The notes under the pieces: generated by a model | Seen by the model: the letters and a program-made list of their open reading frames with translations, nothing else | What the model was told of the DNA's origin: nothing | The model's database searches: none | Shown here: piece after piece, positions 1-64,000 of the stretch | Layout: each line of letters opens with the position of its first letter | Numbering within the stretch: position 1 is the stretch's first letter | Position numbers and translations under genes: made by a program | Assembly: GCF_017833035.1 (NCBI RefSeq) | Contig: NZ_JAFIBM010000001.1 | Coordinates: forward strand, 496,001-560,000 | Source of the DNA: Frigoribacterium sp. PvP032 | Lineage (GTDB): Bacteria; Actinomycetota; Actinomycetes; Actinomycetales; Microbacteriaceae | Length of the DNA: 64,000 bases | Direction of reading: 5' to 3'

Positions 1-328
<328 letters not shown>

Positions 329-559
329 GACAACACTCTTCCCCTGTAGAGGAGGAAGAAAGATTGCTACGCGTCCACTATGTGGTTCCCGAAAGACGGT
401 CGGCAACGACTGCTTTACGGAACACCCCTCACACCACCACGTCCTGTGCGGTGTGGGGACAACAGAACAGACAAGTCCCACTGACAGCGTTGGTGGGCAT
501 GGTCTGAAACAGACTTCACCCTCACCCGAGGCTCAAGTTTCGGGGGTTGTGTGGTAAAT

Positions 560-677
560 GTTTCGGCGGCCATAGCGAGAGGGAAACGCCCGGTCCCATT
601 CCGAACCCGGAAGCTAAGACTCTCAGCGCCGATGGTACTGCAAGGGGGACCTTGTGGGAGAGTAGGACACCGCCGGA
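560..677 (+). rRNA. rrf: 5S ribosomal RNA
   Basis: A 118-nt 5S rRNA closes the rRNA operon. The sequence starts GTTTCGGCGGCCATAGCG, carries the conserved CCCGGTCCCATTCCGAACCC block, and ends ACACCGCCGGAC, which pairs with the 5' end. A strong terminator hairpin follows 13 nt later. Confidence 0.96.
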
Positions 678-690
678 CTCCTTTTGATAG

Positions 691-718
691 AAGAGCCCCT
701 CCACTGGAGGGGCTCTTC
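691..718 (+). terminator. rRNA operon terminator
   Basis: A perfect 12-bp stem (AAGAGCCCCTCC with GAGGGGCTCTT, plus one closing pair) around a short loop sits directly behind the 5S gene and is followed by CTTGTTT. This is a classic intrinsic terminator separating the rRNA operon from gltX. Confidence 0.92.
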
Positions 719-776
719 TTGTTTAACCCGCACCTCCCTCTGACGGACCGGCTGTACGCCGGTAGGATCGTGACCG

Positions 777-2267
777 ATGTCTGCTCCCTTCTCCACCGCC
801 TCCGGCGCCGATGTGCGCGTGCGGTTCTGCCCCTCTCCCACCGGGACTCCCCACGTGGGTCTCATCCGTACCGCCCTGTTCAACTGGGCCTACGCGAGGC
901 ACCACGGCGGCAAGTTGATCTTCCGCATCGAGGACACCGACGCCAGCCGTGACAGCGAGGAGAGCTACGAGCAGATCCTCGACGGTCTGCGCTGGCTCAG
1001 GCTCGACTGGGACGAGGGCGTCGACGTCGGCGGTCCGCACGCTCCCTACCGTCAGTCGTTGCGTCACGACATCTACCGCGACATCATCGACCGGCTCCTC
1101 GAGCGCGGCCTGCTGTACGAGAGCTACGCCACGGGCGAGGAGATCGAGGCGCGCAACGTCGCCGCCGGTCGAGACCCCAAGCAGGGCTACGACAACTTCG
1201 AGCGCGACCTCACGGATGAGCAGCGCGCTGCCTACAAGGAGGAGGGGCGTCAGCCGGCCCTCCGCCTGCGCGTGCCCGACCGCGACCTGAGTTTCGACGA
1301 CCTGGTGCGCGGCGAGATCACCTTCCCCGCCGGCTCGTTCTCCGACTTCGTCGTGGTGCGTCCGAACGGCGTGCCGCTCTACACGTTCGTCAATCCCGTC
1401 GACGACGCGCTGATGGGCATCACCCACGTGCTGCGCGGCGAGGACCTGCTCTCGTCGACTCCTCGTCAGATCGCGCTCTACGAGGCGCTGGTCGAGCTGG
1501 GCATCACCGAGTTCGTGCCCCGCTTCGGCCACCTGCCGTACGTGATGGGCGACGGCAACAAGAAGTTGTCCAAGCGCGACCCTGCCTCGAACCTGTTCCA
1601 CCACCGCGACCGCGGCTTCATCCCCGAGGGCCTGGTCAACTACCTGTCCCTGCTCGGCTGGTCCTTCTCCCACGACCGTGACGTGTTCAGCCTCGACGAG
1701 ATGGTCGCGGCCTTCGACGTGACGGACGTGAACCCCAACCCGGCTCGCTTCGACATCAAGAAGGCGGAGTCGATCAACGGGGACCACGTCCGCCTCCTCG
1801 AGGTCGGTGACTTCACGCAGCGCCTGCTGCCCTATCTCGACGGTGTCGTCAGCGACCCGCCCACCGAGGCCGAGGCTGCCGTGCTCGCCCAGGCCGCACC
1901 GCTCGTGCAGGAGCGCATGACGCTGCTCGGCGAGGCGAAAGGGATGCTGTCGTTCCTCTTCACGGCCGACGACGAGCTCGAGTACGACGAGGACGCGACG
2001 GCCTCGCTGCCGGAGTCCTCCGCCGACGTGCTGCGCGCCTCCTCGGCTGCCCTCGACGGTGTTCAGGACTGGACGCACGAGGCGATCCAGGACGCGCTCA
2101 AGGCGGCACTCGTCGACGAGCTCGGGCTGAAGCCTCGGGTGGCCTACGGCCCGCTGCGCGTCGCGCTCTCGGGGCGTCGGGTCAGCCCGCCGCTGTTCGA
2201 GTCGATGGAGATCCTGGGGCGGGAGTCGACGCAGGCGCGCATCCGGCGCCTCCTCGAGCGGTCATGA
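777..2267 (+). CDS. gltX: Glutamyl-tRNA synthetase
   Basis: GltX charges tRNA-Glu with glutamate using ATP in the cytoplasm, and in many actinobacteria also mischarges tRNA-Gln for the amidotransferase route. The 496-residue protein has the class I signature [10 protein letters not shown] near its N terminus (the HIGH region), the downstream KLSKRD form of KMSKS, and the usual length for a bacterial GluRS with a helical anticodon-binding C-terminal part. The start ATG lies 8 nt after a TAGGAT box, so transcription may begin just at the start codon. The gene overlaps the next ORF by 4 nt (ATGA), implying translational coupling. A tRNA-Gln gene lies 1 kb downstream. Confidence 0.97.
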
Positions 2268-3232
2268 CCGAGCACGGTGTCGACGGGACCCCGGCTGACC
2301 AGCGCTTCGACGTCGTCGTCGTCGGGGGAGGGCCGGCGGGGCTGAGCGCTGCACTCAACCTCGTCCGTGCCCGGCGCCGGGTGCTGCTCGTCGACAGCAA
2401 CCGCCCTCGCAACTCGGCGACCCTGCTGTCGCACGGGTACCTCACCCGCGACGGCATCTCGCCGCTCGAGCTGCGCAAGCTCGGTCGCGACGAGTTCCTG
2501 TCGTATGAGGAGGGCGAGCACTGGCAGACGATCGCCACGAGCATCAGCCGGGGCGACGACGGATTCGTCGTCGACTGCGAGTTCCGTGGGCAGCAGAAGC
2601 AGGCCCTCGCCGACGTCGTGCTCGTCGCAACCGGCCTTCACGAGACCCTGCCGGCCATCGACGGCCTGAGGGCCTTCTACGGGACCTTCGTGCACAGCTG
2701 CATCGAGTGCGACGGCTACGGCAAGCGCGACCAGGCCCTCGCCGTGATCGGGGAGCACCCCGACCTGGCCGAGCGCGCCCTGCTGCTCTCGCAGTGGAGC
2801 GACGACCTGATCGTCTTCACCCACGGCTCTGCCGATGCGGTGACCGAGTCCGAGGAGGCGCAGCTCGCCTCCCGCGGGATCCGCGTCGACCGCCGCCCGA
2901 TCGCGGCGCTGCAGGGCGGCCGCGAGGGGCTCACGGGAGTCGAGCTCGAGGGCGGCGAGGTCGTGCCGCGCGAGGGTGGCTTCGTGAGGCCCGCCTGGGC
3001 CGGCAAGCTCGAGTACGTCGCGCCGCTGGGTGCCGACCTCGACGACGACGGCCTGCTCGTCGTCGACGACCACGGTCGCACCACAGTGCCCGGGCTGTAC
3101 GCCGCGGGTGAGTCCACGGCACCGGGGCCCCAGCAGCTGATCGTGGCGGCAGGGTCGGGCGCGCGCGTCGCCGCGGTGATCAACCGCGACCTGATCGGTG
3201 GCCTCGACGAGCTCGGAGATCGTGTACAGTAG
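2264..3232 (+). CDS. Thioredoxin-reductase-like FAD oxidoreductase
   Basis: A 322-residue flavoprotein of the low-molecular-weight thioredoxin reductase fold. The N-terminal [15 protein letters not shown] motif binds FAD, and a redox CxxC (HSCIECDG) sits mid-protein where TrxB has CATCDG. The C-terminal FAD motif region ends in PGLYAAGE. The second, NADPH-binding glycine motif is degenerate ([11 protein letters not shown] in place of GxGxxA), so NADPH use is doubtful. Relatives with this feature use ferredoxin, or oxidise small dithiols as in gliotoxin/holomycin-type oxidases. It is translationally coupled to gltX by an ATGA overlap. The substrate is not known. Confidence 0.8.
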
Positions 3233-3285
3233 ACGCTGGCTCATTTGATGGGCCACAGTGATGTAGACCTCACGGTCGATATCAT

Positions 3286-3357
3286 TGGGGTATGGTGTAA
3301 TTGGCAACACGACTGATTCTGGTTCAGTTGTTCTTGGTTCGAGTCCAGGTACCCCAG
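3286..3357 (+). tRNA. tRNA-Gln (CTG anticodon)
   Basis: The cloverleaf can be read directly: acceptor stem TGGGGTA pairs with TACCCCA; anticodon stem ACTGA/TCAGT encloses loop TTCTGGT with anticodon CTG; T-arm CTTGG-TTCGAGT-CCAGG; discriminator G. The terminal CCA is not encoded (GCAA follows). It reads CAG codons. It matches tRNA-Gln of other bacteria in the acceptor stem and in the U-starting first pair. Confidence 0.95.
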
Positions 3358-3364
3358 CAAATTC

Positions 3365-3394
3365 ATCCCCCGTGTCCTTGTCGGACCGGGGGAT
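3365..3394 (+). terminator. Terminator after tRNA-Gln
   Basis: The stem ATCCCCCG pairs with CGGGGGAT, with an inner GTCC/GGAC extension, and is followed by TTTGCTGTT. It lies 7 nt after the tRNA and should end its transcript. Confidence 0.75.
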
Positions 3395-3539
3395 TTGCTG
3401 TTGGCGCTCGTCTGGCCGCCTGTCGGCGGCTGCCGGGCTGCGCCCGGCGGGCCTTCGGCCGGCGGCGCTTCGCGCGCCTCCTTCGGCGAGGGGAGCGGTG
3501 GCGGCGGCGCCTCGCGCGCCGGTGCGGGGTCGGGATGCG

Positions 3540-3571
3540 CGAAGGCCCCTGCCGGGGGGCAGGGGCCTTCG
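3540..3571 (-). terminator. Hairpin terminator after purL
   Basis: A perfect 14-bp stem (CGAAGGCCCCTGCC with its complement) around GGGG lies 28 nt beyond the purL stop. There is no T-run, as is common for actinobacterial terminators. It would end the purSQL transcript, which runs leftward. Confidence 0.8.
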
Positions 3572-3598
3572 CGGGCGGGGCGGGGCGGCGGGACGCGC

Positions 3599-5941
3599 CT
3601 ACTGCGGGATGGTGGCCCCGAAGCGGGAGGGGAGCGTGCCCTGGTGCGTGCTGCGGAGCTCGTCGAGCGAGACCGTGAAGACGTCCTGGATCTCGAGCGA
3701 CTGCGACGAGGCGTCCGTCACGCCGATGCGCGCGACCGGGTAGCCCCGGCCCTCGCAGAGGCCGCGGAACTTGACGTCGTCCTCACGGGGCACCGACACG
3801 ACCACGCGACCGGTCGACTCCGTGAAGAGCGTCGCGGCGACGTCGAGGCCGTCGCGCTCGAGCAGCTCGCCCAGGTACACGCGGGCACCGACGCCGAAGC
3901 GCAGCACCATCTCGGCCAGGGCCTGCGCCAGGCCGCCGTCGCTGAGGTCGTGTGCGGCGGCGATCAGCGACTGGTCGGCACCCGCGGCGAGCAGGCCCGC
4001 GAGCTGCTTCTCGCCCGCCAGGTCGACGGCAGGCGGACGTCCGCCGAGGTGGTCGTGCACGGTGCCGGCCCAGGCCGACCCGTCGAGCTCCAAGGAGGAG
4101 GTGCCGAGCAGGTAGATGTTGTCGCCGTCGTCCTGCCAGCCGGAGGGCACGCGCTTCGCGACGTCCTGGATGACGCCGAGCACGCCGACCACAGGGGTCG
4201 GGAAGATCGGCTTCGTGCCCGTCTGGTTGTAGAACGAGACGTTCCCGCCCGTGACGGGGATCTCGAGCTCGAGGCATGCGTCGGACAGGCCCTCGACGGC
4301 CTGGGAGAACTGCCACATGACCTCAGGGTCCTCCGGGCTGCCGAAGTTGAGGCAGTCGGTGACGGCGGCCGGCACGGCACCCGTGACGGCGACGTTGCGG
4401 TAGGCCTCGGCGAGGGCCAGGCGGGCGCCCTGCTTCGGGTCGAGCTGGCACCAGCGGCCGTTGGCGTCCGTCGCGATCGCGAAGCCGAGCCCTGACTCCT
4501 CGTCGACGCGGACCATGCCGCCGTCGTCGGGGAAGCTGAGGGCCGTGTTGCCGAGCACGTACGTGTCGTACTGGTTCGTGACCCAGCTCTTGTCGGCCAG
4601 GTTGGGAGAGCCGAGCAGCTGCAGGAACTGGGCCCGCACCTCCTCGGGGGCAGTCGGACGCGGCAGGGTCGCGGCCGTGTCGGCCTGCAGGGCGTCGATC
4701 CAGGACGGGTAGGCGACGGGGCGCTCGTAGACGGGGCCGTCGACGGCGACCGTGCGCGGGTCGACGTTGACGATCTCTTCGCCGTGCCAGTTGATGACCA
4801 GCCGGCCGGTGTCGGTGACCTCGCCGAGCACGCTCGTCTCGACGTCCCACTTGGCGGTGACGGCGAGGAAGGCGTCGAGCTTGTCAGGGCTGACGACCGC
4901 CATCATCCGCTCCTGGCTCTCGCTCATCAGGATCTCTTCTGCGGTGAGCGAGGGGTCGCGGAGCAGCACGTCGTCGAGCTCGATGAACATGCCGCCGTCG
5001 CCGTTCGAGGCCAGCTCGGAGGTGGCGCAGCTGATGCCGGCTGCCCCCAGGTCTTGGATGCCCTCGACCAGCTCGCCGCGGAAAAGCTCGAGGCAGCACT
5101 CGATGAGCACCTTCTCGGCGAACGGGTCGCCGACCTGCACCGAGGGGCGCTTCGTCGGGCCGCCCGACGAGAACGTGTCGGAGGCGAGGATGGAGGCGCC
5201 GCCGATGCCGTCGCCGCCGGTGCGGGCCCCGAAGAGGACGACCTTGTTGCCGACGCCCTTCGCGTTCGCGAGGTGCAGGTCCTCGTGGCGGAGGACGCCG
5301 ACCGCGAGCGCGTTGACCAGCGGGTTGCCCTGGTAGACCGCGTCGAAGTACGTCTCGCCGCCGATGTTCGGCAGGCCGAGGCAGTTCGCGTAGAAGCTGA
5401 TGCCCTGCACGACGCCGTCGACGACTCGCTGGGTGTCGGGGGCGTCGATCGCGCCGAAGCGCAGCTGGTCCATCACCGCGACGGGGCGGGCGCCCATCGA
5501 GATGATGTCGCGGACGATGCCGCCGACGCCGGTCGCGGCGCCCTGGAACGGCTCGATGTAGCTGGGGTGGTTGTGGGACTCGACCTTGAAGGTCACCGCC
5601 CAGCCGCCTCCTACGTCGACGACGCCGGCGTTCTCGCCCATGCCGACCATCAGGTTCTTGGTCATCGCCGGCGAGACCTTCTGGCCGAACTGGCGGAGGT
5701 AGATCTTGCTCGACTTGTAGGAGCAGTGCTCGCTCCACATCACCGAGTACATCGCGAGCTCGCCGCTCGTGGGGCGGCGGCCCAGGATCTCGCGGATCTG
5801 CGCGTACTCGTCGGCCTTGAGCCCGAGCGCCTCGTAGGGCTGGTGCTTGTCGGGCGTCGCGGCCGCGTCGGCCGTGGTGTCGGGCTTGGGGCCCTCGGGA
5901 CGGACGTCGATCAGCTCGGCGCGGTCGTTCTCGGTGCTCAC
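3599..5941 (-). CDS. purL: Phosphoribosylformylglycinamidine synthase, large subunit
   Basis: PurL catalyses step four of purine synthesis, FGAR to FGAM, using ATP and ammonia delivered by PurQ. At 780 residues it is the small (Gram-positive/archaeal) type that needs separate PurS and PurQ, both present just upstream. The conserved ATP/substrate segment with [17 protein letters not shown] and the paired AIRS-like halves are evident. The GTG start overlaps the purQ stop by 4 nt, giving the coupled order purS-purQ-purL. A strong hairpin follows the stop. Confidence 0.97.
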
Positions 5942-6633
5942 TTGGACAGGGCCCTCTCGATGACGGACGTGAAGAACGTGAGGCCGTCGACGCCGCTCGA
6001 CATGGCGTCGGGCATGTCGGGGCCGAAGCCGGGCTCGGTGGCGTGCTCGGGGTGGGGCATCAGGCCGACGACGTTGCCGCGGGCGTTCGAGACGCCGGCG
6101 ATGTCGTCCATGGAGCCGTTCGGGTTGACGCCGACGTAGCGGAAGGCGACCTGGCCCTCGCCCTCGATCCGCTTGATCGTCTCGTCGTCCGCGACGAAGC
6201 GGCCGTCGGCGTTCTTGAGGGGGATCGTGATCTCCTGGCCCTCGGCGAAGCCGTTCGTCCAGTCGGTCGACGCGTTCTCGACGCGGAGCAGCTGGTCGCG
6301 ACGGATGAACTGCTGGTGTGCGTTGCGGGTGTGCGCGCCGGGGATGAGCCGCGCCTCCGCCAGCATCTGGAAGCCGTTGCAGATGCCGAGCACGGGCATG
6401 CCCGCGTTCGCCGCGTCGACGACCTCGGTCATGATCGGCGACAAGGAGGCGATGGCACCGGCGCGCAGGTAGTCGCCGTAGCTGAACCCGCCGGGCAGGA
6501 TGATCGCCTCGACGCCCTGCAGGTCGTGGTCGCCGTGCCAGAGCGCGACGGGCTCGCCGCCCGCGAGGCGGACCGCGCGCTGGGCGTCGCGGTCGTCGAG
6601 CGAGCCGGGGAAGGTGACGACGCCGACGCGCAT
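5938..6633 (-). CDS. purQ: Phosphoribosylformylglycinamidine synthase, glutaminase subunit
   Basis: PurQ is the class I glutamine amidotransferase subunit that supplies ammonia to PurL. The 231-residue protein has the nucleophile elbow [13 protein letters not shown] (Cys85) and the C-terminal PHPEHA with the His/Glu of the triad. It lies between purS and purL with start/stop overlaps at both ends, so the three subunits are made from one mRNA. Confidence 0.97.
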
Positions 6634-6896
6634 CAGACGGTGGGAGCGGCGTCGAGCACGGTGATGCTCACCACGTCTTCGATGACCGAGTTCGAGAGCA
6701 CGTCGTCGGCGAGGGTGCGCACGTCGGCGAGCACCGCCTCCGTCACCTCGCCCTCGACGGTCAGCTCGAAGCGCTTGCCGATGCGCACGTCGGTGAACTG
6801 CTGGCGGCCGAGACGGGAGAGGGCGCCGACGACGGCCTTGCCCTGAGGATCGAGCAGTTCAGCCTTGGGCATGACCTCGACGACGATTGTGGGCAC
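6633..6896 (-). CDS. purS: Phosphoribosylformylglycinamidine synthase subunit PurS
   Basis: PurS is the small structural subunit that bridges PurL and PurQ in the three-part FGAM synthase. It is 87 residues long, the normal size, beginning [11 protein letters not shown] and containing the DPQGKAV segment typical of the family. The start is GTG. It is the first gene of the leftward purSQL operon. Confidence 0.95.
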
Positions 6897-7217
6897 GTTT
6901 CAACTCCTGCGGGATGGCAGCGGGTGGACGCAGCGAGTCTATCGGGACGGTGCCCGCCGACCAGGCGTCGACGACGGGCAGCAGCGGTCAGCAGATCCCG
7001 AGGCGGCTCCCAGCGTCGTCATCGGATCGGGACGCACCATTGATCTCAGCAGCGGGAACAAGACCTTGTGATCGGGTCTCCTGCCGCTCCGGTCGAGGGT
7101 TCCTGATCCGCCCGACGCCGTTGGACGCCCGGCCGATCCCCCCGTCGGCCGGGCGTCACCCTTCTCCCCGGCAAGCCCGGCAAGCCCGGCAAGCCCGGCA
7201 AGCCCGGCTGCCCCCGG
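6897..7217. other. Intergenic region with inverted and tandem repeats
   Basis: No convincing gene lies between purS and the acyltransferase gene. At 7124-7157 there is a perfect 13-bp inverted repeat (GACGCCCGGCCGA) with an 8-nt loop, probably the terminator of the leftward acyltransferase gene. At about 7169-7209 there is a run of a 9-nt unit (CGGCAAGCC) repeated four times, ending close to the acyltransferase stop. The purSQL promoter should also lie here, but I cannot place it. Confidence 0.7.
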
Positions 7218-8561
7218 CTACGGCCGGGCGCGGGTGCGGCCGAGCAGCCAGAGCGCCGCCGGCAGCGCCACGGCACCGGCGACCGCGTTCCGCAGGTCGA
7301 GCCCGTCGAGCATCACCGCGAACGGCGGCGCGATCACGAGCACGGCCGCCAGCGCGACGACGAGCGTGCTCGGACGGCGTCGGCCCGGCGGCACGGGGCG
7401 CGGCGGCCCCTCGAGGCGCCCCACGACGAGCGACAGCGCGCACGCGAGGCCGAGCACGAGCAGCACGACGGGGATCCGCGTCCACCACCAGGCCGCCGAC
7501 GCCGGCTCGGGCAGCGGCCCGCCGGTCGCCAGCACGAGGCCCGTGATGGCGATCAGCAGCGGCAGGTGCCACAGGTAGATCGTCATGCCCCGGCTGCCGA
7601 CCGCGAACACCACGGCGCGCGCGGCTCGGGTCTGCATCAGCCGCACCAGCGCGGGGTGCAGCAGCGTCAGCACGCAGATCTGCCCGACGCCGAGCACCAT
7701 CAGCGGCACGGCCGGCGGGTTGAGGTTGGTGAGCATGTCGTCCGACCACGGTCCGATGGCCGTCAGCACCGGCAGCGACCCTGCACACGCGAGCGCGATC
7801 CCCGCCAGCAGGAGGCGCGGCGCGCGTCCGAACCACCCGCTCGCGTACGCGAACCCCAGCTGCTGCACGAACAGCCAGACGAACACGAGGTTCAGCAGTC
7901 CCACCTCGGTCACGAGGGTCGTGTACCGGACCGAGTCGACGAGCAGGGCCGCCGTCGCGAGCCCGACGAAGGTCGCCGCGGGGCGGGTCTCGTGCAGCCG
8001 GGCCATCACGGGGACGGCCACCTGCGTGATGCCGTAGGCGGCCAGGAACCAGAGCGGCGTGCCGATGCCGGTGACGGCGGTGTCGAGCAGGGCAGGGTCG
8101 ACGCCGACCAACGTCGCGACGACCAGCGCGACGGCGAGCACCACGAAGAGGGCGGCGGCGGGACGGGCCAGGCGGAGGAGGCGACCGCGCACGAAGTCCG
8201 CACCGTCGCCTCCTCGTCGCCGTGTGCTGGCCCAGGCGGTCGCGCTCGCGAAGCCGCCCACGACGAAGAAGAGGGGCATGATCTGGCCGACCCAGGTGGA
8301 GAACGCGAACCACGGCTGCTGCTGCAGCGGCTGAGACGCGACGATCGCGCCGTCGGGGGCACGGCCGACGCCGACCATGAGCACGTGGATGACGACCACG
8401 AGCAGCACGCAGACGACGCGGGCGAGGTCGACGACCAGGTCGCGGCCCGCGAGGGCGTCGGCGGGGGCAGCCGAGGAGGCGCCCGCCGGGTCGGTGGCGT
8501 CCGGTGCAGCACCCGAGGTGCGGCCTTGGCCCTGAGAGTGACGCTCCGTCGACGTGCTCAT
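7218..8561 (-). CDS. Acyltransferase family 3 membrane protein
   Basis: An integral membrane acyltransferase of the OafA/NodX type, which O-acylates sugars or other surface molecules. The 447-residue protein starts with a soluble Ala/Thr-rich N terminus, then about ten hydrophobic segments. The first contains the family's conserved His (VVIHVLMVG), followed by PLFFVVGGFASATAW, typical of the fold. A TACGGT box lies 6 nt before the ATG on the minus strand, suggesting a leaderless transcript. No neighbour indicates the acceptor molecule. Confidence 0.85.
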   Translation of the reverse strand: MSTSTERHSQGQGRTSGAAPDATDPAGASSAAPADALAGRDLVVDLARVVCVLLVVVIHVLMVGVGRAPDGAIVASQPLQQQPWFAFSTWVGQIMPLFFVVGGFASATAWASTRRRGGDGADFVRGRLLRLARPAAALFVVLAVALVVATLVGVDPALLDTAVTGIGTPLWFLAAYGITQVAVPVMARLHETRPAATFVGLATAALLVDSVRYTTLVTEVGLLNLVFVWLFVQQLGFAYASGWFGRAPRLLLAGIALACAGSLPVLTAIGPWSDDMLTNLNPPAVPLMVLGVGQICVLTLLHPALVRLMQTRAARAVVFAVGSRGMTIYLWHLPLLIAITGLVLATGGPLPEPASAAWWWTRIPVVLLVLGLACALSLVVGRLEGPPRPVPPGRRRPSTLVVALAAVLVIAPPFAVMLDGLDLRNAVAGAVALPAALWLLGRTRARP

Positions 8562-8663
8562 CTCCGCACCGTAGCGATCACCGGCGCCCGGCGGGGAGAC
8601 CGGTCGGTGAATTCCTCCTCGGGGCGGAGCGCGGCGCCCGCCGCCGCCCCGGCCCCGCCGCGT

Positions 8664-9119
8664 TCAGCGGACGACGGCGCCCACGAACTCGATCTCGACG
8701 CGGGCGCCCTTCGGCAGGGCGCCGACCTGGTACGCGGCGCGAGCCGGCAGCACGCCGCCGGCACCGGCGAACACCTCGGCGTAGACCTCGTTCACGTCCG
8801 CGAAGTCGGCGATGTCGGCCAGCAGCACCGTCGTCTTGACGACGTGGGCGATGCCCGACCCGGCCGCCTCGAGCACGGCGGCGCCGTTGCGGAGCGACTG
8901 GGCCGCCTCCTCGCGCACCCCCGGCCCGGCGAACTCGCCCGTCGCCGGGTCGATCGGCAGCTGGCCGGAGACGAAGACGAGGTCGCCGGCGACGACGGCC
9001 TGCGAGTAGGCGCCCACGGCGGCGGGGGCGGCGTCGGTGTGCACGGCACGGACGGAGGCGTCGGTGCCGACGGCGGTGTCGGGGCGGGCGTCGGTGCGGG
9101 TGTCGGCTGGAGTGGTCAT
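8664..9119 (-). CDS. RidA-family enamine/imine deaminase
   Basis: RidA/YjgF proteins hydrolyse reactive enamines and imines released by PLP enzymes. The 151-residue protein has an extended Thr/Ala-rich N terminus and then the family core: VGAYSQAVVAGDLVFVSGQ, the conserved PARAAYQV with the catalytic Arg, and VEIEFVGAV at the end. I chose the ATG at 9119 because it overlaps the stop of the upstream PLP-enzyme gene (ATGA). It is the last gene of a five-gene leftward operon, so its likely role is to clear intermediates made by the neighbouring PLP enzyme. Confidence 0.9.
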   Translation of the reverse strand: MTTPADTRTDARPDTAVGTDASVRAVHTDAAPAAVGAYSQAVVAGDLVFVSGQLPIDPATGEFAGPGVREEAAQSLRNGAAVLEAAGSGIAHVVKTTVLLADIADFADVNEVYAEVFAGAGGVLPARAAYQVGALPKGARVEIEFVGAVVR

Positions 9120-10258
9120 GCGCGTCCTCCCAGGACGGTCAGGGCCGCGTCGAGCGCGGCAGGGGTGGTGGTGGCGTGCACGCTGAGGCGCAGGCGGTCG
9201 TCGCCGTGCACGGTCGCCGTGACGCCCGCGGCCTCGAGCCGTGCGCCGACGGCGGCGGCCTCGCCGGCAGGCACGCCCGCGACGACGATGCCGGCCCGTC
9301 GCTCGCGCTCGACGGGGGAGAGCACGGGCACGTCCGCCGCGTCGAGGCGGGCGATCAGGTCGCCGGCGGTGTCGGCGACCCGCGACGCGACGACGTCCAC
9401 GCCGACCTGCTCCAGCTGCTCGAGGGCGGTGGCGAGGGCGCCCGAGGCGAACGGCGAGCCGTTCGTGACCGAGAAGCGCTGCGCCCCCGGCAGGGGAGCG
9501 TGCGGCACGCCGTCGTAGCGTGACGGCCCCTCGACGCCGGTCCAGCCGCCGAGCACCGGACGGAGGCGGTCGAGGGCTCGAGGGGACAGCGCGACGAAGC
9601 CGGTGCCCCAGCCGGCCCGCAGCCACTTCTGGCCGCCGACGACGAGGGCGTCGGCCAGCGACCAGTCGGCGTCGACGACGCCGAGCCCCTGGATGCCGTC
9701 GACCACGAGGAGGCGGTCGCCCGCCGCCTCCCGGAGGCCGGCGAGGTCGGCGACCGTGCCGGTGCGGAAGTCGACCGCGCTCACGGCGACGGCGACGGTG
9801 TAGGGACCGACGGCGTCGGCCACGCGCTCGGGCGTCACCGGCGCGAGCGGCTGCCCCGGCACCGGGGGCAGCGGGCGCACCGTCGTGAGGCCTGCCTCCT
9901 CCGAGCGCCACCAGGCGTACAGGTTCGACGGGAACTCGGCCTCGCTCACGACGACCTCGCCGCGCGGCAGGCCGAACGCGACCTGCATCAGCCCGAGGGA
10001 GGTGCTGCCTGCGAGAGCGACACCGGCCCGGTCGACGCCGGTGAGGCGCGAGACCGCGGCGAGGGCGCGCTCGTCCTCGGCGTGCAGGCCGGCCGACGGG
10101 ACCCCGGCGCTCGCCGCGGCCGCGAGGCGCCCGATCGTCTCGACGACGTCGCGGGACGGCGGCCCGTAGCTGCCGAAGTTCAGGTAGCCGACCGGCTCCG
10201 CGAACGACGACAGGTAGGTGTCGAGTGCGCCCGACGTCCCGGGGCGGTTCGAGCTCAC
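9116..10258 (-). CDS. Class V aminotransferase-fold PLP enzyme
   Basis: A 380-residue fold-type I PLP enzyme related to cysteine desulfurases and class V aminotransferases. The Schiff-base lysine is evident in [16 protein letters not shown], and the PLP-contacting Asp lies in [11 protein letters not shown]. It begins [11 protein letters not shown] as related sequences do. Its GTG start overlaps the stop of the ABC ATPase gene, and its stop overlaps the RidA start, so it is embedded in an amino-acid uptake operon. The substrate is unknown. A lyase or desulfurase acting on the imported amino acid would fit a need for RidA. Confidence 0.85.
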
Positions 10259-11070
10259 TGCAGCACCCGCTGGAGGAACTGCTTGGTGCGCGCCTCGCGC
10301 GGGGCCCCGAGCACCTGCTCGACCGGGCCCTGCTCGACGATGCCGCCGTCGGCCATGAAGACGACGCGGTCGGCGACCTCGCGGGCGAACTGCATCTCGT
10401 GGGTCACGACCAGCATGGTCATGCCGTCGCTGGCCAGGTCGCCCATCACCTTCAGCACCTCGCCGACGAGCTCGGGGTCGAGGGCGGACGTCGGCTCGTC
10501 GAAGAGCAGGAACAGCGGCTTCATCGCCACGGCCCGCGCTATGGCGACCCGCTGCCGCTGCCCGCCCGAGAGCTGGCCGGGGTAGGCGTCGACCTTGTCG
10601 CCGAGGCCCACCCGCTCGAGGATGGCGACGGCCTCGGCACGCGCCTCCCCGGCGGATCTGCGCTGCACGCGCACCGGGCCCTCGAGCACGTTGCCGAGCA
10701 CCGTCAGGTGCGGGAACAGGTTGAAGTGCTGGAACACCATCGCCGTGCGGGCCCGCTGCGCGGACAGCCTGCGCTCGCTCAGCTCGTGCAGCACGCCGTC
10801 GCGCAGCTCGAAGCCCATCGGCTCGCCGCCGACCCAGACCTCGCCGGCGTCCGGTTCTTCGAGGCGGTTGAGCGTGCGGAGGAACGTCGACTTGCCGGCG
10901 CCGGATGGGCCGATGATGCAGACGACCTCGCCGCTCCGCACCGTCATCGAGACGTCGCGCAGCACCTCGTGGCTGCCGTACGACTTGCCGATGCCGATGG
11001 CCTCGAGGACGGGGGCCGCCTCGGCGGCGGGCGCCGCGCCTCCTGCGGTCGGGGTGGGCGTCGCGGTCAC
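10255..11070 (-). CDS. Polar amino acid ABC transporter, ATP-binding protein
   Basis: The ATPase of a GlnQ/HisP-type amino acid importer, 271 residues. It has Walker [11 protein letters not shown]-loop region [10 protein letters not shown], signature [14 protein letters not shown], Walker [15 protein letters not shown] and the switch His in VVTHEM. It overlaps the upstream permease gene and the downstream PLP-enzyme gene by 4 nt each. Confidence 0.95.
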
Positions 11071-12044
11071 GGGGTGCTCCTCACGAGGGGGGCGCGGCCG
11101 AGGTCGGCAGCGACCTTGCGGCGCAGCGCGCGGGCGTTCGGCGGGCCGCCGGGGCGGCGGTCCTGCCGGTCGAAGCTGCGCTCGAGGTAGAACTGGCCGA
11201 CGCTCGCGACGCTGACGATGACCATGTACCAGATGGCCGCGGCGATCAGGGTCTCCATCACCTGGAGGTTGAACGACGAGATGTTGTTGGCGGCCTTGAT
11301 CAGCTCGAGGTAGCCGATGACCGAGGCCATCGCCGTGCCCTTGAGCATGTTGATGAAGTCGTTGCCGGTCGGCGGGATGATGATGCGCATCGCCTGGGGC
11401 AGCACGATACGGGCCATGCGCTGCATCGGGGTCTGCCCGATCGACTGCGCCGCCTCGATCTGGCCCCGGTCGACGCTCTTCAGCCCCGCCCGGACGATCT
11501 CGGCCATGTAGGCGCTCTCGTTGAGGGCCAGGCCGAGGAAGGCGGCGACGAAGGTCGTCATGACGTCGTTCGTGCTGACGTCGAGGAACACCACGTCGGT
11601 GAACGGCACCCCGACGGTCAGCCGCGGGAAGATCAGCGCCAGGTTGTACCAGAGCAGGATCTGCAGCAGCACGGGCAGGCCGCGGAACAGCCAGGTGTAC
11701 CCGGCCGCGAAGGCCTGCGCCACGGGGTTCTTCGAGATGCGCATCAGGGCGATCACGACGCCGATGACGACGGCGCTGACCTGCGCGGCCACCGCCAGCA
11801 CGATGGTGCCGACGAGGCCCTGCAGGATGATCGGCGAGATCAGGTAGTACGGGATGTCGCCGTACGCGATGTCGCCCTGCGACGCCCCGTAGGCGAGCGC
11901 GACGAGCGCCACGACGATGACCGCCGCGCTGACCCAGCGACCCCAGTGCTTCAGGCGCACCTGCGGCAGCAGCTCACGCCCCGCCGAGGAGGTGCGGGCC
12001 GGGTCGACCGTGTCGGCCCCGGCCCCCGATCCGGGCGCCGTCAC
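11067..12044 (-). CDS. Polar amino acid ABC transporter, permease
   Basis: A HisM/GlnP-type permease of 325 residues. After a short cytoplasmic N terminus come about five to six hydrophobic segments and the EAA loop ([20 protein letters not shown]) that contacts the ATPase. I took the GTG at 12044 as the start; it lies 2 nt after the stop of the binding-protein gene. An ORF can be drawn further upstream in this frame, but it only shadows the binding-protein gene. Confidence 0.92.
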
Positions 12045-12046
12045 GG

Positions 12047-13033
12047 CTACTTGCCCCCGTTGACGGTCGCCTCGGTGACGCTGCCGGAGGTGATGCCCCA
12101 GGCGTCGAGGACCTCGCCGTAGGTGCCGTCCTCGATCAGCGAGTCGAGCGCGGCGGCGACGGCGTCGCGCAGCTCGGGGTCGTCCTTGTTGACGCCGATG
12201 CCGTAGGGGGCGCCGTCGATGACGTCGCCGGGGACGACCTCGAACGCCTGGCCGTCCTGGGCGGTCTTCGAGATGTAGACGGCGCTCGGCAGGTCGTTGA
12301 CGATGGCGTCGATGCGGCCGGTGCGGAGCTGGGTCTGGTTCTGGCTGTCGCTGTCGGTGACGGTGATGTCGAGCGGCTCCTCGCCGTCCGACTCGCACTG
12401 CGTGCTCGTCGCCTCGGCGAACTCCTGCTGGCTCGTGCCGGTGACGACCGCGATGGTCTTGCCGCAGAGCGTGTCGGGGCCGGTGATGTCGGCCGGGTTG
12501 CCCTTCTGCACCATCAGGGTGATGCCCGAGGTGAGGTAGTCGACGAAGTCGATGGCCTGCTGGCGCTCGGCGGTGTCGTTCATCGCCGCGATCGTGACGT
12601 CGACGCGGCCGGACTGGAGGCTGGTGATCAACGAGCCGAAGTCCTGGTTCTGGTACTCTACCTCGAGGCCGAGCTTCTTGCCGACCGCCGTGATCAGGTC
12701 GTGGTCCGAGCCGATCACGGTGGAGCCGTCGGCCGCGTAGAAGTTGTTGGGCGCGGACTGCACGAACGAGCCGACGGTCAAGGTGCCGGAGTCGGCGATG
12801 TCGGAGGGCAGCTGCGAGGCGAGCGAGTCGTCCACCTCGACGCCGTCGAGCAGCGCGCTCGTGTCGGGGATGGTCGACGAGGCCGACGACGAGGCGTCGC
12901 CCGTCGCGTCGCCGGGCTGCGGGGCGCTCGGGCCGCCGCACGCGGTGAGCGTCAGGGCCAGCACGGCACCCGTCGCGACGGAGCCCCAGAGGGCGGGGCG
13001 GAGGCGGGGCCTGATGGTGGTCGATCGGGTCAT
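12047..13033 (-). CDS. Amino acid ABC transporter, substrate-binding lipoprotein
   Basis: A family 3 solute-binding protein of 328 residues. The N terminus is a lipoprotein signal with lipobox LTAC and a Gly/Ser/Thr linker. The mature part carries the SBP_bac_3 pattern (GTLTVGSF, VDVTIAAMNDTAERQQAIDF, GTSQQEFAEA). It heads the leftward operon SBP-permease-ATPase-PLP enzyme-RidA and is divergent from a YheO-like regulator gene. The ligand is probably a polar or sulfur-containing amino acid, inferred only from the context. Confidence 0.93.
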   Translation of the reverse strand: MTRSTTIRPRLRPALWGSVATGAVLALTLTACGGPSAPQPGDATGDASSSASSTIPDTSALLDGVEVDDSLASQLPSDIADSGTLTVGSFVQSAPNNFYAADGSTVIGSDHDLITAVGKKLGLEVEYQNQDFGSLITSLQSGRVDVTIAAMNDTAERQQAIDFVDYLTSGITLMVQKGNPADITGPDTLCGKTIAVVTGTSQQEFAEATSTQCESDGEEPLDITVTDSDSQNQTQLRTGRIDAIVNDLPSAVYISKTAQDGQAFEVVPGDVIDGAPYGIGVNKDDPELRDAVAAALDSLIEDGTYGEVLDAWGITSGSVTEATVNGGK

Positions 13034-13147
13034 GGTCGAGCCTTTCGTGAGCGTCGTCGGTCATCGGAAGCAAGCCGATCTCTCGGCACGATGAGAGAAA
13101 ATTATCACAATGCGACGATTCTGTTGCACACCGGTAACCTGGGGGCC

Positions 13148-13927
13148 ATGACGACAGCCAGCAGCGCCACCGTGGTCGACCGCAGCCGCGTGCTCCGGGC
13201 GGAGTTCGGGCCGTACCTGCCGCTGATGGACTTCCTCGCCGAGCTGCTCGGCCCGCGCACCGAGATCGTGCTGCACGACACGAGCGACCTCAGCCGCTCG
13301 ATCGTCGCCCTGACGAACGGCCACGTGAGCGGCCGCAGCGTGGGCGGCCCCGCGACCGACCTGGTGCTCAAGGTGCTGCAGAACCACGAGCACGACGACC
13401 GCGACTACCTCGCGAACTACTTGGCCGAGTCGCGCACGGGCGGCACGTTCCGCTCGTCGACCTTCTTCATCCGCGACGCGAGCGGCGACGTCGTCGGGAT
13501 GCTCTGCCTCAACATCGACGACGAGCCGCTGACCCGAGCCCGCGACCTGCTCGCGGCCATCACCGCGACGACCGGGCTCGTGAAGGGAGCCGAGGCCGGA
13601 GGGGCGGGCACGGCGGGCGGCACAGGCGGCACGGGAGGCGGCGAGGGCGCCGGCTCGGGCGGGCGCGCCACGTCGACGGCCGGGGTCGCCGAGCGGCTCA
13701 GCACGAACGTCGACGAGCTCGCCCTCGACGGCGTCGCCCGGATCGTCGCGGCGCAGGGCGTCGAGCCGCACCGCATGACCCCCGACGAGAAGGTGGCGGC
13801 CGTGCGCGAGCTCGAGCGGGCCGGCGTGTTCCTGCTCAAGGGCGCGGTGGCGCAGGTCGCCGACGCGCTGCACGTGTCCGAGCCCACCGTGTACCGCTAC
13901 GTCAAGCAGGTGCGGCGCGCCGACTGA
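13148..13927 (+). CDS. YheO-like PAS-domain transcriptional regulator
   Basis: A 259-residue regulator with an N-terminal YheO/PAS-like sensor (ALTNGHVSGRSVGGPATDL, then FRSSTFFIRDASGDVVGMLCLNID) and a C-terminal helix-turn-helix (LHVSEPTVYRYVKQVRR). A Gly/Ala-rich linker separates them. The family includes DauR, which controls D-arginine catabolism. It is divergent from the amino-acid transporter operon and probably regulates it. I prefer ATG 13148: a TAACCT box ends 7 nt before it. An in-frame ATG at 13091 is possible. An inverted repeat CTCTC/GAGAG at 13080-13097 lies in the intergenic region and could be an operator. The gene ends 3 nt from the convergent SGNH gene. Confidence 0.85.
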   Translation: MTTASSATVVDRSRVLRAEFGPYLPLMDFLAELLGPRTEIVLHDTSDLSRSIVALTNGHVSGRSVGGPATDLVLKVLQNHEHDDRDYLANYLAESRTGGTFRSSTFFIRDASGDVVGMLCLNIDDEPLTRARDLLAAITATTGLVKGAEAGGAGTAGGTGGTGGGEGAGSGGRATSTAGVAERLSTNVDELALDGVARIVAAQGVEPHRMTPDEKVAAVRELERAGVFLLKGAVAQVADALHVSEPTVYRYVKQVRRAD

Positions 13928-13930
13928 GTG

Positions 13931-15313
13931 CTAGGAGATCGACCCTGCGGCCGCGGCCGCCGCGCGCTCCTCGGCCTCGCGGCGGGCCCGTCGCGTCAGC
14001 GGCTGGGGAGCCGCGGGCGCGGGCTCGTAGCTCTGCAGCTCGGCCTCGGCCCGCAGCGCGAACTCGCGCAGCTTCTCGGGCGACACCGACGAGGCCTTGC
14101 GCGGACGGGTGTTGTGCAGGCAGAACGTGCCGATCGTCTCGCCGGTCGACGAGTGGATCGGGTGCCCCGCGTAGAAGTAGCCGTGGTTCAGGTCGAGGTA
14201 CGGGTTGTCGGCGAAGCGCTCGTCCTTGCGGGCGTCCTCGACGACCACCACGTCGTCGGCGGCGACGGTGACGTCGCAGAAGGTCAGCTCGCGCGGGATC
14301 GACACGGGCAGCAGCTCCGTGTTCATCGCGTACCAGAGCTTGCTGCCGTCGAGCATGCTGACGACCGCGACGTCGACGCCGAACTCGGCCTCCGCCTCCT
14401 TCGCCAGGTCCTTGAGCGCGTCGGAGCCGCCGGTCGCGGCCTGCTCGACGAGGCGCTCGCCGCCGCTCCACTCGAAGCTGCGCTGCGGCAGGTGCCGCGG
14501 CAGGCGCTCGTCGAGCTGGCCCTGGTGCACGCGGTCGAGGGTGGGTGCGATGCGGTGCGCGATGGTCTGCGCCCAGCGGCGGTAGCCCTCGGCGCAGCCG
14601 TGCGGCGAGTCGGGGCGGCGGAGGCCGGCGGGCAGGCGGAAGTACTCGAGGCCCGACTCGCCCGCGACCAGCTCGGTGAGGGCGTTCATGCGCTCGCCGT
14701 GCTGCTCGGCGACGCAGCCCAGCAGGTTGTCGAACGCCTTCGCCGAGCGGACCGGCGGCACGCCGATCAGCACCGTGCGCGCGGTCGGGTGGCTGCGGCG
14801 GGCGATGGTCGAGACGAGGAGGCGCAGCTCGCGCTCCCAGACGTCAAGGGGCGTCAGGCGGACGGCGTCGTTCAGGCCGACCAGCACCACGACGGTGTCG
14901 TAGAGGCCGAGGTCGGTGTCGCGGATCCAGGCCCGCGACGACTCGATGCTCATCATCTCGTCGCCCACGTAGTCGACCGAGCACGGACGACCGGTGGCCT
15001 CAGAGGAGGCGCGCGACAGCTGGCCGACGAGCGCCTGGTCGTGGGTGGAGACTCCCCAGCCGTGCGCGGGGCCGTTGCCGACGATGAGGACGGTGTCCGC
15101 GTCGCGGGCCGAGGTGCGGGCGGTGGGCTCGTCGCGAGGAGACAGGACGTGGCGCGACCGGGAGAGCCACCAGAGGTACCAGAGCTTCATCACCGGGCGC
15201 AGCCGCTCGTAGCCGTGCTGGTGCACGGTGGCGACGCCGCCGCCCGTGGCTGCGTCCGCGCTCGTGCGGGCGCCGGGTGTGCCGGTGTTGTCGTGGTCGA
15301 CCGTCCTGGTCAC
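13931..15313 (-). CDS. SGNH-hydrolase-like protein fused to a GAF domain
   Basis: A 460-residue two-domain protein. Residues about 70-260 follow the SGNH hydrolase plan: strand VLIVGNGPAHGWG (block I), VVVLVGLNDAVR (block III, GxND intact) and DSPHGCAEGYRRW (block V, Asp/His region). In block I the usual GDS is GNG, so the nucleophile Ser appears to be missing. Residues about 300-420 are a GAF domain (ICTF-like core LTFCDVTVAADDVVVVEDA, GYFYAGHPI, GTFCLHNTRPR) of the type that senses redox or small ligands. A Ser from elsewhere might still serve, or the domain may be a binding domain. An SD-like GAGGAG precedes the ATG. Confidence 0.75.
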   Translation of the reverse strand: MTRTVDHDNTGTPGARTSADAATGGGVATVHQHGYERLRPVMKLWYLWWLSRSRHVLSPRDEPTARTSARDADTVLIVGNGPAHGWGVSTHDQALVGQLSRASSEATGRPCSVDYVGDEMMSIESSRAWIRDTDLGLYDTVVVLVGLNDAVRLTPLDVWERELRLLVSTIARRSHPTARTVLIGVPPVRSAKAFDNLLGCVAEQHGERMNALTELVAGESGLEYFRLPAGLRRPDSPHGCAEGYRRWAQTIAHRIAPTLDRVHQGQLDERLPRHLPQRSFEWSGGERLVEQAATGGSDALKDLAKEAEAEFGVDVAVVSMLDGSKLWYAMNTELLPVSIPRELTFCDVTVAADDVVVVEDARKDERFADNPYLDLNHGYFYAGHPIHSSTGETIGTFCLHNTRPRKASSVSPEKLREFALRAEAELQSYEPAPAAPQPLTRRARREAEERAAAAAAGSIS

Positions 15314-15495
15314 GTGGTGCTCCTCGGGTGTCGTGCGGGTGCCATCCCGCGATCAACGGTAGGCGGGGCGTGCCGCGCGCGACATCCCCCAGAACGGGCC
15401 GGGTGCGCGGTGCGGCTCTCACGGCGGGCGTGATCGTCGTCGCCGGGCTGCTGTGGCGGCCCGCCCGCGACGAACACGCCCGCCCTCGGCCTGTT

Positions 15496-15525
15496 TTGAA
15501 CCACTCAAGGAAAGCGTGCTTAGAT
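15496..15525 (+). promoter_or_regulatory. Promoter of the Fur-family gene
   Basis: The -35 TTGAAC at 15496-15501 and -10 TTAGAT at 15520-15525 are separated by 18 nt. The -10 ends 6 nt before the ATG at 15532, so the transcript should be leaderless. The -35 lies in a short inverted repeat TTGA-ACCAC-TCAA, a possible autoregulatory operator. Confidence 0.65.
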
Positions 15526-15531
15526 GGGGGC

Positions 15532-16077
15532 ATGACGACGACGAGCGAGAGCACCGAGCGCCTCCGGGCTGCCGGGCTCCGGGTGACCGGCCCGCGCCTC
15601 GCCGTCCTCGACGCCCTGGACGGCCTGCCGCACGCGCCGGCCGACGCCGTGTTCGCGCGCGTCGCGCTGGGTCTGCCCGGCACCTCCCTGCAGGCGGTCT
15701 ACGGCGTGCTCGCCGCCCTCACGGGCGCCGGCCTCGTCCGCCGGATCGAGCCGGCCGGCTCCGCCGCCCTCTACGAGCTGCGCACCGGCGACAACCACCA
15801 CCACGTCGTCTGCTCCGTCTGCGGCAGCGTCGCCGACGTCGACTGCGTCGTCGGCCACGCGCCGTGCCTGACGCCGTCGAACGACTCGGGCTTCACCGTG
15901 CAGACCGCCGAGGTCACCTTCTGGGGCCTCTGCCCGGCCTGCCGCGCCGCGGAGGACGCGCCGCTCGACGGCGAGGCGACGAACGGCACGAGCGGCGCGA
16001 GCGGGCCGAGCGGGCCGATCAGCACCGGGGCCGTGGTCGACGCGACCGGCCTCGCCGACGCGAGGCCCGCCTCCTGA
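15532..16077 (+). CDS. Fur-family transcriptional regulator
   Basis: A metal- or peroxide-sensing repressor of 181 residues. The N-terminal winged helix ([28 protein letters not shown]) is followed by the regulatory [16 protein letters not shown] site and a second zinc pair CPAC. The C-terminal tail is low-complexity Gly/Ser/Ala. It lies directly upstream of catalase on the same strand with a 103-nt gap, the arrangement of FurA/PerR-type peroxide regulators, and probably controls catalase and itself. The likely transcript is leaderless. Confidence 0.9.
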
Positions 16078-16180
16078 GCTGCGCCGCACCTCCTGCGCAG
16101 GGCGTCGCCCTCCCCTTCTTCCCGGCCGTGTGCCGGGTCTCACGCAACCCGCGACTGAACACCGAACGGAAAGAGGAGTC

Positions 16181-17683
16181 ATGACCGACACGACACCGAT
16201 CACGACCACCGACAACGGCGCGCCCATCGCCAGCGACGAGCACTCGCAGAGCGTCGGGGCCGACGGCCCCATCGTGCTGCACGACCACGCGCTGGTCGAG
16301 AAGCTCGCCAACTTCAACCGCGAGAAGGTGCCGGAGCGCATCGTGCACGCCAAGGGCGGCGGCGCGTTCGGCACGTTCCGCACCACCGGCGACGTCTCGC
16401 AGTACACCCGCGCGGCGCTGTTCCAGCCCGGCGTCGAGACCGAGATGCTCGCCCGCTTCTCGACCGTCGCCGGCGAGCAGGGCAGCCCCGACACGTGGCG
16501 CGACCCCCGCGGCTTCGCGCTGAAGTTCTACACGAGCGAGGGCAACTACGACCTCGTCGGCAACAACACGCCCGTCTTCTTCATCCGCGACGGCATCAAG
16601 TTCCCCGACTTCATCCACTCGCAGAAGCGCCTGCCCGGCTCGCACCTGCGCGACCACGACATGCAGTGGGACTTCTGGACCCTGTCGCCCGAGTCGGCCC
16701 ACCAGGTCACCTGGCTGATGGGCGACCGCGGCCTGCCCGCGTCGTGGCGCATGATGGACGGCTTCGGCTCGCACACCTACCAGTGGATCAACGCCGCGGG
16801 CGAGCGCTCGTGGGTCAAGTACCACTTCAAGTCCGACCAGGGCAACGAGATCCTCACGCAGGCCGACGCCGACCGCATCGCCGGCGAGGACGCGGACTTC
16901 CACATCCGCGACCTCTCCGCCGCGATCGAGCGCGAGGAGTTCCCGACCTGGACGATGTCCGTGCAGGTCATGCCCTACGCCGACGCCGCGAGCTACCGCT
17001 TCAACCCGTTCGACCTGACGAAGGTGTGGCCGCACAGCGACTACCCGCTGATCGAGGTCGGCACGATGACCCTGAACAGGAACCCGGAGAACTACTTCGC
17101 GCAGATCGAGCAGGCCGCCTTCGCGCCCTCGAACTTCGTGCCCGGCATCGCGACCAGCCCCGACAAGATGCTGCTCGCGCGCATCTTCAGCTACGCCGAC
17201 GCGCACCGCTACCGCGTGGGCGTCAACCACCAGCAGCTGCCCGTCAACGCGCCGAAGAACGAGGTGCACTCGTACTCGAAGGACGGTGCCGCGCGCTACA
17301 GCTTCAGCGACGCGACGGTGCCGGTCTACGCGCCCAACTCGGTCGGCGGCCCCGCGGGCTCGCCCCAGGCCGCGGGCGAGACCGGCGGCTGGGAGAGCGA
17401 CGGTGAGCTCGTCCGCTCGGCTGCCACGCTGCACCCGGAGGACGACGACTTCGGCCAGGCCGGCGCGCTCGTCCGCGACGTGATGGACGATGAGCAGCGT
17501 GACCGCCTGGTCGCCAACATCGTCGGCCACGTGTCGAAGGTGACCCGCCCCGACCTGCTCGAGCGCGTGTTCCAGTACTGGAACTCCGTCGACCCGATCC
17601 TCGGCTCGCGCGTTCGTGCCGGCGTCTCGCCCGAGGCGCCCGGCTCGAACGAGGACCCGGCGACCGTGGGCGTGCCCGCGTAG
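16181..17683 (+). CDS. katA: Catalase (monofunctional, haem)
   Basis: Catalase splits hydrogen peroxide into water and oxygen. The 500-residue protein is the small-subunit type. Visible hallmarks are the distal His ([15 protein letters not shown]), the Asn region ([21 protein letters not shown]) and the proximal haem Tyr ([14 protein letters not shown]). I chose ATG 16181, preceded by AAAGAGGAG. It follows the Fur-type gene and is probably regulated by it. A 19-bp perfect hairpin lies downstream. Confidence 0.95.
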
Positions 17684-18016
17684 TCATCGGCCGCCGCTGA
17701 CCAGCATCGCTGGTCGGCTCCGCAGCGCAGGAGGCGCGGTGCCCGCTGGTCGGGCACCGCGCCTCCTGCGTGCGTCCGCGCTCTGCGCGTTGCGTCCCGG
17801 CGTGAAAGCGACAAGACGACGCGGAACATCGCGTCGCTTCGTCGCCATCGCGTCGGGACGCGTCCGCGTGGGTGCGTTCCGTCGGCCTCTCTCGCGAGCC
17901 GGGGTGTGCCGGGGTGTGCCCGTGATGTGAGTGTGATCGGGGCCTGCAGGGCCGGCGAGCCCAGGAGGTGCGGGCCCGGACGGGCAGATCCCTCTCGCTT
18001 TGTCGGCGGCGCGCGG
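17684..18016. other. Intergenic region with two hairpins after catalase
   Basis: There is no convincing gene here. A perfect 19-bp stem at 17727-17769 (GCAGGAGGCGCGGTGCCCG and its complement, 5-nt loop) is the likely catalase terminator. A second, imperfect long hairpin spans about 17792-17862 (GCGTCCCG to CGGGACGC, with inner GCGAC repeats and a GGAACAT loop). It may terminate the convergent GNAT gene. Confidence 0.75.
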
Positions 18017-18649
18017 TCAGACCATCTGGCCGTTCCAGCGGATGTCGCCGGCGGGCCACTCGGCTGCCGTCGCGCCGACCTCGCGGATGAGCCAGCCCTC
18101 GTCCTGGCTGACGAGCACGCCTGCCCCGTCGGCCGAGAAGGCGGTGTAGTGACCAGTCACTGCGTGGCCCGTGACTGCGTCCCCGCTCGCGTCACCCAGC
18201 GGCAGCCAGCCGGCGCCGCGGTAGAAGCCCTGCACGGCCTCCCCGGTCTCGAGCAGGCCGAATCGGGTGCCGAGGCGCGCGAGGGCGGCGTCGACCTGGC
18301 GGAGCAGCTCGCCTCCGAGTCCGGTGCCCTGCGCGGCGGGGCTGACGGCGACCATCCCGACCGCGGTGATCAGCAGGTCGGTCTCGCCGACCGTGACGAA
18401 CTGGCGTCGGAGCCCGGCGTGCGCGACGACCACGTCCCCGTCGCGGGCGACGACGCGGAGCTCCGGCTGCATGCCCGCCCAGCTGCGAGCCCCGGCGTAC
18501 CAGTGGTCGTAGGCGTCGAAGGTGCGGGCGAGCATCGCCGCGAGGGCCTCGTGGTCGTCGAGCGTGAGGTCGCCCTCGGCGACGATGCTCCAGATGGGGG
18601 AGGCGGCGGCCTTGGCGGTGGCGGTGGCGTGTTGTGCGGCATCGGACAT
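18017..18649 (-). CDS. GNAT-family N-acetyltransferase
   Basis: A 210-residue acetyl-CoA-dependent acyltransferase. The acetyl-CoA loop reads AAQGTGLGGELL, followed by FGLLETGEAVQGFYRGAGW, typical of motif B. The pattern resembles AAC(2')-type enzymes, but the substrate cannot be assigned. I start at ATG 18649 because a TAGCGT box lies 7 nt upstream (leaderless pattern). The longer frame up to 18754 runs into a repeat element. Confidence 0.8.
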   Translation of the reverse strand: MSDAAQHATATAKAAASPIWSIVAEGDLTLDDHEALAAMLARTFDAYDHWYAGARSWAGMQPELRVVARDGDVVVAHAGLRRQFVTVGETDLLITAVGMVAVSPAAQGTGLGGELLRQVDAALARLGTRFGLLETGEAVQGFYRGAGWLPLGDASGDAVTGHAVTGHYTAFSADGAGVLVSQDEGWLIREVGATAAEWPAGDIRWNGQMV

Positions 18650-18688
18650 GCCTGCGACGCTATCCCCTCTCCTCGTCTCTCCTCGTCT

Positions 18689-18788
18689 CTCCTCATTCAG
18701 GAACATGAGTCCTGAGCTGGCGTTGCTCAGGACCGTGAGTCCTGAGTCGTGCACAGTTCAGGCGAACGGGTCGAGCGGTTCCTGAATC
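18689..18788 (+). repeat. 100-bp TCAGGA-box intergenic element, copy 1
   Basis: The element reads CTCCTCATTCAGGAACATG at its left end and TTCCTGAATC at its right end, with GTGCAC at position 61. It lies between the GNAT start and the end of the VOC gene. It aligns without gaps over 100 nt with copies at 25794, 28642, 48871 and 54091. Boxes TCAGGA/TCCTGA at element positions 9, 22, 52, 69 and 92 can pair in alternative ways. Confidence 0.85.
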
Positions 18789-18798
18789 GGGGCGGCCG

Positions 18799-19773
18799 TC
18801 AGGCGCGCAGCGCGCGGGCCGTGACCTCGATCTGGTTCGCCCACGGGTCGTCGAACGCGAGAACGCGGCCGTCGTCCCGCGTCGCGACCCGGTGGTGCGC
18901 GAGGCGCTCGCCGAGGGCGCCCAGGTCGTCGAGGCCCGGCACCTCGATGCGGACGAGTCCGAGGCCGAGGGCCAGCTGCCGCCTCCCTGCGCCGGCGCTC
19001 TGCCAGGTGTTCATCGCCATGTGGTGGTGGTAGCCGCCGGCGCTGACGAAGAGCGCCTGCGGCCCGAAGCGCGTCGTCGTCTCGAAGCCGAGCTGCTCGA
19101 CGTAGAAGTGCTGGGCGCGGTCGACGTCCCCGACGCTGAGGTGGACGTGGCCCACGGAGGCCGGGCGGGAGGCGGTGCCGGCCAGCGCCTCCTCGGTCAC
19201 GTTCTGCTGCAGGAAGGCGTTCGGGTCGAGGGCGAGGGTGGCCATGTCGACCTGGCCGTGGGTCCACGACCAGGCGGTGCGGTCGCGGTCCCAGTAGAGC
19301 TCGACGCCGTTGCCCTCCGGGTCGGTGAAGTAGAAGGCCTTGCTCACCAGGTGGTCGGCGCTGCCCGTGAAGCTGCCCGGGTGGCGGCTCGCGACGCTGT
19401 ACACGGAGGCCGCGAGGTCGGCCTCGGTCTCGAACAGGATCGCGGTGTGGAACAGACCGGCCTCGCGGGGACTGGCGTGCCGGAGCTCCGGCGCGTGCTC
19501 GAGCACCACGATCGGCGTCGTGCCGCGACCGAGGACGGTACGGCCCGCCGCGGGGTCGTGGCTCAGCACGGCGAGGGTGACGGCGTCGCGGTAGTACGCG
19601 GTCATCGCGTCGAGGTCGGCGACGCGGAGCGTGACCGCGCCCATGCCCGTGTCGGCGGCGAGCAGGTCCGCGGCGATCCGGTCTGCTGCGTTGCGGTCAG
19701 CTGCGATGCGGTCAGCTGCGTTGCGGTCAGCCGAGGAGGCGCGGGTCACGTCGCTGCTGCTGGTGTCGGTCAT
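18799..19773 (-). CDS. VOC-superfamily dioxygenase-like protein (CatE type)
   Basis: A two-module vicinal-oxygen-chelate protein of 324 residues, similar in plan to catechol-2,3-dioxygenases. Module one contains LRVADLDAMTAYYRDAV, LFHTAILFE and FTDPEGNGVELYWD; module two contains VGHVHLSVGDVDRAQHFY and HHHMAMNTWQ. His and Glu ligands are present. Near the N terminus is a tandem ADRNA/ADRIA repeat encoded by a 15-nt DNA repeat (about 19680-19732). I chose ATG 19773; a GTG at 19800 is an alternative. The substrate is unknown. Confidence 0.8.
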   Translation of the reverse strand: MTDTSSSDVTRASSADRNAADRIAADRNAADRIAADLLAADTGMGAVTLRVADLDAMTAYYRDAVTLAVLSHDPAAGRTVLGRGTTPIVVLEHAPELRHASPREAGLFHTAILFETEADLAASVYSVASRHPGSFTGSADHLVSKAFYFTDPEGNGVELYWDRDRTAWSWTHGQVDMATLALDPNAFLQQNVTEEALAGTASRPASVGHVHLSVGDVDRAQHFYVEQLGFETTTRFGPQALFVSAGGYHHHMAMNTWQSAGAGRRQLALGLGLVRIEVPGLDDLGALGERLAHHRVATRDDGRVLAFDDPWANQIEVTARALRA

Positions 19774-19889
19774 CGGGGCCCTCGGTTCTCGTGCGGTCAC
19801 GGTCTCGTGTCACGCCGGTCGATGACGTGTCACCGATCAGAACCCGCTAGTGCGCTCGAGCATTCCACCGGTCCCTCGGCGGGGTCACG

Positions 19890-19953
19890 ATGAACCGAGT
19901 TCCGAACCATGAACCGCGATAAAACGCGGTTCATGGTTCGGAACTCGGTTCAT
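19890..19953. terminator. Perfect 29-bp inverted repeat after purC
   Basis: The arms at 19890-19918 and 19925-19953 are perfectly complementary over 29 bp, with a 6-nt loop ATAAAA. Inside each arm a GAACC motif recurs three times. It lies 60 nt beyond the leftward purC stop and upstream of the VOC gene. It is probably the purC terminator. It has no T-run and is unusually long. Confidence 0.7.
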
Positions 19954-20012
19954 GGTCGTGCGGGCACGGGCGCGGGCGCGTGAGCCGCGACGCGCAGGGC
20001 GCTGGCCGCAGG

Positions 20013-20999
20013 TCAGTGGGCGGTGAGGCGCTCGATCAGCTCGCGGTAGCGGGCTGCCGTGCGCTCGACGATCTCGGGCGGCAGGGACGGCGGGGTGCCG
20101 GTCTTGTCCCATGCGCTGCTGAGCCAGTTGCGCACGATCTGCTTGTCGAAGCTGTCGGTGCGGCTGCTCGTGCTCGGGCCGGCCCCCGCGGCCTCGGCGC
20201 CCGCCTCAGCGTCCCAGAAGCGGCTGCTGTCGCTGGTGAGCACCTCGTCCCCGAGGGTCAGCTCGCCGGTGACGCGGTCGGCCCCGAACTCGAACTTAGT
20301 GTCGGCGAGGATGACGCCCCGCGCCTCCGCGACGCCGGAGGCCCTGCGGTAGATCTCGAGCGACGTGTCGCGCAGCGCCGCCGCGACGTCCGCGCCGACG
20401 AGCTCGACCGTGCGCTCGAACGAGATGTTCTCGTCGTGCTCGCCGAGCGGCGCCTTGTAGGCGGGGGTGTAGATCGGCTCGGGCAGGCGATCTCCGTCGT
20501 GCAGGCCCGCGGGCAGCTCGATGCCGCAGACCCGGCCGGTCTCGCGGTACTCGAGCCAGCCGCTGCCCACGAGCCAGCCGCGCACGACGCACTCGACCGG
20601 GTACATGTCGAGGGGCTTGACCAGCATCGCGCGGTCGCGGACCGAGCCGGGCACCGACACGGAGGCGGTGGTCGGGTCGACGAGGTGGTTCGGCACGCCC
20701 TCGAGCTGGTCGAACCACCACGTGCTGAGCTGCGTGAGCAGGGCGCCCTTGCCCGGGATGCCGGGCTCGAGCACGACGTCGAAGGCACTGACGCGGTCGC
20801 TGGCGACGACGAGCAGGTGCTCGGCGGTGTCGAGGGCGGACGCAGTGTCCAGGGCGGACGCCGTGTCGAGGGTGGACGCCGTGTCGAGGGTGGCGGCACC
20901 GCCGGCCGATCCCGCGACGGGGGCCGGCACGTAGAGGTCGCGGACCTTGCCCGAGTAGGCGTGCACCCAGCCGGCGAGCTCGGGCGCCTCGGCGGTCAT
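20013..20999 (-). CDS. purC: SAICAR synthetase
   Basis: PurC joins aspartate to CAIR in purine synthesis. The 328-residue protein has the N-terminal GKVRDLY, ASDRVSAFDVVL, then MYPVECVVRGWLVGSGWLEY and DTKFEFG, all hallmarks. It is somewhat longer than usual because an insertion of four hexapeptide repeats (LDTAST/LDTASA type) sits between the first strand and the SDRVSAFD motif. The ATG overlaps the purD stop by 4 nt, so purD-purC are coupled. Confidence 0.96.
   Translation of the reverse strand: MTAEAPELAGWVHAYSGKVRDLYVPAPVAGSAGGAATLDTASTLDTASALDTASALDTAEHLLVVASDRVSAFDVVLEPGIPGKGALLTQLSTWWFDQLEGVPNHLVDPTTASVSVPGSVRDRAMLVKPLDMYPVECVVRGWLVGSGWLEYRETGRVCGIELPAGLHDGDRLPEPIYTPAYKAPLGEHDENISFERTVELVGADVAAALRDTSLEIYRRASGVAEARGVILADTKFEFGADRVTGELTLGDEVLTSDSSRFWDAEAGAEAAGAGPSTSSRTDSFDKQIVRNWLSSAWDKTGTPPSLPPEIVERTAARYRELIERLTAH
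20827..20898. repeat. 18-nt tandem repeat inside purC
   Basis: Four copies of an 18-nt unit (GTGTCGAGGGCGGACGC plus one base) encode the LDTAS(A/T) repeats in PurC. The last copy is diverged. The repeat keeps the frame, so unit gain or loss would change protein length only. Confidence 0.85.
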
Positions 21000-22264
21000 C
21001 GGGCGACCCGCTCGGCGATGTCGCGGCGGTACTGGCCGCCCTCGAGCCGGATGCGGAGCATCGCGTCGTAGGCGCGCCCCCTGGCCTCGGCGAAGTCGGC
21101 GCCTTCGGCGACGACGCTCAGCACGCGTCCGCCCGTGGCGATGAGGCGGTCGTCGAGGCGGGCTGTGGCGGCGTGGGCGACGTGCACCCCCGCGATGGTG
21201 GTCGCCTCGTCGAGGCCGGTGAGGGGCCGACCGCTGACGGCGCCCTCGGGGTAGCCCTCGCTCGCGAGCACGACGGTGACTGCGGGAGTCGGCACGAAGC
21301 GCGGCGACTCGTGGTTGCCGAGCGAGCCGGTCGCGGCGGCGAGCAGCAGGCCGCTCAGCGGCGTGATGAGGCGCGGCAGCACGACCTGCGTCTCGGGGTC
21401 GCCGAAGCGGGCGTTGAACTCGATCACGCGGACGCCCTGCTCGGTCAGGATCAGCCCGGCGTAGAGCAGCCCGATGAACGGCGTGCCCTCCGACTCGAGC
21501 TGGCGCACCGTGGGGGTCGCGATGGTGTCGAGCACCTCGTCGACGAAGTCCTTCTCGCTGCCGAAGCGGTCGGCGAGCCACGGCAGCGGCGAGTAGGCGC
21601 CCATGCCGCCGGTGTTCGGTCCGGCGTCGCCGTCGAGGAGGCGCTTGTAGTCCTGGGCGGGCGACAGCGGCACGACCGTGTGCCCGTCGCTGAGGAAGAA
21701 GAGGGAGACCTCCGGGCCGTCGAGGAACTCCTCGACGAGCACGGGCCCGTGCTGCAGCCAGTAGGTGGTGTGCTCGACGGCCGCGTCGCGGCTCTCGGTG
21801 ACGAGCACGCCCTTGCCTGCCGCGAGGCCGTCGGCCTTGATGACGTAGGGAGCGCCGAACTCGTCGAGCACCGCGACCGCCTCGTCGAGGGTCCCGACAC
21901 GGGTGGCGCGTCCCGTCGGGACGCCCGCCTCCTCCATGATCCGCTTCGCGAAGGTCTTGCTGCCCTCGAGCGCCGCGGCCTTGCGACCGGGGCCGAAGAC
22001 GGGCACGCCGCGGGTGCGCAGCGCGTCGGCGACACCGGCGACGAGGGGCGCCTCTGGGCCGATCACGACCAGCTCGACGTCGTTCTCGAGCGCGTACTCG
22101 GCGACCACGGAGCCGTTCGACGGGTCGAGGTGCACCACCTCTACCTGGGCGGCGATGCCCGCGTTGCCGGGGGCGGCGACGATCTCGTGCCCCGCGTCCT
22201 CACGCAGCAACGCGGTGATGATGGCGTGCTCGCGAGCACCGGAACCGAGGACGAGTATGCGCAC
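20996..22264 (-). CDS. purD: Phosphoribosylamine-glycine ligase
   Basis: PurD forms GAR from phosphoribosylamine, glycine and ATP. The 422-residue ATP-grasp enzyme starts RILVLGSGAREHAI and contains GPEAPLVAGV, the ATP-grasp FAKRIMEEAGVPT and YVIKADGLAAGKGV, and EFNARFGDPETQ. I chose GTG 22264: a TAGGAT box lies 7 nt upstream on the minus strand, so the mRNA is probably leaderless. The stop overlaps purC. Confidence 0.96.
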   Translation of the reverse strand: MRILVLGSGAREHAIITALLREDAGHEIVAAPGNAGIAAQVEVVHLDPSNGSVVAEYALENDVELVVIGPEAPLVAGVADALRTRGVPVFGPGRKAAALEGSKTFAKRIMEEAGVPTGRATRVGTLDEAVAVLDEFGAPYVIKADGLAAGKGVLVTESRDAAVEHTTYWLQHGPVLVEEFLDGPEVSLFFLSDGHTVVPLSPAQDYKRLLDGDAGPNTGGMGAYSPLPWLADRFGSEKDFVDEVLDTIATPTVRQLESEGTPFIGLLYAGLILTEQGVRVIEFNARFGDPETQVVLPRLITPLSGLLLAAATGSLGNHESPRFVPTPAVTVVLASEGYPEGAVSGRPLTGLDEATTIAGVHVAHAATARLDDRLIATGGRVLSVVAEGADFAEARGRAYDAMLRIRLEGGQYRRDIAERVAR

Positions 22265-22335
22265 CCGATGGATCCTACCGAGCCGCGCCTCCTGGGCGTC
22301 GGTGCGACCAGCTCGTGCGCGGGTAGCGTGACGAC

Positions 22336-22716
22336 ATGGCCAGGGCGAGGATCGACGACGCAGCAGGCGCGGCAGCCGTGCAGGAGGCGGTGGTCGCGCT
22401 CGCCGAGGGCGGCTCGGCACCGCGGACGGTCACCGCCACCGCAGTGCGCTGGCTGCTGCAGGTGCTCGCCGACGGCGAGCCCGGGGCCACGGTGGAGGTG
22501 CGGGTGCCGCCGTTCGGCGCCGTGCAGTTCCGCGAGGGGCTGAGCCACACGCGCGGCACGCCGCCCAACGTCGTCGAGACCGACCCCTCCACCTTCATCC
22601 GGCTCGCGACGGGGGCCCTGAGCTGGGACGAGGCCGTCGCCGGCGCGCTCGTGTCGGCGTCGGGCAGCCGCGCCGACCTGCGCGGGTACGTGCCCGTGCG
22701 GCTGCCGCCGGCCTGA
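22336..22716 (+). CDS. Sterol-carrier-like family protein
   Basis: A 126-residue protein of the sterol carrier family that is often found beside purine genes in actinobacteria. It has the pattern TVTATAVRWLLQVLADGEPG, VEVRVPPFGAVQ and TDPSTFIRLATG. The function is unknown; it probably binds a hydrophobic ligand. It is divergent from purD. A TAGCGT box ends 6 nt before the ATG, a leaderless signal. Confidence 0.8.
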   Translation: MARARIDDAAGAAAVQEAVVALAEGGSAPRTVTATAVRWLLQVLADGEPGATVEVRVPPFGAVQFREGLSHTRGTPPNVVETDPSTFIRLATGALSWDEAVAGALVSASGSRADLRGYVPVRLPPA

Positions 22717-22785
22717 GGCACGACAAGCACTCCGACGTCGAGGGATGCGGCGGAGCTCGGGCACGCGCTCTGGGACAATGGGGGC

Positions 22786-23232
22786 GTGACCCACGCACCC
22801 GACGAACCGCAGCAGCCCGACGAGGCCGTCTCCCCGGAGGCGCCGGAGCAGCCGGTCGTCGAGCCCGAGCAGTCCGAGCAGACCGATGGTGCGGCGGCAC
22901 CGAGCGCGAACGAGGCCGAGGAGATCGCGTCGGACGACGAGGTCACGGTGCGCCGTGCCCCGAAGATGTTCGCCTTCCTCCTGATGGGCGGGGCCCTCGG
23001 CGTGCTCGTCTCGCTGATCCTGACGTCGCTGTTCCCCTTCGACCCCGGCACCAGCCCGGCCTCGACCTACGGCTACTTCTCGCTCTGGGGGCTGACGTTC
23101 GGTGCGGCGTTCGGCGCCGTCGTCGCCATCGTGATCGACCGGGTGTCGCTCCGCCGGGCCAAGACCCTGCGGGCCGAGCGCCGTCGCGTGGACGCTCCCG
23201 AGCCTCCTGCGGTCGAGGGCGAGCTCGAGTAG
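22786..23232 (+). CDS. Small two-segment membrane protein
   Basis: A 148-residue protein with an acidic, Pro/Glu-rich cytoplasmic N terminus (about 65 residues), two hydrophobic segments (about 66-85 and 102-120) joined by a short FPFDPGTSPAS loop, and a basic/acidic tail. It is conserved-looking but I do not recognise a function. The GTG start is preceded by a GACAAT box at 6 nt. It ends 6 nt from the convergent ABC permease gene. Confidence 0.7.
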   Translation: MTHAPDEPQQPDEAVSPEAPEQPVVEPEQSEQTDGAAAPSANEAEEIASDDEVTVRRAPKMFAFLLMGGALGVLVSLILTSLFPFDPGTSPASTYGYFSLWGLTFGAAFGAVVAIVIDRVSLRRAKTLRAERRRVDAPEPPAVEGELE

Positions 23233-23238
23233 ATCGAC

Positions 23239-24813
23239 CTAGGCCCCTCGTGCCGCCCGCAGCCGTGTGAGCAGCTCAGGCCCGCGGGCGTCGAGCAGCT
23301 TGCCGCCCCGGTCGACGCCGACCACCAGCAGCACCGTGCCGAGCACGACCCCGACGACGAGGGCGAGCACCCCGAGCAGCACGCTGCCGGTGACGAGCGA
23401 CGCGATGCCGAGCGCGAGCTCCGGCACCGCCAGGCCGAACGAGATCAGCCAGGTGGCGTACATGCCGAGCGTCGAGGTGACCGACGCCCCGGGAGGCGAC
23501 TTGAACGGGCTCTCGCCCGCGGCCGGCACAGGCATGAGGAACTTCGCCGACGCCACGCTCGACGCGCCGAAGCCCGTCAGCATCACGCCGAGCCCCATGC
23601 CGAGCAGGGCGGGCAGCACCTGCCAGGCGCCGAGAACGGCGAGCGGCAGGATCGTCGCGAGCAGCACGATCGGCACCGCGAAGAGCGACAGCGTGAGCAC
23701 GCGACCCGCTCGGTCGGCCCTGCCGGAGACTCCCGTCGACAGGTGCGCCGCGAACGCGGTCCCGTCGTACGAGACGTCGGCGCACAGGGTCACGGCGAGC
23801 AGAGCAGCGATGCCCGGCCCGATCGCGTAGAGCAGCCACGTGTTGCCGCCGCTCCAGGCGAGGAACACGGCGAGCACGGGCAGCAGCGGGACGACGACGA
23901 GCGAGCCGCCGTAGCGCGGGTCGCGCAGCCAGTAGACGGCGGCGCGGGCCGCGACCGCGCCGGTGGGCGTGCCCGGGAACCAGCGGAACGGCCCGAGCCC
24001 CTTCGAGGTCGCGGCCCGCTCCTCGACCGGAGGCGCGATCAGGGCGGACGCCAGGGCCCGACGCCACGCGAGCAGCAACAGGGCGAGGGTCGCGAGTGCG
24101 ATCGCCGCCTTGCCCAGCGCCTCCAGCGGTCGTCCGAGGGCGAGCTCGCCGGGCACGGCCCAGGCGGCGCCGAGGGGGGTCCACGCGGCGACCGCGGCGA
24201 TGCGCGGCAGCTGGTCGATCGCCGAGCCGATGCCCTGCCCGGCGAAGCCGATGATCGGGCCGGCGAGGATGACCGGCACGAACACGACGACGCCCATCAC
24301 CTCGCGGTAGCGCCGACGCGACGCCAGGGCGCTCGTCAGCGACTCGAGCACCCGCGACGCGGCGACGCAGGTGAGCACGCCGACGAGCCCGCTGATCGGG
24401 GCGATCACCGCGGAGAGCGGGTGCTGCAGCCAGCTCAGCGACGTCGCGAGGGCGGCGATCGTCGTGACGATCCCGGGGATGCCGAGCACGCCGCAGACCA
24501 GCAGGGCCACGAGGAGGCGGTCGGCCGGGATCGGGAACGACCGCAGCTTCTCGACGCTGAGCGTCTGGTCGACCCCGCGGGCCAGCAGCGGCACGACCGC
24601 CCAGCCCAGCACCGCGACGGAGCCGACGAGCACCGCGGCCGTCCAGGCCCACTGCGCCGGGGCGAACGACAGGGCGACGAGCCCGGCGACCAGCGCGGCG
24701 AGGATGCCGACTCCGTAGAGCCCGCCGATGACGAGGGCGACGACCTGCCAGACGCTGCGCTTCAGGCCGTTGCGCATGACCCGCCAGCGGAGGCTCAGGA
24801 GGTGCGCAACCAC
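23239..24813 (-). CDS. ABC transporter membrane protein (exporter type)
   Basis: An integral membrane protein of about 524 residues with twelve or more hydrophobic stretches and no ATPase motifs. It pairs with the ATPase gene immediately upstream, whose 3' end it overlaps by 19 nt. I chose GTG 24813; the ATG at MRNGLKR is a possible later start. The cargo is unknown. Drug or lipid export is typical for this arrangement. Confidence 0.8.
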   Translation of the reverse strand: MVAHLLSLRWRVMRNGLKRSVWQVVALVIGGLYGVGILAALVAGLVALSFAPAQWAWTAAVLVGSVAVLGWAVVPLLARGVDQTLSVEKLRSFPIPADRLLVALLVCGVLGIPGIVTTIAALATSLSWLQHPLSAVIAPISGLVGVLTCVAASRVLESLTSALASRRRYREVMGVVVFVPVILAGPIIGFAGQGIGSAIDQLPRIAAVAAWTPLGAAWAVPGELALGRPLEALGKAAIALATLALLLLAWRRALASALIAPPVEERAATSKGLGPFRWFPGTPTGAVAARAAVYWLRDPRYGGSLVVVPLLPVLAVFLAWSGGNTWLLYAIGPGIAALLAVTLCADVSYDGTAFAAHLSTGVSGRADRAGRVLTLSLFAVPIVLLATILPLAVLGAWQVLPALLGMGLGVMLTGFGASSVASAKFLMPVPAAGESPFKSPPGASVTSTLGMYATWLISFGLAVPELALGIASLVTGSVLLGVLALVVGVVLGTVLLVVGVDRGGKLLDARGPELLTRLRAARGA

Positions 24814-25664
24814 GACGGCCCCTCGTTGTGCTGGCGGCCGCCGACGAGCTCGACGAACCGGTCTTCGAGGGTGGACCCTGCGCGCACGTCGTCGGTGGTG
24901 CCGGCGGCGAGCACCCGGCCGGCCGCGACCACGGCGACGTGGTCGCACATGCGCTGCACGAGGTCCATCGAGTGGCTCGAGACGATGACCGTGCCGCCGC
25001 CCTGCACGTAGCCGTGCAGGATGTCGCGGATGTTCGCCGCCGAGATCGGGTCGACCGACTCGAACGGCTCGTCGAGCACGAGGAGGCGCGGCGCGTGCAC
25101 CAGGGCGCACGCCAGCGCCGCCTTCTTGGTCATGCCCGCGCTGTAGTCGACGACGAGCGTGCCGCCGGCCTCGCGGAGGTCGAGCAGGTCGAGCAGGTCG
25201 GCGACGCGGGAGGCGACGGTCTCGCGATCGATGCCGTTGAGGAGGCCGTGGTACGTGATCAGCTGCTCGCCGGTGAGCCGGTCGAAGAGGGCGATGCCGT
25301 CGCTCAGCACGCCGACCAGCGACTTCGCGTGCGTCGGGTCGCGCCAGACGTCGTGCCCGAGCACCTCGATGCTGCCCGCGTCGGGTCGCAGCAGGCCGGT
25401 CGCCATCGACAGGGTCGTCGTCTTGCCTGCACCGTTCGGCCCGACCAGGCCGTAGAAGGAGCCGGCCGGCACCTCGAGGTCGACGCCGTCGACCGCGACC
25501 TTCTGGCCGAAGCGCTTGCGGAGGCCCGTGATGCGGAGGGCGGGGACCGCGCCCGGGCCCGTGGGCGCGGGATCGGCGGGCGTGAGCACGTCGGGGACGG
25601 GCATGGCCGGCTGCTGTGGGTCGGAAGTAGCCGAGTGGTCGGTGGGGGAGCTGTCGTCGCTCAT
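24795..25664 (-). CDS. ABC transporter ATP-binding protein
   Basis: A 289-residue ATPase of the ABC-2/export type. It has Walker A GPNGAGKTTT, a Q-loop in LSDGIALFD, signature-like YSAGMTKKAALA (a degenerate LSGGQ) and Walker B LLVLDEPFESVDP. It forms a two-gene unit with the membrane protein that follows. A TAGGCT box lies 7 nt before the ATG on the minus strand, indicating a leaderless transcript. Confidence 0.92.
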   Translation of the reverse strand: MSDDSSPTDHSATSDPQQPAMPVPDVLTPADPAPTGPGAVPALRITGLRKRFGQKVAVDGVDLEVPAGSFYGLVGPNGAGKTTTLSMATGLLRPDAGSIEVLGHDVWRDPTHAKSLVGVLSDGIALFDRLTGEQLITYHGLLNGIDRETVASRVADLLDLLDLREAGGTLVVDYSAGMTKKAALACALVHAPRLLVLDEPFESVDPISAANIRDILHGYVQGGGTVIVSSHSMDLVQRMCDHVAVVAAGRVLAAGTTDDVRAGSTLEDRFVELVGGRQHNEGPSWLRTS

Positions 25665-25793
25665 GGGGACGAGCCTATTGACCGCCGCCGACAGGGGCCA
25701 CCGCCTCCTGGGTGAAGGGCCGCCCGTCGCACGGGTGAGCCGGCCGCGGCGCTGGCGGGGCTGTGGGACGGCGAAGGCGCCTCCTCGGCTCGG

Positions 25794-25893
25794 GTTTCAG
25801 GAAGAGGCGAGCCGAGGTGCCTGGATCGTGCACAGATCAGGATCCACAGTCCTGCATCGTGCGCGCTCAGGACCGATGTTCCTGAATGAGGAG
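25794..25893 (-). repeat. 100-bp TCAGGA-box intergenic element, copy 2
   Basis: Read on the minus strand it begins CTCCTCATTCAGGAACATCG and ends TTCCTGAAAC, with GTGCAC at position 61. It lies 29 bp beyond the purF stop, with its CTCCTCATTC end facing purF. It aligns gaplessly to the other four copies. Outer GC-rich flanks (GGCGCCTCCTCGGCTCG region) extend the symmetry. Confidence 0.85.
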
Positions 25894-25922
25894 AGGGAAC
25901 GGGCAGCGTCGGGTGGGCGTCG

Positions 25923-27383
25923 TCAGCTGAGCTGGTTGGCCTCGACCCAGGCGAGGTACTCGGGGCTGACCGTGCCGGTGACGTAGTCGCCCGTGAAGCA
26001 GCTCATCTCGAGGTCGGTGACGTCGCTGCCCTCGATGATGGCGGCCTGCATGTCCGCCACCTCTTGGTAGATCAGGTGGTCGGCGCCTAGCTCGCGGGCG
26101 ATCTCGGGGATCTTGCGGTCGTGGGCGACCAGCTCGTGACGCGACGGCATGTTGATGCCGTACACGTGCGGGTAGCGCACCGGAGGCGCGGCGGAGGTGA
26201 ACGTGACCTCGTTCGCCCCGGCGGCACGCGCCATCTCGACGATCTCGCGCGAGGTGGTGCCGCGGACGATCGAGTCGTCGACGATCAGGATGTTCTTGCC
26301 CTTGAACTCGCTCGACATGGCGTTGAGCTTCTGGCGCACGGAGCGCTTGCGCTCGGCCTGGCCGGGCATGATGAAGGTGCGGCCGACGTAGCGGTTCTTG
26401 TAGAAGCCCTCGCGGTACTCGATGCCGAGCTTCTGGGCGACCTGCATGGCGGCGGGCCGCGACGAGTCGGGGATCGGCATGACGACGTCGATGTCGCCGG
26501 TCGGCGCGTACTGCGCGATCGTGTCGGCCAGGCGGTCGCCGAGACGGAGGCGTGCGTCGTAGACCGAGATGCCGTTCATGACGGAGTCGGGACGCGCGAG
26601 GTAGACGTACTCGAACGAGCAGGGGATCAGCCGCGGCCGTGCGTGGCACTGCTTCGACACCATCTCGCCGTCGAGCGAGACGAAGACGGCCTCGCCGGGG
26701 GCGACGTCGCGGACGATCTCGTAGCCGCCCGACTCGAGCACGAGGGACTCGCTCGCGACGATCCACTCGTCGCGCTGCCCGTCGGCGGCCTTGCGGCGGC
26801 CGAGCACGAGGGGACGGATGCCGAACGGGTCGCGGAACGCGAGCAGCCCGTGGCCGGCGATCATCGCGATGGCCGCGTACGAGCCCTCGACGCGCTCGTG
26901 CACGCGGGCGACGGCGGCGAAGATCTGCTCGGGGTCGAGGTCGGTGCCGTTGACCTGTTCTTGCAGCTCGTGCGCCAGGACGTTGACCAACAGCTCGGTG
27001 TCGCTGTTGGTGTTGAGGTGACGACGGTCGACGTGGAACAGCTCGCTCGTGAGCTCGCGCGTGTTCGTCAGGTTGCCGTTGTGCACGAGGACGATGCCGT
27101 AGGGCGCGTTCACGTAGAACGGCTGCGCCTCCTGCTCGTTGGTCGCCGCCCCCTTGGTGGCGTAGCGCACGTGGCCGAGGCCCATCGTGCCGAGGAGCCC
27201 GCGCATGTCGCGGGTGCGGAAGCCCTCGCGGACCTGCCCCTTGGTCTTGTGCACGTGGAAGATGCCGCGCTCGGCGGTCGCGATGCCGGTCGAGTCCTGA
27301 CCGCGGTGCTGCAGCAGGAGGAGGGAGTCGTAGACGAGTTGATTAGCTGGCTCGTGCGCGACGAGACCGACGATGCCGCACAT
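25923..27383 (-). CDS. purF: Amidophosphoribosyltransferase
   Basis: PurF makes phosphoribosylamine from PRPP and glutamine, the first committed step of purine synthesis. The 486-residue protein begins Met-Cys (MCGIVGLVAHE), so Cys2 becomes the N-terminal nucleophile after Met removal, without a propeptide. The PRPP loop is ILIVDDSIVRGTTS. It is divergent from purM across 71 bp, so the two genes share a control region. A TACGGT box lies about 17 nt before the start. Confidence 0.97.
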   Translation of the reverse strand: MCGIVGLVAHEPANQLVYDSLLLLQHRGQDSTGIATAERGIFHVHKTKGQVREGFRTRDMRGLLGTMGLGHVRYATKGAATNEQEAQPFYVNAPYGIVLVHNGNLTNTRELTSELFHVDRRHLNTNSDTELLVNVLAHELQEQVNGTDLDPEQIFAAVARVHERVEGSYAAIAMIAGHGLLAFRDPFGIRPLVLGRRKAADGQRDEWIVASESLVLESGGYEIVRDVAPGEAVFVSLDGEMVSKQCHARPRLIPCSFEYVYLARPDSVMNGISVYDARLRLGDRLADTIAQYAPTGDIDVVMPIPDSSRPAAMQVAQKLGIEYREGFYKNRYVGRTFIMPGQAERKRSVRQKLNAMSSEFKGKNILIVDDSIVRGTTSREIVEMARAAGANEVTFTSAAPPVRYPHVYGINMPSRHELVAHDRKIPEIARELGADHLIYQEVADMQAAIIEGSDVTDLEMSCFTGDYVTGTVSPEYLAWVEANQLS

Positions 27384-27454
27384 GCGGATCTGGCTCCAGA
27401 CCGTAGAGTTGGGGTTACCGCGTCAGTCTAGAGCGACACCGAACGGATGAACGA

Positions 27455-28579
27455 ATGGCGACTCCCGCTGCCCACTCGACCAGCGCCTCCTACGCCGCCG
27501 CGGGGGTCGACACGGCCGCGGGCGACCGCGCCGTCGCCCTGATGAAGGAGGCGGTCAGCGCCACCCACGGACCGGGTGTGGTCGGCGGCTTCGGCGGCTT
27601 CGCGGGCATGTTCGACGTGTCGTTCCTCAAGTCGTACGAGCGTCCGCTGCTCGCCACCTCGACCGACGGCGTCGGCACGAAGGTCGCCATCGCGCAGGCC
27701 CTCGACAAGCACGACACCATCGGGCAGGACCTCGTCGGCATGGTCGTCGACGACATCGTCGTGGTCGGCGCACGTCCGCTGATGATGACCGACTACATCG
27801 CCTGCGGCCGCGTCGTGCCGGCGCGCATCGCCTCCATCGTCGAGGGCATCGCCCGCGCCTGCAGCGCCACCGGCACCGCCCTCGTCGGCGGCGAGACCGC
27901 GGAGCACCCCGGCCTGCTCGGCCCGGACGACTACGACGTCGCCGGTGCCGCCGTCGGCGCGGTCGAGGCCGGCCAGCAGCTCGGCTCGCACCTCGTGCGC
28001 GACGGGGACGTCGTGCTCGCGATGGCGTCGTCGGGGCTGCACTCGAACGGATTCTCGCTCGTCCGCCACATCCTGGCGTCCGCCGACCTCGGCTACGACG
28101 ACTCGCTCGCCGAGCTGTCGGGCACGATCGGCGAGGCCCTGCTCGAGCCGACCCGCCTGTACACGTCCCCGCTGCTGCGCGTGCTCGACGACCCGGCGCT
28201 CGCCGGAGCCGTGCACTCGCTCAGCCACGTCACCGGCGGCGGCATCGCGGCGAACCTCGCCCGCGTGCTGCCGCTCGGCTCGTCGACCGAGGTCGATCGC
28301 GGCACCTGGTCGCCCGACCCCGTGTTCCGCGTGCTGAGCGACCTCGCCGGCTCGACGCTCGAGTCGAGCGAGGGCACCTGGAACCTCGGCATCGGCATGA
28401 TCGCCGTCGTGGACGCCTCCTCGGCCGACGCCGTCACGGCGGCGCTGGTCGCCGACGGCATCGCCACGTGGCAGGTCGGCACGGTCTCGACCGCGGCCCG
28501 CGACCTGGCCGGGTTCGAGCAGGGCGCCAAGGGAGTCGACGGCGGGGCCGTGCGCCTCGTCGGCGGCTTCCGCAGCTAG
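27455..28579 (+). CDS. purM: Phosphoribosylformylglycinamidine cyclo-ligase (AIR synthetase)
   Basis: PurM closes the imidazole ring of FGAM to form AIR. The 374-residue protein has the AIRS family motifs STDGVGTKVAIA, QDLVGMVVDDIVVVGA, LVGGETAEHPG and SHVTGGGIAANLARVLP. It is divergent from purF and followed by a 100-bp repeat element. Confidence 0.96.
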   Translation: MATPAAHSTSASYAAAGVDTAAGDRAVALMKEAVSATHGPGVVGGFGGFAGMFDVSFLKSYERPLLATSTDGVGTKVAIAQALDKHDTIGQDLVGMVVDDIVVVGARPLMMTDYIACGRVVPARIASIVEGIARACSATGTALVGGETAEHPGLLGPDDYDVAGAAVGAVEAGQQLGSHLVRDGDVVLAMASSGLHSNGFSLVRHILASADLGYDDSLAELSGTIGEALLEPTRLYTSPLLRVLDDPALAGAVHSLSHVTGGGIAANLARVLPLGSSTEVDRGTWSPDPVFRVLSDLAGSTLESSEGTWNLGIGMIAVVDASSADAVTAALVADGIATWQVGTVSTAARDLAGFEQGAKGVDGGAVRLVGGFRS

Positions 28580-28641
28580 CCGCCCGCCGCCCGCCGCCTG
28601 CTGCCTGCCGCCTGCTCGCGGGCACCCGTCCGTGCGTGTCT

Positions 28642-28741
28642 CTCCTCATTCAGGAACATGAGGCCTGAGTTGCGCAGGGAGAGGACTCCTGGTCCTGAAT
28701 CGTGCACGGGTCAGGAACGCCGCGACGTGAGTTCCTGAACT
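28642..28741 (+). repeat. 100-bp TCAGGA-box intergenic element, copy 3
   Basis: It starts CTCCTCATTCAGGAACATG, has GTGCAC at position 61 and ends TTCCTGAACT. It lies 63 nt after the purM stop, with its CTCCTCATTC end facing purM. Confidence 0.85.
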
Positions 28742-28814
28742 ATGCGGGGCGCGGAGGCGAGTGGGCGCCAACGGGTTCGACGCGCGGTCGGGCGGGGAGG
28801 GCGCGGAAGCGCGG

Positions 28815-28859
28815 GTCGTGCCCGGCATGAGCCGCGTGTCGTGCCCGGCATGAGCCGCG
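28815..28859. repeat. 22-bp direct repeat
   Basis: Two identical 22-bp units (starting GTCGTGCCCGGCATGAGCCG) occur at 28815-28836 and 28838-28859, one base apart. They lie just upstream of the TATGAT box of the small membrane-protein gene, so they may be tandem operators or a recent duplication. Confidence 0.75.
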
Positions 28860-28946
28860 GGCACGGTCCGGACGTATGATCGACCCATGCCTCAAGGGGC
28901 GGACTCGACGACGATGTCGGGACGGACGACGAAGGAGTCGACCAGC

Positions 28947-29138
28947 ATGACAACTCACACTCACCCTCACACCAGCACCCTTTCCGCACGGGTCAGCCGG
29001 GTGCCCCTCGCTCCTGCGCCCCGGCGGGGCGTCTCGCCCGTGACGGGCGGCAGGCGCGTGGCGTTCCTCACCGCCGGCGGGCTCGTGCTCGTCGTCGCGA
29101 TGGGCCTCATGCCCGTGCTGGGACAGCTCGTCGGCTAG
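28947..29138 (+). CDS. Small single-pass membrane protein
   Basis: A 63-residue protein with a His/Thr-rich N terminus (MTTHTHPHTSTL), a basic middle and one C-terminal hydrophobic segment (VAFLTAGGLVLVVAMGLMPV). I chose ATG 28947 because GAAGGAG lies 9 nt upstream. An in-frame ATG at 28887, 6 nt after a TATGAT box, would give 83 residues from a leaderless mRNA. The function is unknown. Confidence 0.55.
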   Translation: MTTHTHPHTSTLSARVSRVPLAPAPRRGVSPVTGGRRVAFLTAGGLVLVVAMGLMPVLGQLVG

Positions 29139-29188
29139 TTACCGGGCTGCCGCCTCCTCGGGGCGAGACGGGCCCGAAGCAACGCGAG

Positions 29189-29228
29189 AGCGACTGACCG
29201 ACGCGAAGTATCGCGTCGGTCAGTCGCT
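29189..29228 (+). terminator. Hairpin terminator, 18-bp stem
   Basis: The arms at 29189-29206 and 29211-29228 are perfectly complementary (AGCGACTGACCGACGCGA and its complement) with loop AGTA, followed by TTCCC. It lies between the small membrane-protein gene and the convergent VOC gene and can serve both. Confidence 0.8.
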
Positions 29229-29309
29229 TTCCCGTCGTCGCACGACGTCTGACGGCGCCCGCGGGCGCGTGAGCGGGCCGGGCCGGGCCGACTCGACCCG
29301 AGCCGTGCC

Positions 29310-29666
29310 CTAGGAGGTGCGGCGCGAGCCGAGCACGCAGAACTCGTTGCCCTCAGGGTCGGCGAGCACCACCCAGGAGGCGCCGGCCTGGCCGACGTCG
29401 ACACGCACGGCACCGAGGGCCTCGAGGCGAGCGACCTCGGCGGCCTGGTCGTCGGGACGGAAGTCGAGGTGCAGCCGGTCCTTGACGGTCTTGGCCTCAG
29501 GCACCCGCACGAACAGCAGCCCGGGGAGCGACTCAGGAGCCGGTCGCAGCTCGGGCTCGTCGCCGGGGTCGCTGATGTCGACCCAGCCGAGGGCCTCGCG
29601 CCACCAGGCGGCGAGGGCGTCGGGGTCGACTGCGTCGACCACGACCTGTTCCCACTCGAGCGCCAT
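29310..29666 (-). CDS. VOC/glyoxalase-like protein
   Basis: A 118-residue single-module glyoxalase-fold protein. The pattern WEQVVVDAVDPDALAAWWREALGW, LHLDFRPDD and VLADPEGNEFCVL is typical of the small DUF-type VOC proteins. The function is unknown. It lies just downstream of the DUF3073 gene on the same strand. Confidence 0.8.
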   Translation of the reverse strand: MALEWEQVVVDAVDPDALAAWWREALGWVDISDPGDEPELRPAPESLPGLLFVRVPEAKTVKDRLHLDFRPDDQAAEVARLEALGAVRVDVGQAGASWVVLADPEGNEFCVLGSRRTS

Positions 29667-29674
29667 GGTCGTGC

Positions 29675-29896
29675 CTAGGCGCTCTTGCTCTGGTCGTGGT
29701 CGTCCCGGCCCTCGTCGAGGCCGGTGTCCACGTCGGAGTCGTCCTCGAAGTCGTCGGCCCACCGGTCGACGTACTCGTCGGAATCGCTCTTGGTCGCAAG
29801 CTCTTTTTCGAGCGCACCGTAGTTGGTGTCAGGGCTGAAGTACTTCAGCTCTCTGGCGACCTTGGTGTGCTTGGCTTTTTGACGGCCGCGCCCCAT
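29675..29896 (-). CDS. DUF3073 family protein
   Basis: A 73-residue actinobacterial protein that begins MGRGRQKAKHTKVARELKYFSP, the highly conserved DUF3073 start, and ends in an acidic tail. Its function is unknown. It is commonly found near purM in actinobacteria, as here. An SD-like GAGGGGG precedes the ATG. Confidence 0.9.
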   Translation of the reverse strand: MGRGRQKAKHTKVARELKYFSPDTNYGALEKELATKSDSDEYVDRWADDFEDDSDVDTGLDEGRDDHDQSKSA

Positions 29897-30013
29897 GCGT
29901 GACCCCCTCGTGAATTCGGCCCGGAAACGGTGTCGGACGAACCGGGAACTACCGACAGGTGACGTTGCAAAACTGCATCGATCTTAGCATGTGCCCCCAG
30001 CCCTGACGGCCTG

Positions 30014-31132
30014 TCACGGGCGGCCGCCACGGGCGTCGAGGAACGCTCGCACCTGGTCGTCGCGCAGGGCGTCGCCGAGCTCGGAGACGGCCGCGTCGTC
30101 GGGGAGGACGATCGACTGGCCGTCGTCCGAGGTGCCGGTGCCGGCGGTCGGCACGGTGAAGAAGTCGACGTCGTCCGGGTTCAGGCCACGGAGGCCGAAC
30201 CCGAGCGAGACGAGGGCGGCGGCGTCGAGGCCGGAGTCGACCGTCACGTACGGCGCGGTCGCGGTCAGGAAGCCGGTGACGCGCGTCGGGTCGGTGAGTG
30301 TCGCTCGGCTGACGAGGGTGCGCAGGATCCCCTGGAGGAACGCCTGCTGGTTCTTCACCCGCTGGAAGTCGGCGTCGGCGAAGGCGCTGCGCTCGCGGAC
30401 GAAGTCGAGGGCCGCGGCGCCCTCGAGGTGGTTGACGCCCTTCACGTAGTCGTGCGGGGCTTCTCGGTCGAGCGCCGTGCTGCGGAACGCCCGGTCGCTG
30501 ACGACGTCGACCCCGCCGAGCGCGGTCGTCATGCCGGCGAACCCCTCGAAGTCGATGATCGCCACGTGGTCGATGCGCACCCCGAGCAGCGCCTCGACGG
30601 TCTGCACCGTGAGCGGGCTGCCGCCGAGTGCGAAGGCGGAGTTCACCTTGCCCACGCCGTGGCCGGGGATCGGCACCCACAGGTCGCGCATGACGGACAT
30701 GACCGAGGCGTGCTGGCGATCGCCGTCGACGTGCAGCACCATCAAGGTGTCGGTGCGCTGCCCCGAGGGCGCCGTGTCGTCGAGCGTCGTCTCGTCGCCG
30801 CGCGAGTCGGAGCCCATCAGCAGCAGGTTGAGCGACCCGTCGGTCGCCGCGGCGGGGCGGCCGGCGTCGGCGGGGAAGGCGTTGTCGAGGGTCTTCGTCG
30901 AGTCGTCCCACGACGACGCCAGGTGCAGCGCGAAGCCGCCTGCGACGACCCCCGCGGCGACGAGCAGGGCGACGAGCGCGACGGCGGTGACGAGGAGCGC
31001 CCGAGCAGCGCGCGAACGGGGCCCGCGTCGCGTGCGCCGACCCTCGCCAGGGTCGCGAGGTCCGCCGGACGAGGAGGCGTCGGCTGCGTCGTCGTCGTCG
31101 ACGCCGAGCCCGAGGGATGAGAGATCGTTCAT
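30014..31132 (-). CDS. LytR-CpsA-Psr (LCP) family protein
   Basis: LCP enzymes attach glycopolymers to peptidoglycan on the outer face of the membrane. The 372-residue protein has an N-terminal cytoplasmic Arg-rich stretch, one membrane segment (about 57-85), then the LCP domain with LLMGSDSRGD, QRTDTLMVLHVDGDRQHASVMSVMRD and KVNSAFALGG. I chose ATG 31132, with SD-like CCTCCCGGAG upstream. It faces the rightward MocR region only distantly; its immediate upstream neighbour is the KimA-like gene on the same strand. Confidence 0.9.
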   Translation of the reverse strand: MNDLSSLGLGVDDDDAADASSSGGPRDPGEGRRTRRGPRSRAARALLVTAVALVALLVAAGVVAGGFALHLASSWDDSTKTLDNAFPADAGRPAAATDGSLNLLLMGSDSRGDETTLDDTAPSGQRTDTLMVLHVDGDRQHASVMSVMRDLWVPIPGHGVGKVNSAFALGGSPLTVQTVEALLGVRIDHVAIIDFEGFAGMTTALGGVDVVSDRAFRSTALDREAPHDYVKGVNHLEGAAALDFVRERSAFADADFQRVKNQQAFLQGILRTLVSRATLTDPTRVTGFLTATAPYVTVDSGLDAAALVSLGFGLRGLNPDDVDFFTVPTAGTGTSDDGQSIVLPDDAAVSELGDALRDDQVRAFLDARGGRP

Positions 31133-31285
31133 GGGCGTGCTCCGGGAGGCGTCGTCGGGAGCCCTGCCGGTCGAGGAGGGCGTGTCCCCGTGCTGGGCTG
31201 GGGGCTGACGATATCTCACGGGTGATACGTCAGTCTAGATCTTGTCGTCGATCCGGGGTCGATGCCCAGCTACGCCGGCCGCTCG

Positions 31286-33604
31286 CTACTTCTTGCGGCG
31301 GGGCCCCGTGCTGTTCCGCGCGGCCGATCGGGCCTTGCGGGCCGCGTCGCCGCGCCGGGCGTTGCCCACGTTCTGGCCCTTGCCGGGAGCGCGCGGGGTC
31401 TGCTTCGGCCCTGGTTCGTGAGCGGTGTCCGAGGGATCGGCGGTGGAGTCGCCCAGCCCGGCGTCGTGGCGCTCGGCGTCGACCACGAGGCCGCGGTGGA
31501 CGGCGCCGCCCTCGACGGCCGCGCCGGCACGGCCTGCCGGACCCGCGCCTCCCGCGGGCACGGACCCCGTCGCCTCTGCGGTGCCCGCCGAGCCTGCCGG
31601 CACGAGCGGGCGACGCGGCAGGGGCCGGATCGGCTCGCCACGACGGTCCTGGCCGGGGACCGGCCGCGACCGGCGGCCGTAGAGCATCTCGGACGAGTCG
31701 AGCAGCCACGGAACGAGCGAGATCGTGACGCCGTGCACGAGCATGAGTCGCTGGCGGATGCGGCGGCTCTTGTGGTTGTGCAGGGCCGCCTCCCACCAGT
31801 GGCCGACGATGTAGATCGGCGTGTAGATGGTGACGACCTCGGAGCCGTGCTCGTCCCGGTGCGCCTTGATGTACTTGATCAGCGGCATGCTGATGTCGCG
31901 GTACGGCGACGCGACGATGCGCAGCGGCACCTCGATGCCCTGCTCGTCCCACTGGCGCTGCAGCAGCGCGGTGGCCTCGTCGTCGATGCCGACGTGGATC
32001 GCCTCGAGCGACTCGTGCCGCGCCGCGATGGCGTAGTCGAGCGCCTTCAGCACCGGCTTCTGCATCGTGCCGACGAGCACGATCGCGTGGTCGCCGTGCG
32101 AGCCGAACTGCGTCGTCGCGTCGGGCTCGATCTCGACCCTGACGTCGCGGTAGTACCGGTTCACGCCGAGCATCAGCGTGAACAGGATCGGCATGATGAC
32201 GAACACGAGCCACGCGCCGTGCGTGAACTTGGTCACGGTCACGACGATGAGCACGGAGGCGGTGAGCAGGGCTCCGAAGGCGTTGATGCCCCGAGCTCGG
32301 TAGACGGCACCGCGGTCGGCGCAGCCCTCGCGCAGCATGCGCGTCCAGTGCACGACCATGCCGGTCTGCCCGAGCGTGAACGAGACGAAGACGCCGATGA
32401 TGTAGAGCTGGATCAGCCCGGTGACGCTGGCCTGGTAGACGAGCAGGATGGCGCAGGCGACGAGCGCCAGGACGATGACGCCGTTCGAGTAGATGAGGCG
32501 GTCGCCGCGGGTGTTGAGCGCCTTGGGCGCGTACTGGTCGCGGGCCAGGATCGAGCCGAGCAGCGGGAACCCGTTGAACGCCGTGTTGGCGGCCAGCAGC
32601 AGCACCGCGGCCGTGCACGCCTGGATCAGGTAGAAGGGGATCCCGAACAGCGAGCCGCCGAACACCGCGCTCGCGATCTGGGCGATGAGGCTGCGCTGCG
32701 GGGTTCCGGCGCAGTCGACGAAGCCCTGCAGGTCGCAGGCGTCCTCGGCGTAGTGCACCTTGGCGATCAGGGCCACGGCGACGAGCCCGGCGAACAGCAC
32801 GATCGCGATGCTGCCCATCAGCACGAGCGTCTTCTGGGCGTTCTGCACCTTGGGCCGGCGGAACGCGGGCACGCCGTTCGCGATCGCCTCGACGCCGGTC
32901 AGGGCCGAGCAGCCGCTCGAGAAGGCGCGGAGCAGCAGCAGGATGAACGCGGCCTGCGTCAGCTGGTCGGCCTGCACCGTGTACTCGGCGCTCTCGGCGA
33001 CGGGCGGGTCGCCGAGCGCGGTGCGGACGAGCGCGATCACGATCATCACGAACACGCTCGAGACGAAGAGGTAGGTCGGCACGGCGAAGGCCTTGCTCGA
33101 CTCGCGCACGCCACGCAGGTTCACCGCGGCCAGCGCGATGACGAAGAAGATCGCCAGCTCGACCCGCACGGGGGCCAGCTCGGGCACGGCCGAGATGATG
33201 TTGTCCACGCCCGACGCGACCGAGACGGCGACCGTCATCACGTAGTCGACCAGCAGGGCGGAGGCCACGACGAGGCCGGCCTTCTCGCCGAGGTTGCGGT
33301 GGGCGACCTCGTAGTCGCCGCCTCCTGAGGGGTACGCCTTGATCAGCTGGCGGTACGACGCCACGACGACCAGCAGCAGCACGACGACCGCGACCGCGAC
33401 CCACGGCGCGAGGGTGAGGAACCCGAGCCCGCCGATCAGCAGGATCATCAACAGTTCCTGCGGCGCGTAGGCCACCGAGCTCAGCGGGTCGCTGGCGAAG
33501 ATCGGCAGGGCGAGGTGCTTGGGGAGCAGCTGGCCCTCGAGCTTCTCCGAGGGGAGGGGTTCACCGATCAGCCACCGCTTCGGCGACCTGGTGTCGTCAG
33601 TCAC
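31286..33604 (-). CDS. KimA/YdaO-like potassium importer (APC superfamily)
   Basis: A 772-residue transporter related to B. subtilis KimA, a c-di-AMP-controlled potassium importer. The N terminus has the typical IGEPLPSEKLEGQLLPKHLALPIF then SDPLSSVAYAPQE, followed by about twelve membrane segments and a C-terminal cytoplasmic domain of about 200 residues. The last part is a low-complexity Pro/Gly/Arg tail ending GPRRKK, longer than in KimA. The GTG at 33604 is the first plausible start. I see no riboswitch in the short upstream region. Substrate by homology only. Confidence 0.8.
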   Translation of the reverse strand: MTDDTRSPKRWLIGEPLPSEKLEGQLLPKHLALPIFASDPLSSVAYAPQELLMILLIGGLGFLTLAPWVAVAVVVLLLVVVASYRQLIKAYPSGGGDYEVAHRNLGEKAGLVVASALLVDYVMTVAVSVASGVDNIISAVPELAPVRVELAIFFVIALAAVNLRGVRESSKAFAVPTYLFVSSVFVMIVIALVRTALGDPPVAESAEYTVQADQLTQAAFILLLLRAFSSGCSALTGVEAIANGVPAFRRPKVQNAQKTLVLMGSIAIVLFAGLVAVALIAKVHYAEDACDLQGFVDCAGTPQRSLIAQIASAVFGGSLFGIPFYLIQACTAAVLLLAANTAFNGFPLLGSILARDQYAPKALNTRGDRLIYSNGVIVLALVACAILLVYQASVTGLIQLYIIGVFVSFTLGQTGMVVHWTRMLREGCADRGAVYRARGINAFGALLTASVLIVVTVTKFTHGAWLVFVIMPILFTLMLGVNRYYRDVRVEIEPDATTQFGSHGDHAIVLVGTMQKPVLKALDYAIAARHESLEAIHVGIDDEATALLQRQWDEQGIEVPLRIVASPYRDISMPLIKYIKAHRDEHGSEVVTIYTPIYIVGHWWEAALHNHKSRRIRQRLMLVHGVTISLVPWLLDSSEMLYGRRSRPVPGQDRRGEPIRPLPRRPLVPAGSAGTAEATGSVPAGGAGPAGRAGAAVEGGAVHRGLVVDAERHDAGLGDSTADPSDTAHEPGPKQTPRAPGKGQNVGNARRGDAARKARSAARNSTGPRRKK

Positions 33605-33671
33605 GAGCGGCGACTCTACTCCGCGGCGAGGGCCTGTCAACTCGCGGCGGGGACGAGGCATTCCCGATTCG

Positions 33672-34352
33672 TCAGGCGGCTGTCGAGGTGGTCGTCGGCA
33701 CCGGGCCGGTGGGGGTGCCGGTCGGAGTGCCGGAGGTGGTGGTCGAGTCGGTCGCAGGGTCGGCGACACGTGTCGCTCGTGGTGCGAAGAGCGGCAGCGC
33801 GAACGCCACCATCGGCCCGATCAGGACGGCCTCGAGCGCGGTGCCGATGCCGACCTGGCCGCCCAGCAGCCAGCCGATCGCGAGCACGGTCACCTCGATG
33901 GCGGTGCGGGCCACCCCGACCCTGACGCCGAACCGGCGGTGCAGCCCGAGCATCAGGCCGTCGCGCGGACCGGGCCCGAACGAGGCGCCGATGTACAGGC
34001 CGCTGGCGACGGCGAGCAGCAGCAGCCCGAGCGCGAAGGTGAGGCCCTGCGCCCACCACACGGTCTGCTGCGGCAGCACGTGCAGGCCCAGGTCGGCGAA
34101 CGGCCCGACCAGCAGCGCGTTGGCGATCGTGCCGAACCGCGGCCTCTGGCGCAGCGGGATCCAGAGCAGCAGCACCAGCACGCTCGTGAGGAACACGACG
34201 AGGCCGAAGCCGAGGCCCGTCTGCTTCACGATGCCCTGCGTCAGCACGTCCCACGGGGCGACCCCGATCGCGGCGCGGACCATCAGCGCGATGGCGATGC
34301 CGTAGAGGAAGAGGCCCACGAAGAGCTGCAGGAGGCGGCGGGTGAGGAGCAT
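33672..34352 (-). CDS. YczE-like membrane protein
   Basis: A five-segment membrane protein of 226 residues. The family mark is MVRAAIGVAPWDVLTQG and SFGPGPRDGLMLGL. YczE homologues commonly sit divergent from a MocR regulator, as here. The transported molecule is unknown. I chose ATG 34352 over 34364 because the longer start would overlap an operator-like TCCAATCGG box. Confidence 0.85.
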   Translation of the reverse strand: MLLTRRLLQLFVGLFLYGIAIALMVRAAIGVAPWDVLTQGIVKQTGLGFGLVVFLTSVLVLLLWIPLRQRPRFGTIANALLVGPFADLGLHVLPQQTVWWAQGLTFALGLLLLAVASGLYIGASFGPGPRDGLMLGLHRRFGVRVGVARTAIEVTVLAIGWLLGGQVGIGTALEAVLIGPMVAFALPLFAPRATRVADPATDSTTTSGTPTGTPTGPVPTTTSTAA

Positions 34353-34359
34353 GGACCGA

Positions 34360-34399
34360 TCCAATCGGGCGAGCGGCCTGGTAGCAAGAGTCCAATCGG
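34360..34399. promoter_or_regulatory. Paired TCCAATCGG operator boxes
   Basis: Direct repeats TCCAATCGG at 34360-34368 and 34391-34399 are 31 bp apart (about three helical turns) in the yczE-MocR divergent region. A TAGTGT -10 for the rightward transcript lies just right of the second box. MocR regulators are known to bind direct repeats, so these are the probable sites of the adjacent regulator. Confidence 0.7.
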
Positions 34400-34413
34400 C
34401 CTAGTGTGGCTGC

Positions 34414-34467
34414 ATGAGAGCTGTCGTCGTTGAGGATCGTCGCCGCCCGAGGGGCGCCCGCGCATGA
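34414..34467 (+). CDS. Short upstream ORF coupled to the MocR gene
   Basis: A 17-codon ORF (MRAVVVEDRRRPRGARA) starts 6 nt after a TAGTGT -10 box, so it can be read from a leaderless mRNA. Its TGA overlaps the ATG of the MocR gene (ATGA at 34464-34467), so translation of the regulator may depend on it. It is Arg-rich at its end. It is too short to be called confidently and may act only as a coupling leader. Confidence 0.5.
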   Translation: MRAVVVEDRRRPRGARA

Positions 34468-35975
34468 GCATCGTCACGAGCGGACCAGCCGTGTCGTCGC
34501 GGGCGCTGGGGGTGCTGCTCGACTCGTGGCGCGCCTCCTCGTCGCCCGGCTACGCCGCTCTCGCCGACCGCATCCGCCTGCTCGTGCTCGACGGCCGGCT
34601 CTCGGTCGGCACACGCCTGCCGAGCGAGCGCGACCTCGCCGCGCACCTCGGGGTGAGCCGCACCACCGTCGCCGCCGCGTACTCCGCGCTGCGCGACGCG
34701 GGCCACGTCACGAGCCTGCGCGGCAGCGGCAGCGTCGTGCGGCTGCCCGACCAGGGCAGGGCGGCGAGGGCGGCCCGGCCCGCCGACGAGGACGACGTGC
34801 TCGACTTCACGAAGGCGGCGATGCCGGCCGTCGACGGCATCGCGGAGGCGGCGCAGCGCGCCGCGGGACGCCTCGGCGCCTACCTGTCCGAGCCCGGCTA
34901 CGACACCGTGGGTCGCCCGGTGCTGCGCGAGGCCATCGCGGCCCGGTACCGCGCCCGCGGCCTCGAGACGAGCGCCGACCAGATCGTCGTCACCCTCGGC
35001 GCCCAGCACGCCATCGCCCTGCTGGCCCGCGTGCTCGTCGGCCGGGGCGACCGCGCCGTCGTCGAGACGCCCGGCTACCCGCACGCGTTCGAGGCGCTGC
35101 GGGCGGTGGGCGCGCGGCTCGCACCGGTCAGCGTGACCGTGGACGAGGGGTGGGACGAGTCGGCGCTGCTGCAGACGCTGCGGCGCACCAGCCCGCCCGT
35201 CGCCTACCTGATGCCCGACTTCCACAACCCGACCGGGGCGACGATGCCCGAGGCGCAGCGGGTGCGCGTGCTCGAGGCCGCGGCGGACGAGGGGACGATC
35301 GTGATCGCCGACGAGACGATGGCCGAGCTCGTCGTCGGGGGGCCGCGGGGCGCCTCCTTCGCTGGTGCTGGTGCAGGTGCCGGTGCCGGTGCTGGTGCTG
35401 GTGCCGGTGCCAGGGCCCGGCCGCTGCCGATGGCGGCGTACGGGCCCGCCGTGACGATCGGCTCGGTCGGCAAGTCGCTCTGGGGCGGCCTGCGGATCGG
35501 CTGGATCCGGGCCGAGCGGCCGCTCGTCGAGCGCCTCGTGCGTGCCCGCTCGGCCGGCGACCTCGGCACCCCCGTGCTCGAGCAGCTGATCGTCGCCGAC
35601 CTGCTCGGCGACATGGACGGCGTGCTGGAGGCGCGCTCCCGGCAGCTGAGGCACGGTCGCGACCGGCTGGTCGCCGGTCTCCGCAGCGCGTTCCCCGGCT
35701 GGAGCGTGCCCTCGCCTGCCGGTGGTCTCACCACGTGGGTGGGCCTCGGCGCGCCCGTCAGCTCGCAGCTCGTGCTCGCCGCCCGCCGCCACGGGCTGCT
35801 GCTCGCGGCCGGGCCGATGTTCGGCGTCGACGGGGCGTTCGAGCGGTTCCTGCGGGTGCCGTACTCGTACCCGGACGACGAGACCGACCGCGCGCTCGCG
35901 GCGCTCGCCGCCGCCTGGGACGGCATCGACGGGGTGCAGGCGCCGCGCGGGGCGCTCATGGCCGAGGTCGTCTAG
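34464..35975 (+). CDS. MocR/PdxR-type GntR regulator with aminotransferase domain
   Basis: A 503-residue transcription factor. Residues about 15-95 form a GntR winged helix (RLPSERDLAAHLGVSRTTVA). The rest is a fold-type I aminotransferase domain with the PLP lysine in SVGKSLWGGLRIGW and DFHNPTGATM. An Ala-Gly repeat of about 14 residues sits at a surface loop, encoded by GGTGCT/GGTGCC repeats at about 35361-35411. It is divergent from yczE, which it likely regulates with the TCCAATCGG boxes. Confidence 0.9.
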   Translation: MSIVTSGPAVSSRALGVLLDSWRASSSPGYAALADRIRLLVLDGRLSVGTRLPSERDLAAHLGVSRTTVAAAYSALRDAGHVTSLRGSGSVVRLPDQGRAARAARPADEDDVLDFTKAAMPAVDGIAEAAQRAAGRLGAYLSEPGYDTVGRPVLREAIAARYRARGLETSADQIVVTLGAQHAIALLARVLVGRGDRAVVETPGYPHAFEALRAVGARLAPVSVTVDEGWDESALLQTLRRTSPPVAYLMPDFHNPTGATMPEAQRVRVLEAAADEGTIVIADETMAELVVGGPRGASFAGAGAGAGAGAGAGAGARARPLPMAAYGPAVTIGSVGKSLWGGLRIGWIRAERPLVERLVRARSAGDLGTPVLEQLIVADLLGDMDGVLEARSRQLRHGRDRLVAGLRSAFPGWSVPSPAGGLTTWVGLGAPVSSQLVLAARRHGLLLAAGPMFGVDGAFERFLRVPYSYPDDETDRALAALAAAWDGIDGVQAPRGALMAEVV

Positions 35976-36149
35976 CCCGTCCCGTCGGCGAGGGGCGGCG
36001 GTTCCTCCACGTCGAGACACCTGGGGCCACCTCTGCACAGCGTGTAAGAAAGCGCCGCCAGTTCCCAGAGAGGCTGGTGACAATGGAGGCGCGGTGCACG
36101 TCGTCACCGTCGCCTCCTTCGTTCTCCTCCCTCTCACCACCGGAGCCTC

Positions 36150-39100
36150 GTGCATCTTCTGTCCGTCTTCAGCCTGCGCAACCGCGCGCTGATCGCCCTC
36201 GTCACCATCGTCGTCGCCGTCTTCGGCGGCATCGCGCTGACGTCGCTCAAGCAGGAGCTCGCGCCCAACGTGCAGTTCCCGCAGATCGCCATCGTCAGCT
36301 CGTACCCGGGCGCGACGCCCGAGGTGGTGAACGACGACGTCTCGACGCCGATCGAGCAGGCGGTGCAGATCATCCCGGGGCTCGAGGGCACGACCGCGAC
36401 GTCGAGCACGTCACAGAGCACCGTCTCGGCCGAGTTCACCTACGGCACCGACCTCGGCGCGGCCGAGCAGAAGATCCAGTCGGCGATCAACCGGCTGACG
36501 CTGCCCGACAGCGTCGACACCCAGGTGGTCACCGGCAGCCTCGACGACCTGCCCATCGTGCAGATCGCCGTCACCGGCTACTCGGCCGACGACACCCAAG
36601 CGCTCGTCGACCGGCTCACCAACACGACCGTGCCCGACCTGCAGAAGCTCGACGGGGTCCGCGAGGCCTCGATCTACGGCGACGCCGGCCAGCGCGTCGT
36701 CATCACGCCCGACACCACGGCGCTCGCCGCGGCGGGCCTGACGACGCAGGCGTTCCAGGACGCGCTCGACGCCAACGGCACGCTGATCCCGGGCGGCACC
36801 CTCACCGAGAACGGCCAGACGCTCTCGATCCAGGCCGGCCAGCGCCTCACGAGCACCGACGAGGTCGCTGCCCTGCCGCTGCTCGGCGGCACCTCTGCGG
36901 TCACGATCGACGACGTCGCCGACGTGGCCCTCAGCGGCGCGCCGGTCACCTCGATCAGCCGCGTCGACGGCCAGGACGCCCTCACGATCGCGGTCACCAA
37001 GACGCTCGACGCCAACACCGTCGACGTGTCGACCACGGTGCAGGACGCGCTGCCGTCGCTCGCCGCCGACCTCGGCTCGGACGTCGACCTGTCGATCGTC
37101 TTCGACCAGGCGCCGTTCATCCAGCAGTCGATCGACGCGCTGGCTGAGGAGGGCCTGCTCGGCCTGGTCTTCGCCGTGATCGTGATCCTCGTGTTCCTGC
37201 TGTCGGTGCGCTCGACGATCGTCACCGCGATCAGCATCCCGACGAGCGTGCTCATCACCTTCATCGGCCTGCAGGCAGCCGGCTACACGCTCAACATCCT
37301 CACGCTGGGCGCGCTCACGATCGCCATCGGGCGCGTGGTCGACGACTCGATCGTCGTCATCGAGAACATCAAGAGGCACCTCGCAGGAGGCGACGGCCGC
37401 GTCGCGTCGATCACCACCGCCGTCCGCGAGGTCGCGGGCGCCGTCACGGCCTCGACCGTCACGACGGTCGTCGTCTTCCTGCCGCTCGCCTTCGTCGGCA
37501 ACATCACCGGCGAGCTGTTCCGGCCCTTCGCGCTGACGGTGACCATCGCCCTGCTCGCGTCGCTGTTCGTGTCGCTGACGATCGTGCCGGTGCTGGCGTA
37601 CTGGTTCCTCCGGGCGCCGAAGGTGCACAAGCACGCGCCCGGGGCTGTCGGCGCCGGTGCTGGTGCGGGCGAGCAGGTGCAGGAGCGGCTGACGACCGCC
37701 GCCTCCGACCCGACCGACCCGGCGCCGCTCGACCGGCTGCGTCGCGTCTACGTGCCGGTGCTGCGCGGCACGCTCCGCCACCCCGTCGTGACTCTGCTGG
37801 TCGCCGTGCTCGTGCTCGGCGGCACGGCTGCCGCGATCCCGCTGATGAAGACGAACTTCCTCGGGGCGAGCGGGCAGAACACGTTCACCGTCACGCAGAC
37901 CCTGGCGCCGGCGTCGAGCCTGCAGGTGCTCTCGGACGCCGCCTCGAAGGTCGAGACCGAGCTCGACGGTGTCGACGGGATCGAGACCGTGCAGCTCACG
38001 ATCGGCTCGAGCGGCACCTCCATCGCCAGCTTCTTCGGCGGCACCGGCGACAGCACCGTCACGTACTCGATCACCACGAACGAGGACGCCGACCAGGACG
38101 CGCTGCAGGCCGAGGTGCGCTCGCGCCTCGACGACGTCGCCGATGCCGGCGACATCGAGCTGACCGCGTCGAGCGGCTTCGGCACGAGCAACGACATCAC
38201 CGTCGACGTGACCGCGCCCGACCCCGACACCCTGCAGACGGCGACCGAGACGGTGCTCACCGCTGTCGGCGACCTGCCCGGCACGGCCGAGGCCGGATCG
38301 AACCTGCAGGCCGCCCAGCCGGTGATCGGCGTCGTCGTCGACCGTGCCGCGGCGGCGGACATCGGGCTGAGCGAGGTCGCCGTCGGCGGCATCGTCTCGC
38401 AGGCGGTGCAGCCGTTCAGGGTCGGCTCGCTCGAGATCGACAACAGCTCGGTCGACATCTACACCGTCGACCCAACGCCCCCCGCGACGCTCGACGAGCT
38501 CCGCGCACTCGAGCTGCCGAGCGCGACCGGGCCCGTGCGCCTCGACTCGATCGCCACGGTCGAGCAGACGAACGGCCCCACCTCGGTCACCACGACCGAC
38601 GCCGTCCGGAGCGCCACCGTCACCGTCACCCCGTCGAGCGACGACCTGTCGAGCGCCGGCACCGAGGTCGACGACGCGATCGCCGGGCTCGACCTGCCCG
38701 CCGGGGCGGACGCCGTCGTCGGCGGCGCCGTCGCCGACCAGTCGAACGCCTTCTCGCAGCTGTTCCTCGCGGTCCTCATCGCGATCCTGATCGTGTACAT
38801 CGTCATGGTGGCGACGTTCCGCAGCCTGGCCCAGCCGCTCCTCCTGCTGGTGTCGATCCCGTTCGCGGCGACCGGCGCGATCCTGCTGCAGCTCGCCTCC
38901 GGCATCCCGCTCGGCGTCGCGTCGCTGATCGGGGTGCTGATGCTCGTCGGCATCGTGGTCACCAACGCGATCGTGCTGATCGACCTCGTGAACCAGTACC
39001 GGACACGGGGGCTGCGCGTGCGCGAGGCGTTGCTCGAGGGTGCGTCGCGCAGGCTGCGGCCGATCTTGATGACCGCGACCGCGACGATCTTCGCCCTCAC

Positions 39101-39329
39101 CCCGATGGCGCTCGGCATCACCGGCCACGGCGGGTTCATCTCGCAGCCGCTGGCCGTCGTCGTGATCGGCGGGCTCGTGTCGTCGACCGTGCTGACGCTG
39201 GTCGTGCTGCCGGTGCTGTACTCGCTGTACGAGGGCTGGAGGGAGCGGCGGGCGGACCGGCGTGCGGGCGTCTCGGGCGCCTCCTCGGCCGGTGGCTCGG
39301 GTGGAGCGTCGGCCGACACCTCGGCGTAG
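36150..39329 (+). CDS. RND-family efflux permease (HAE1/SwrC-like)
   Basis: A 1059-residue proton-driven exporter of the AcrB/SwrC plan. It has an N-terminal segment (LVTIVVAVFGGIALTSLKQELAP), the large loop PGATPEVVNDDVSTPIEQ, a central segment cluster around VVDDSIVVIENIKRH (the proton-relay Asp pair) and a duplicated second half with the final segments (GVLMLVGIVVTNAIVLIDLV). The start is GTG 36150. Its tail is low-complexity Ser/Gly. The substrate is unknown; drugs or lipids are typical. No membrane-fusion partner is adjacent. Confidence 0.9.
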   Translation: MHLLSVFSLRNRALIALVTIVVAVFGGIALTSLKQELAPNVQFPQIAIVSSYPGATPEVVNDDVSTPIEQAVQIIPGLEGTTATSSTSQSTVSAEFTYGTDLGAAEQKIQSAINRLTLPDSVDTQVVTGSLDDLPIVQIAVTGYSADDTQALVDRLTNTTVPDLQKLDGVREASIYGDAGQRVVITPDTTALAAAGLTTQAFQDALDANGTLIPGGTLTENGQTLSIQAGQRLTSTDEVAALPLLGGTSAVTIDDVADVALSGAPVTSISRVDGQDALTIAVTKTLDANTVDVSTTVQDALPSLAADLGSDVDLSIVFDQAPFIQQSIDALAEEGLLGLVFAVIVILVFLLSVRSTIVTAISIPTSVLITFIGLQAAGYTLNILTLGALTIAIGRVVDDSIVVIENIKRHLAGGDGRVASITTAVREVAGAVTASTVTTVVVFLPLAFVGNITGELFRPFALTVTIALLASLFVSLTIVPVLAYWFLRAPKVHKHAPGAVGAGAGAGEQVQERLTTAASDPTDPAPLDRLRRVYVPVLRGTLRHPVVTLLVAVLVLGGTAAAIPLMKTNFLGASGQNTFTVTQTLAPASSLQVLSDAASKVETELDGVDGIETVQLTIGSSGTSIASFFGGTGDSTVTYSITTNEDADQDALQAEVRSRLDDVADAGDIELTASSGFGTSNDITVDVTAPDPDTLQTATETVLTAVGDLPGTAEAGSNLQAAQPVIGVVVDRAAAADIGLSEVAVGGIVSQAVQPFRVGSLEIDNSSVDIYTVDPTPPATLDELRALELPSATGPVRLDSIATVEQTNGPTSVTTTDAVRSATVTVTPSSDDLSSAGTEVDDAIAGLDLPAGADAVVGGAVADQSNAFSQLFLAVLIAILIVYIVMVATFRSLAQPLLLLVSIPFAATGAILLQLASGIPLGVASLIGVLMLVGIVVTNAIVLIDLVNQYRTRGLRVREALLEGASRRLRPILMTATATIFALTPMALGITGHGGFISQPLAVVVIGGLVSSTVLTLVVLPVLYSLYEGWRERRADRRAGVSGASSAGGSGGASADTSA

Positions 39330-39339
39330 CGACGCGACG

Positions 39340-39377
39340 ACGACGAACCTCCGCGGAACATGGCGGAGGTTCGTCGT
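39340..39377 (+). terminator. Hairpin terminator after the RND gene
   Basis: A perfect 15-bp stem (ACGACGAACCTCCGC and its complement) with an 8-nt GGAACATG loop, followed by TTCC, lies 10 nt after the RND stop. It shares its GACGAACCTCCG/GGAACA make-up with the hairpin after the helicase gene. Confidence 0.85.
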
Positions 39378-39497
39378 TTCCGCGTCGGGACAGCGCCGCA
39401 GATCTCCCGTCGGGCCCGCAGCGGGCCTAGATACGGCAAAGCGAGACAGATCGCGTCGGCGGCGGCCAGTGTGCAGGGATCCTGAGTCTCGAGAACC

Positions 39498-39571
39498 CGG
39501 ATCACTCTCAAATTACGGGCCGCTGGGCAGGGGCGGTGCGTGACTCGGTCGGATCACTCTCGAATCACGGG
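39498..39571. repeat. Two 22-bp near-identical direct repeats
   Basis: The units starting CGGATCACTCTC at 39498-39519 and 39550-39571 differ at two positions and are 52 bp apart, about five helical turns. They lie upstream of the helicase leader and may be paired protein-binding sites. Confidence 0.7.
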
Positions 39572-39874
39572 GTGGGCGAGCAGAGAGGGGGCGGGCAGGG
39601 CGGCAAGTCGAGGAGGCGGGGGTTCTGTTCCGGGGGAGGGTCGGGTATCGTGGACGGGTCGGCTCAAGACCGCGCGCCTGTGGCGCGCACGTCCTGCGGC
39701 GTCGCTCCCCGGACAACCACCGGACGCGACGAGCAGGGCACATGAGGGTTTGTACGTCTTGTGGGCCGGATTCACGACGGATCTCGTCGGGATGAATTCA
39801 CGTATGTGAACGGTCCTGGTCAATGGCTGCCCGGGTATTTCTTCGCGTCATCGCACAAGCCCGGAAAGAACACC

Positions 39875-41962
39875 ATGCCCCCCTACGACAAGACTCCTTC
39901 ACGCTCGCGAGGCACCGACCCGCACCGCAAGCCGGGCTCCAAGAGCTCCTCGCACCGCGGCCACCGCCCCGACGAGGCCGGCGCCCCCGAGCGCAAGAAC
40001 CGCTGGAACTCCGACGCACGCGCCGAGCACCGCGGCGAGGCCCCCCGCAGCGGCAGCAGCCGCCCCAACTGGGAGCCCCGCGAGAAGACCTCGAACAGCC
40101 GCTTCGCCCCCCGCGACCACGACGCCCGCAACGCCGAGCGAGGCCGCGACGGAGGCGCCCCCCGCTTCGGCAGGGACGGAGGCAAGGAGGCGGCCCGCGC
40201 CGGACGCGACGGACGCCCCGCCCGCAGCTGGGACCGCGACGCCCGTCCGGCCCGCGACTCCGGCGGACGCGACGACCGCGGCGGCCGTTCGTACGGCCGC
40301 GACGACCGCGACGCCCGTCCTGCACGCGACGATCGCGCCCCGCGCAGCTGGGACCGCGGCGACCGCAACGACCGTCCCGCACGCGACGACCGCGCCCCGC
40401 GCTCGTACGACCGCGACGACCGTGCTCCGCGCCGCGACGACCGCGACGCCCGTCCCGCCCGCCGCGACGACCGCGCCCCCAAGAACTACACGCCCGCCGG
40501 GCGCCCGCCCCGCGACGACCAGCCGGCCCGTTCGTACGGTGACCGTCCTGAGCGCGGCGGACGCACCTCCGGCGGCTCGTACGACCGCGACAGCCGCGGC
40601 GGCCGCGACGACCGCGCCCCCCGCAGCTTCGACCGCGGCGACCGCGGCCCCGGCGCAGCCGAGCGCAACGATCGCAGCGACTTCTACCCGAAGCGCGACC
40701 AGGGTGCGCACTACTCGCCCGAGGACGACGTCAAGCTCGAGAAGCTGCAGGCGGAGGTGCTCACGGCGCAGGACGTCGAGGGCGTCAGCTTCGGCGACCT
40801 CGGCCTCGGCGACAACATCGAGCGCCAGCTGGCCTCGATGGGCGCTGCCGCTCCGTTCGCGATCCAGGCCGCGACGATCCCGGACGTGCTCGCAGGTCGC
40901 GACGTGCTCGGCCGCGGTCGCACCGGCTCCGGCAAGACCATCGCCTTCGGCGCCCCGCTCGTCGAGAAGCTGATGGAGAACAACGGCGGGAAGAACCGCA
41001 AGATGGGCCGTCGGCCCCGTGCGCTGATCCTCGCCCCGACGCGTGAGCTCGCGATGCAGATCGACCGCACCGTGCAGCCCATCGCCCGCTCGGTCGGCCT
41101 GTTCACCACGCAGGTCTACGGAGGCGTGCCCCAGGCCCGCCAGGTCGGCGCGCTGAACCGCGGCGTCGACATCGTGATCGGCACCCCCGGCCGCATCGAG
41201 GACCTGATCGACCAGGGCCGCCTCGACCTCAGCGAGGTCGTCATCACGGTGCTCGACGAGGCCGACCACATGTGCGACCTCGGGTTCCTCGAGCCGGTGC
41301 AGCGCATCATCCGCGAGACCGCGCAGGTCAAGCCGAACGGCGACCGCGCCCAGAAGCTGCTCTTCAGCGCGACCCTCGACAAGGGCGTGGCGAAGCTCGT
41401 CGACGAGTTCCTCGTGAAGCCCGCCGTGCACGAGGTCGCCGGAGAAGACCAGGCCAGCTCGACGATCGACCACCGCGTGCTCGTCATCGAGCAGCGCGAC
41501 AAGACGGCCGTCATCGAGCAGCTCGCGTCGGGCCCTGGCAAGACGCTCGTCTTCGCCCGCACCCGTGCGTTCGCCGAGCAGCTCACCGACCAGCTCGAGG
41601 ACGCGGGCATCCGCGCCACCAGCCTGCACGGCGACCTGAACCAGGCCCGCCGCACGCGCAACCTCGGCCTGCTCACCAGCGGCAAGGTCAACGTGCTCGT
41701 CGCGACCGACGTCGCCGCCCGCGGCATCCACGTCGACGACATCGAGCTGGTCGTCCAGGCCGACATGCCCGACGAGTACAAGACGTACCTGCACCGTTCG
41801 GGCCGCACCGGCCGTGCCGGCAAGGAGGGCACCGTGGTCACGCTGATCACGCGCCCCCGTCGCCGCCGCATGGAGGAGCTGCTCGACCGCGCCGAGATCG
41901 AGGCCGAGATGATCGACGCCCGCTCGGGCGACGCCCTCGTCGACCAGCTGGCCGGCGTCTAG
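39875..41962 (+). CDS. DEAD-box RNA helicase with Arg/Asp-rich N terminus
   Basis: A 695-residue ATP-dependent RNA helicase. The first 280 residues are a disordered Arg/Asp/Gly/Ser-rich region with repeated RDDRAPR-like units. Then come the helicase motifs: Q region AAPFAIQAATIPDVLAG, GRTGSGKT, PTRELAMQ, VLDEADHM (DEAD), SAT, and HRSGRTGRAG in the second RecA domain. I chose ATG 39875, preceded by CCGGAAAG; an upstream GTG would lengthen it with an unlikely sequence. The Arg-rich part likely binds RNA. A terminator follows. Confidence 0.93.
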   Translation: MPPYDKTPSRSRGTDPHRKPGSKSSSHRGHRPDEAGAPERKNRWNSDARAEHRGEAPRSGSSRPNWEPREKTSNSRFAPRDHDARNAERGRDGGAPRFGRDGGKEAARAGRDGRPARSWDRDARPARDSGGRDDRGGRSYGRDDRDARPARDDRAPRSWDRGDRNDRPARDDRAPRSYDRDDRAPRRDDRDARPARRDDRAPKNYTPAGRPPRDDQPARSYGDRPERGGRTSGGSYDRDSRGGRDDRAPRSFDRGDRGPGAAERNDRSDFYPKRDQGAHYSPEDDVKLEKLQAEVLTAQDVEGVSFGDLGLGDNIERQLASMGAAAPFAIQAATIPDVLAGRDVLGRGRTGSGKTIAFGAPLVEKLMENNGGKNRKMGRRPRALILAPTRELAMQIDRTVQPIARSVGLFTTQVYGGVPQARQVGALNRGVDIVIGTPGRIEDLIDQGRLDLSEVVITVLDEADHMCDLGFLEPVQRIIRETAQVKPNGDRAQKLLFSATLDKGVAKLVDEFLVKPAVHEVAGEDQASSTIDHRVLVIEQRDKTAVIEQLASGPGKTLVFARTRAFAEQLTDQLEDAGIRATSLHGDLNQARRTRNLGLLTSGKVNVLVATDVAARGIHVDDIELVVQADMPDEYKTYLHRSGRTGRAGKEGTVVTLITRPRRRRMEELLDRAEIEAEMIDARSGDALVDQLAGV

Positions 41963-42002
41963 GCCGCACCGCGCCTCCTTCGGGGCCCTAGGCGGCGTGA
42001 GA

Positions 42003-42040
42003 GCGACGAACCTCCGTGGAACACCACGGCGGTTCGTCGC
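42003..42040 (+). terminator. Hairpin terminator after the helicase gene
   Basis: A 17-bp stem with one mismatch (GCGACGAACCTCCGTGG with its near complement) around AACA, followed by TTTCG, lies 40 nt after the helicase stop. Confidence 0.85.
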
Positions 42041-42082
42041 TTTCGCGTAGGCCCTCGCGGCGCCGCAGCGGGAACCGCGCTC

Positions 42083-42146
42083 GCACCCGCGGAACCCGCG
42101 CGGACCCAGCGGCGCGCGGGAGGGTGCGCGCGGGTTCGCCGGGTGC
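42083..42146. repeat. Long inverted-repeat element, copy A
   Basis: The arms GCACCCGCGGAACCCGCGCG and its near complement (42083-42107 and 42122-42146) enclose a short GC-rich loop. A related element lies at 43700-43761. Both stand at the ends of genes. Confidence 0.7.
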
Positions 42147-42196
42147 GGACCCGGGCCCGGGCACAGGTGCGCCGCGCTGCGGCCTAGGCTCGCAGC

Positions 42197-42925
42197 GTGG
42201 CACCGACCCGCGAGAGACCCGGCATCGTCCGTGTCCGCATCAGCGACCGCGAGGTCTGGCACGTCGCCGACCCGGCGCTGACCGAGGCCGAGGCCGAGGA
42301 GGCGGTGCGCGCGCACCGCGCCGCGAACGCTCCCACGAACCGCAGCGTGGTGCGTCGCGTGCTGGCCTGGAGCCCGGGGGCTGTGGCGCTCCTCCTGCTG
42401 GTCGGGGCCGTGGTGGGCACCGTGGCCATCATGAGCGAGCTCGACCTCGCCGAGCTGCCCGCCCGGTTCGCCGTCGCCGTGGTGTTGAGCGTGGTCGGGC
42501 TGGTCGTCGTGGCGGTCGTGGGCATCGTGCTGGTCGAGGCGCCCTGGCGACGAGGCGAGGCGGACGTCGGCGGGCCCGGGCCTGCGACCAGCCGGAGCGT
42601 CGTGCCGATCGAGGGCGCTGCGCTCGACTGGGCGTCCGACGCCACGAGTCCCGCGGACCTCTGGCGCGTGCTCGACGCGCTGTCTCTGCTGGCGGAGCTC
42701 GACGGGGCGCAGTGGCGACTGGTCGACGTCCTGTACGGGCGACTGGACGAGTGGGACGAGTGGGACGGCGGCGACGGCTCGGGTGTGGCGGCCAGGGGGC
42801 CACACCCGGCCCAGGCGGCCCTGCGTGCGGCCCAGGACCGAGCCTCCGCCGAGCTGATCGCGCTGGGACGCGAGGTCGGGCTACCTGCGATGGCGCTGAT
42901 CCGTCCCGTGACGGATCGCTCGTGA
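42197..42925 (+). CDS. Two-segment membrane protein, unknown function
   Basis: A 242-residue protein: N-terminal soluble part (VRVRISDREVWHVADPALTEAEA), two hydrophobic segments (about 56-76 and 86-110), then a soluble tail with a DEWDEWDGGD acidic stretch. I do not recognise it. The GTG start is 6 nt after a TAGGCT box (leaderless pattern). Its TGA overlaps the GTG of the next gene, which is similar in layout, so the two probably work together. Confidence 0.65.
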   Translation: MAPTRERPGIVRVRISDREVWHVADPALTEAEAEEAVRAHRAANAPTNRSVVRRVLAWSPGAVALLLLVGAVVGTVAIMSELDLAELPARFAVAVVLSVVGLVVVAVVGIVLVEAPWRRGEADVGGPGPATSRSVVPIEGAALDWASDATSPADLWRVLDALSLLAELDGAQWRLVDVLYGRLDEWDEWDGGDGSGVAARGPHPAQAALRAAQDRASAELIALGREVGLPAMALIRPVTDRS

Positions 42926-43644
42926 GCCGCTTCGTGGACGACGTGCCGGAGGGCACTCCCGGGCACGGCGACGAGTTCGATCGTGAGGCGAGCGCGGCGC
43001 ATCGTGACCGCAGCCACGACGCCGACGCTGGCGCGCGCAGCCGCTGGCTGATCGCCGACCCCGATCTGTCGAGGGACGAGGCTGCAGCGGCACTCCGCGA
43101 CGCGCTCACCTGGCCCCGAGCCGGCGGCGCGGCGGGCCCCGCCGTCGCGGGGCTCGCGGCCGTCGCCGGCGGACTGCTCGGCATCGCCGCGGCCGTCTGG
43201 CTGCTCGACCTCGTCGAGTGGCCCTCGTGGGCCGCCCTCGGCGCCGTGGGCGCGGCGGCCGTCGGCATCCCCGTCTGGGCGGCGACCGAGCGGCGCGCGA
43301 ACGGTCGGGCTCGAGCGCGGCAGCAGGTCGCGACGGCGACGGCACGCAAGTCCCTCGTGGAGGTGCCCGCGAGCTTCGCGACGTGGGCCGAGTCCGATGG
43401 GCGGTCGCTCGGACACGGCGACCTGGTCGCCCTCGCGCGGGCGGTCAGCGCGACCCGGACGGCCGCGTCTGCCCTCGACGCCTGGCGCTGGGGCGACCCC
43501 GAGGTCGACTGGCCGCACGCCCACGCCGTCGTCGATCCCGTCCTCGTGGCCGAGTACGAGGCCGCCCGGGCGGCGCTCGACGTGCTGGCCGGGCCGCTGG
43601 GCTACGAGGTGCCCGCGGAGATCGTGCCCGAGTCCCTGCGGTAG
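42922..43644 (+). CDS. Two-segment membrane protein, unknown function
   Basis: A 240-residue protein translationally coupled to the upstream gene (GTGA overlap). It repeats the upstream layout: soluble N terminus with WLIADPDLSRDEAAAALRDAL, two hydrophobic segments (about 74-92 and 100-118), then a soluble C-terminal half. The similarity of the DPxLxxxEA segment suggests the two arose by duplication. Confidence 0.65.
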   Translation: MSRFVDDVPEGTPGHGDEFDREASAAHRDRSHDADAGARSRWLIADPDLSRDEAAAALRDALTWPRAGGAAGPAVAGLAAVAGGLLGIAAAVWLLDLVEWPSWAALGAVGAAAVGIPVWAATERRANGRARARQQVATATARKSLVEVPASFATWAESDGRSLGHGDLVALARAVSATRTAASALDAWRWGDPEVDWPHAHAVVDPVLVAEYEAARAALDVLAGPLGYEVPAEIVPESLR

Positions 43645-43699
43645 GCAGGCGGTCCGGGGGGAGGCGATCCGCGCCTCCTGCAGGGCCTGCCGGTGTCGC

Positions 43700-43761
43700 C
43701 ACCCCTCGAAACCGCGCGCACCCGCCGGCGCGCGCGAGGGTGTGCGCGGGTTCAAGGGGTG
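43700..43761. repeat. Long inverted-repeat element, copy B
   Basis: The arms CACCCCTCGAAACCGCGCGC and its near complement (43700-43723 and 43738-43761) form a stem of about 24 bp with a few mismatches. It shares CGCACCC, GGGTGYGCGCGGGTTC and GGGTGCGGAC with copy A. It lies in the convergent gap before the DinB-like gene and may act as a bidirectional terminator. Confidence 0.7.
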
Positions 43762-43814
43762 CGGACGGCGCCTCACGACGAGACCCGGCCGCGGCACGGG
43801 GGCGGGCGCTAGCG

Positions 43815-44321
43815 CTAGCGGCGGTCGAGCAGGCCGCGCACGTACGACGCCTGGCCGAGGTGCTGCGTGCAGTCGCCGAGGATGCTGACGAGGCGCGAGC
43901 CGGCGGTGACGGGCGGGTCCCAGGCGTCGTCGACGACGTCCGTGTACGAGGCGGCGTCGAGCCCCTCGAGGTAGCCGCGCGTGCGCAGCGTGACCGCCTC
44001 GAGGTAGGCGACGAGGAGGTGCGGCTCGACACGCACCTCGCCCACCTCCGCTGGTGCCTGGCCATAGCCCATCTCGGCGTGGTCGAAGGGGAGCGCGAAG
44101 CGGTCGGCCCAGCCGTCGGCGGTCCAGACCTGGTCGGAGGCGGCGAGGTCGGCGATCTGCACGTCCTGTCCGCGGGCGGTGTGCCAGACGAGCCAGGCGA
44201 TCGTGTTCGCCTCGGCGTCCGGACGCCAGGCCAGGTCGTCGACCGAGAGGCCGTCGACGGCGGCGGAGGCGATGGCGGGGAGGCGGTCGAACGCCTCGAT
44301 GAGCACGTCGGAGGGAGTCAT
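43815..44321 (-). CDS. DinB/DUF664-like protein
   Basis: A 168-residue four-helix DinB-fold protein. It has the pattern LAWRPDAEANTIAWLVWHTARGQDVQ with a metal-binding His and a C-terminal His in DCTQHLGQASYVRG. Family members are metal-dependent, often mycothiol- or bacillithiol-linked transferases. A TAGGGT box lies 6 nt before the ATG on the minus strand (leaderless). Confidence 0.85.
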   Translation of the reverse strand: MTPSDVLIEAFDRLPAIASAAVDGLSVDDLAWRPDAEANTIAWLVWHTARGQDVQIADLAASDQVWTADGWADRFALPFDHAEMGYGQAPAEVGEVRVEPHLLVAYLEAVTLRTRGYLEGLDAASYTDVVDDAWDPPVTAGSRLVSILGDCTQHLGQASYVRGLLDRR

Positions 44322-44355
44322 CGCGCCACCCTACGACCGGGGGCGCGCAGCCGAC

Positions 44356-44868
44356 TCAGGCGGGCTGCGCGCCCGTCGTGCCGTCCTCGACCGCACGGCG
44401 CGTCAGCGAGTCGCCGATCGCGCGCATCACCGACGCGAGGAAGTCGAGCTGGCGCGGGTCGATCGCGTCGCGGAAGGCGCTGCGGTAGAACTCGCCCGTC
44501 TCGGCGACGGCGGCCTGGCCGGAGGGGGCGAGCTCGAGCACGACGCTGCGGCGGTCGGTGGGGTGCGCGCGACGGGAGACGAAGCCGGCCTTCTCGAGCC
44601 GGTCGATGAGGCTGGTGGTCGCACCGGTCGACAGCTCGAGCGCCTCCGCGGCGAGCTTGGGGGTGCTGTCGGGGTTGTTCGCGACGAAGACGAGGCAGGT
44701 GAGGTCGGTCGTGCCGATGCCGAAGTGGGTGGCGACGAGCCGCTCGACGCGGGCGTTCTGTGCGAGGAGCGTCGAGAAGGCGCCGAGCACGCCGTCGACG
44801 TCGACGAGGCCGTCGTCGCCGAGGGGAGGCGCGGTGCCGGCGGCCGGCTGGGGGGAGATGTCGGTCAT
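44356..44868 (-). CDS. MarR-family transcriptional regulator
   Basis: A 170-residue winged-helix regulator. The HTH reads TPKLAAEALELSTGATTSLIDRLEKAGFVSRRAHPTDRRSVVLEL, characteristic of MarR. It is divergent from the TasA-like/signal-peptidase genes across a 318-bp gap. Its target and ligand are unknown. Confidence 0.9.
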   Translation of the reverse strand: MTDISPQPAAGTAPPLGDDGLVDVDGVLGAFSTLLAQNARVERLVATHFGIGTTDLTCLVFVANNPDSTPKLAAEALELSTGATTSLIDRLEKAGFVSRRAHPTDRRSVVLELAPSGQAAVAETGEFYRSAFRDAIDPRQLDFLASVMRAIGDSLTRRAVEDGTTGAQPA

Positions 44869-45186
44869 GCGTGCGCTCCAGAGGGGGAGGAGGTGCGGCG
44901 GAAGAAGAAGGGATCGCGTGCGGCAGGTGAGTCCGCGCGATGTCTCGATCTCACTATAGCTCGCCTGTCAAGCAACACGGCGAACGAGGTACCCCCCACC
45001 ACTGGGGGCATCCCTCGGCTTGCAAGCTACTCGACACCCGAATAACTTGATTGTCGTACCACTTGGGCACCGAGCCACACGGACACCGAACCTCTCGACC
45101 ACCGGGAGACACGGAGATCGAGATGCTCAGGCCCCCACGAACTTCCGAACTGACTCACCACCACTTCTCACACCCTGGAGCCCACG
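44869..45186. other. Divergent control region between the MarR and TasA-like genes
   Basis: This 318-bp gap is less GC-rich than its surroundings and holds ACTATAGCTCGCCTGTCAAG (44951-44970), which on the minus strand contains a TTGACA and could be part of the MarR promoter. Near 45039 AATAACTTGATTGTCG is another AT-rich patch that may serve the rightward genes. No gene is evident. Confidence 0.5.
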
Positions 45187-45804
45187 ATGTCCCGTCCCAC
45201 CCCCCGCGCCGCCCGCCTCGCCGCCTGGATCGCCATCCCCGCCGCCCTCGTCGCCAGCGGCGTCGTCGTCTCGCAGGCCTCGTACTCGGCCTTCTCGTCG
45301 ACCACGGTCAACCCGACCAGCAACTGGACCGCCGGCTCCGTCGCCCTGACCGACGACGACTCGAACACCGCGCTGTTCACGGCCACCAACCTCAAGCCCG
45401 GCTCGACCGGCAGCAACTGCATCGCCGTCACCTCGACCGGCACGCTCGCCTCGGCCGTCAAGCTCTACGGCACCGCCGCCGCGACGACGAACAACCTGGC
45501 CTCGAACATCACGCTCAGCGTCGTGCAGGGCACCGGCGGCGGCTTCGGCTCCTGCTCGGGCTTCACCCCCCTCGCCGCGGGCTCGTCGCTCTACAACGGC
45601 ACGCTCGCCGGCTTCGGCACCAGCTACACGAACTTCAGCAACGGCGTCGGCAACTGGGCCCCCACGGGCACCACCGGCACCCAGACCACGACCTCGGAGA
45701 CCCGCGTCTACCAGGTCACCTACACGGTCTCGAACGCTGCGCCCAACACGACGCAGTCCGGCACCGCCTCGCTCGGCCTCACCTGGGAAGCCCAGAACAG
45801 CTAG
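45187..45804 (+). CDS. Secreted TasA/camelysin-like protein
   Basis: A 205-residue secreted protein. The N terminus has basic residues, a hydrophobic core (LAAWIAIPAALVASGVVVSQA) and then the SipW-type junction SYSAFSSTTVNPTSNW. The mature part is Thr/Ser/Gly/Asn-rich and beta-strand-like, with alternating motifs such as SGTASLGLTW, as in the TasA/camelysin family of fibre or sheath proteins. It lies 207 bp upstream of a SipW-type signal peptidase gene, which very likely processes it. Confidence 0.8.
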   Translation: MSRPTPRAARLAAWIAIPAALVASGVVVSQASYSAFSSTTVNPTSNWTAGSVALTDDDSNTALFTATNLKPGSTGSNCIAVTSTGTLASAVKLYGTAAATTNNLASNITLSVVQGTGGGFGSCSGFTPLAAGSSLYNGTLAGFGTSYTNFSNGVGNWAPTGTTGTQTTTSETRVYQVTYTVSNAAPNTTQSGTASLGLTWEAQNS

Positions 45805-46011
45805 AGCCCCGCTCGACTCCCGCCGGCGTCCCGAACCCGCCGGCGGGGCAGGGGTCCGTGGGATGCCCGACGCCCCACGGCCCCCTGCACAGCTCCACCC
45901 GCACCACCGCACGATCAGCACCAGCACCAGCACCAGCACCACCCGCACCGCCAGCACCGCACCCGCGCCCCACCAGCGCGGGCACCCGCACCGACCAGAC
46001 AGGAGGACGCC

Positions 46012-47652
46012 ATGACCACCTACGACGTCCCCCGTCACACGGCCACCGCCTCCGTCACGGTCGCCGGCGCCCGCCGCGACGGCCACGAGACCAGCACGAC
46101 CGGCACCAGCAGCGCCCGTCTCGCCTGGCTCCGCATCGTCGTCGGCATCCTGTCGCGCACCGTGCTCGGCACCCTCGTCGGCCTGCTGCTCTGGGCCGCC
46201 GTCCCCGCCGTGATCGGCTGGACCCCCACCACCGTCATGACCGGCTCGATGGAGCCGCGCATCCACCCCGGCGACGTCGTCGTCGCCCGCCCGGTGCCTG
46301 CGTCGTCGATCCACCGCGGCCAGGTGCTGCTGTTCCAGGACCCCGACCGCGCCGACCACCTCCGCCTGCACCGCTACGACGACAACGGCCAGGGCACGCA
46401 GATCGTCACCAAGGGCGACGCGAACCAGGCCGCGGACTCGACCCCGATCGACCGCAGCGCCGTCGTCGGCGTCGGCTACCTCCGCGTGCCGTACATCGGC
46501 ACCCCCTTCGTCTGGGCCGCCGGCCACCAGCGGGGCCACCTGCTCGTCACCGGCAGCGCGCTGATGCTGCTCGTGCTCGGCGCACAGGCCGACCGCTCGC
46601 TGCGCCGCGACCCGAAGGGCGAGGGCCGAGGCGAAGGAGGCGCCGCCAGCGCTCCCGAGGACGCGACCGGCACCTCCTCCACGACCGGCACCTCCTCGCT
46701 GCCCGTCCTGGCCCCCGTCCTGGCGCCCGTCTTCGCCTCGCTCGCAGCCTCGGCCGCCGTCGACCCGGCCTCGCGCCGCGGCCTCCGCCTCGCCGGCCGT
46801 CGTGAGCGCCGCCTCCGTCGCCTGCGCGGCGCCGCCAGCACCCTCGCGGTCGCCGGCCTGGTCGGCGGACTCGCCCTCACGCTCGTCGTCTCCGGCGGCG
46901 CCGGCGCGGCCTTCTCGTCGCAGGCCGCCAACAAGACGAGCAACTTCTCGTCCGCCGCGGCCTACGACTGCCTGATGCCCGCCGTGACCGACTCGCCCGT
47001 CTTCTCGTACGGCTACAACGAGGCGTCGGGCACCGCCGCCCTCGACAGCAGCGCGACCGGCCGCGCCGGCACGCTCTCGGGCGGCGTCACCCGCGTCGCC
47101 GGAGCCTGCGGCTCGAGCCCCTACGTCACGCTGAACGGCACCTCCGGCCAGGTCACGACCAACGCGCCCGCCGTCGCGGCGCCCACCGCGTTCACGGTCG
47201 AGTCGTGGATCAACCTGCCCACGAACAGCGCCGGCGGCAAGATCATCGGCTTCGGCAACCAGGCCACGGGCATGTCCGGACAGTACGACCGCCAGCTCTG
47301 GGCCTCGGGCACCGGCGTGATCACCTTCGGCACCTACAACGGCGGCACGAAGACCGTGAGCACCACCAAGACCTACCGCGACGGAGCCTGGCACCACGTC
47401 GCCGGCACCGTCACCACGGCGGGCGTCATGACCCTGTACGTCGACGGCGCGGTCGTCGGCACGCAGACGAACGCCGTCGGCGAGCCGACCAACGGCTACT
47501 GGCGCGTCGGGTACGACAACCTCGCCGGCTGGCCGAACATCCCCGCGAGCTCCGCGAACTACTTCTTCGGCGGCAGCCTGGACGACACGGCGGCGTACAA
47601 CACGGCCCTCTCGGCCGCGACGATCACGCAGCACGTCAAGAACGGCCGCTGA
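46012..47652 (+). CDS. SipW-type signal peptidase fused to a LamG-like domain
   Basis: A 546-residue two-part protein. Residues about 40-190 are a signal peptidase of the SipW/ER type: membrane segment, TGSMEPRIHPGDVV with Ser79, LRLHRY with His120 and VTKGDAN with Asp136, then a second membrane segment (about 174-192). A Gly/Ser/Thr/Pro linker follows. Residues 263-300 look like a second signal: basic RRERRLRRLR, a hydrophobic stretch and AGAAFSSQAANKTSNF, matching the neighbour's SAFSSTTVNPTSNW junction. Residues about 330-546 form a LamG/concanavalin-like domain (VTLNGTSGQVTTN, FTVESWINLP, DGAWHHVAGTV). I infer that the peptidase releases the LamG domain from its own chain. Confidence 0.8.
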   Translation: MTTYDVPRHTATASVTVAGARRDGHETSTTGTSSARLAWLRIVVGILSRTVLGTLVGLLLWAAVPAVIGWTPTTVMTGSMEPRIHPGDVVVARPVPASSIHRGQVLLFQDPDRADHLRLHRYDDNGQGTQIVTKGDANQAADSTPIDRSAVVGVGYLRVPYIGTPFVWAAGHQRGHLLVTGSALMLLVLGAQADRSLRRDPKGEGRGEGGAASAPEDATGTSSTTGTSSLPVLAPVLAPVFASLAASAAVDPASRRGLRLAGRRERRLRRLRGAASTLAVAGLVGGLALTLVVSGGAGAAFSSQAANKTSNFSSAAAYDCLMPAVTDSPVFSYGYNEASGTAALDSSATGRAGTLSGGVTRVAGACGSSPYVTLNGTSGQVTTNAPAVAAPTAFTVESWINLPTNSAGGKIIGFGNQATGMSGQYDRQLWASGTGVITFGTYNGGTKTVSTTKTYRDGAWHHVAGTVTTAGVMTLYVDGAVVGTQTNAVGEPTNGYWRVGYDNLAGWPNIPASSANYFFGGSLDDTAAYNTALSAATITQHVKNGR

Positions 47653-47725
47653 GGCGCCTCCTCCTCGGCCCGGCCCTCTGGCCCTCCGGCCTTCCGGCCC
47701 TCCGGCCCGGCCGGTGAACCGGCGG

Positions 47726-47759
47726 GAAGTGTCCTCTCCGACCTCGGCGAGGACACTTC
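47726..47759 (+). terminator. Hairpin terminator after the LamG fusion gene
   Basis: The 11-bp arms GAAGTGTCCTC and GAGGACACTTC enclose a 12-nt loop, 73 nt after the stop. A GC-rich stretch of repeated GGCCCTCCGGCC lies between the stop and the hairpin. Confidence 0.7.
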
Positions 47760-47844
47760 GCGTCGTCTCGTCGCCTCTCGAAGAGGGCCCAGGGTCGAGG
47801 AGGCGCGGCGCGGCCCCGGCCCTCCGGGCTGCGACACTGGGCGG

Positions 47845-48828
47845 ATGCCCCTGCTGATCAACGACGTCTACGTCGACGGACGAGTCGCCGCGAGCCCCGA
47901 CACGCTCGACGAGACCTACGCGGCCCTCGCCGAGACGCACGGCACCGCCTGGGTGGTGCTGAGCGAGCCCGACGAGGCCGAGCTCGCCTCCTTGGCCGCC
48001 CGCTTCGACCTGCACGAGCTCGCCGTCGAGGACGCGGGCCACGGCCACCAGCGCGCCAAGCTCGAGCGCTACGGCACGACCCTCTTCGTCGTCGTCCGCC
48101 CGGCCGTCTACATCGACAGGGAGGAGCGGGTCGCGTTCGGCGAGATCCACTTCTTCGTCGGGCCGGACTTCCTGATCGGGATCAACCACGTCTCCGACAT
48201 CGACTCCCGCTACCTGGCGCGCAGCGTGACGAGGCTACGGGCCAAGCCCGACCTGTTGCGGGTGGGGCCGCAGGCGATCCTGTGGGCGGTGCTCGACGCG
48301 ATCGTCGACGCCTACGCGCCGGTCGTCGAGGGGCTCGAGAACGACATCGACGAGATCGAGCAGCAGCTGTTCGCCGGCGAGGCCGGGGTCTCGCGCCGCA
48401 TCTACGAGCTGTTCGGCGAGGTCGCGGACTTCCAGAAGGCCACCCGCCCGCTCGTCGGCATGCTCGACGGGCTGCTGCGCGGCGGCGAGAAGTACCAGGT
48501 CGGCACCGAGCTCGAGCGCCGGCTGCGCGACGTGCAGGACCACGTGATCCGCGTCGTCGACCGTGCCGACACGTTCCGCGCCGTGCTGCAGAACGCGCTG
48601 TCGCTGAACGCGACGCTCGTCGCCCAGGTGCAGAACGACGTCACCAAGCGCATCTCGGCCTGGGCCGCCATCCTGTTCGCGCCGACGCTGATCGGTGCGA
48701 TCTACGGCATGAACTTCGACATCATGCCCGAGCTGCACTGGGAGTACGGCTACCCGTTCGCCCTCGCGCTGATGGTCGGCATCGGCGGCGGGCTCTGGGG
48801 CGCGTTCAAGCTCAAGCGCTGGTTGTAG
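47845..48828 (+). CDS. corA: CorA-type magnesium/cobalt channel
   Basis: A 327-residue homopentameric ion channel. The long N-terminal cytoplasmic domain ends with a hydrophobic segment and the GMNF signature (YGMNFDIMPELHWEYGYP), then the last membrane segment and a basic tail FKLKRWL. A GACACT box lies 6 nt before the ATG, suggesting a leaderless transcript. Confidence 0.93.
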   Translation: MPLLINDVYVDGRVAASPDTLDETYAALAETHGTAWVVLSEPDEAELASLAARFDLHELAVEDAGHGHQRAKLERYGTTLFVVVRPAVYIDREERVAFGEIHFFVGPDFLIGINHVSDIDSRYLARSVTRLRAKPDLLRVGPQAILWAVLDAIVDAYAPVVEGLENDIDEIEQQLFAGEAGVSRRIYELFGEVADFQKATRPLVGMLDGLLRGGEKYQVGTELERRLRDVQDHVIRVVDRADTFRAVLQNALSLNATLVAQVQNDVTKRISAWAAILFAPTLIGAIYGMNFDIMPELHWEYGYPFALALMVGIGGGLWGAFKLKRWL

Positions 48829-48870
48829 GCGGCGGCACCCCTCCCTCGATCTCGCGCGCACCTCCTGCGG

Positions 48871-48970
48871 GATCCAGGAAGGCCAGCCACGGGGTTCCTG
48901 AACCGTGCACGGATCAGGAACCCCGTGCCCCCTCCCGCGCGGATCAGGACGGATCTTCCTGAATGAGGAG
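48871..48970 (-). repeat. 100-bp TCAGGA-box intergenic element, copy 4
   Basis: On the minus strand it begins CTCCTCATTCAGGAAGATC. A 14-bp perfect stem CACGGGGTTCCTGA/TCAGGAACCCCGTG surrounds the GTGCAC core, the strongest hairpin among the copies. It lies between the convergent corA and alpha-glucosidase genes. Confidence 0.85.
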
Positions 48971-48998
48971 GGGACGGGCGGGGGCGAGGAGGCGGGGG

Positions 48999-50666
48999 TC
49001 AGGCGCGCAGGATGCGCACCTCCCAGGGGGCGAGCGTGAGTGAGCCGGGGCCGTGCGGCACGTTGCTGACGAGCACCTCGGGGATCGACCGGCGCCGCAG
49101 CACCGGGTCGAGCCCTGGGTCGAGGTCGTACGGCTCGCCCGACCAGTTCGCGAGCACGAGCAGCCGCTCGTCGCCGAGCGTGCGGGTGAACGCGTAGAGC
49201 CGCTCGTCGTCGGGGGCCAGCATCGCGAAGTCGCCGAGCTGCACCACCGGCAGCTCGTGCCGCAGCGCGATCAGCCGCCGGTAGAACTCGAAGACGCTGC
49301 GGTCGCCGGAGGCGCGGTCGGCCTCCACGTTCAGCTCGGAGCTGTTCGGGTTGACGCCGATCCACGGGGTCCCCGTCGTGAAGCCCGCGGAGGCGCCCGC
49401 CGACCACTGCACCGGCGTGCGGGCGTTGTCGCGGCTGCGGAACCGCAGCGCCTCGAGGACGTCGGCCTCCGAGGCTCCGTCGGCCAGCGCCTCCTCGTGC
49501 CAGTTCAGCGACTCGATGTCGCGGTACTGGTCGATCGAGGTGAAGCCGGCGTTCGTCATGCCGATCTCGTCGCCCTGGTAGACGTAGGGAGTGCCGCGGT
49601 GGAGGTGCAGCACGGCGGCCAGCATCGTCGCCGACTCGTACCGGTGGGCACCGTCCTCGCCGAAGCGCGAGACGCTGCGGGGCTGGTCGTGGTTGCCGAG
49701 GTACAGGCTGTTCCAGCCGCGCTCGGCGAGTCCCTCCTGCCAGCGGCCGAGCGACCGCTTCAGGTCGGTCAGCGCCAGCGGCACGTTGTCGAACTTCGAG
49801 TCGGGGCCGCGGTCGAGGTCGACGTGCTCGAACTGGAACACCATGTCGAGCTCGCTGCGCGCCTGGTCGGTGAACAGCGCGGCGTCGTCGACCGTCACGC
49901 CGGGCATCTCGCCGACCGTGATGAGCTGGCGGTCGCCGCGGTGCGCGAAGACCTCGCGGTGCATCTCCTGGAGGTGGTCGTGGATCGCCGGGTCCATCTC
50001 GAAGCTGACCGAGCCGGGCTCGAGCGACGCGGGGGTCTTGGCGATGAAGTTGATGACGTCCATCCGGAAGCCGTCGACGCCGCGGTCGAGCCAGCGGTTC
50101 ATCATCGCGTAGACCGCGGCGCGCATGTCCGCGTTCTGCCAGTTCAGGTCGGGCTGCTTGGTCGCGAACATGTGCAGGTACCACTCGCCGGTCGCCTCGT
50201 CGAGCTGCCAGGCGGGGCCGCTGAAGGCGCTGCGCCACTCGGTCGGCAGCGACCCGTCGTCCGACTGCGGACGCCAGACGTACCAGTCGCGCTTCGGGTT
50301 GTCGACGGACGACCGGGACTCGGCGAACCAGGCGTGCTCGTCGCTCGTGTGGTTCACGACGAGGTCCATCACGAGCTTCATGCCGAGGCCGTGCACCTCG
50401 GCCAGCAGCTCGTCGAACTCGTCCAGCGTGCCGAACAGCGGGTCGATGTCGTCGTAGTCGCTGATGTCGTAGCCGGCGTCGGCCTGCGGCGAGCGGTAGA
50501 TCGGCGACAGCCAGATCACGTCGACGCCGAGGTCGTGCAGGTGCCCCAGCTTGCTGCGGATGCCCGCCAGGTCGCCCACGCCGTCGCCGTTGCCGTCGGC
50601 GAAGCTGCGGGGCCAGATCTGGTAGACGGTGGCGGACGTCCACCAGGGTGCGTCGGTGTGCGGCAC
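48999..50666 (-). CDS. GH13 alpha-glucosidase
   Basis: A 555-residue glycoside hydrolase of the oligo-1,6-glucosidase/alpha-glucosidase group. It has the family regions MDLVVNHTSDEHAWF, DGFRMDVINF (nucleophile Asp), ITVGEMPG (acid/base Glu) and LGNHDQPRS. I start at GTG 50666 because AAGGAGG lies just upstream; ATG 50693 would include that SD. It is the last gene of the leftward sugar operon SBP-MalF-MalG-GH13 and probably cuts the imported oligosaccharide inside the cell. Confidence 0.92.
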   Translation of the reverse strand: MPHTDAPWWTSATVYQIWPRSFADGNGDGVGDLAGIRSKLGHLHDLGVDVIWLSPIYRSPQADAGYDISDYDDIDPLFGTLDEFDELLAEVHGLGMKLVMDLVVNHTSDEHAWFAESRSSVDNPKRDWYVWRPQSDDGSLPTEWRSAFSGPAWQLDEATGEWYLHMFATKQPDLNWQNADMRAAVYAMMNRWLDRGVDGFRMDVINFIAKTPASLEPGSVSFEMDPAIHDHLQEMHREVFAHRGDRQLITVGEMPGVTVDDAALFTDQARSELDMVFQFEHVDLDRGPDSKFDNVPLALTDLKRSLGRWQEGLAERGWNSLYLGNHDQPRSVSRFGEDGAHRYESATMLAAVLHLHRGTPYVYQGDEIGMTNAGFTSIDQYRDIESLNWHEEALADGASEADVLEALRFRSRDNARTPVQWSAGASAGFTTGTPWIGVNPNSSELNVEADRASGDRSVFEFYRRLIALRHELPVVQLGDFAMLAPDDERLYAFTRTLGDERLLVLANWSGEPYDLDPGLDPVLRRRSIPEVLVSNVPHGPGSLTLAPWEVRILRA

Positions 50667-50746
50667 CGCTCCTCCTTCGTTCGTGCTGGTCATGTCTCGA
50701 GTGTGGTCTCGGCCGCCGTCATCGGCCTGCGGCGTGCTCGCGTCGG

Positions 50747-51685
50747 TCACTTGGTCGACCCCCGCATCACGCCGCTGACGACCCACTTCTGCGCCACGAT
50801 GTAGACGACCAGCAGCGGCGCCAGCGCCATCAGGTACGAGGCGAAGGCCACCGTGTAGTTCGTGTTGAACTGGCCCTGGAAGATGAACTGCGCCAGGGGC
50901 AGCGTGCGCGCCGACGGGTCGGAGAGGATCACGAGCGGCAGCAGGAAGTCGTTCCACGCCCAGACGCAGGTGAGGATGCCGACCGTGGCGTTCATCGGCG
51001 CCAGCAGCGGGAAGACGACCTTCCAGAAGACGCCCCAGGTGCTGGCGCCGTCCATGCGCGCCGCCTCCTCGAGCTCGATCGGGATCGAGTTGATGTACGC
51101 GGTGAAGATGAAGATGTTGAACGAGAGCCCGTAGACGGTATAGAGCAGCACGAGCCCGACGGGGGTGTCGAGGCCGAGCAGCGCGGTCTCCTTCACCACC
51201 GGCAGCATGATGATCGGGAACGGCACGAAGATCGCGGCCAGGAAGTAGAAGTACAGCCCGCGGAAGAACTTCTTGTGCATGTTGCGCGCGATGGCGTAGG
51301 CCACCAGCGAGTTGGTGAAGAGCGTGAGGACGACGGCCCCGACGGTGATCAGCGCCGTGTTGAGCAGCGCCTGCGGGAAGTTCGTCAGCTGGTACGCGTC
51401 GGCGAAGTTCTGCCAGCGGATCTCGGTCGGCAGCTCGAAGCCGGTTCCGCCCAGCTGGTCGGGGGTCTTCAGCGACGTCACGATCGTGAAGTACAGGGGG
51501 AGGAGCACCGTCAGCGAGCAGACCGCGATCAGTGCGGTGAGCCACCAGTTGGTGCCTCCCGTGCCGCCGTCGAGACGACGCCGTCGGCGCGACCTCGGAG
51601 GTGTGCCGGCCGGGGACGATGCCCCTGGGTCGACGGGGCTCGTGGTGGTCTGGAGGGCCTCAGCGCCCTGGATCGTCGAGCTCAT
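50747..51685 (-). CDS. Carbohydrate ABC transporter permease (MalG type)
   Basis: The second inner-membrane permease of a sugar importer, 312 residues with six segments. The EAA loop reads YINSIPIELEEAARMDGAS, and the C terminus GVMRGSTK is usual. Its ATG and the stop of the MalF-type gene share one base (TGATG), so they are coupled. No ATPase gene is adjacent; a shared MsiK-type ATPase elsewhere would fit. Confidence 0.94.
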   Translation of the reverse strand: MSSTIQGAEALQTTTSPVDPGASSPAGTPPRSRRRRRLDGGTGGTNWWLTALIAVCSLTVLLPLYFTIVTSLKTPDQLGGTGFELPTEIRWQNFADAYQLTNFPQALLNTALITVGAVVLTLFTNSLVAYAIARNMHKKFFRGLYFYFLAAIFVPFPIIMLPVVKETALLGLDTPVGLVLLYTVYGLSFNIFIFTAYINSIPIELEEAARMDGASTWGVFWKVVFPLLAPMNATVGILTCVWAWNDFLLPLVILSDPSARTLPLAQFIFQGQFNTNYTVAFASYLMALAPLLVVYIVAQKWVVSGVMRGSTK

Positions 51686-52638
51686 CAGAACGACGCCTCT
51701 CTGCGCTGGAGGAAGCGCAACTGGATGAACGACACGAGGATGATGACGAAGAGGTACAGCACGGCGTTGGCCATCTGGTAGCCGTACTCGCCGCCCTGGA
51801 ACCCGCCGCGGAAGATGACGAGCGCGATCGACTCGGTCGACGTGCCGGGGCCGCCGTTCGTCAGGGCGACGATCTGGTCGAACACCTGCAGGAACGACTT
51901 GAACGACAACACCATGTTGATGGTGAAGTAGGCGCCGATCAGCGGGAACGTGATCGAGCGGAACTGCCGCCACGACGACGCGCCGTCGATGCCGGCCGCC
52001 TCGTACAGCTCGGCGGGGATGGTCTGCAGCCCCGCCAGGTAGAGGATCACGTTGAACGCGCACGCCTGCCACACCGTCGTGATGACGATGCCGACCCAGG
52101 CCCACTGCGGGTCGGCCAGGATGTTGGCGCCCGGCAGCCCCATCGACTGCAGGATCGTCGGGAACGAGTTCGCGAACAGGTAGTTGAAGACGTAGCCGAT
52201 GATGAGGATCGCCAGCACGTACGGGATGAAGAAGATGCCGCGGAACGCCGTGCGGAACTTGATCCTCGAGTTCAGGCCGAGCGCGATCGCGAGCGAGATC
52301 ACGTTGACGGCGATCGTCGACACGACGGCGAACCCGAACGTGAACAGGTACGACGCGATGACACGGTCGTCGCGGAACAGGTTGAGGTAGTTCGACAGCC
52401 CGACGAAGCTCCACGTGCCGTAGCCCGCGTAGTTGGTGAGGCTGAAGAACATGCCCGTGACGACGGGGATGGTGTGCAGGCCGAAGAAGATGACGACGGC
52501 GGGCACGACCATCCAGTAGAAGGCGCGGGGCGTCCTGCCCTGGCCGGCGCGGCGCGTGGGGGCGCGCTTCGTCGAGGAGGCGCGGGTCGGCCCCTCGGGA
52601 CCGGCGTCGGTCGTCGGCCGCGGTGCGGTGGCGGTCAT
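51685..52638 (-). CDS. Carbohydrate ABC transporter permease (MalF type)
   Basis: A 317-residue permease with six segments. The EAA loop is LQTIPAELYEAAGIDGASSW. It starts one base after the end of the binding-protein stop (overlap TGATG). The N-terminal 40 residues are Arg/Pro-rich and cytoplasmic. Confidence 0.94.
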   Translation of the reverse strand: MTATAPRPTTDAGPEGPTRASSTKRAPTRRAGQGRTPRAFYWMVVPAVVIFFGLHTIPVVTGMFFSLTNYAGYGTWSFVGLSNYLNLFRDDRVIASYLFTFGFAVVSTIAVNVISLAIALGLNSRIKFRTAFRGIFFIPYVLAILIIGYVFNYLFANSFPTILQSMGLPGANILADPQWAWVGIVITTVWQACAFNVILYLAGLQTIPAELYEAAGIDGASSWRQFRSITFPLIGAYFTINMVLSFKSFLQVFDQIVALTNGGPGTSTESIALVIFRGGFQGGEYGYQMANAVLYLFVIILVSFIQLRFLQRREASF

Positions 52639-54008
52639 CACTTGCCTTCTCTCTGCGTGGTGGTGCGGGCGGCGACCTTGCTCCACTCGTCGTCGAGGTC
52701 GGTGAGGAACTCGTCGACGTCGCCGGTGATGACCAGGGTCTGCAGCATGTTGACCAGCGGGATCGACGCGGGCACCTGGTGGTCGATGAAGCCGATGATC
52801 CGGCCGCTCGTGAAGTACGGCTCGAGCCCCGCGAGGGCAGGGTCGGTGTTGGGCTCGGCGTCGACGAGAGGCGAGAAGGTGGACTGCGACTCCGAGTAGG
52901 CCTGCACCACCTCGGGCGACATGAGGTAGTCGACGAAGCGCTGCGCCTCCTCCTTGTGGGGGCTGTCTCGGCCGATGCTGAGGCCGACGTCGACGCCCGA
53001 GACCGCGATGCGGTCGTCGGCGTTCTCGGTGACCGGGTAGGGGAAGGTGCCGATGGAGGCGTCGGGTGCGTTGGCGCGGATCGCCGGGATCGCGTACGAG
53101 CCCTGCAGGTACATCGCGGACTCGCCGTTCGCGAACGCGAGGTTTCCGGCGTTGTAGTCGCGGCTGGCGAAGTCGTCCTGGCAGTAGGAGAAGAGCTGCA
53201 CCTCCTTCTCCATGGCGGGGCCGAAGTCCTTGTTGAACGACACGGCGCCGTCCTGCACGTCGGATCCCTCGGCTCGCAGGTCGTCGAAGAACCCGTCGGG
53301 CATCAGTGCGCCGCCGAGGTTGACGAAGGCGGGGCCGGCCGTCCACGCGTCCTTCATCGTGCAGTAGAACGGCGCGATGCCGGCCTGCTCGAAGGTGTCG
53401 GCGGCGGCGACCAGCTCGGTCCACGTGGTGGGGACCTCGACGCCCTGCGCCGCGAAGATGTCGGGGTTGTAGATGATGCCGGACGCGTTGTTGGCGAAGG
53501 GGAGGGCGTTGACCTCCGGGCTGCCGCTGCCTCCGTCGGCGCTGCTCTGGTCGCAGCTGCCCAGGTCTTGCACGATCTCCTGCACCGCGGGGTTCACCGT
53601 GTCGGCCGAGGGTTCGTCCGCGAGGTCGGCGAAGACGCAGGCCCGCGCCAGCTCGGCGAAGTTGCCGCTGACGTTGAGCGTCAGCACGTCGGGCACCTTG
53701 TTCTTGACGAGCAGGGTGCGGATCGCCGTGTCGGGGTCGGGCACCGCGTTCTGCACCACGCGGATGTCGGGGTTCTCGGCCTCGAAGTCCGTGATGATGT
53801 CGGCGAAGTCCTGCACCGCCTCCGGCTTGAACTGGAAGAAGTCGAGCGTCGTGACGCCGTCGGCGTCGGGGCCGCTGCCGGGCGCGCAGCCGGTGAGGCC
53901 GGCGAGGACGACGGCCGTGCCGAGGGCTGCGGCGGCCAGGCGGCCGCGGTGCTTGGCGTTGGTCGGACCAGGCCTGTTCCGGTCAGTGAAGGGGGATCGG
54001 GGACTCAC
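52638..54008 (-). CDS. Sugar ABC transporter substrate-binding lipoprotein
   Basis: A 456-residue family 1 binding protein with lipobox LTGC near residue 41. The mature domain carries VPDVLTLNVSG, FANGESAMYLQGSYAIPAI and DRDSPHKEEAQRFVDYLMSPE-type features. It starts the transporter operon and lies downstream of the alpha-galactosidase gene on the same strand, separated by a repeat element. The ligand is probably an alpha-linked oligosaccharide. Confidence 0.93.
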   Translation of the reverse strand: MSPRSPFTDRNRPGPTNAKHRGRLAAAALGTAVVLAGLTGCAPGSGPDADGVTTLDFFQFKPEAVQDFADIITDFEAENPDIRVVQNAVPDPDTAIRTLLVKNKVPDVLTLNVSGNFAELARACVFADLADEPSADTVNPAVQEIVQDLGSCDQSSADGGSGSPEVNALPFANNASGIIYNPDIFAAQGVEVPTTWTELVAAADTFEQAGIAPFYCTMKDAWTAGPAFVNLGGALMPDGFFDDLRAEGSDVQDGAVSFNKDFGPAMEKEVQLFSYCQDDFASRDYNAGNLAFANGESAMYLQGSYAIPAIRANAPDASIGTFPYPVTENADDRIAVSGVDVGLSIGRDSPHKEEAQRFVDYLMSPEVVQAYSESQSTFSPLVDAEPNTDPALAGLEPYFTSGRIIGFIDHQVPASIPLVNMLQTLVITGDVDEFLTDLDDEWSKVAARTTTQREGK

Positions 54009-54090
54009 TGTGCGCCTCCTTGCGCTGGGGGTGCGGCCGGGGCCGCGTGGGTCGTGCTGCGATGCGGGGTCGTGCGGAGCGCCTCCTCGG

Positions 54091-54190
54091 AATTCAGGAG
54101 GTGCGGGTCGGGGAGTCCTGAGTGGTGCACGGATCAGGACGATCGGTCTCCCCCTCGCGAGGATCAGGCTTGATGTTCCTGAATGAGGAG
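54091..54190 (-). repeat. 100-bp TCAGGA-box intergenic element, copy 5
   Basis: On the minus strand it begins CTCCTCATTCAGGAACATC and ends CTCCTGAATT. The core on the plus strand is TCCTGAGTGGTGCACGGATC followed by AGGA. It lies 56 nt beyond the alpha-galactosidase stop and upstream of the SBP gene. Confidence 0.85.
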
Positions 54191-54245
54191 GGGGAGCGGC
54201 GGACTCGGGGCGGGCGCGAGACGGGGTGGGGGAAGAGACGCGGGG

Positions 54246-56534
54246 CTAGAGGGCGGTGGCCGAGAGGAGGACTAGCTGCTCGGGGAAGAGGACCGGGGCC
54301 TGCACGCCGCCGAGGCGGAGGGCGCGACCCGTGAGGACGACCCCGTCGAGTGCCCAGGCGAGCGGGGACTGGCCGGGGCCGCCGACGGTGGCGGTCGGCG
54401 CCTCGAGGGCGACGCGGTACTCGCGGTCGTCGTCGAGGCCGGGCAGCGTGACGGGGCCCGCCGGGTACATCGCGCTCGTCGCGACCTGCGTGAACGTGTA
54501 GAGCGCGCGGCTGCGGTCGGCGGCGACGACTCCGCGCAGGTCCATGCCGGGGTCGGGCAGGTCGGCGTGGACGACGGCTCCCGTGTGGAGGAGCGACCGG
54601 TTGGCCTTGTGCACAGAGATCCAGGCGGCGAGCTCGTCGAGGGTGGCGTCGTCGACGTCGGGCGAGCTGATGTCCCACTCGACGCCGAAGTGGCCGGGCA
54701 GGGCGACTCCCGCACGGAACGACAGGTCGTGGCGACGACCGGTCGAGTGCGAACGGGGTCCGCTGACGTGGGCGCCCATCAGCTCGTGGGGCACGAGCAG
54801 GCCGGTGTGCTTCTGGTTGACGAGGCGCTCCATCGGGTCGATGCAGTCGCTGGTCCAGATGCGGTCGGTGTGGTCGAGGATCCCCAGGTCGACCCGGGCC
54901 CCGCCGGAGGCGCAGCTCTCGATCTCGACGCCGGGGTGACGGCTGCGCAGCTCGTCGAGCAGGCGGTAGAGCGCGACGACGTTCTCGTGGACCGCCGGTC
55001 GTGCCGGGGCGCCGGCGCCCGCCTCCAGCAGGTCGCGGTTGTGGTCCCACTTCAGGTAGGCGATGTCGTGGTCGCTGAGCAGCGCGTCGAGCTTGCCGAG
55101 GATGTACGCGAACGCGTCGGGGTTCGACAGGTCGAGCACCTGCTGCTGGCGGGCGATCTTCGGCAGGCGCCCCTCGCCGGGGCCGAGGATCCACTCGGGG
55201 TGCGCCCGCGCGAGCTCGCTGTCGGGGCTGACCATCTCGGGCTCGACCCAGATGCCGAACTGCATGCCGAGGTCGGTGACGTGGTCGATGATCGGCGCGA
55301 GCCCGTCGGGCCAGACCGTCTCGTCGACCCACCAGTCGCCGAGCGCGGTGGTGTCGTCACGACGGCCGTGGAACCAGCCGTCGTCGAGCACGAAGCGCTC
55401 GATCCCGACACGGGCCCCGGCGTCGGCGAGGGCGCTGAGGCGGCCGAGGTCGTGGTCGAAGTAGACGGCCTCCCACGTGTTGAGGGTCACGGGACGCGGC
55501 GTCGCCGGGTGGATCGGCCGGGCGCGCAGGAGGCGGTGGAACCGTGCCGAGAGCTCGGTGAGCCCGTCTCCCCACGAGCCGAGCGCCTCCGGCGTCTCGT
55601 AGCTCTCGCCCGGCCCGAGCCGGATCTCGCCCGGGGCCAGCAGCTCGGCCACGCGGGTGTGGGTGGCGCCGGTGACGATGCGCTCGACGCTGACGCGGTG
55701 GTTGCCGCTCCACGCGAGGTGGGCGGCGTGGACGAGGCCGCGCTCGAAGCCGAAGCCGGGCGTGCCGGTGGCGATGAACAGGGTGGCGTCGGCTCCGGGA
55801 CGGCCGCGGCGGCTCTCGCGGTCGTAGCGGCCGATCGTGAGGTCGTGGCGCTGCGGGGTGCGCTCGCGGAGGTGGCGACCGGTGGTGTCGAGCACCTCGC
55901 CGGCGGTGTGCGGCAGGGGGAAGCTCGCCGCGAGCTCGCCGAGCTCGTAGGTGGCGGCGGTGTCGAGCGCGGCGGCGGCGGAGGCGTCGAGCTCGCGGGC
56001 GTCGTCGCTGGTCGAGCCGGCCGCGGTGTTGGTGAGGCGGAGGCGCTGGTGCAGCAGGCCGTGGGGGTCGAGACGCAGGGTGATGCTGATGCGGAGCTCG
56101 GCGGCGGCGTCGTCGGCCGTGATGGTGAGGGTGGTGCCGGAGGTGCCCCTAACGCCGGTGTTGCCGGGGCTGACACCGGTCTCGGCGGTGTCGTGCGCCT
56201 CCTCGGTGTCTTCGGTCACGTCGAGGTCGGTCACGGTGAAGGCAGGCGAGAAGGAGGCGCCGGCACGGCTGCCGAGGAGGCCGGGGGTGCCCTGCCAGCC
56301 GTCGGACTCGAAGGGGAGGAGCGTGAGGCGGGCGGGCTCGTCGATGGCGCCCGAGGTGCGCTGGGGGCGGGAGGCGAGGACGACTCCGGCGAGGGCGGCG
56401 GCGCTGAGCTCGCCGAGGTCGGGGCCCCAGTGGACGATGCTCGGGAGGCCGGGGCCGGAGGTGTCGAGGACGACGCTCGTGCCTCCCTGGCGGAGGTGGA
56501 GCTCGGTCGTGCGGACTTCGGTGCGACGCTGCAT
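54246..56534 (-). CDS. GH36 alpha-galactosidase
   Basis: A 762-residue enzyme hydrolysing terminal alpha-galactosides such as melibiose and raffinose. The beta-sandwich N terminus is followed by the TIM barrel: LDDGWFHGRRDD, FGIWVEPEMVSPDS, YLKWDHNRDL (nucleophile Asp, about residue 497) and IWTSDCIDP (acid/base Asp, about residue 561). No signal peptide is seen, so it acts in the cytoplasm. Its promoter makes an mRNA starting at or beside the ATG. The transporter operon lies downstream, the ROK regulator is divergent. Confidence 0.93.
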   Translation of the reverse strand: MQRRTEVRTTELHLRQGGTSVVLDTSGPGLPSIVHWGPDLGELSAAALAGVVLASRPQRTSGAIDEPARLTLLPFESDGWQGTPGLLGSRAGASFSPAFTVTDLDVTEDTEEAHDTAETGVSPGNTGVRGTSGTTLTITADDAAAELRISITLRLDPHGLLHQRLRLTNTAAGSTSDDARELDASAAAALDTAATYELGELAASFPLPHTAGEVLDTTGRHLRERTPQRHDLTIGRYDRESRRGRPGADATLFIATGTPGFGFERGLVHAAHLAWSGNHRVSVERIVTGATHTRVAELLAPGEIRLGPGESYETPEALGSWGDGLTELSARFHRLLRARPIHPATPRPVTLNTWEAVYFDHDLGRLSALADAGARVGIERFVLDDGWFHGRRDDTTALGDWWVDETVWPDGLAPIIDHVTDLGMQFGIWVEPEMVSPDSELARAHPEWILGPGEGRLPKIARQQQVLDLSNPDAFAYILGKLDALLSDHDIAYLKWDHNRDLLEAGAGAPARPAVHENVVALYRLLDELRSRHPGVEIESCASGGARVDLGILDHTDRIWTSDCIDPMERLVNQKHTGLLVPHELMGAHVSGPRSHSTGRRHDLSFRAGVALPGHFGVEWDISSPDVDDATLDELAAWISVHKANRSLLHTGAVVHADLPDPGMDLRGVVAADRSRALYTFTQVATSAMYPAGPVTLPGLDDDREYRVALEAPTATVGGPGQSPLAWALDGVVLTGRALRLGGVQAPVLFPEQLVLLSATAL

Positions 56535-56540
56535 GGGTTA

Positions 56541-56570
56541 GTTCTACGACGGAAGTAATAGGCGTGTCAA
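56541..56570 (-). promoter_or_regulatory. Leaderless promoter of the alpha-galactosidase gene
   Basis: On the minus strand, TTGACA (56570-56565) and TAGAAC (56546-56541) are 18 nt apart. The -10 ends 6 nt before the start codon, so the mRNA likely starts at the ATG. The spacer contains ATTACTTCCGTCG, a candidate operator for the divergent ROK regulator. Confidence 0.7.
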
Positions 56571-56632
56571 GTGATCCAGGAAAGCCGAATGGCGCCTCCT
56601 TTTCGTTCGGCCTGGAAGATATGCTCGGTCGC

Positions 56633-57880
56633 ATGACGACGACGGAGCCGGTGCTGGGCGAGTCCGGGCGTGAGCTGGTGCGCGAGGTGCTGATCCACGG
56701 GCCGATCGCGCGGGCGGAGCTCGGACGCCGGCTGGGGCTGTCGCCGGCGAGCCTGACGCGGCTGAGCAAGCCGTTCTTGGATCGCGGACTCTTCGTCGAG
56801 GGAGCCGTCGAGCTCGCCGGAGCCGTCGGCCGCCCTGCCAAGCCGCTCGACGTGCGCGTCGACCTGCAGTGCTTCGTCGGCATCAAGCTGACCGGCGACC
56901 AGGCGCTCGGCGTGCTGACCGACCTGCGGGCCAAGACGCTGGGCGAGCACGTCGCCGACCTCGCCGGGCACTCGCCCGAGGAGGTGGTGGAGGCGCTGGC
57001 CGCGGTGGTGGAGGCGCTCGCCGGGTCGGGCGGTGACGGTCGCGCTGTCGGGGGTGGTGTTTCTGCTGAGGCTGATCCGTCACGTGACGGATCAACCGAG
57101 GCGAGCGTGGCCGGCGCTGGTGCTGGTGGTGTCGCCGAGCTCGCGGGTGTCGGGGTGAGCATCGGCGGCAAGGTGACCGGGCAACAGGTGGTGCTGCGCG
57201 CGCCTTTCCTCGAGTGGCGTGAGGTGGACCTCGGCGGGATGCTGTCGCGGCGGCTCGGGCTGCCGGTCGTGGTCGAGAACGACGTGGTGGCGCTGACGGA
57301 AGCGGAGCGGTGGTTCGGCCTCGGGCGGGGGATCGACGACTTCGCGGTGGTGACGACGGGGGCCGGTGTCGGCTACGGGCTGGTGATCCACGGGAGGCAG
57401 GTCATCACGCCCGACACGGGTCTCGGGCTCGGAGGGCACTTCCCCCTCGATCCCACTGGTCCGATCTGTGCCGACGGCCACCGGGGCTGTTCGACGGCGA
57501 TGCTGTCGACGACGAGCATGTGCGCCTCGGCGGCCGTCGGTCTCGGTCGGCTCGTCAGCTACGAGGAGCTGCTGGCGCTCGCCGCCTCGGGCAATGCCGT
57601 CGCGGTGCAGGTCGTCGGCACGGCCGGCCGGTCGCTCGGGCGCATGATCGCCGCGGTGGCGAACCTCACGATGGTCGGGACCGTGGTGCTCTCGGGCGAG
57701 GGCATCGGGCTGGTCGACGTCCCCGTCGCGGCGTCGGAGATGCGCGCCGGCATCGCCGCCGACCGAGACCCCGACGCGTCGGAGGTGCGCGTCCTCACCG
57801 GGGACGCCGACTTCGGCGCCTGGGCGCGTGGTGCTGCCGCGGTCGCTGTGCAGGCGCGGATCGGGGCCTTGGGGGCGTGA
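56633..57880 (+). CDS. ROK-family transcriptional regulator
   Basis: A sugar-responsive repressor of about 415 residues. The N terminus is a winged helix (ARAELGRRLGLSPASLTRLSK); the C-terminal ROK domain has GVSIGGKV, the FAVVTTGAGVGYGLV segment and PICADGHRGC. The usual CxCGxxGC zinc cluster has only two of its cysteines here. An Ala/Gly-rich insert near residue 150 contains the palindrome GATCCGTCACGTGACGGATC. I use ATG 56633; earlier in-frame starts are possible. It is divergent from and probably controls the alpha-galactoside genes. Confidence 0.85.
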   Translation: MTTTEPVLGESGRELVREVLIHGPIARAELGRRLGLSPASLTRLSKPFLDRGLFVEGAVELAGAVGRPAKPLDVRVDLQCFVGIKLTGDQALGVLTDLRAKTLGEHVADLAGHSPEEVVEALAAVVEALAGSGGDGRAVGGGVSAEADPSRDGSTEASVAGAGAGGVAELAGVGVSIGGKVTGQQVVLRAPFLEWREVDLGGMLSRRLGLPVVVENDVVALTEAERWFGLGRGIDDFAVVTTGAGVGYGLVIHGRQVITPDTGLGLGGHFPLDPTGPICADGHRGCSTAMLSTTSMCASAAVGLGRLVSYEELLALAASGNAVAVQVVGTAGRSLGRMIAAVANLTMVGTVVLSGEGIGLVDVPVAASEMRAGIAADRDPDASEVRVLTGDADFGAWARGAAAVAVQARIGALGA

Positions 57881-57998
57881 ACAGAACCCCTCGAGCTAGC
57901 AAAGCGCCTAAGCCTAGATTTGAGCGTGAGCCAGAGGTGTGCTCAGTTGTCGCCACTAATCAAGTTAAGGAAAAGCAATTATCCAATAAATCTGCTAT

Positions 57999-58607
57999 CT
58001 ACGGTCGCTCGACATACTTATTTTGACTGTTGAATCTACCGATCAGCTGTGCTGCGGTAGCCCATCCCTCTCCCGTCAAGCGGGCTGTACCGTCAAGATC
58101 TTGCCAGGTCGTGGGATGGTCAATCCAAGACTGAATGTAGGCCCGTCGAATGTCGACGAGTACATCCAGCAGGTGATAGTCGCTGGGGGCAGACTCGTGC
58201 GGAACTTCGGTCATTATTGACTCAATAAAGATAACCAGATCAAGACCGTTTTCCTGACGAGACGCTGCCGCTCGTGAATCGACCTCGGCTCGCAAATCGT
58301 CGGATCGCTCTGAACTTTCCATGTGGCCAGTCCAGACGGGTTGTCCTCGTATTTCTTCCACAAGACGATCCGACCATCGAGACACTAGCGTCCCAAACGT
58401 AGCCCGATTATCTCGCTCGTCAGCGGTATTTCGACGGGTTTGCAGGTTGTGATCCCTACTGGTGATATTGCTCGCCACCTTGTTGCTGCTGAGAGCCACG
58501 GCGATAGCACCCACGCCGACGGCGATGGTGCCGACAGCTCCGAGCACTGGTACGCCGATGTCGCTCCACCACTGGTAGGAGAAGACTGTAATCCAGTCGG
58601 TATTCAC
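57999..58607 (-). CDS. Single-pass membrane protein beside the reverse transcriptase
   Basis: A 202-residue protein with one N-terminal membrane segment (about 15-40, VPVLGAVGTIAVGVGAIAVAL) and a soluble, charged C-terminal domain rich in Arg/Asp/Glu. I do not recognise the family. It begins 61 nt after the RT stop on the same strand and lies in the AT-richer island. Its base composition is unlike the neighbouring sugar genes. I infer it is part of the RT cassette, perhaps as an effector, but nothing in its own sequence shows this. Confidence 0.7.
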   Translation of the reverse strand: MNTDWITVFSYQWWSDIGVPVLGAVGTIAVGVGAIAVALSSNKVASNITSRDHNLQTRRNTADERDNRATFGTLVSRWSDRLVEEIRGQPVWTGHMESSERSDDLRAEVDSRAAASRQENGLDLVIFIESIMTEVPHESAPSDYHLLDVLVDIRRAYIQSWIDHPTTWQDLDGTARLTGEGWATAAQLIGRFNSQNKYVERP

Positions 58608-58668
58608 GTTCTGCCATCGATTCTTTACCCAAATTGAGCAGGTATATCATGGAAAATATGTTCGTCGC

Positions 58669-60054
58669 TCAGTTATAGCCAGCGCCTTCAGTGTCCTGCT
58701 CGAGATCACGCACCTCGCGACGAACTCGAGCGGCAAATATGCGGTCTACGTCTAGGTCGTTTGTAAGCCTCGCCGCCGAGACGCCAAACACGTTCATCAG
58801 ACATTGCCGTTTGTCATCCACGACCCACGCGTCGAAATTGGGAATGTAGCCAGTTACATCTCCATGGCGACTTGCGAGCAGCCGGTATGCCTTCGTGAAG
58901 CTCTTAAACTGTACATCTGTGACTGCAAACCTTTTTGACCGGTCCTCGATAAGCCAGTCTAAATGTGCGAGCAGTTGCTGATGTCTTATCTGAGAAAAAT
59001 ACACAAGCCATCCCACGGCGTGGCTGTCGAAACGGCAGCCAGTAACAACCAAGTCTACGTGCCACTGGAGTCGCCTCTTGGCGACCTCAACGCGAGCGGC
59101 ATCGCCTCCCGCGCGCTGGCGCGCGTATTTGTAAGCGGTGAAGGCGCGCGCCAATCGCCCCTCAATTCTACTTACAGACCCAGACCTCACCGTCACTCGA
59201 GGCCACACAAACTTGTAGCCCAGGTATTCAAAGCTGTCAGCGATTCGGCCAACACTAGACTTATTGGCCCCCAGCTTGACAGGATGAATCTTCACCCCGG
59301 CCAATGCCATGAGTTGCTTAATGTCCATTACGAGCTTATTTGTACTGCGTCGTGGTAGCAATATGAGGATGTCATCGACGAAGCGAAAGTAGGCCAGGCC
59401 ATCACGCTTCCGCAAACTGCTATCCAGGTGCGCCAGGCTGAGTTCGGCTATGCCATTGGATATTGCTAGTCCCTGAGGGACACCGGACGTCGACGGAGAA
59501 TCCGCCTTTCGACCCTCTGGTGCAGCCGATTGTTCGACGGCTCGCATGAACAAGTCGACAATGGGAGGTGATGCTATTTTTCTCGTAAGTGAAGCTCGGA
59601 CCCACTCGTGGGACAGTGTTGGGTAAAAATTGATGATGTCGATTTTTATGAAATAGCGGTACTTGCCCGACGACAGGCTTGCGAGCACGTCAGCAATGAC
59701 ATCTTGTGCAAGAGGTGCCGATGATTCGGGTGCCACGGCCTGCAGGTATTCGGCCATACATCGCAGAACGACCCGGTCCTGAAAGCGAGGCCGGGCGATT
59801 TCACGGGGAGCTTTTCCTCGGCCCTTGCTCTTAAGTAGAAGATCGTACGTGCTAAAACGGTATCTATGGCCTAAGAGAGAAGAATTAACCCATCTAAGAT
59901 TGCGATCTAGTTGGCTTCCCCATTTCTCGGCTGTCACACCGTCCCGGGAAGCTAGAGCGTTCTTCTCTTCCAAGCGCCTAAAAGCTTTTTCAAGTTGCAC
60001 TTTCCGAACTGCGGACTTCCAGGCTCTTTCAGACGCCCGAGACTGGCTAACCAC
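58669..60054 (-). CDS. Reverse transcriptase of the defence/unknown-group type
   Basis: A 461-residue RNA-directed DNA polymerase. RT motifs in order: motif A FIKIDIINFYP (Asp139), motif B GVPQGLAISN (191-200), motif C AYFRFVDDILIL with catalytic Asp227/Asp228, motif D GVKIHPVKLG, then EYLGYKF. About 150 residues follow the thumb. The VDD catalytic box and GVPQG form resemble bacterial abortive-infection and unknown-group RTs more than group II intron RTs, and no maturase or endonuclease domain is evident. It overlaps the upstream SLATT-like gene by 8 nt, so the two are coupled. No retron-type repeat could be identified. Confidence 0.9.
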   Translation of the reverse strand: MVSQSRASERAWKSAVRKVQLEKAFRRLEEKNALASRDGVTAEKWGSQLDRNLRWVNSSLLGHRYRFSTYDLLLKSKGRGKAPREIARPRFQDRVVLRCMAEYLQAVAPESSAPLAQDVIADVLASLSSGKYRYFIKIDIINFYPTLSHEWVRASLTRKIASPPIVDLFMRAVEQSAAPEGRKADSPSTSGVPQGLAISNGIAELSLAHLDSSLRKRDGLAYFRFVDDILILLPRRSTNKLVMDIKQLMALAGVKIHPVKLGANKSSVGRIADSFEYLGYKFVWPRVTVRSGSVSRIEGRLARAFTAYKYARQRAGGDAARVEVAKRRLQWHVDLVVTGCRFDSHAVGWLVYFSQIRHQQLLAHLDWLIEDRSKRFAVTDVQFKSFTKAYRLLASRHGDVTGYIPNFDAWVVDDKRQCLMNVFGVSAARLTNDLDVDRIFAARVRREVRDLEQDTEGAGYN

Positions 60055-60685
60055 GAATCGCCCACAAGGCTATAGGGGTCACGGAGAGCACTGATGCAGC
60101 AATTAGTACGGCCGGAAGGGAAGACAGTGCCGTACTCCAGAATCGGTCGAGCTGCCGGCGCGCCATCTCTGTTGGAGTCACGTAGTTAACGAGGGGTGTC
60201 TCGATATTTGTCCCCTGCTTCCGGATGCTCTTCCACTGAACGGCCCAGGCGAAGTCACCTGTGGAATGGTTTGCTGTTCTGTCCAAAAGCAGTTGGTACT
60301 CCGCGTTAAGGCGCCTGAATGAACGCCTACGGCGACGTCCGGAATTGTGCGATGCATCTGCGAAGGCGGCGTCAACGGCTATTCGCTGAAAATCGCGGTA
60401 CGCCTCGAATCCGAGAGTGGATTTCTCGCTGTAACCAGCGCTGCCCAGCACGAGGGAAGCAGTCAATGTCAGCACGCCGACGGCGCACCATAGGAAGGGG
60501 CCTCTGTCGCCATAGAGGCTGGGTTCTTGCAGGAGTGCAATACTTACCAATGTTGAGGCGAGGCTCAATGAGATAAGAGCAGCAGTCCAGGAGCGTCCGC
60601 GAGACTGTAGGCGTTTCGCGTAGCGGAGGCGCGCCGCGTAGTTCCTCTCCGAACGCCAGGCAAACTGGCTTAATTGATCGTTCAT
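60047..60685 (-). CDS. SLATT-like membrane protein (two-transmembrane effector type)
   Basis: A 212-residue membrane protein. An N-terminal helix (WRSERNYAARLRYAKRLQSRG) precedes two hydrophobic segments (about 33-53 and 62-84); after a soluble part with EYQLLLDRTANHSTGDF a third hydrophobic segment lies near the C terminus (about 186-208). This plan and the Y-LL-NH-D pattern match SLATT effector domains, some of which are known to be linked to reverse transcriptases. I take ATG 60685; a TTG at 60745 would add a basic stretch. SLATT domains are thought to form membrane pores in defence. Confidence 0.75.
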   Translation of the reverse strand: MNDQLSQFAWRSERNYAARLRYAKRLQSRGRSWTAALISLSLASTLVSIALLQEPSLYGDRGPFLWCAVGVLTLTASLVLGSAGYSEKSTLGFEAYRDFQRIAVDAAFADASHNSGRRRRRSFRRLNAEYQLLLDRTANHSTGDFAWAVQWKSIRKQGTNIETPLVNYVTPTEMARRQLDRFWSTALSSLPAVLIAASVLSVTPIALWAIRG

Positions 60686-61118
60686 GCGATGCTTCGGCCG
60701 CCTTCGATTTCCGCTGCGCGACAAGTCGCGCGTTCCAGTGCTCAACGCCCGTAGGCTCAGCCGGCGAGCCAGCTCGCAATGAGAAGCACTTCGACGAGGT
60801 CGAAGTCCCCCTCATGCATCTTTCACATCACCCCGTCGCCAAAGCCGCACGACTGAGGTGGCGGCCGAAGCTTTATCAACTTAGCAGATCAAGTGATTTA
60901 CTTGAGGTTCCGTCGTTCTCAAAGGCCGGCTCCCCTTAGAGGACGCCGACACGGAAAACCGTGCTCGGGCCCGCCGCCAAATCGCCGTCAAAACTCCACC
61001 ACCTACCCGCCCACAGGAAACAGCACTGAGTACGGTACCCCCAGCCTCTGACCCTGTCACCGGACCCACCACCCGCCGACGCATCATCGGCCGCGTAAAA
61101 ATCATCGCCAACCGGGCC
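60686..61118. other. Divergent control region of the RT cassette
   Basis: This 433-bp gap separates the leftward SLATT-RT genes from the rightward membrane/HEPN pair. It contains the inverted repeats CTTCGAC-gag-GTCGAAG (60788-60804) and TCAAGT-gattt-ACTTGA (60889-60905), which could be operators or parts of a structured RNA. The actual RT ncRNA, if there is one, cannot be recognised by eye. No further gene is supported. Confidence 0.5.
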
Positions 61119-61604
61119 GTGACCCCGGCCGCGATCGTTGCCGTCGTGAGCGTGGCCGTCCCGGTGCTGGTGGGCCTAATCACGGCTGCCGTCCCCGAGA
61201 AATCCACCCTCACGAAAACGGCCAACAGTGCCGCGTCGCTGCTCGGGCTGCTGACACTGCCGGCACTGGGGCTGTTGCCCATCATGCGGCGTCTGTTCCC
61301 TCCCCCCATCGCCGAGCAGTCCGAGGCTCTCGCGCGGGTGGACCGTGACCCCTGGCACACGGTCGTCCGGGTGGTCAGGCCCGCCCAGCACGCACGCACC
61401 GGCACGAAAGCGTTCGTGCAGTTGCGAGACGGCACACAGTTCGCCGCCTGGTTCCCGGGACGACGTGTCGCCAGGAATCAGGTGTTCGCCGTTCAAGGCC
61501 GAACCGGGTACGGCGAGTACCGCCACCAGTCCGTGTTCTACGTCAACGCGGTGACCCACCAGTTCTCGTTCAAGTCCTGGAACCGTGCACGCCGGCTGAG
61601 ATGA
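61119..61604 (+). CDS. Two-segment membrane protein coupled to the HEPN gene
   Basis: A 161-residue protein. Two hydrophobic segments (about 3-22 and 41-55) are followed by a soluble part of about 100 residues with VQLRDGTQFAAWFPGR. The GTG at 61119 is the only likely start, but an upstream basic stretch in frame (RRRIIGRVKIIANR) suggests the true N terminus may be further left. The stop overlaps the HEPN gene's ATG (ATGA), so both are co-translated. I do not recognise a family. Confidence 0.6.
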   Translation: MTPAAIVAVVSVAVPVLVGLITAAVPEKSTLTKTANSAASLLGLLTLPALGLLPIMRRLFPPPIAEQSEALARVDRDPWHTVVRVVRPAQHARTGTKAFVQLRDGTQFAAWFPGRRVARNQVFAVQGRTGYGEYRHQSVFYVNAVTHQFSFKSWNRARRLR

Positions 61605-63184
61605 CCTTGAGGCGGCATCATGGCGGGGTGCTGCTCGAACCGAATGACCTCGCCAACCTCCTCGCCGTGCGGAACCTGCGCAACCTCGCCGCCTCCCACG
61701 CCCGCATACCCGGTCGAGCTCAGCACGACACCGCCGTTCTCCTGCTCGACGCAGCCATCGAACGTGCGGTCTTCACTGCATGCGGGTTCAAGCAGATCGA
61801 CCTGGGTGTCAAAGACACCTTGGAGTCAGCGCTCTCGAAACTCGGCAACACCGGCTTCACCACCCCGGCAGGGCTCTCCACTGACCGCATGCGACTCCAC
61901 AAGGCGCGAAACGGCGTTCAGCACTCCGGATTGAGTGTCGACCCGGGGTCCGTCCCGACGTGGGTGGTGACGACCGACAAGTTCATCACGCACGTCGTCA
62001 CCTACGCCTACGGCGTGGACATCGATGACGTGCGACTGTCCACCGCCATCCGCGACCCAGAGATCAAGGCTCACCTTGACGCAGCCGAGGCCCGCCTCGA
62101 CGCCGACGACACCACAGCCGCTGTCAGCGCCATCTCCGAGGCATACAAGATCGCCCGGAAGACGTGGAATCGGTTCGTCGAATCGAGCCAGATGTTCCTC
62201 CGTCATCGAACAAGGCCCTACAGCGCATCACTCAGCGGCGACGACGGGGACCAGATCAAGGCGCTCCAGCAGGTGACGTTCGTCACGTCGATTGCACCCG
62301 ACCCTGCAGAAGCCATCTGGTTCTTGGCCGCGCTTCGAGAGCAAACCCTGCTGACGACGGAGGAGGCACGTCGTGCTCTTGCCTTCGCCTTCACGTTCGC
62401 GACGGCCGTGGAAGCAAGCCCTGCCGTTCGCCGGGAGAACAGGCGAAATGTCCGCGACCAGCAGGCGCGTCACGTCAGGGCTGACCCGGCCGCGCACACA
62501 CGGCTTGGGCCTTTCTCGCTGAACCCTGACGGGTGGCGAGGGATCGCTGAAATTACCATTACCTTGATCGATGTTCCCGGCGCAGACGAATTCAACGGCT
62601 GGAGTCGGCTTCTCAACGACCTCATCAACCCACGCGGAAACCCCAGCGAGCACATTTACGTCAATGACGACGGAACGATCCGCTTCTACGCTGACTCCGA
62701 CACCGAGAGCACCCTCACACGGATCGAAGAGGCCGTCGCTGCCGTTGATGGCACGTTCGAGACGCGCAAGGCCGAGGAAGCCGCGGCCACACACGCGCGC
62801 GAGACCGGACTCCGTCAGGCTCAAGACCGGCTGAACGAGATGATGGACGCCCTGCCCGAATGGATACGCCTTTACGCAATCGAGGGGGGGCACTCCGATG
62901 CGGGCCCGGAAGTCGTGCTGAACCTCACTCCCCCGCTCCGGGGCAATCTGCCATACAGGGAGCTCGCTGACGCTATTAGCGGCAGTGGAGACGTCGGCCT
63001 GTCCAACACCTCACACGGCCTCACCATCCAAACCGACCTCGACGACATCCCTGAACTGCTCACCTCGCTAGTCCCAGCCCTAGAAGCCCTCTTGGCCGAA
63101 GCGCAAGCCAAGGAAGCAGACGACGCCGCGGCGGTAGACGCCCTCGAGCAGAAGCTCCTCAAGCACGGGCTGCGTCCGCACTGA
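61601..63184 (+). CDS. HEPN-motif protein, putative RNase/defence protein
   Basis: A 527-residue protein I cannot place in a named family. Near residue 103-108 it has LHKARNGVQHSG, the R-x4-H motif of HEPN ribonucleases. After a helical N-terminal half comes a second part rich in polar residues, with FYADSDTESTLTRIEEAVAAVDG and a glutamate/alanine-rich tail. It is translationally coupled to a small membrane protein and lies next to an RT cassette, a neighbourhood typical of defence islands. Catalysis is inferred from the motif only. Confidence 0.6.
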   Translation: MTLRRHHGGVLLEPNDLANLLAVRNLRNLAASHARIPGRAQHDTAVLLLDAAIERAVFTACGFKQIDLGVKDTLESALSKLGNTGFTTPAGLSTDRMRLHKARNGVQHSGLSVDPGSVPTWVVTTDKFITHVVTYAYGVDIDDVRLSTAIRDPEIKAHLDAAEARLDADDTTAAVSAISEAYKIARKTWNRFVESSQMFLRHRTRPYSASLSGDDGDQIKALQQVTFVTSIAPDPAEAIWFLAALREQTLLTTEEARRALAFAFTFATAVEASPAVRRENRRNVRDQQARHVRADPAAHTRLGPFSLNPDGWRGIAEITITLIDVPGADEFNGWSRLLNDLINPRGNPSEHIYVNDDGTIRFYADSDTESTLTRIEEAVAAVDGTFETRKAEEAAATHARETGLRQAQDRLNEMMDALPEWIRLYAIEGGHSDAGPEVVLNLTPPLRGNLPYRELADAISGSGDVGLSNTSHGLTIQTDLDDIPELLTSLVPALEALLAEAQAKEADDAAAVDALEQKLLKHGLRPH

Positions 63185-63205
63185 CCCACCAGCAGAAATA
63201 GCAGC

Positions 63206-63232
63206 GGCGCCTTCCCTGGTGGGGAAGGCGCC
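63206..63232 (+). terminator. Hairpin terminator after the HEPN gene
   Basis: A perfect 11-bp stem (GGCGCCTTCCC and its complement) with loop TGGTG lies 21 nt after the stop. It closes the rightward transcript of the island. Confidence 0.8.
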
Positions 63233-63249
63233 ATCACTGCAGGCGACTA

Positions 63250-63600
63250 CTAAGCAGACGTGATCCAGGTGGACCACTGTGCGGGCGGAGTCTGCAGCGC
63301 CTGCTCCCGGTACGTGCAGAACCCCTCGGCCTTGCGGAGCCGATCGGTGGCTAGGGCAAAGCTCATGCCACCGCAGCGGCCCCATGCCGTTGTCGCGCTC
63401 GTCGAAGCACACCAGCCAGGCCGTGTGCAGGGCGGAGTACTCCTCCACCAACGCACCGTGCGATGCCCAGCAACACTCCGAGGGTTTGCTCCTAACGACA
63501 GTGAGGGTGGTCGCGCTCTGGAGCCACTCTCCGTCGCTCGAGAGCGGCACTCGCACACGAATCCGCCCCCACCCGAGTTGACTCGTACTGCCCCCATCTC
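63250..63600 (-). pseudogene. Possible frameshifted gene remnant
   Basis: On the minus strand two adjacent frames look protein-like and would join near 63360: upstream GRIRVRVPLSSDGEWLQ through FDERDNGMGPLRWHE, then in another frame ALATDRLRKAEGFCTYREQ down to a stop at 63250. A single-base shift would join them. I do not recognise the product. This is a pattern-based guess, and the region from 63233 to 63679 otherwise shows no gene. Confidence 0.3.
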
Positions 63601-63679
63601 GCCGCCCAGGGGGTGAACCGCGAACCCCGGGGCGGCCCGCCGCAGACGTCGGGCCTGCACCCCACGGAAGGAACCACCC

Positions 63680-64000
63680 ATGAGCATGGAAGGCGCGGCC
63701 TGGAGCTCGCTCTACAAGATTTCGTCCGCGAGGGACGGCAAGCACGGCATCTCCCGCGAGTCCGTCAAGCGGATCATGACATTCGCCGTGCCCTACCGGG
63801 CGAAGCTCGTCATCTTCATCGCGCTCTCCGTCGTGGGGGCGTTCCTCGCCGTCGCGACACCGGTGCTGGCGGGCCGCGTGGTCGACGTCATCGTCGCGAA
63901 GGGCGAGGTCTCGATGATCGTCCGGCTCGCCGTCCTCATCGCCGCTGTGGCGGTGGCCGACGCCGTCGTGTCGCTCATCACCCGCTGGTTCTCGGCCCGG
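63680..64000 (+). CDS. ABC exporter, N-terminal membrane part (partial)
   Basis: The start of an ABC exporter that runs off the right edge. After KISSARDGKHGISRESVKRIMTF come hydrophobic segments (LVIFIALSVVGAFLAVATPVL and IVRLAVLIAAVAVADAVVSL) typical of the transmembrane domain of fused exporters. The ATG at 63680 is preceded by GGAAGG at about 8 nt. No ATPase part is in the window, so its identity is limited to the fold. Confidence 0.8.
   Translation, partial: MSMEGAAWSSLYKISSARDGKHGISRESVKRIMTFAVPYRAKLVIFIALSVVGAFLAVATPVLAGRVVDVIVAKGEVSMIVRLAVLIAAVAVADAVVSLITRWFSAR

Follow-up and report, generated by a model that had tools for sequence, protein, structure and literature searches.

The three-gene cassette at 57999..60685 of the window, the whole 64,000-nucleotide stretch of DNA analyzed here, is very probably an antiphage system of the DRT10 (UG17) type, in which the reverse transcriptase (RT) would work with a SLATT membrane protein and a structured RNA as outlined below, and the third gene would be cargo. 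All components of DRT10 that can be looked for in a sequence are present, except a convincing A-B-A′ repeat. UG17 systems were named DRT10 in a 2025 preprint by Tang et al. (PMC12632851), whose main text describes three E. coli DRT10 systems defending against phage. Such defence needs RT catalysis, SLATT, and a noncoding RNA located upstream of SLATT. According to the same text, a C-terminal Ser or Tyr primes DNA synthesis, and the template, which has an A-B-A′ pattern and lies in the loop that follows the final stem-loop, gives a product of tandem repeats. The cDNA is lower on infection, and the authors propose that the repeat DNA modulates SLATT.

Layout of the Cassette

The features located in the window are as follows.

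60690..60873, minus strand: predicted DRT10-type noncoding RNA (structure and co-variation)
60732..60746, minus strand: candidate template loop 1 (alignments and sequence)
60716..60731, minus strand: final RNA hairpin, with the sequence GCGCGAC-TT-GTCGCGC (taken directly from the sequences)
60703..60715, minus strand: candidate template loop 2, which separates the final hairpin from the closing stem
60047..60685, minus strand: SLATT gene, ATG at 60685 to stop at 60047, 212 aa
58669..60054, minus strand: RT gene, GTG at 60054 to stop at 58669, 461 aa
57999..58607, minus strand: third gene (P0003), encoding an orphan protein of 202 aa with a single predicted membrane span
57881..63551, no strand: variable segment that contains the cassette and two genes without an assigned family; probably a defence hotspot

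On the minus strand, the SLATT gene comes first and is followed by the RT gene and the third gene. The SLATT and RT reading frames overlap by 8 nt, and the third gene starts 61 nt past the RT stop on the same strand. A preliminary description of this DNA had given all three reading frames with the same positions and strand, and its account of an RT with a VDD active site overlapping a protein of SLATT plan by 8 nt agrees with the FRFVDD motif (D227 and D228) and with the overlap seen here. Its remark that the cassette is more AT-rich than its surroundings was also reproduced: the GC content in 500-base windows was 52–58% for the cassette against 62–77% around it (69–77% on the left, 54–57.5 kb; 62–69% on the right, 61–64 kb).

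Class of the Reverse Transcriptase

The PADLOC profile RT_UG17 scored 399 bits on the cassette RT, for which the next-best UG model gave 110 bits and the Drt9 model 51 bits, while the same RT_UG17 profile gave 104–190 bits on non-UG17 RTs (L060, L057, and L028). A tree was built from 23 RTs including two group II RTs, in which 9 of the 20 inner branches were left open and several rows were long-branched. The cassette RT paired in this tree with the RT of Leifsonia sp. 71-9 (locus L001) with a support of 100/100. The 18 UG17-like rows, cassette RT included, were separated from the five other RTs with a support of 99/100; since the weaker UG17-like RT of L027 fell inside this cluster, the 17 labelled rows do not lie strictly on one side of a single branch. 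By profile and tree, the cassette RT belongs to UG17, that is, to the DRT10 class. The exact class, which had been left blank in the preliminary description, can hence be named, and the tree placement suggested there put the RT with UG17-like rows and apart from group II.

The second-last residue of the RT is Y460, which is a candidate priming residue. An alignment of 19 RTs, from which L028 was set aside, placed Ser or Tyr at the last or second-last position in 18/18 UG17-like RTs (the cassette RT and 17 relatives), and it is the second-last position in both the cassette and L001 RTs. Priming residues of the E. coli DRT10 RTs are S456/Y444 (PMC12632851, main text). As far as presence of the residue goes, the near-terminal Y460 matches this published Ser/Tyr priming position.

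SLATT Protein and Its Pairing with the RT

The SLATT protein scored 145 bits with the PADLOC profile RTasSLATT. The Pfam SLATT_5 profile gave 55.7 bits, which passes its cut-off of 29.5, and the NCBIfam SLATT_5 profile also gave 55.7 bits, slightly below its cut-off of 60. The SLATT profile search proposed earlier therefore succeeded for Pfam and PADLOC and narrowly missed for NCBIfam. Membrane spans were predicted at residues 34–52, 64–82, and 182–200, and the protein is likely a membrane effector. Together with the 399 bits of RT_UG17, the RTasSLATT score agrees with the earlier proposal of a defence RT with a SLATT effector.

A SLATT gene was located upstream of the RT in 15/15 other UG17 loci whose upstream sequence is complete, in 12 by similarity to the cassette SLATT and in 3 by the annotation of the record, where the similarity was weak at L018 (E 0.004) and consisted of two overlapping pieces at L023. 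Three loci were excluded from this count: L027 (UG17-like, 281 bits), where the similarity search found no SLATT; L028, a generic RT with 296 bits to the RT profile versus 190 to UG17; and L021, whose contig ends before the SLATT position. All 10 SLATT proteins submitted to PADLOC matched RTasSLATT. SLATT_5 has been reported to accompany 82% of the UG17 RTs in complete genomes (PMC8934634, as far as that source was consulted). The expectation that the genes recur together elsewhere was thus borne out for SLATT and RT.

Structured RNA Upstream of SLATT

An RNA component, which is the third published part of DRT10 and was absent from the earlier gene list, is predicted in the 60.7–61.1 kb gap, one of the two gaps that had been pointed out as places to look for a structured RNA. 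The predicted RNA occupies 60690–60873. Its closing stem of 12 bp pairs 60871–60860 with 60702–60691 and ends 5 nt ahead of the SLATT ATG, and five hairpin loops are placed within it in the minimum-energy fold. The stem score was matched by 0/100 shuffles, and the stem was retained when the cassette segment was folded unconstrained. Around the SLATT start of 16 loci, the strongest long-range stem was searched for and compared with 100 shuffles per locus. No shuffle was as good in 11 of them, cassette included, while 2 (L020), 4 (L017), 11 (L018), 22 (L025), and 61 (L016) shuffles per 100 were as good in the others; a closing stem above chance was absent at L016, L018, and L025. The fold energy of the cassette stretch without the complete stem was moderately unusual (z −2.3, 5/200 shuffles as low), and that of the L001 stretch was not unusual (z −0.9, 38/200).

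The closing stem was also predicted by RNAalifold on nine aligned loci, in which 9 of its 13 pairs were changed on both sides. These paired changes are stronger evidence than the pairing of 100% of 114 cells (19–45% when slid), which is favoured because the alignment rows were cut at a stem already found. A seven-row alignment (L020 misaligned) and a ten-row alignment (L014 misaligned at the 3′ end) were left out. The cassette RNA is 64–69% identical to that of L001 over aligned bases (98/152 and 121/176) and 39–49% identical to those of the other seven loci. Paired changes were observed again in the last hairpin, which reads GCGCTAG-TTG-CTAGCGC in L001 in place of GCGCGAC-TT-GTCGCGC. A structured RNA directly upstream of SLATT, as in DRT10, is accordingly what structure and co-variation predict for the cassette.

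A held-out RNA model was built on six loci, excluding the cassette and L001. With default filters, it located the RNAs of L001 (18.8 bits, E 0.012) and L014 (14.8 bits, E 0.11) correctly; it missed the cassette RNA, giving two chance-level matches elsewhere in the window, and gave no RNA in L013, L015–L018, L020, and L025 and no match in the whole genome of the window. With the filters off, 60690–60873 on the minus strand was ranked first in an 801-base stretch (19.4 bits, E 3.5e-5 for this stretch), and the opposite strand gave 8.1 bits. Much of the model score comes from the closing stem, as reverse strands also score high: 19–22 bits were obtained on the reverse strands of two training loci, and 27.6 bits by a nine-locus model on the L001 reverse strand. 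The held-out model hence supports a DRT10-type RNA, short of proving it. In Rfam, only rRNA and tRNA reached the gathering score in the whole window, and nothing matched up to E 1 in 57800–61200.

Candidate Template Loops

Loop 1, which comes after the fourth hairpin, is the positional homologue of the template loop of the relatives. In the cassette and L001 RNAs, one more hairpin and then a second loop come after it, and the two cassette loops are partly base-paired together in the minimum-energy fold. The best A-B-A′ repeat was 2 nt long in cassette loop 1 (93% of shuffles as good), 3 nt in cassette loop 2 (38%), 3 nt in L001 loop 1 (35%), and 4 nt in L001 loop 2 (5.5%), the last being the best of the 14 loops; the other ten loops tested gave 17–99.8%. 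L001 loop 2 runs into GGAGG, which may be a ribosome-binding site and could alone explain the CGGA repeat of this loop. Cassette loop 2 may likewise hold the ribosome-binding region of SLATT. The cDNA repeat would be GTGCTCA or CAGTGCTC if it were copied from loop 1, and GATTTC or ATTTCCG if it were copied from loop 2.

Third Gene

The preliminary description had placed a second membrane protein downstream of the RT, and this stands to the extent that one span (residues 21–39) was predicted by a hydropathy scan. The GC fractions at codon positions 1/2/3 are 0.61/0.47/0.58 for the third gene and 0.61/0.44/0.56 for the RT, and the codon patterns are alike. From this resemblance we infer that the third gene is probably real and arrived with the RT. 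No family was assigned to its product at E 1 in PADLOC, Pfam, and NCBIfam, the best PHROGs match had E 0.038, and there was no match in the PDB. No homologue was found among 148 other related genomes, nor, at E 0.01, in records of plasmids and phages (the single plasmid match, E 8, was at chance level), nor in viral contigs by a peptide-pattern search. A single-sequence AlphaFold model had a mean pLDDT of 48, which was too poor to read.

A similarity search gave a homologue of the third gene at 0/18 other RT loci, the closest one (L001) included, and an inspection by eye of the larger reading frames that follow the RT, covering 16 of the 18 loci, showed none like it. Its earlier inclusion as a part of the system is not upheld by this count, and the gene is probably an accessory or unrelated cargo. 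It is unlikely, though worth consideration, that P0003 is instead a working fourth part, such as a lineage-specific membrane-anchored partner or restraint of SLATT. Its location 61 nt past the RT stop on the same strand, its RT-like base composition and codon pattern, and its predicted span would all suit such a role; however, it was not found at the 18 other RT loci, in the 148 other genomes, or, at E 0.01, among the plasmid and phage records, and E. coli DRT10 is described as RNA, SLATT, and RT without a fourth part in the main text of PMC12632851.

Genomic Site

Eight same-genus stretches around the left-hand gene were compared with the window. Those from two genomes (G218 and G167) align up to 57880 and 57875, respectively, and again from 63552, with differing DNA between these points. 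The remaining six showed a left-side match only, except L052, which also matched at two points from 65.6 kb. The five proteins scanned in the G218 insert contained GAP1-N1, DO-GTPase1, DO-GTPase2, GASH, and calcineurin-like phosphoesterase domains, which we take to belong to GTPase conflict systems. Among six proteins scanned in the G167 insert, one is transposase-like, and the PADLOC candidate PDC-M32A was matched with 128 bits. These contents suggest that the site is probably a hotspot for defence genes. None of the same-genus stretches compared showed an empty site, and the two junctions of the variable segment share no common 9-nt word. The right-hand neighbours at 61119–61604 and 61601–63184, which had been taken for ordinary genes, had no family match in Pfam or PADLOC at E 0.01 and no PHROG match below E 0.3, with only sub-cut-off matches in NCBIfam; the former view is not supported by these searches. 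For the gene at 61601–63184, no match was found at E 1e-10 in 15/15 other same-genus genomes.

Distribution and Comparison with Known Systems

UG17 RTs at E 1e-50 or better were found in 4/398 genomes of a family draw, 5/396 of an order draw, 3/394 of a class draw, and 3/296 of a phylum draw. These counts include the genome of the window, the draws overlap (G419 is in two), and the three of the phylum draw include L028, which is not UG17. Within the genus, UG17 was present in 1/16 genomes, which is that of the window. At E 1e-30, a UG17 RT was also found on seven plasmid records. Two of these are plasmids of Vibrio nigripulchritudo that scored equally, and one of this pair was taken into the analysis. 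No RT relative was confirmed in viral contigs, and the RT matches in 11 phage records were partial, with 22–24% identity.

The cassette resembles E. coli DRT10, as described in the main text of PMC12632851, in the UG17 class of the RT, the SLATT gene upstream of and adjoining it, the structured RNA that precedes SLATT and combines small hairpins with a large closing stem, and the Ser/Tyr near the RT C-terminus. It differs from that description in the length of the RNA (approximately 180 nt versus 137), the closing stem ending 5 nt before the SLATT start, the additional hairpin that separates the homologous template loop from the closing stem, a template repeat that is not confidently identifiable, and the added orphan third gene. 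The words “Actino” and “Streptomyces” gave no match in the main text of that preprint, whose supplementary tables may hold such members, and no title on an actinobacterial example was seen among those listed for UG17 and DRT10. The Leifsonia sp. 71-9 locus is similar to the cassette in its RT (54–55% identical), SLATT (51%), RNA (64–69% over aligned bases), and 8-nt gene overlap; it differs in having no third gene, its next gene encoding a membrane protein with seven predicted spans. This membrane protein looked acyltransferase-like by eye. DRT9 (UG28), as presented in the consulted part of PMC12483538, likewise combines a UG RT, an upstream RNA, protein-primed DNA synthesis, and sometimes a SLATT partner, whereas its product is poly-dA made from a poly-U template.

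Discussion

The locus would be transcribed leftwards from about 60.87 kb, and the first ~180 nt of the transcript would fold into a structured RNA that, by homology, would be bound by the RT. As in E. coli DRT10, the RT would use its own C-terminal region, in this case probably Tyr460, to start DNA synthesis, and would copy a short RNA loop repeatedly to give a protein-linked, single-stranded, tandem-repeat DNA. This repeat DNA may act on SLATT, perhaps keeping it inactive until infection lowers the amount of DNA. Freed SLATT might then damage the membrane so that the infected cell stops supporting the phage, which is a possibility raised by the DRT10 authors in the main text of PMC12632851. 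The cDNA had been described earlier as a trigger of the effector; this is one of two readings, the other, put forward in the same text, being that the cDNA restrains SLATT. The third gene would belong to the same insertion as a passenger or as accessory cargo and would not be needed by other DRT10 systems.

A quite unlikely variant is that the template RNA doubles as a translation switch for SLATT in this apparently actinobacterial branch, with the orphan protein as a lineage-specific addition. The closing stem would cover or abut the ribosome-binding region or the start of SLATT, and the folded RNA bound by the RT would keep SLATT unmade; loss of the RNA–protein particle during infection would then allow its translation. 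In the cassette, the stem ends 5 nt ahead of the ATG, and in L022 and L026 it overlaps a possible GTG start of SLATT. A further reading, that the cassette is the non-functional remnant of a DRT10 system, is very unlikely. Its DNA is foreign-looking by base composition, and the presence of UG17 in 0/15 other genomes of the genus gives no sign of vertical maintenance; against this, the frames are open, the active-site residues and near-terminal Tyr are present, and the closing stem of the RNA is perfect, with paired changes between loci. An origin of the RT as a maturase of a group II intron or as the RT of a decayed retroelement, with a SLATT neighbour by chance, is extremely unlikely and was rejected, as the NCBIfam group_II_RT_mat score of 105.8 bits is far under its curated cut-off of 300, GIIM scored 12.4 bits (E 0.16) against a cut-off of 23, no intron RNA matched in Rfam up to E 1 in 57800–61200, the group II rows stand apart from the RT and UG17-like rows in the tree (99/100), and the SLATT–RT pairing is conserved across loci, even though the top sequence matches in solved structures were a group II RT and other RTs. 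None of the outcomes once named as contrary to a defence RT system (clustering with group II, intron RNA, failure of the SLATT profile, lack of co-occurrence) was encountered.

The cassette is thus ordinary in kind, being a known DRT10 type plus an unexplained extra gene. As a DRT10 system, it would extend this telomerase-like defence, for which the tests were made in E. coli, to a high-GC lineage that has a distinct form of the RNA and, judging by base composition and the nearest relative with a name, is apparently actinobacterial. It also supplies co-varying RNA sequences that are directly testable. Further leads come from the third gene and from the insertion site shared with relatives. The main text of PMC12632851 does not settle how SLATT is controlled by the repeat DNA, for which the RNA abutting the SLATT start may offer a simple, testable link.

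SLATT genes and predicted RNA boundaries at related loci

At two other loci carrying a UG17 RT, the SLATT gene was located at the following positions.

L013 (Rhodococcus rhodochrous plasmid pGD02.2.2), 4315-4959: SLATT gene, with the UG17 RT downstream of it
L023 (genome G411), 5338-5987: SLATT in two overlapping ORF pieces that differ in frame

The former scored 131 bits with RTasSLATT, the PADLOC profile of RT-associated SLATT, and is absent from the gene table supplied, which is itself incomplete. The latter comes from a draft assembly of many contigs, and its split may reflect either a broken gene or a sequencing error. A distant UG17-like RT was also obtained.

L027 (genome G1242), 1015-2889: distant UG17-like RT, 281 bits on the RT_UG17 model

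This RT ends in Ser-Ser and is adjoined by one phosphatase-like and one exonuclease-like ORF, as judged by eye; no SLATT neighbor was seen when looked for at this locus.

The long-range helix that bounds the predicted RNA was examined at two further loci.

L022, 5263-5417: closing-stem RNA, GTG inside the 3' arm
L026, 7940-8106: closing-stem RNA, GTG inside the 3' arm

This GTG, which is immediately preceded by a ribosome-binding-like AAGGAG/GGAGGAG, could be the SLATT start in both, so that the RNA gene may overlap the SLATT coding start there.

The variable segment and its equivalent site

Beside the DRT10 cassette, the variable segment contains two overlapping genes.

Window 61119-61604, plus strand: no family recognized
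Window 61601-63184, plus strand: no family recognized; matched in 0 of 15 other genomes of the genus

They are possibly further defense or mobile cargo. The chromosomal site equivalent to window 57881-63551 is occupied differently in the same-genus genome G218.

L049 (G218), 9752-15994: five-gene operon of low GC

The shared site holds DRT10 in the window, and in G218 it holds an operon with GAP1-N1, DO-GTPase1, DO-GTPase2, GASH, and phosphoesterase domains.
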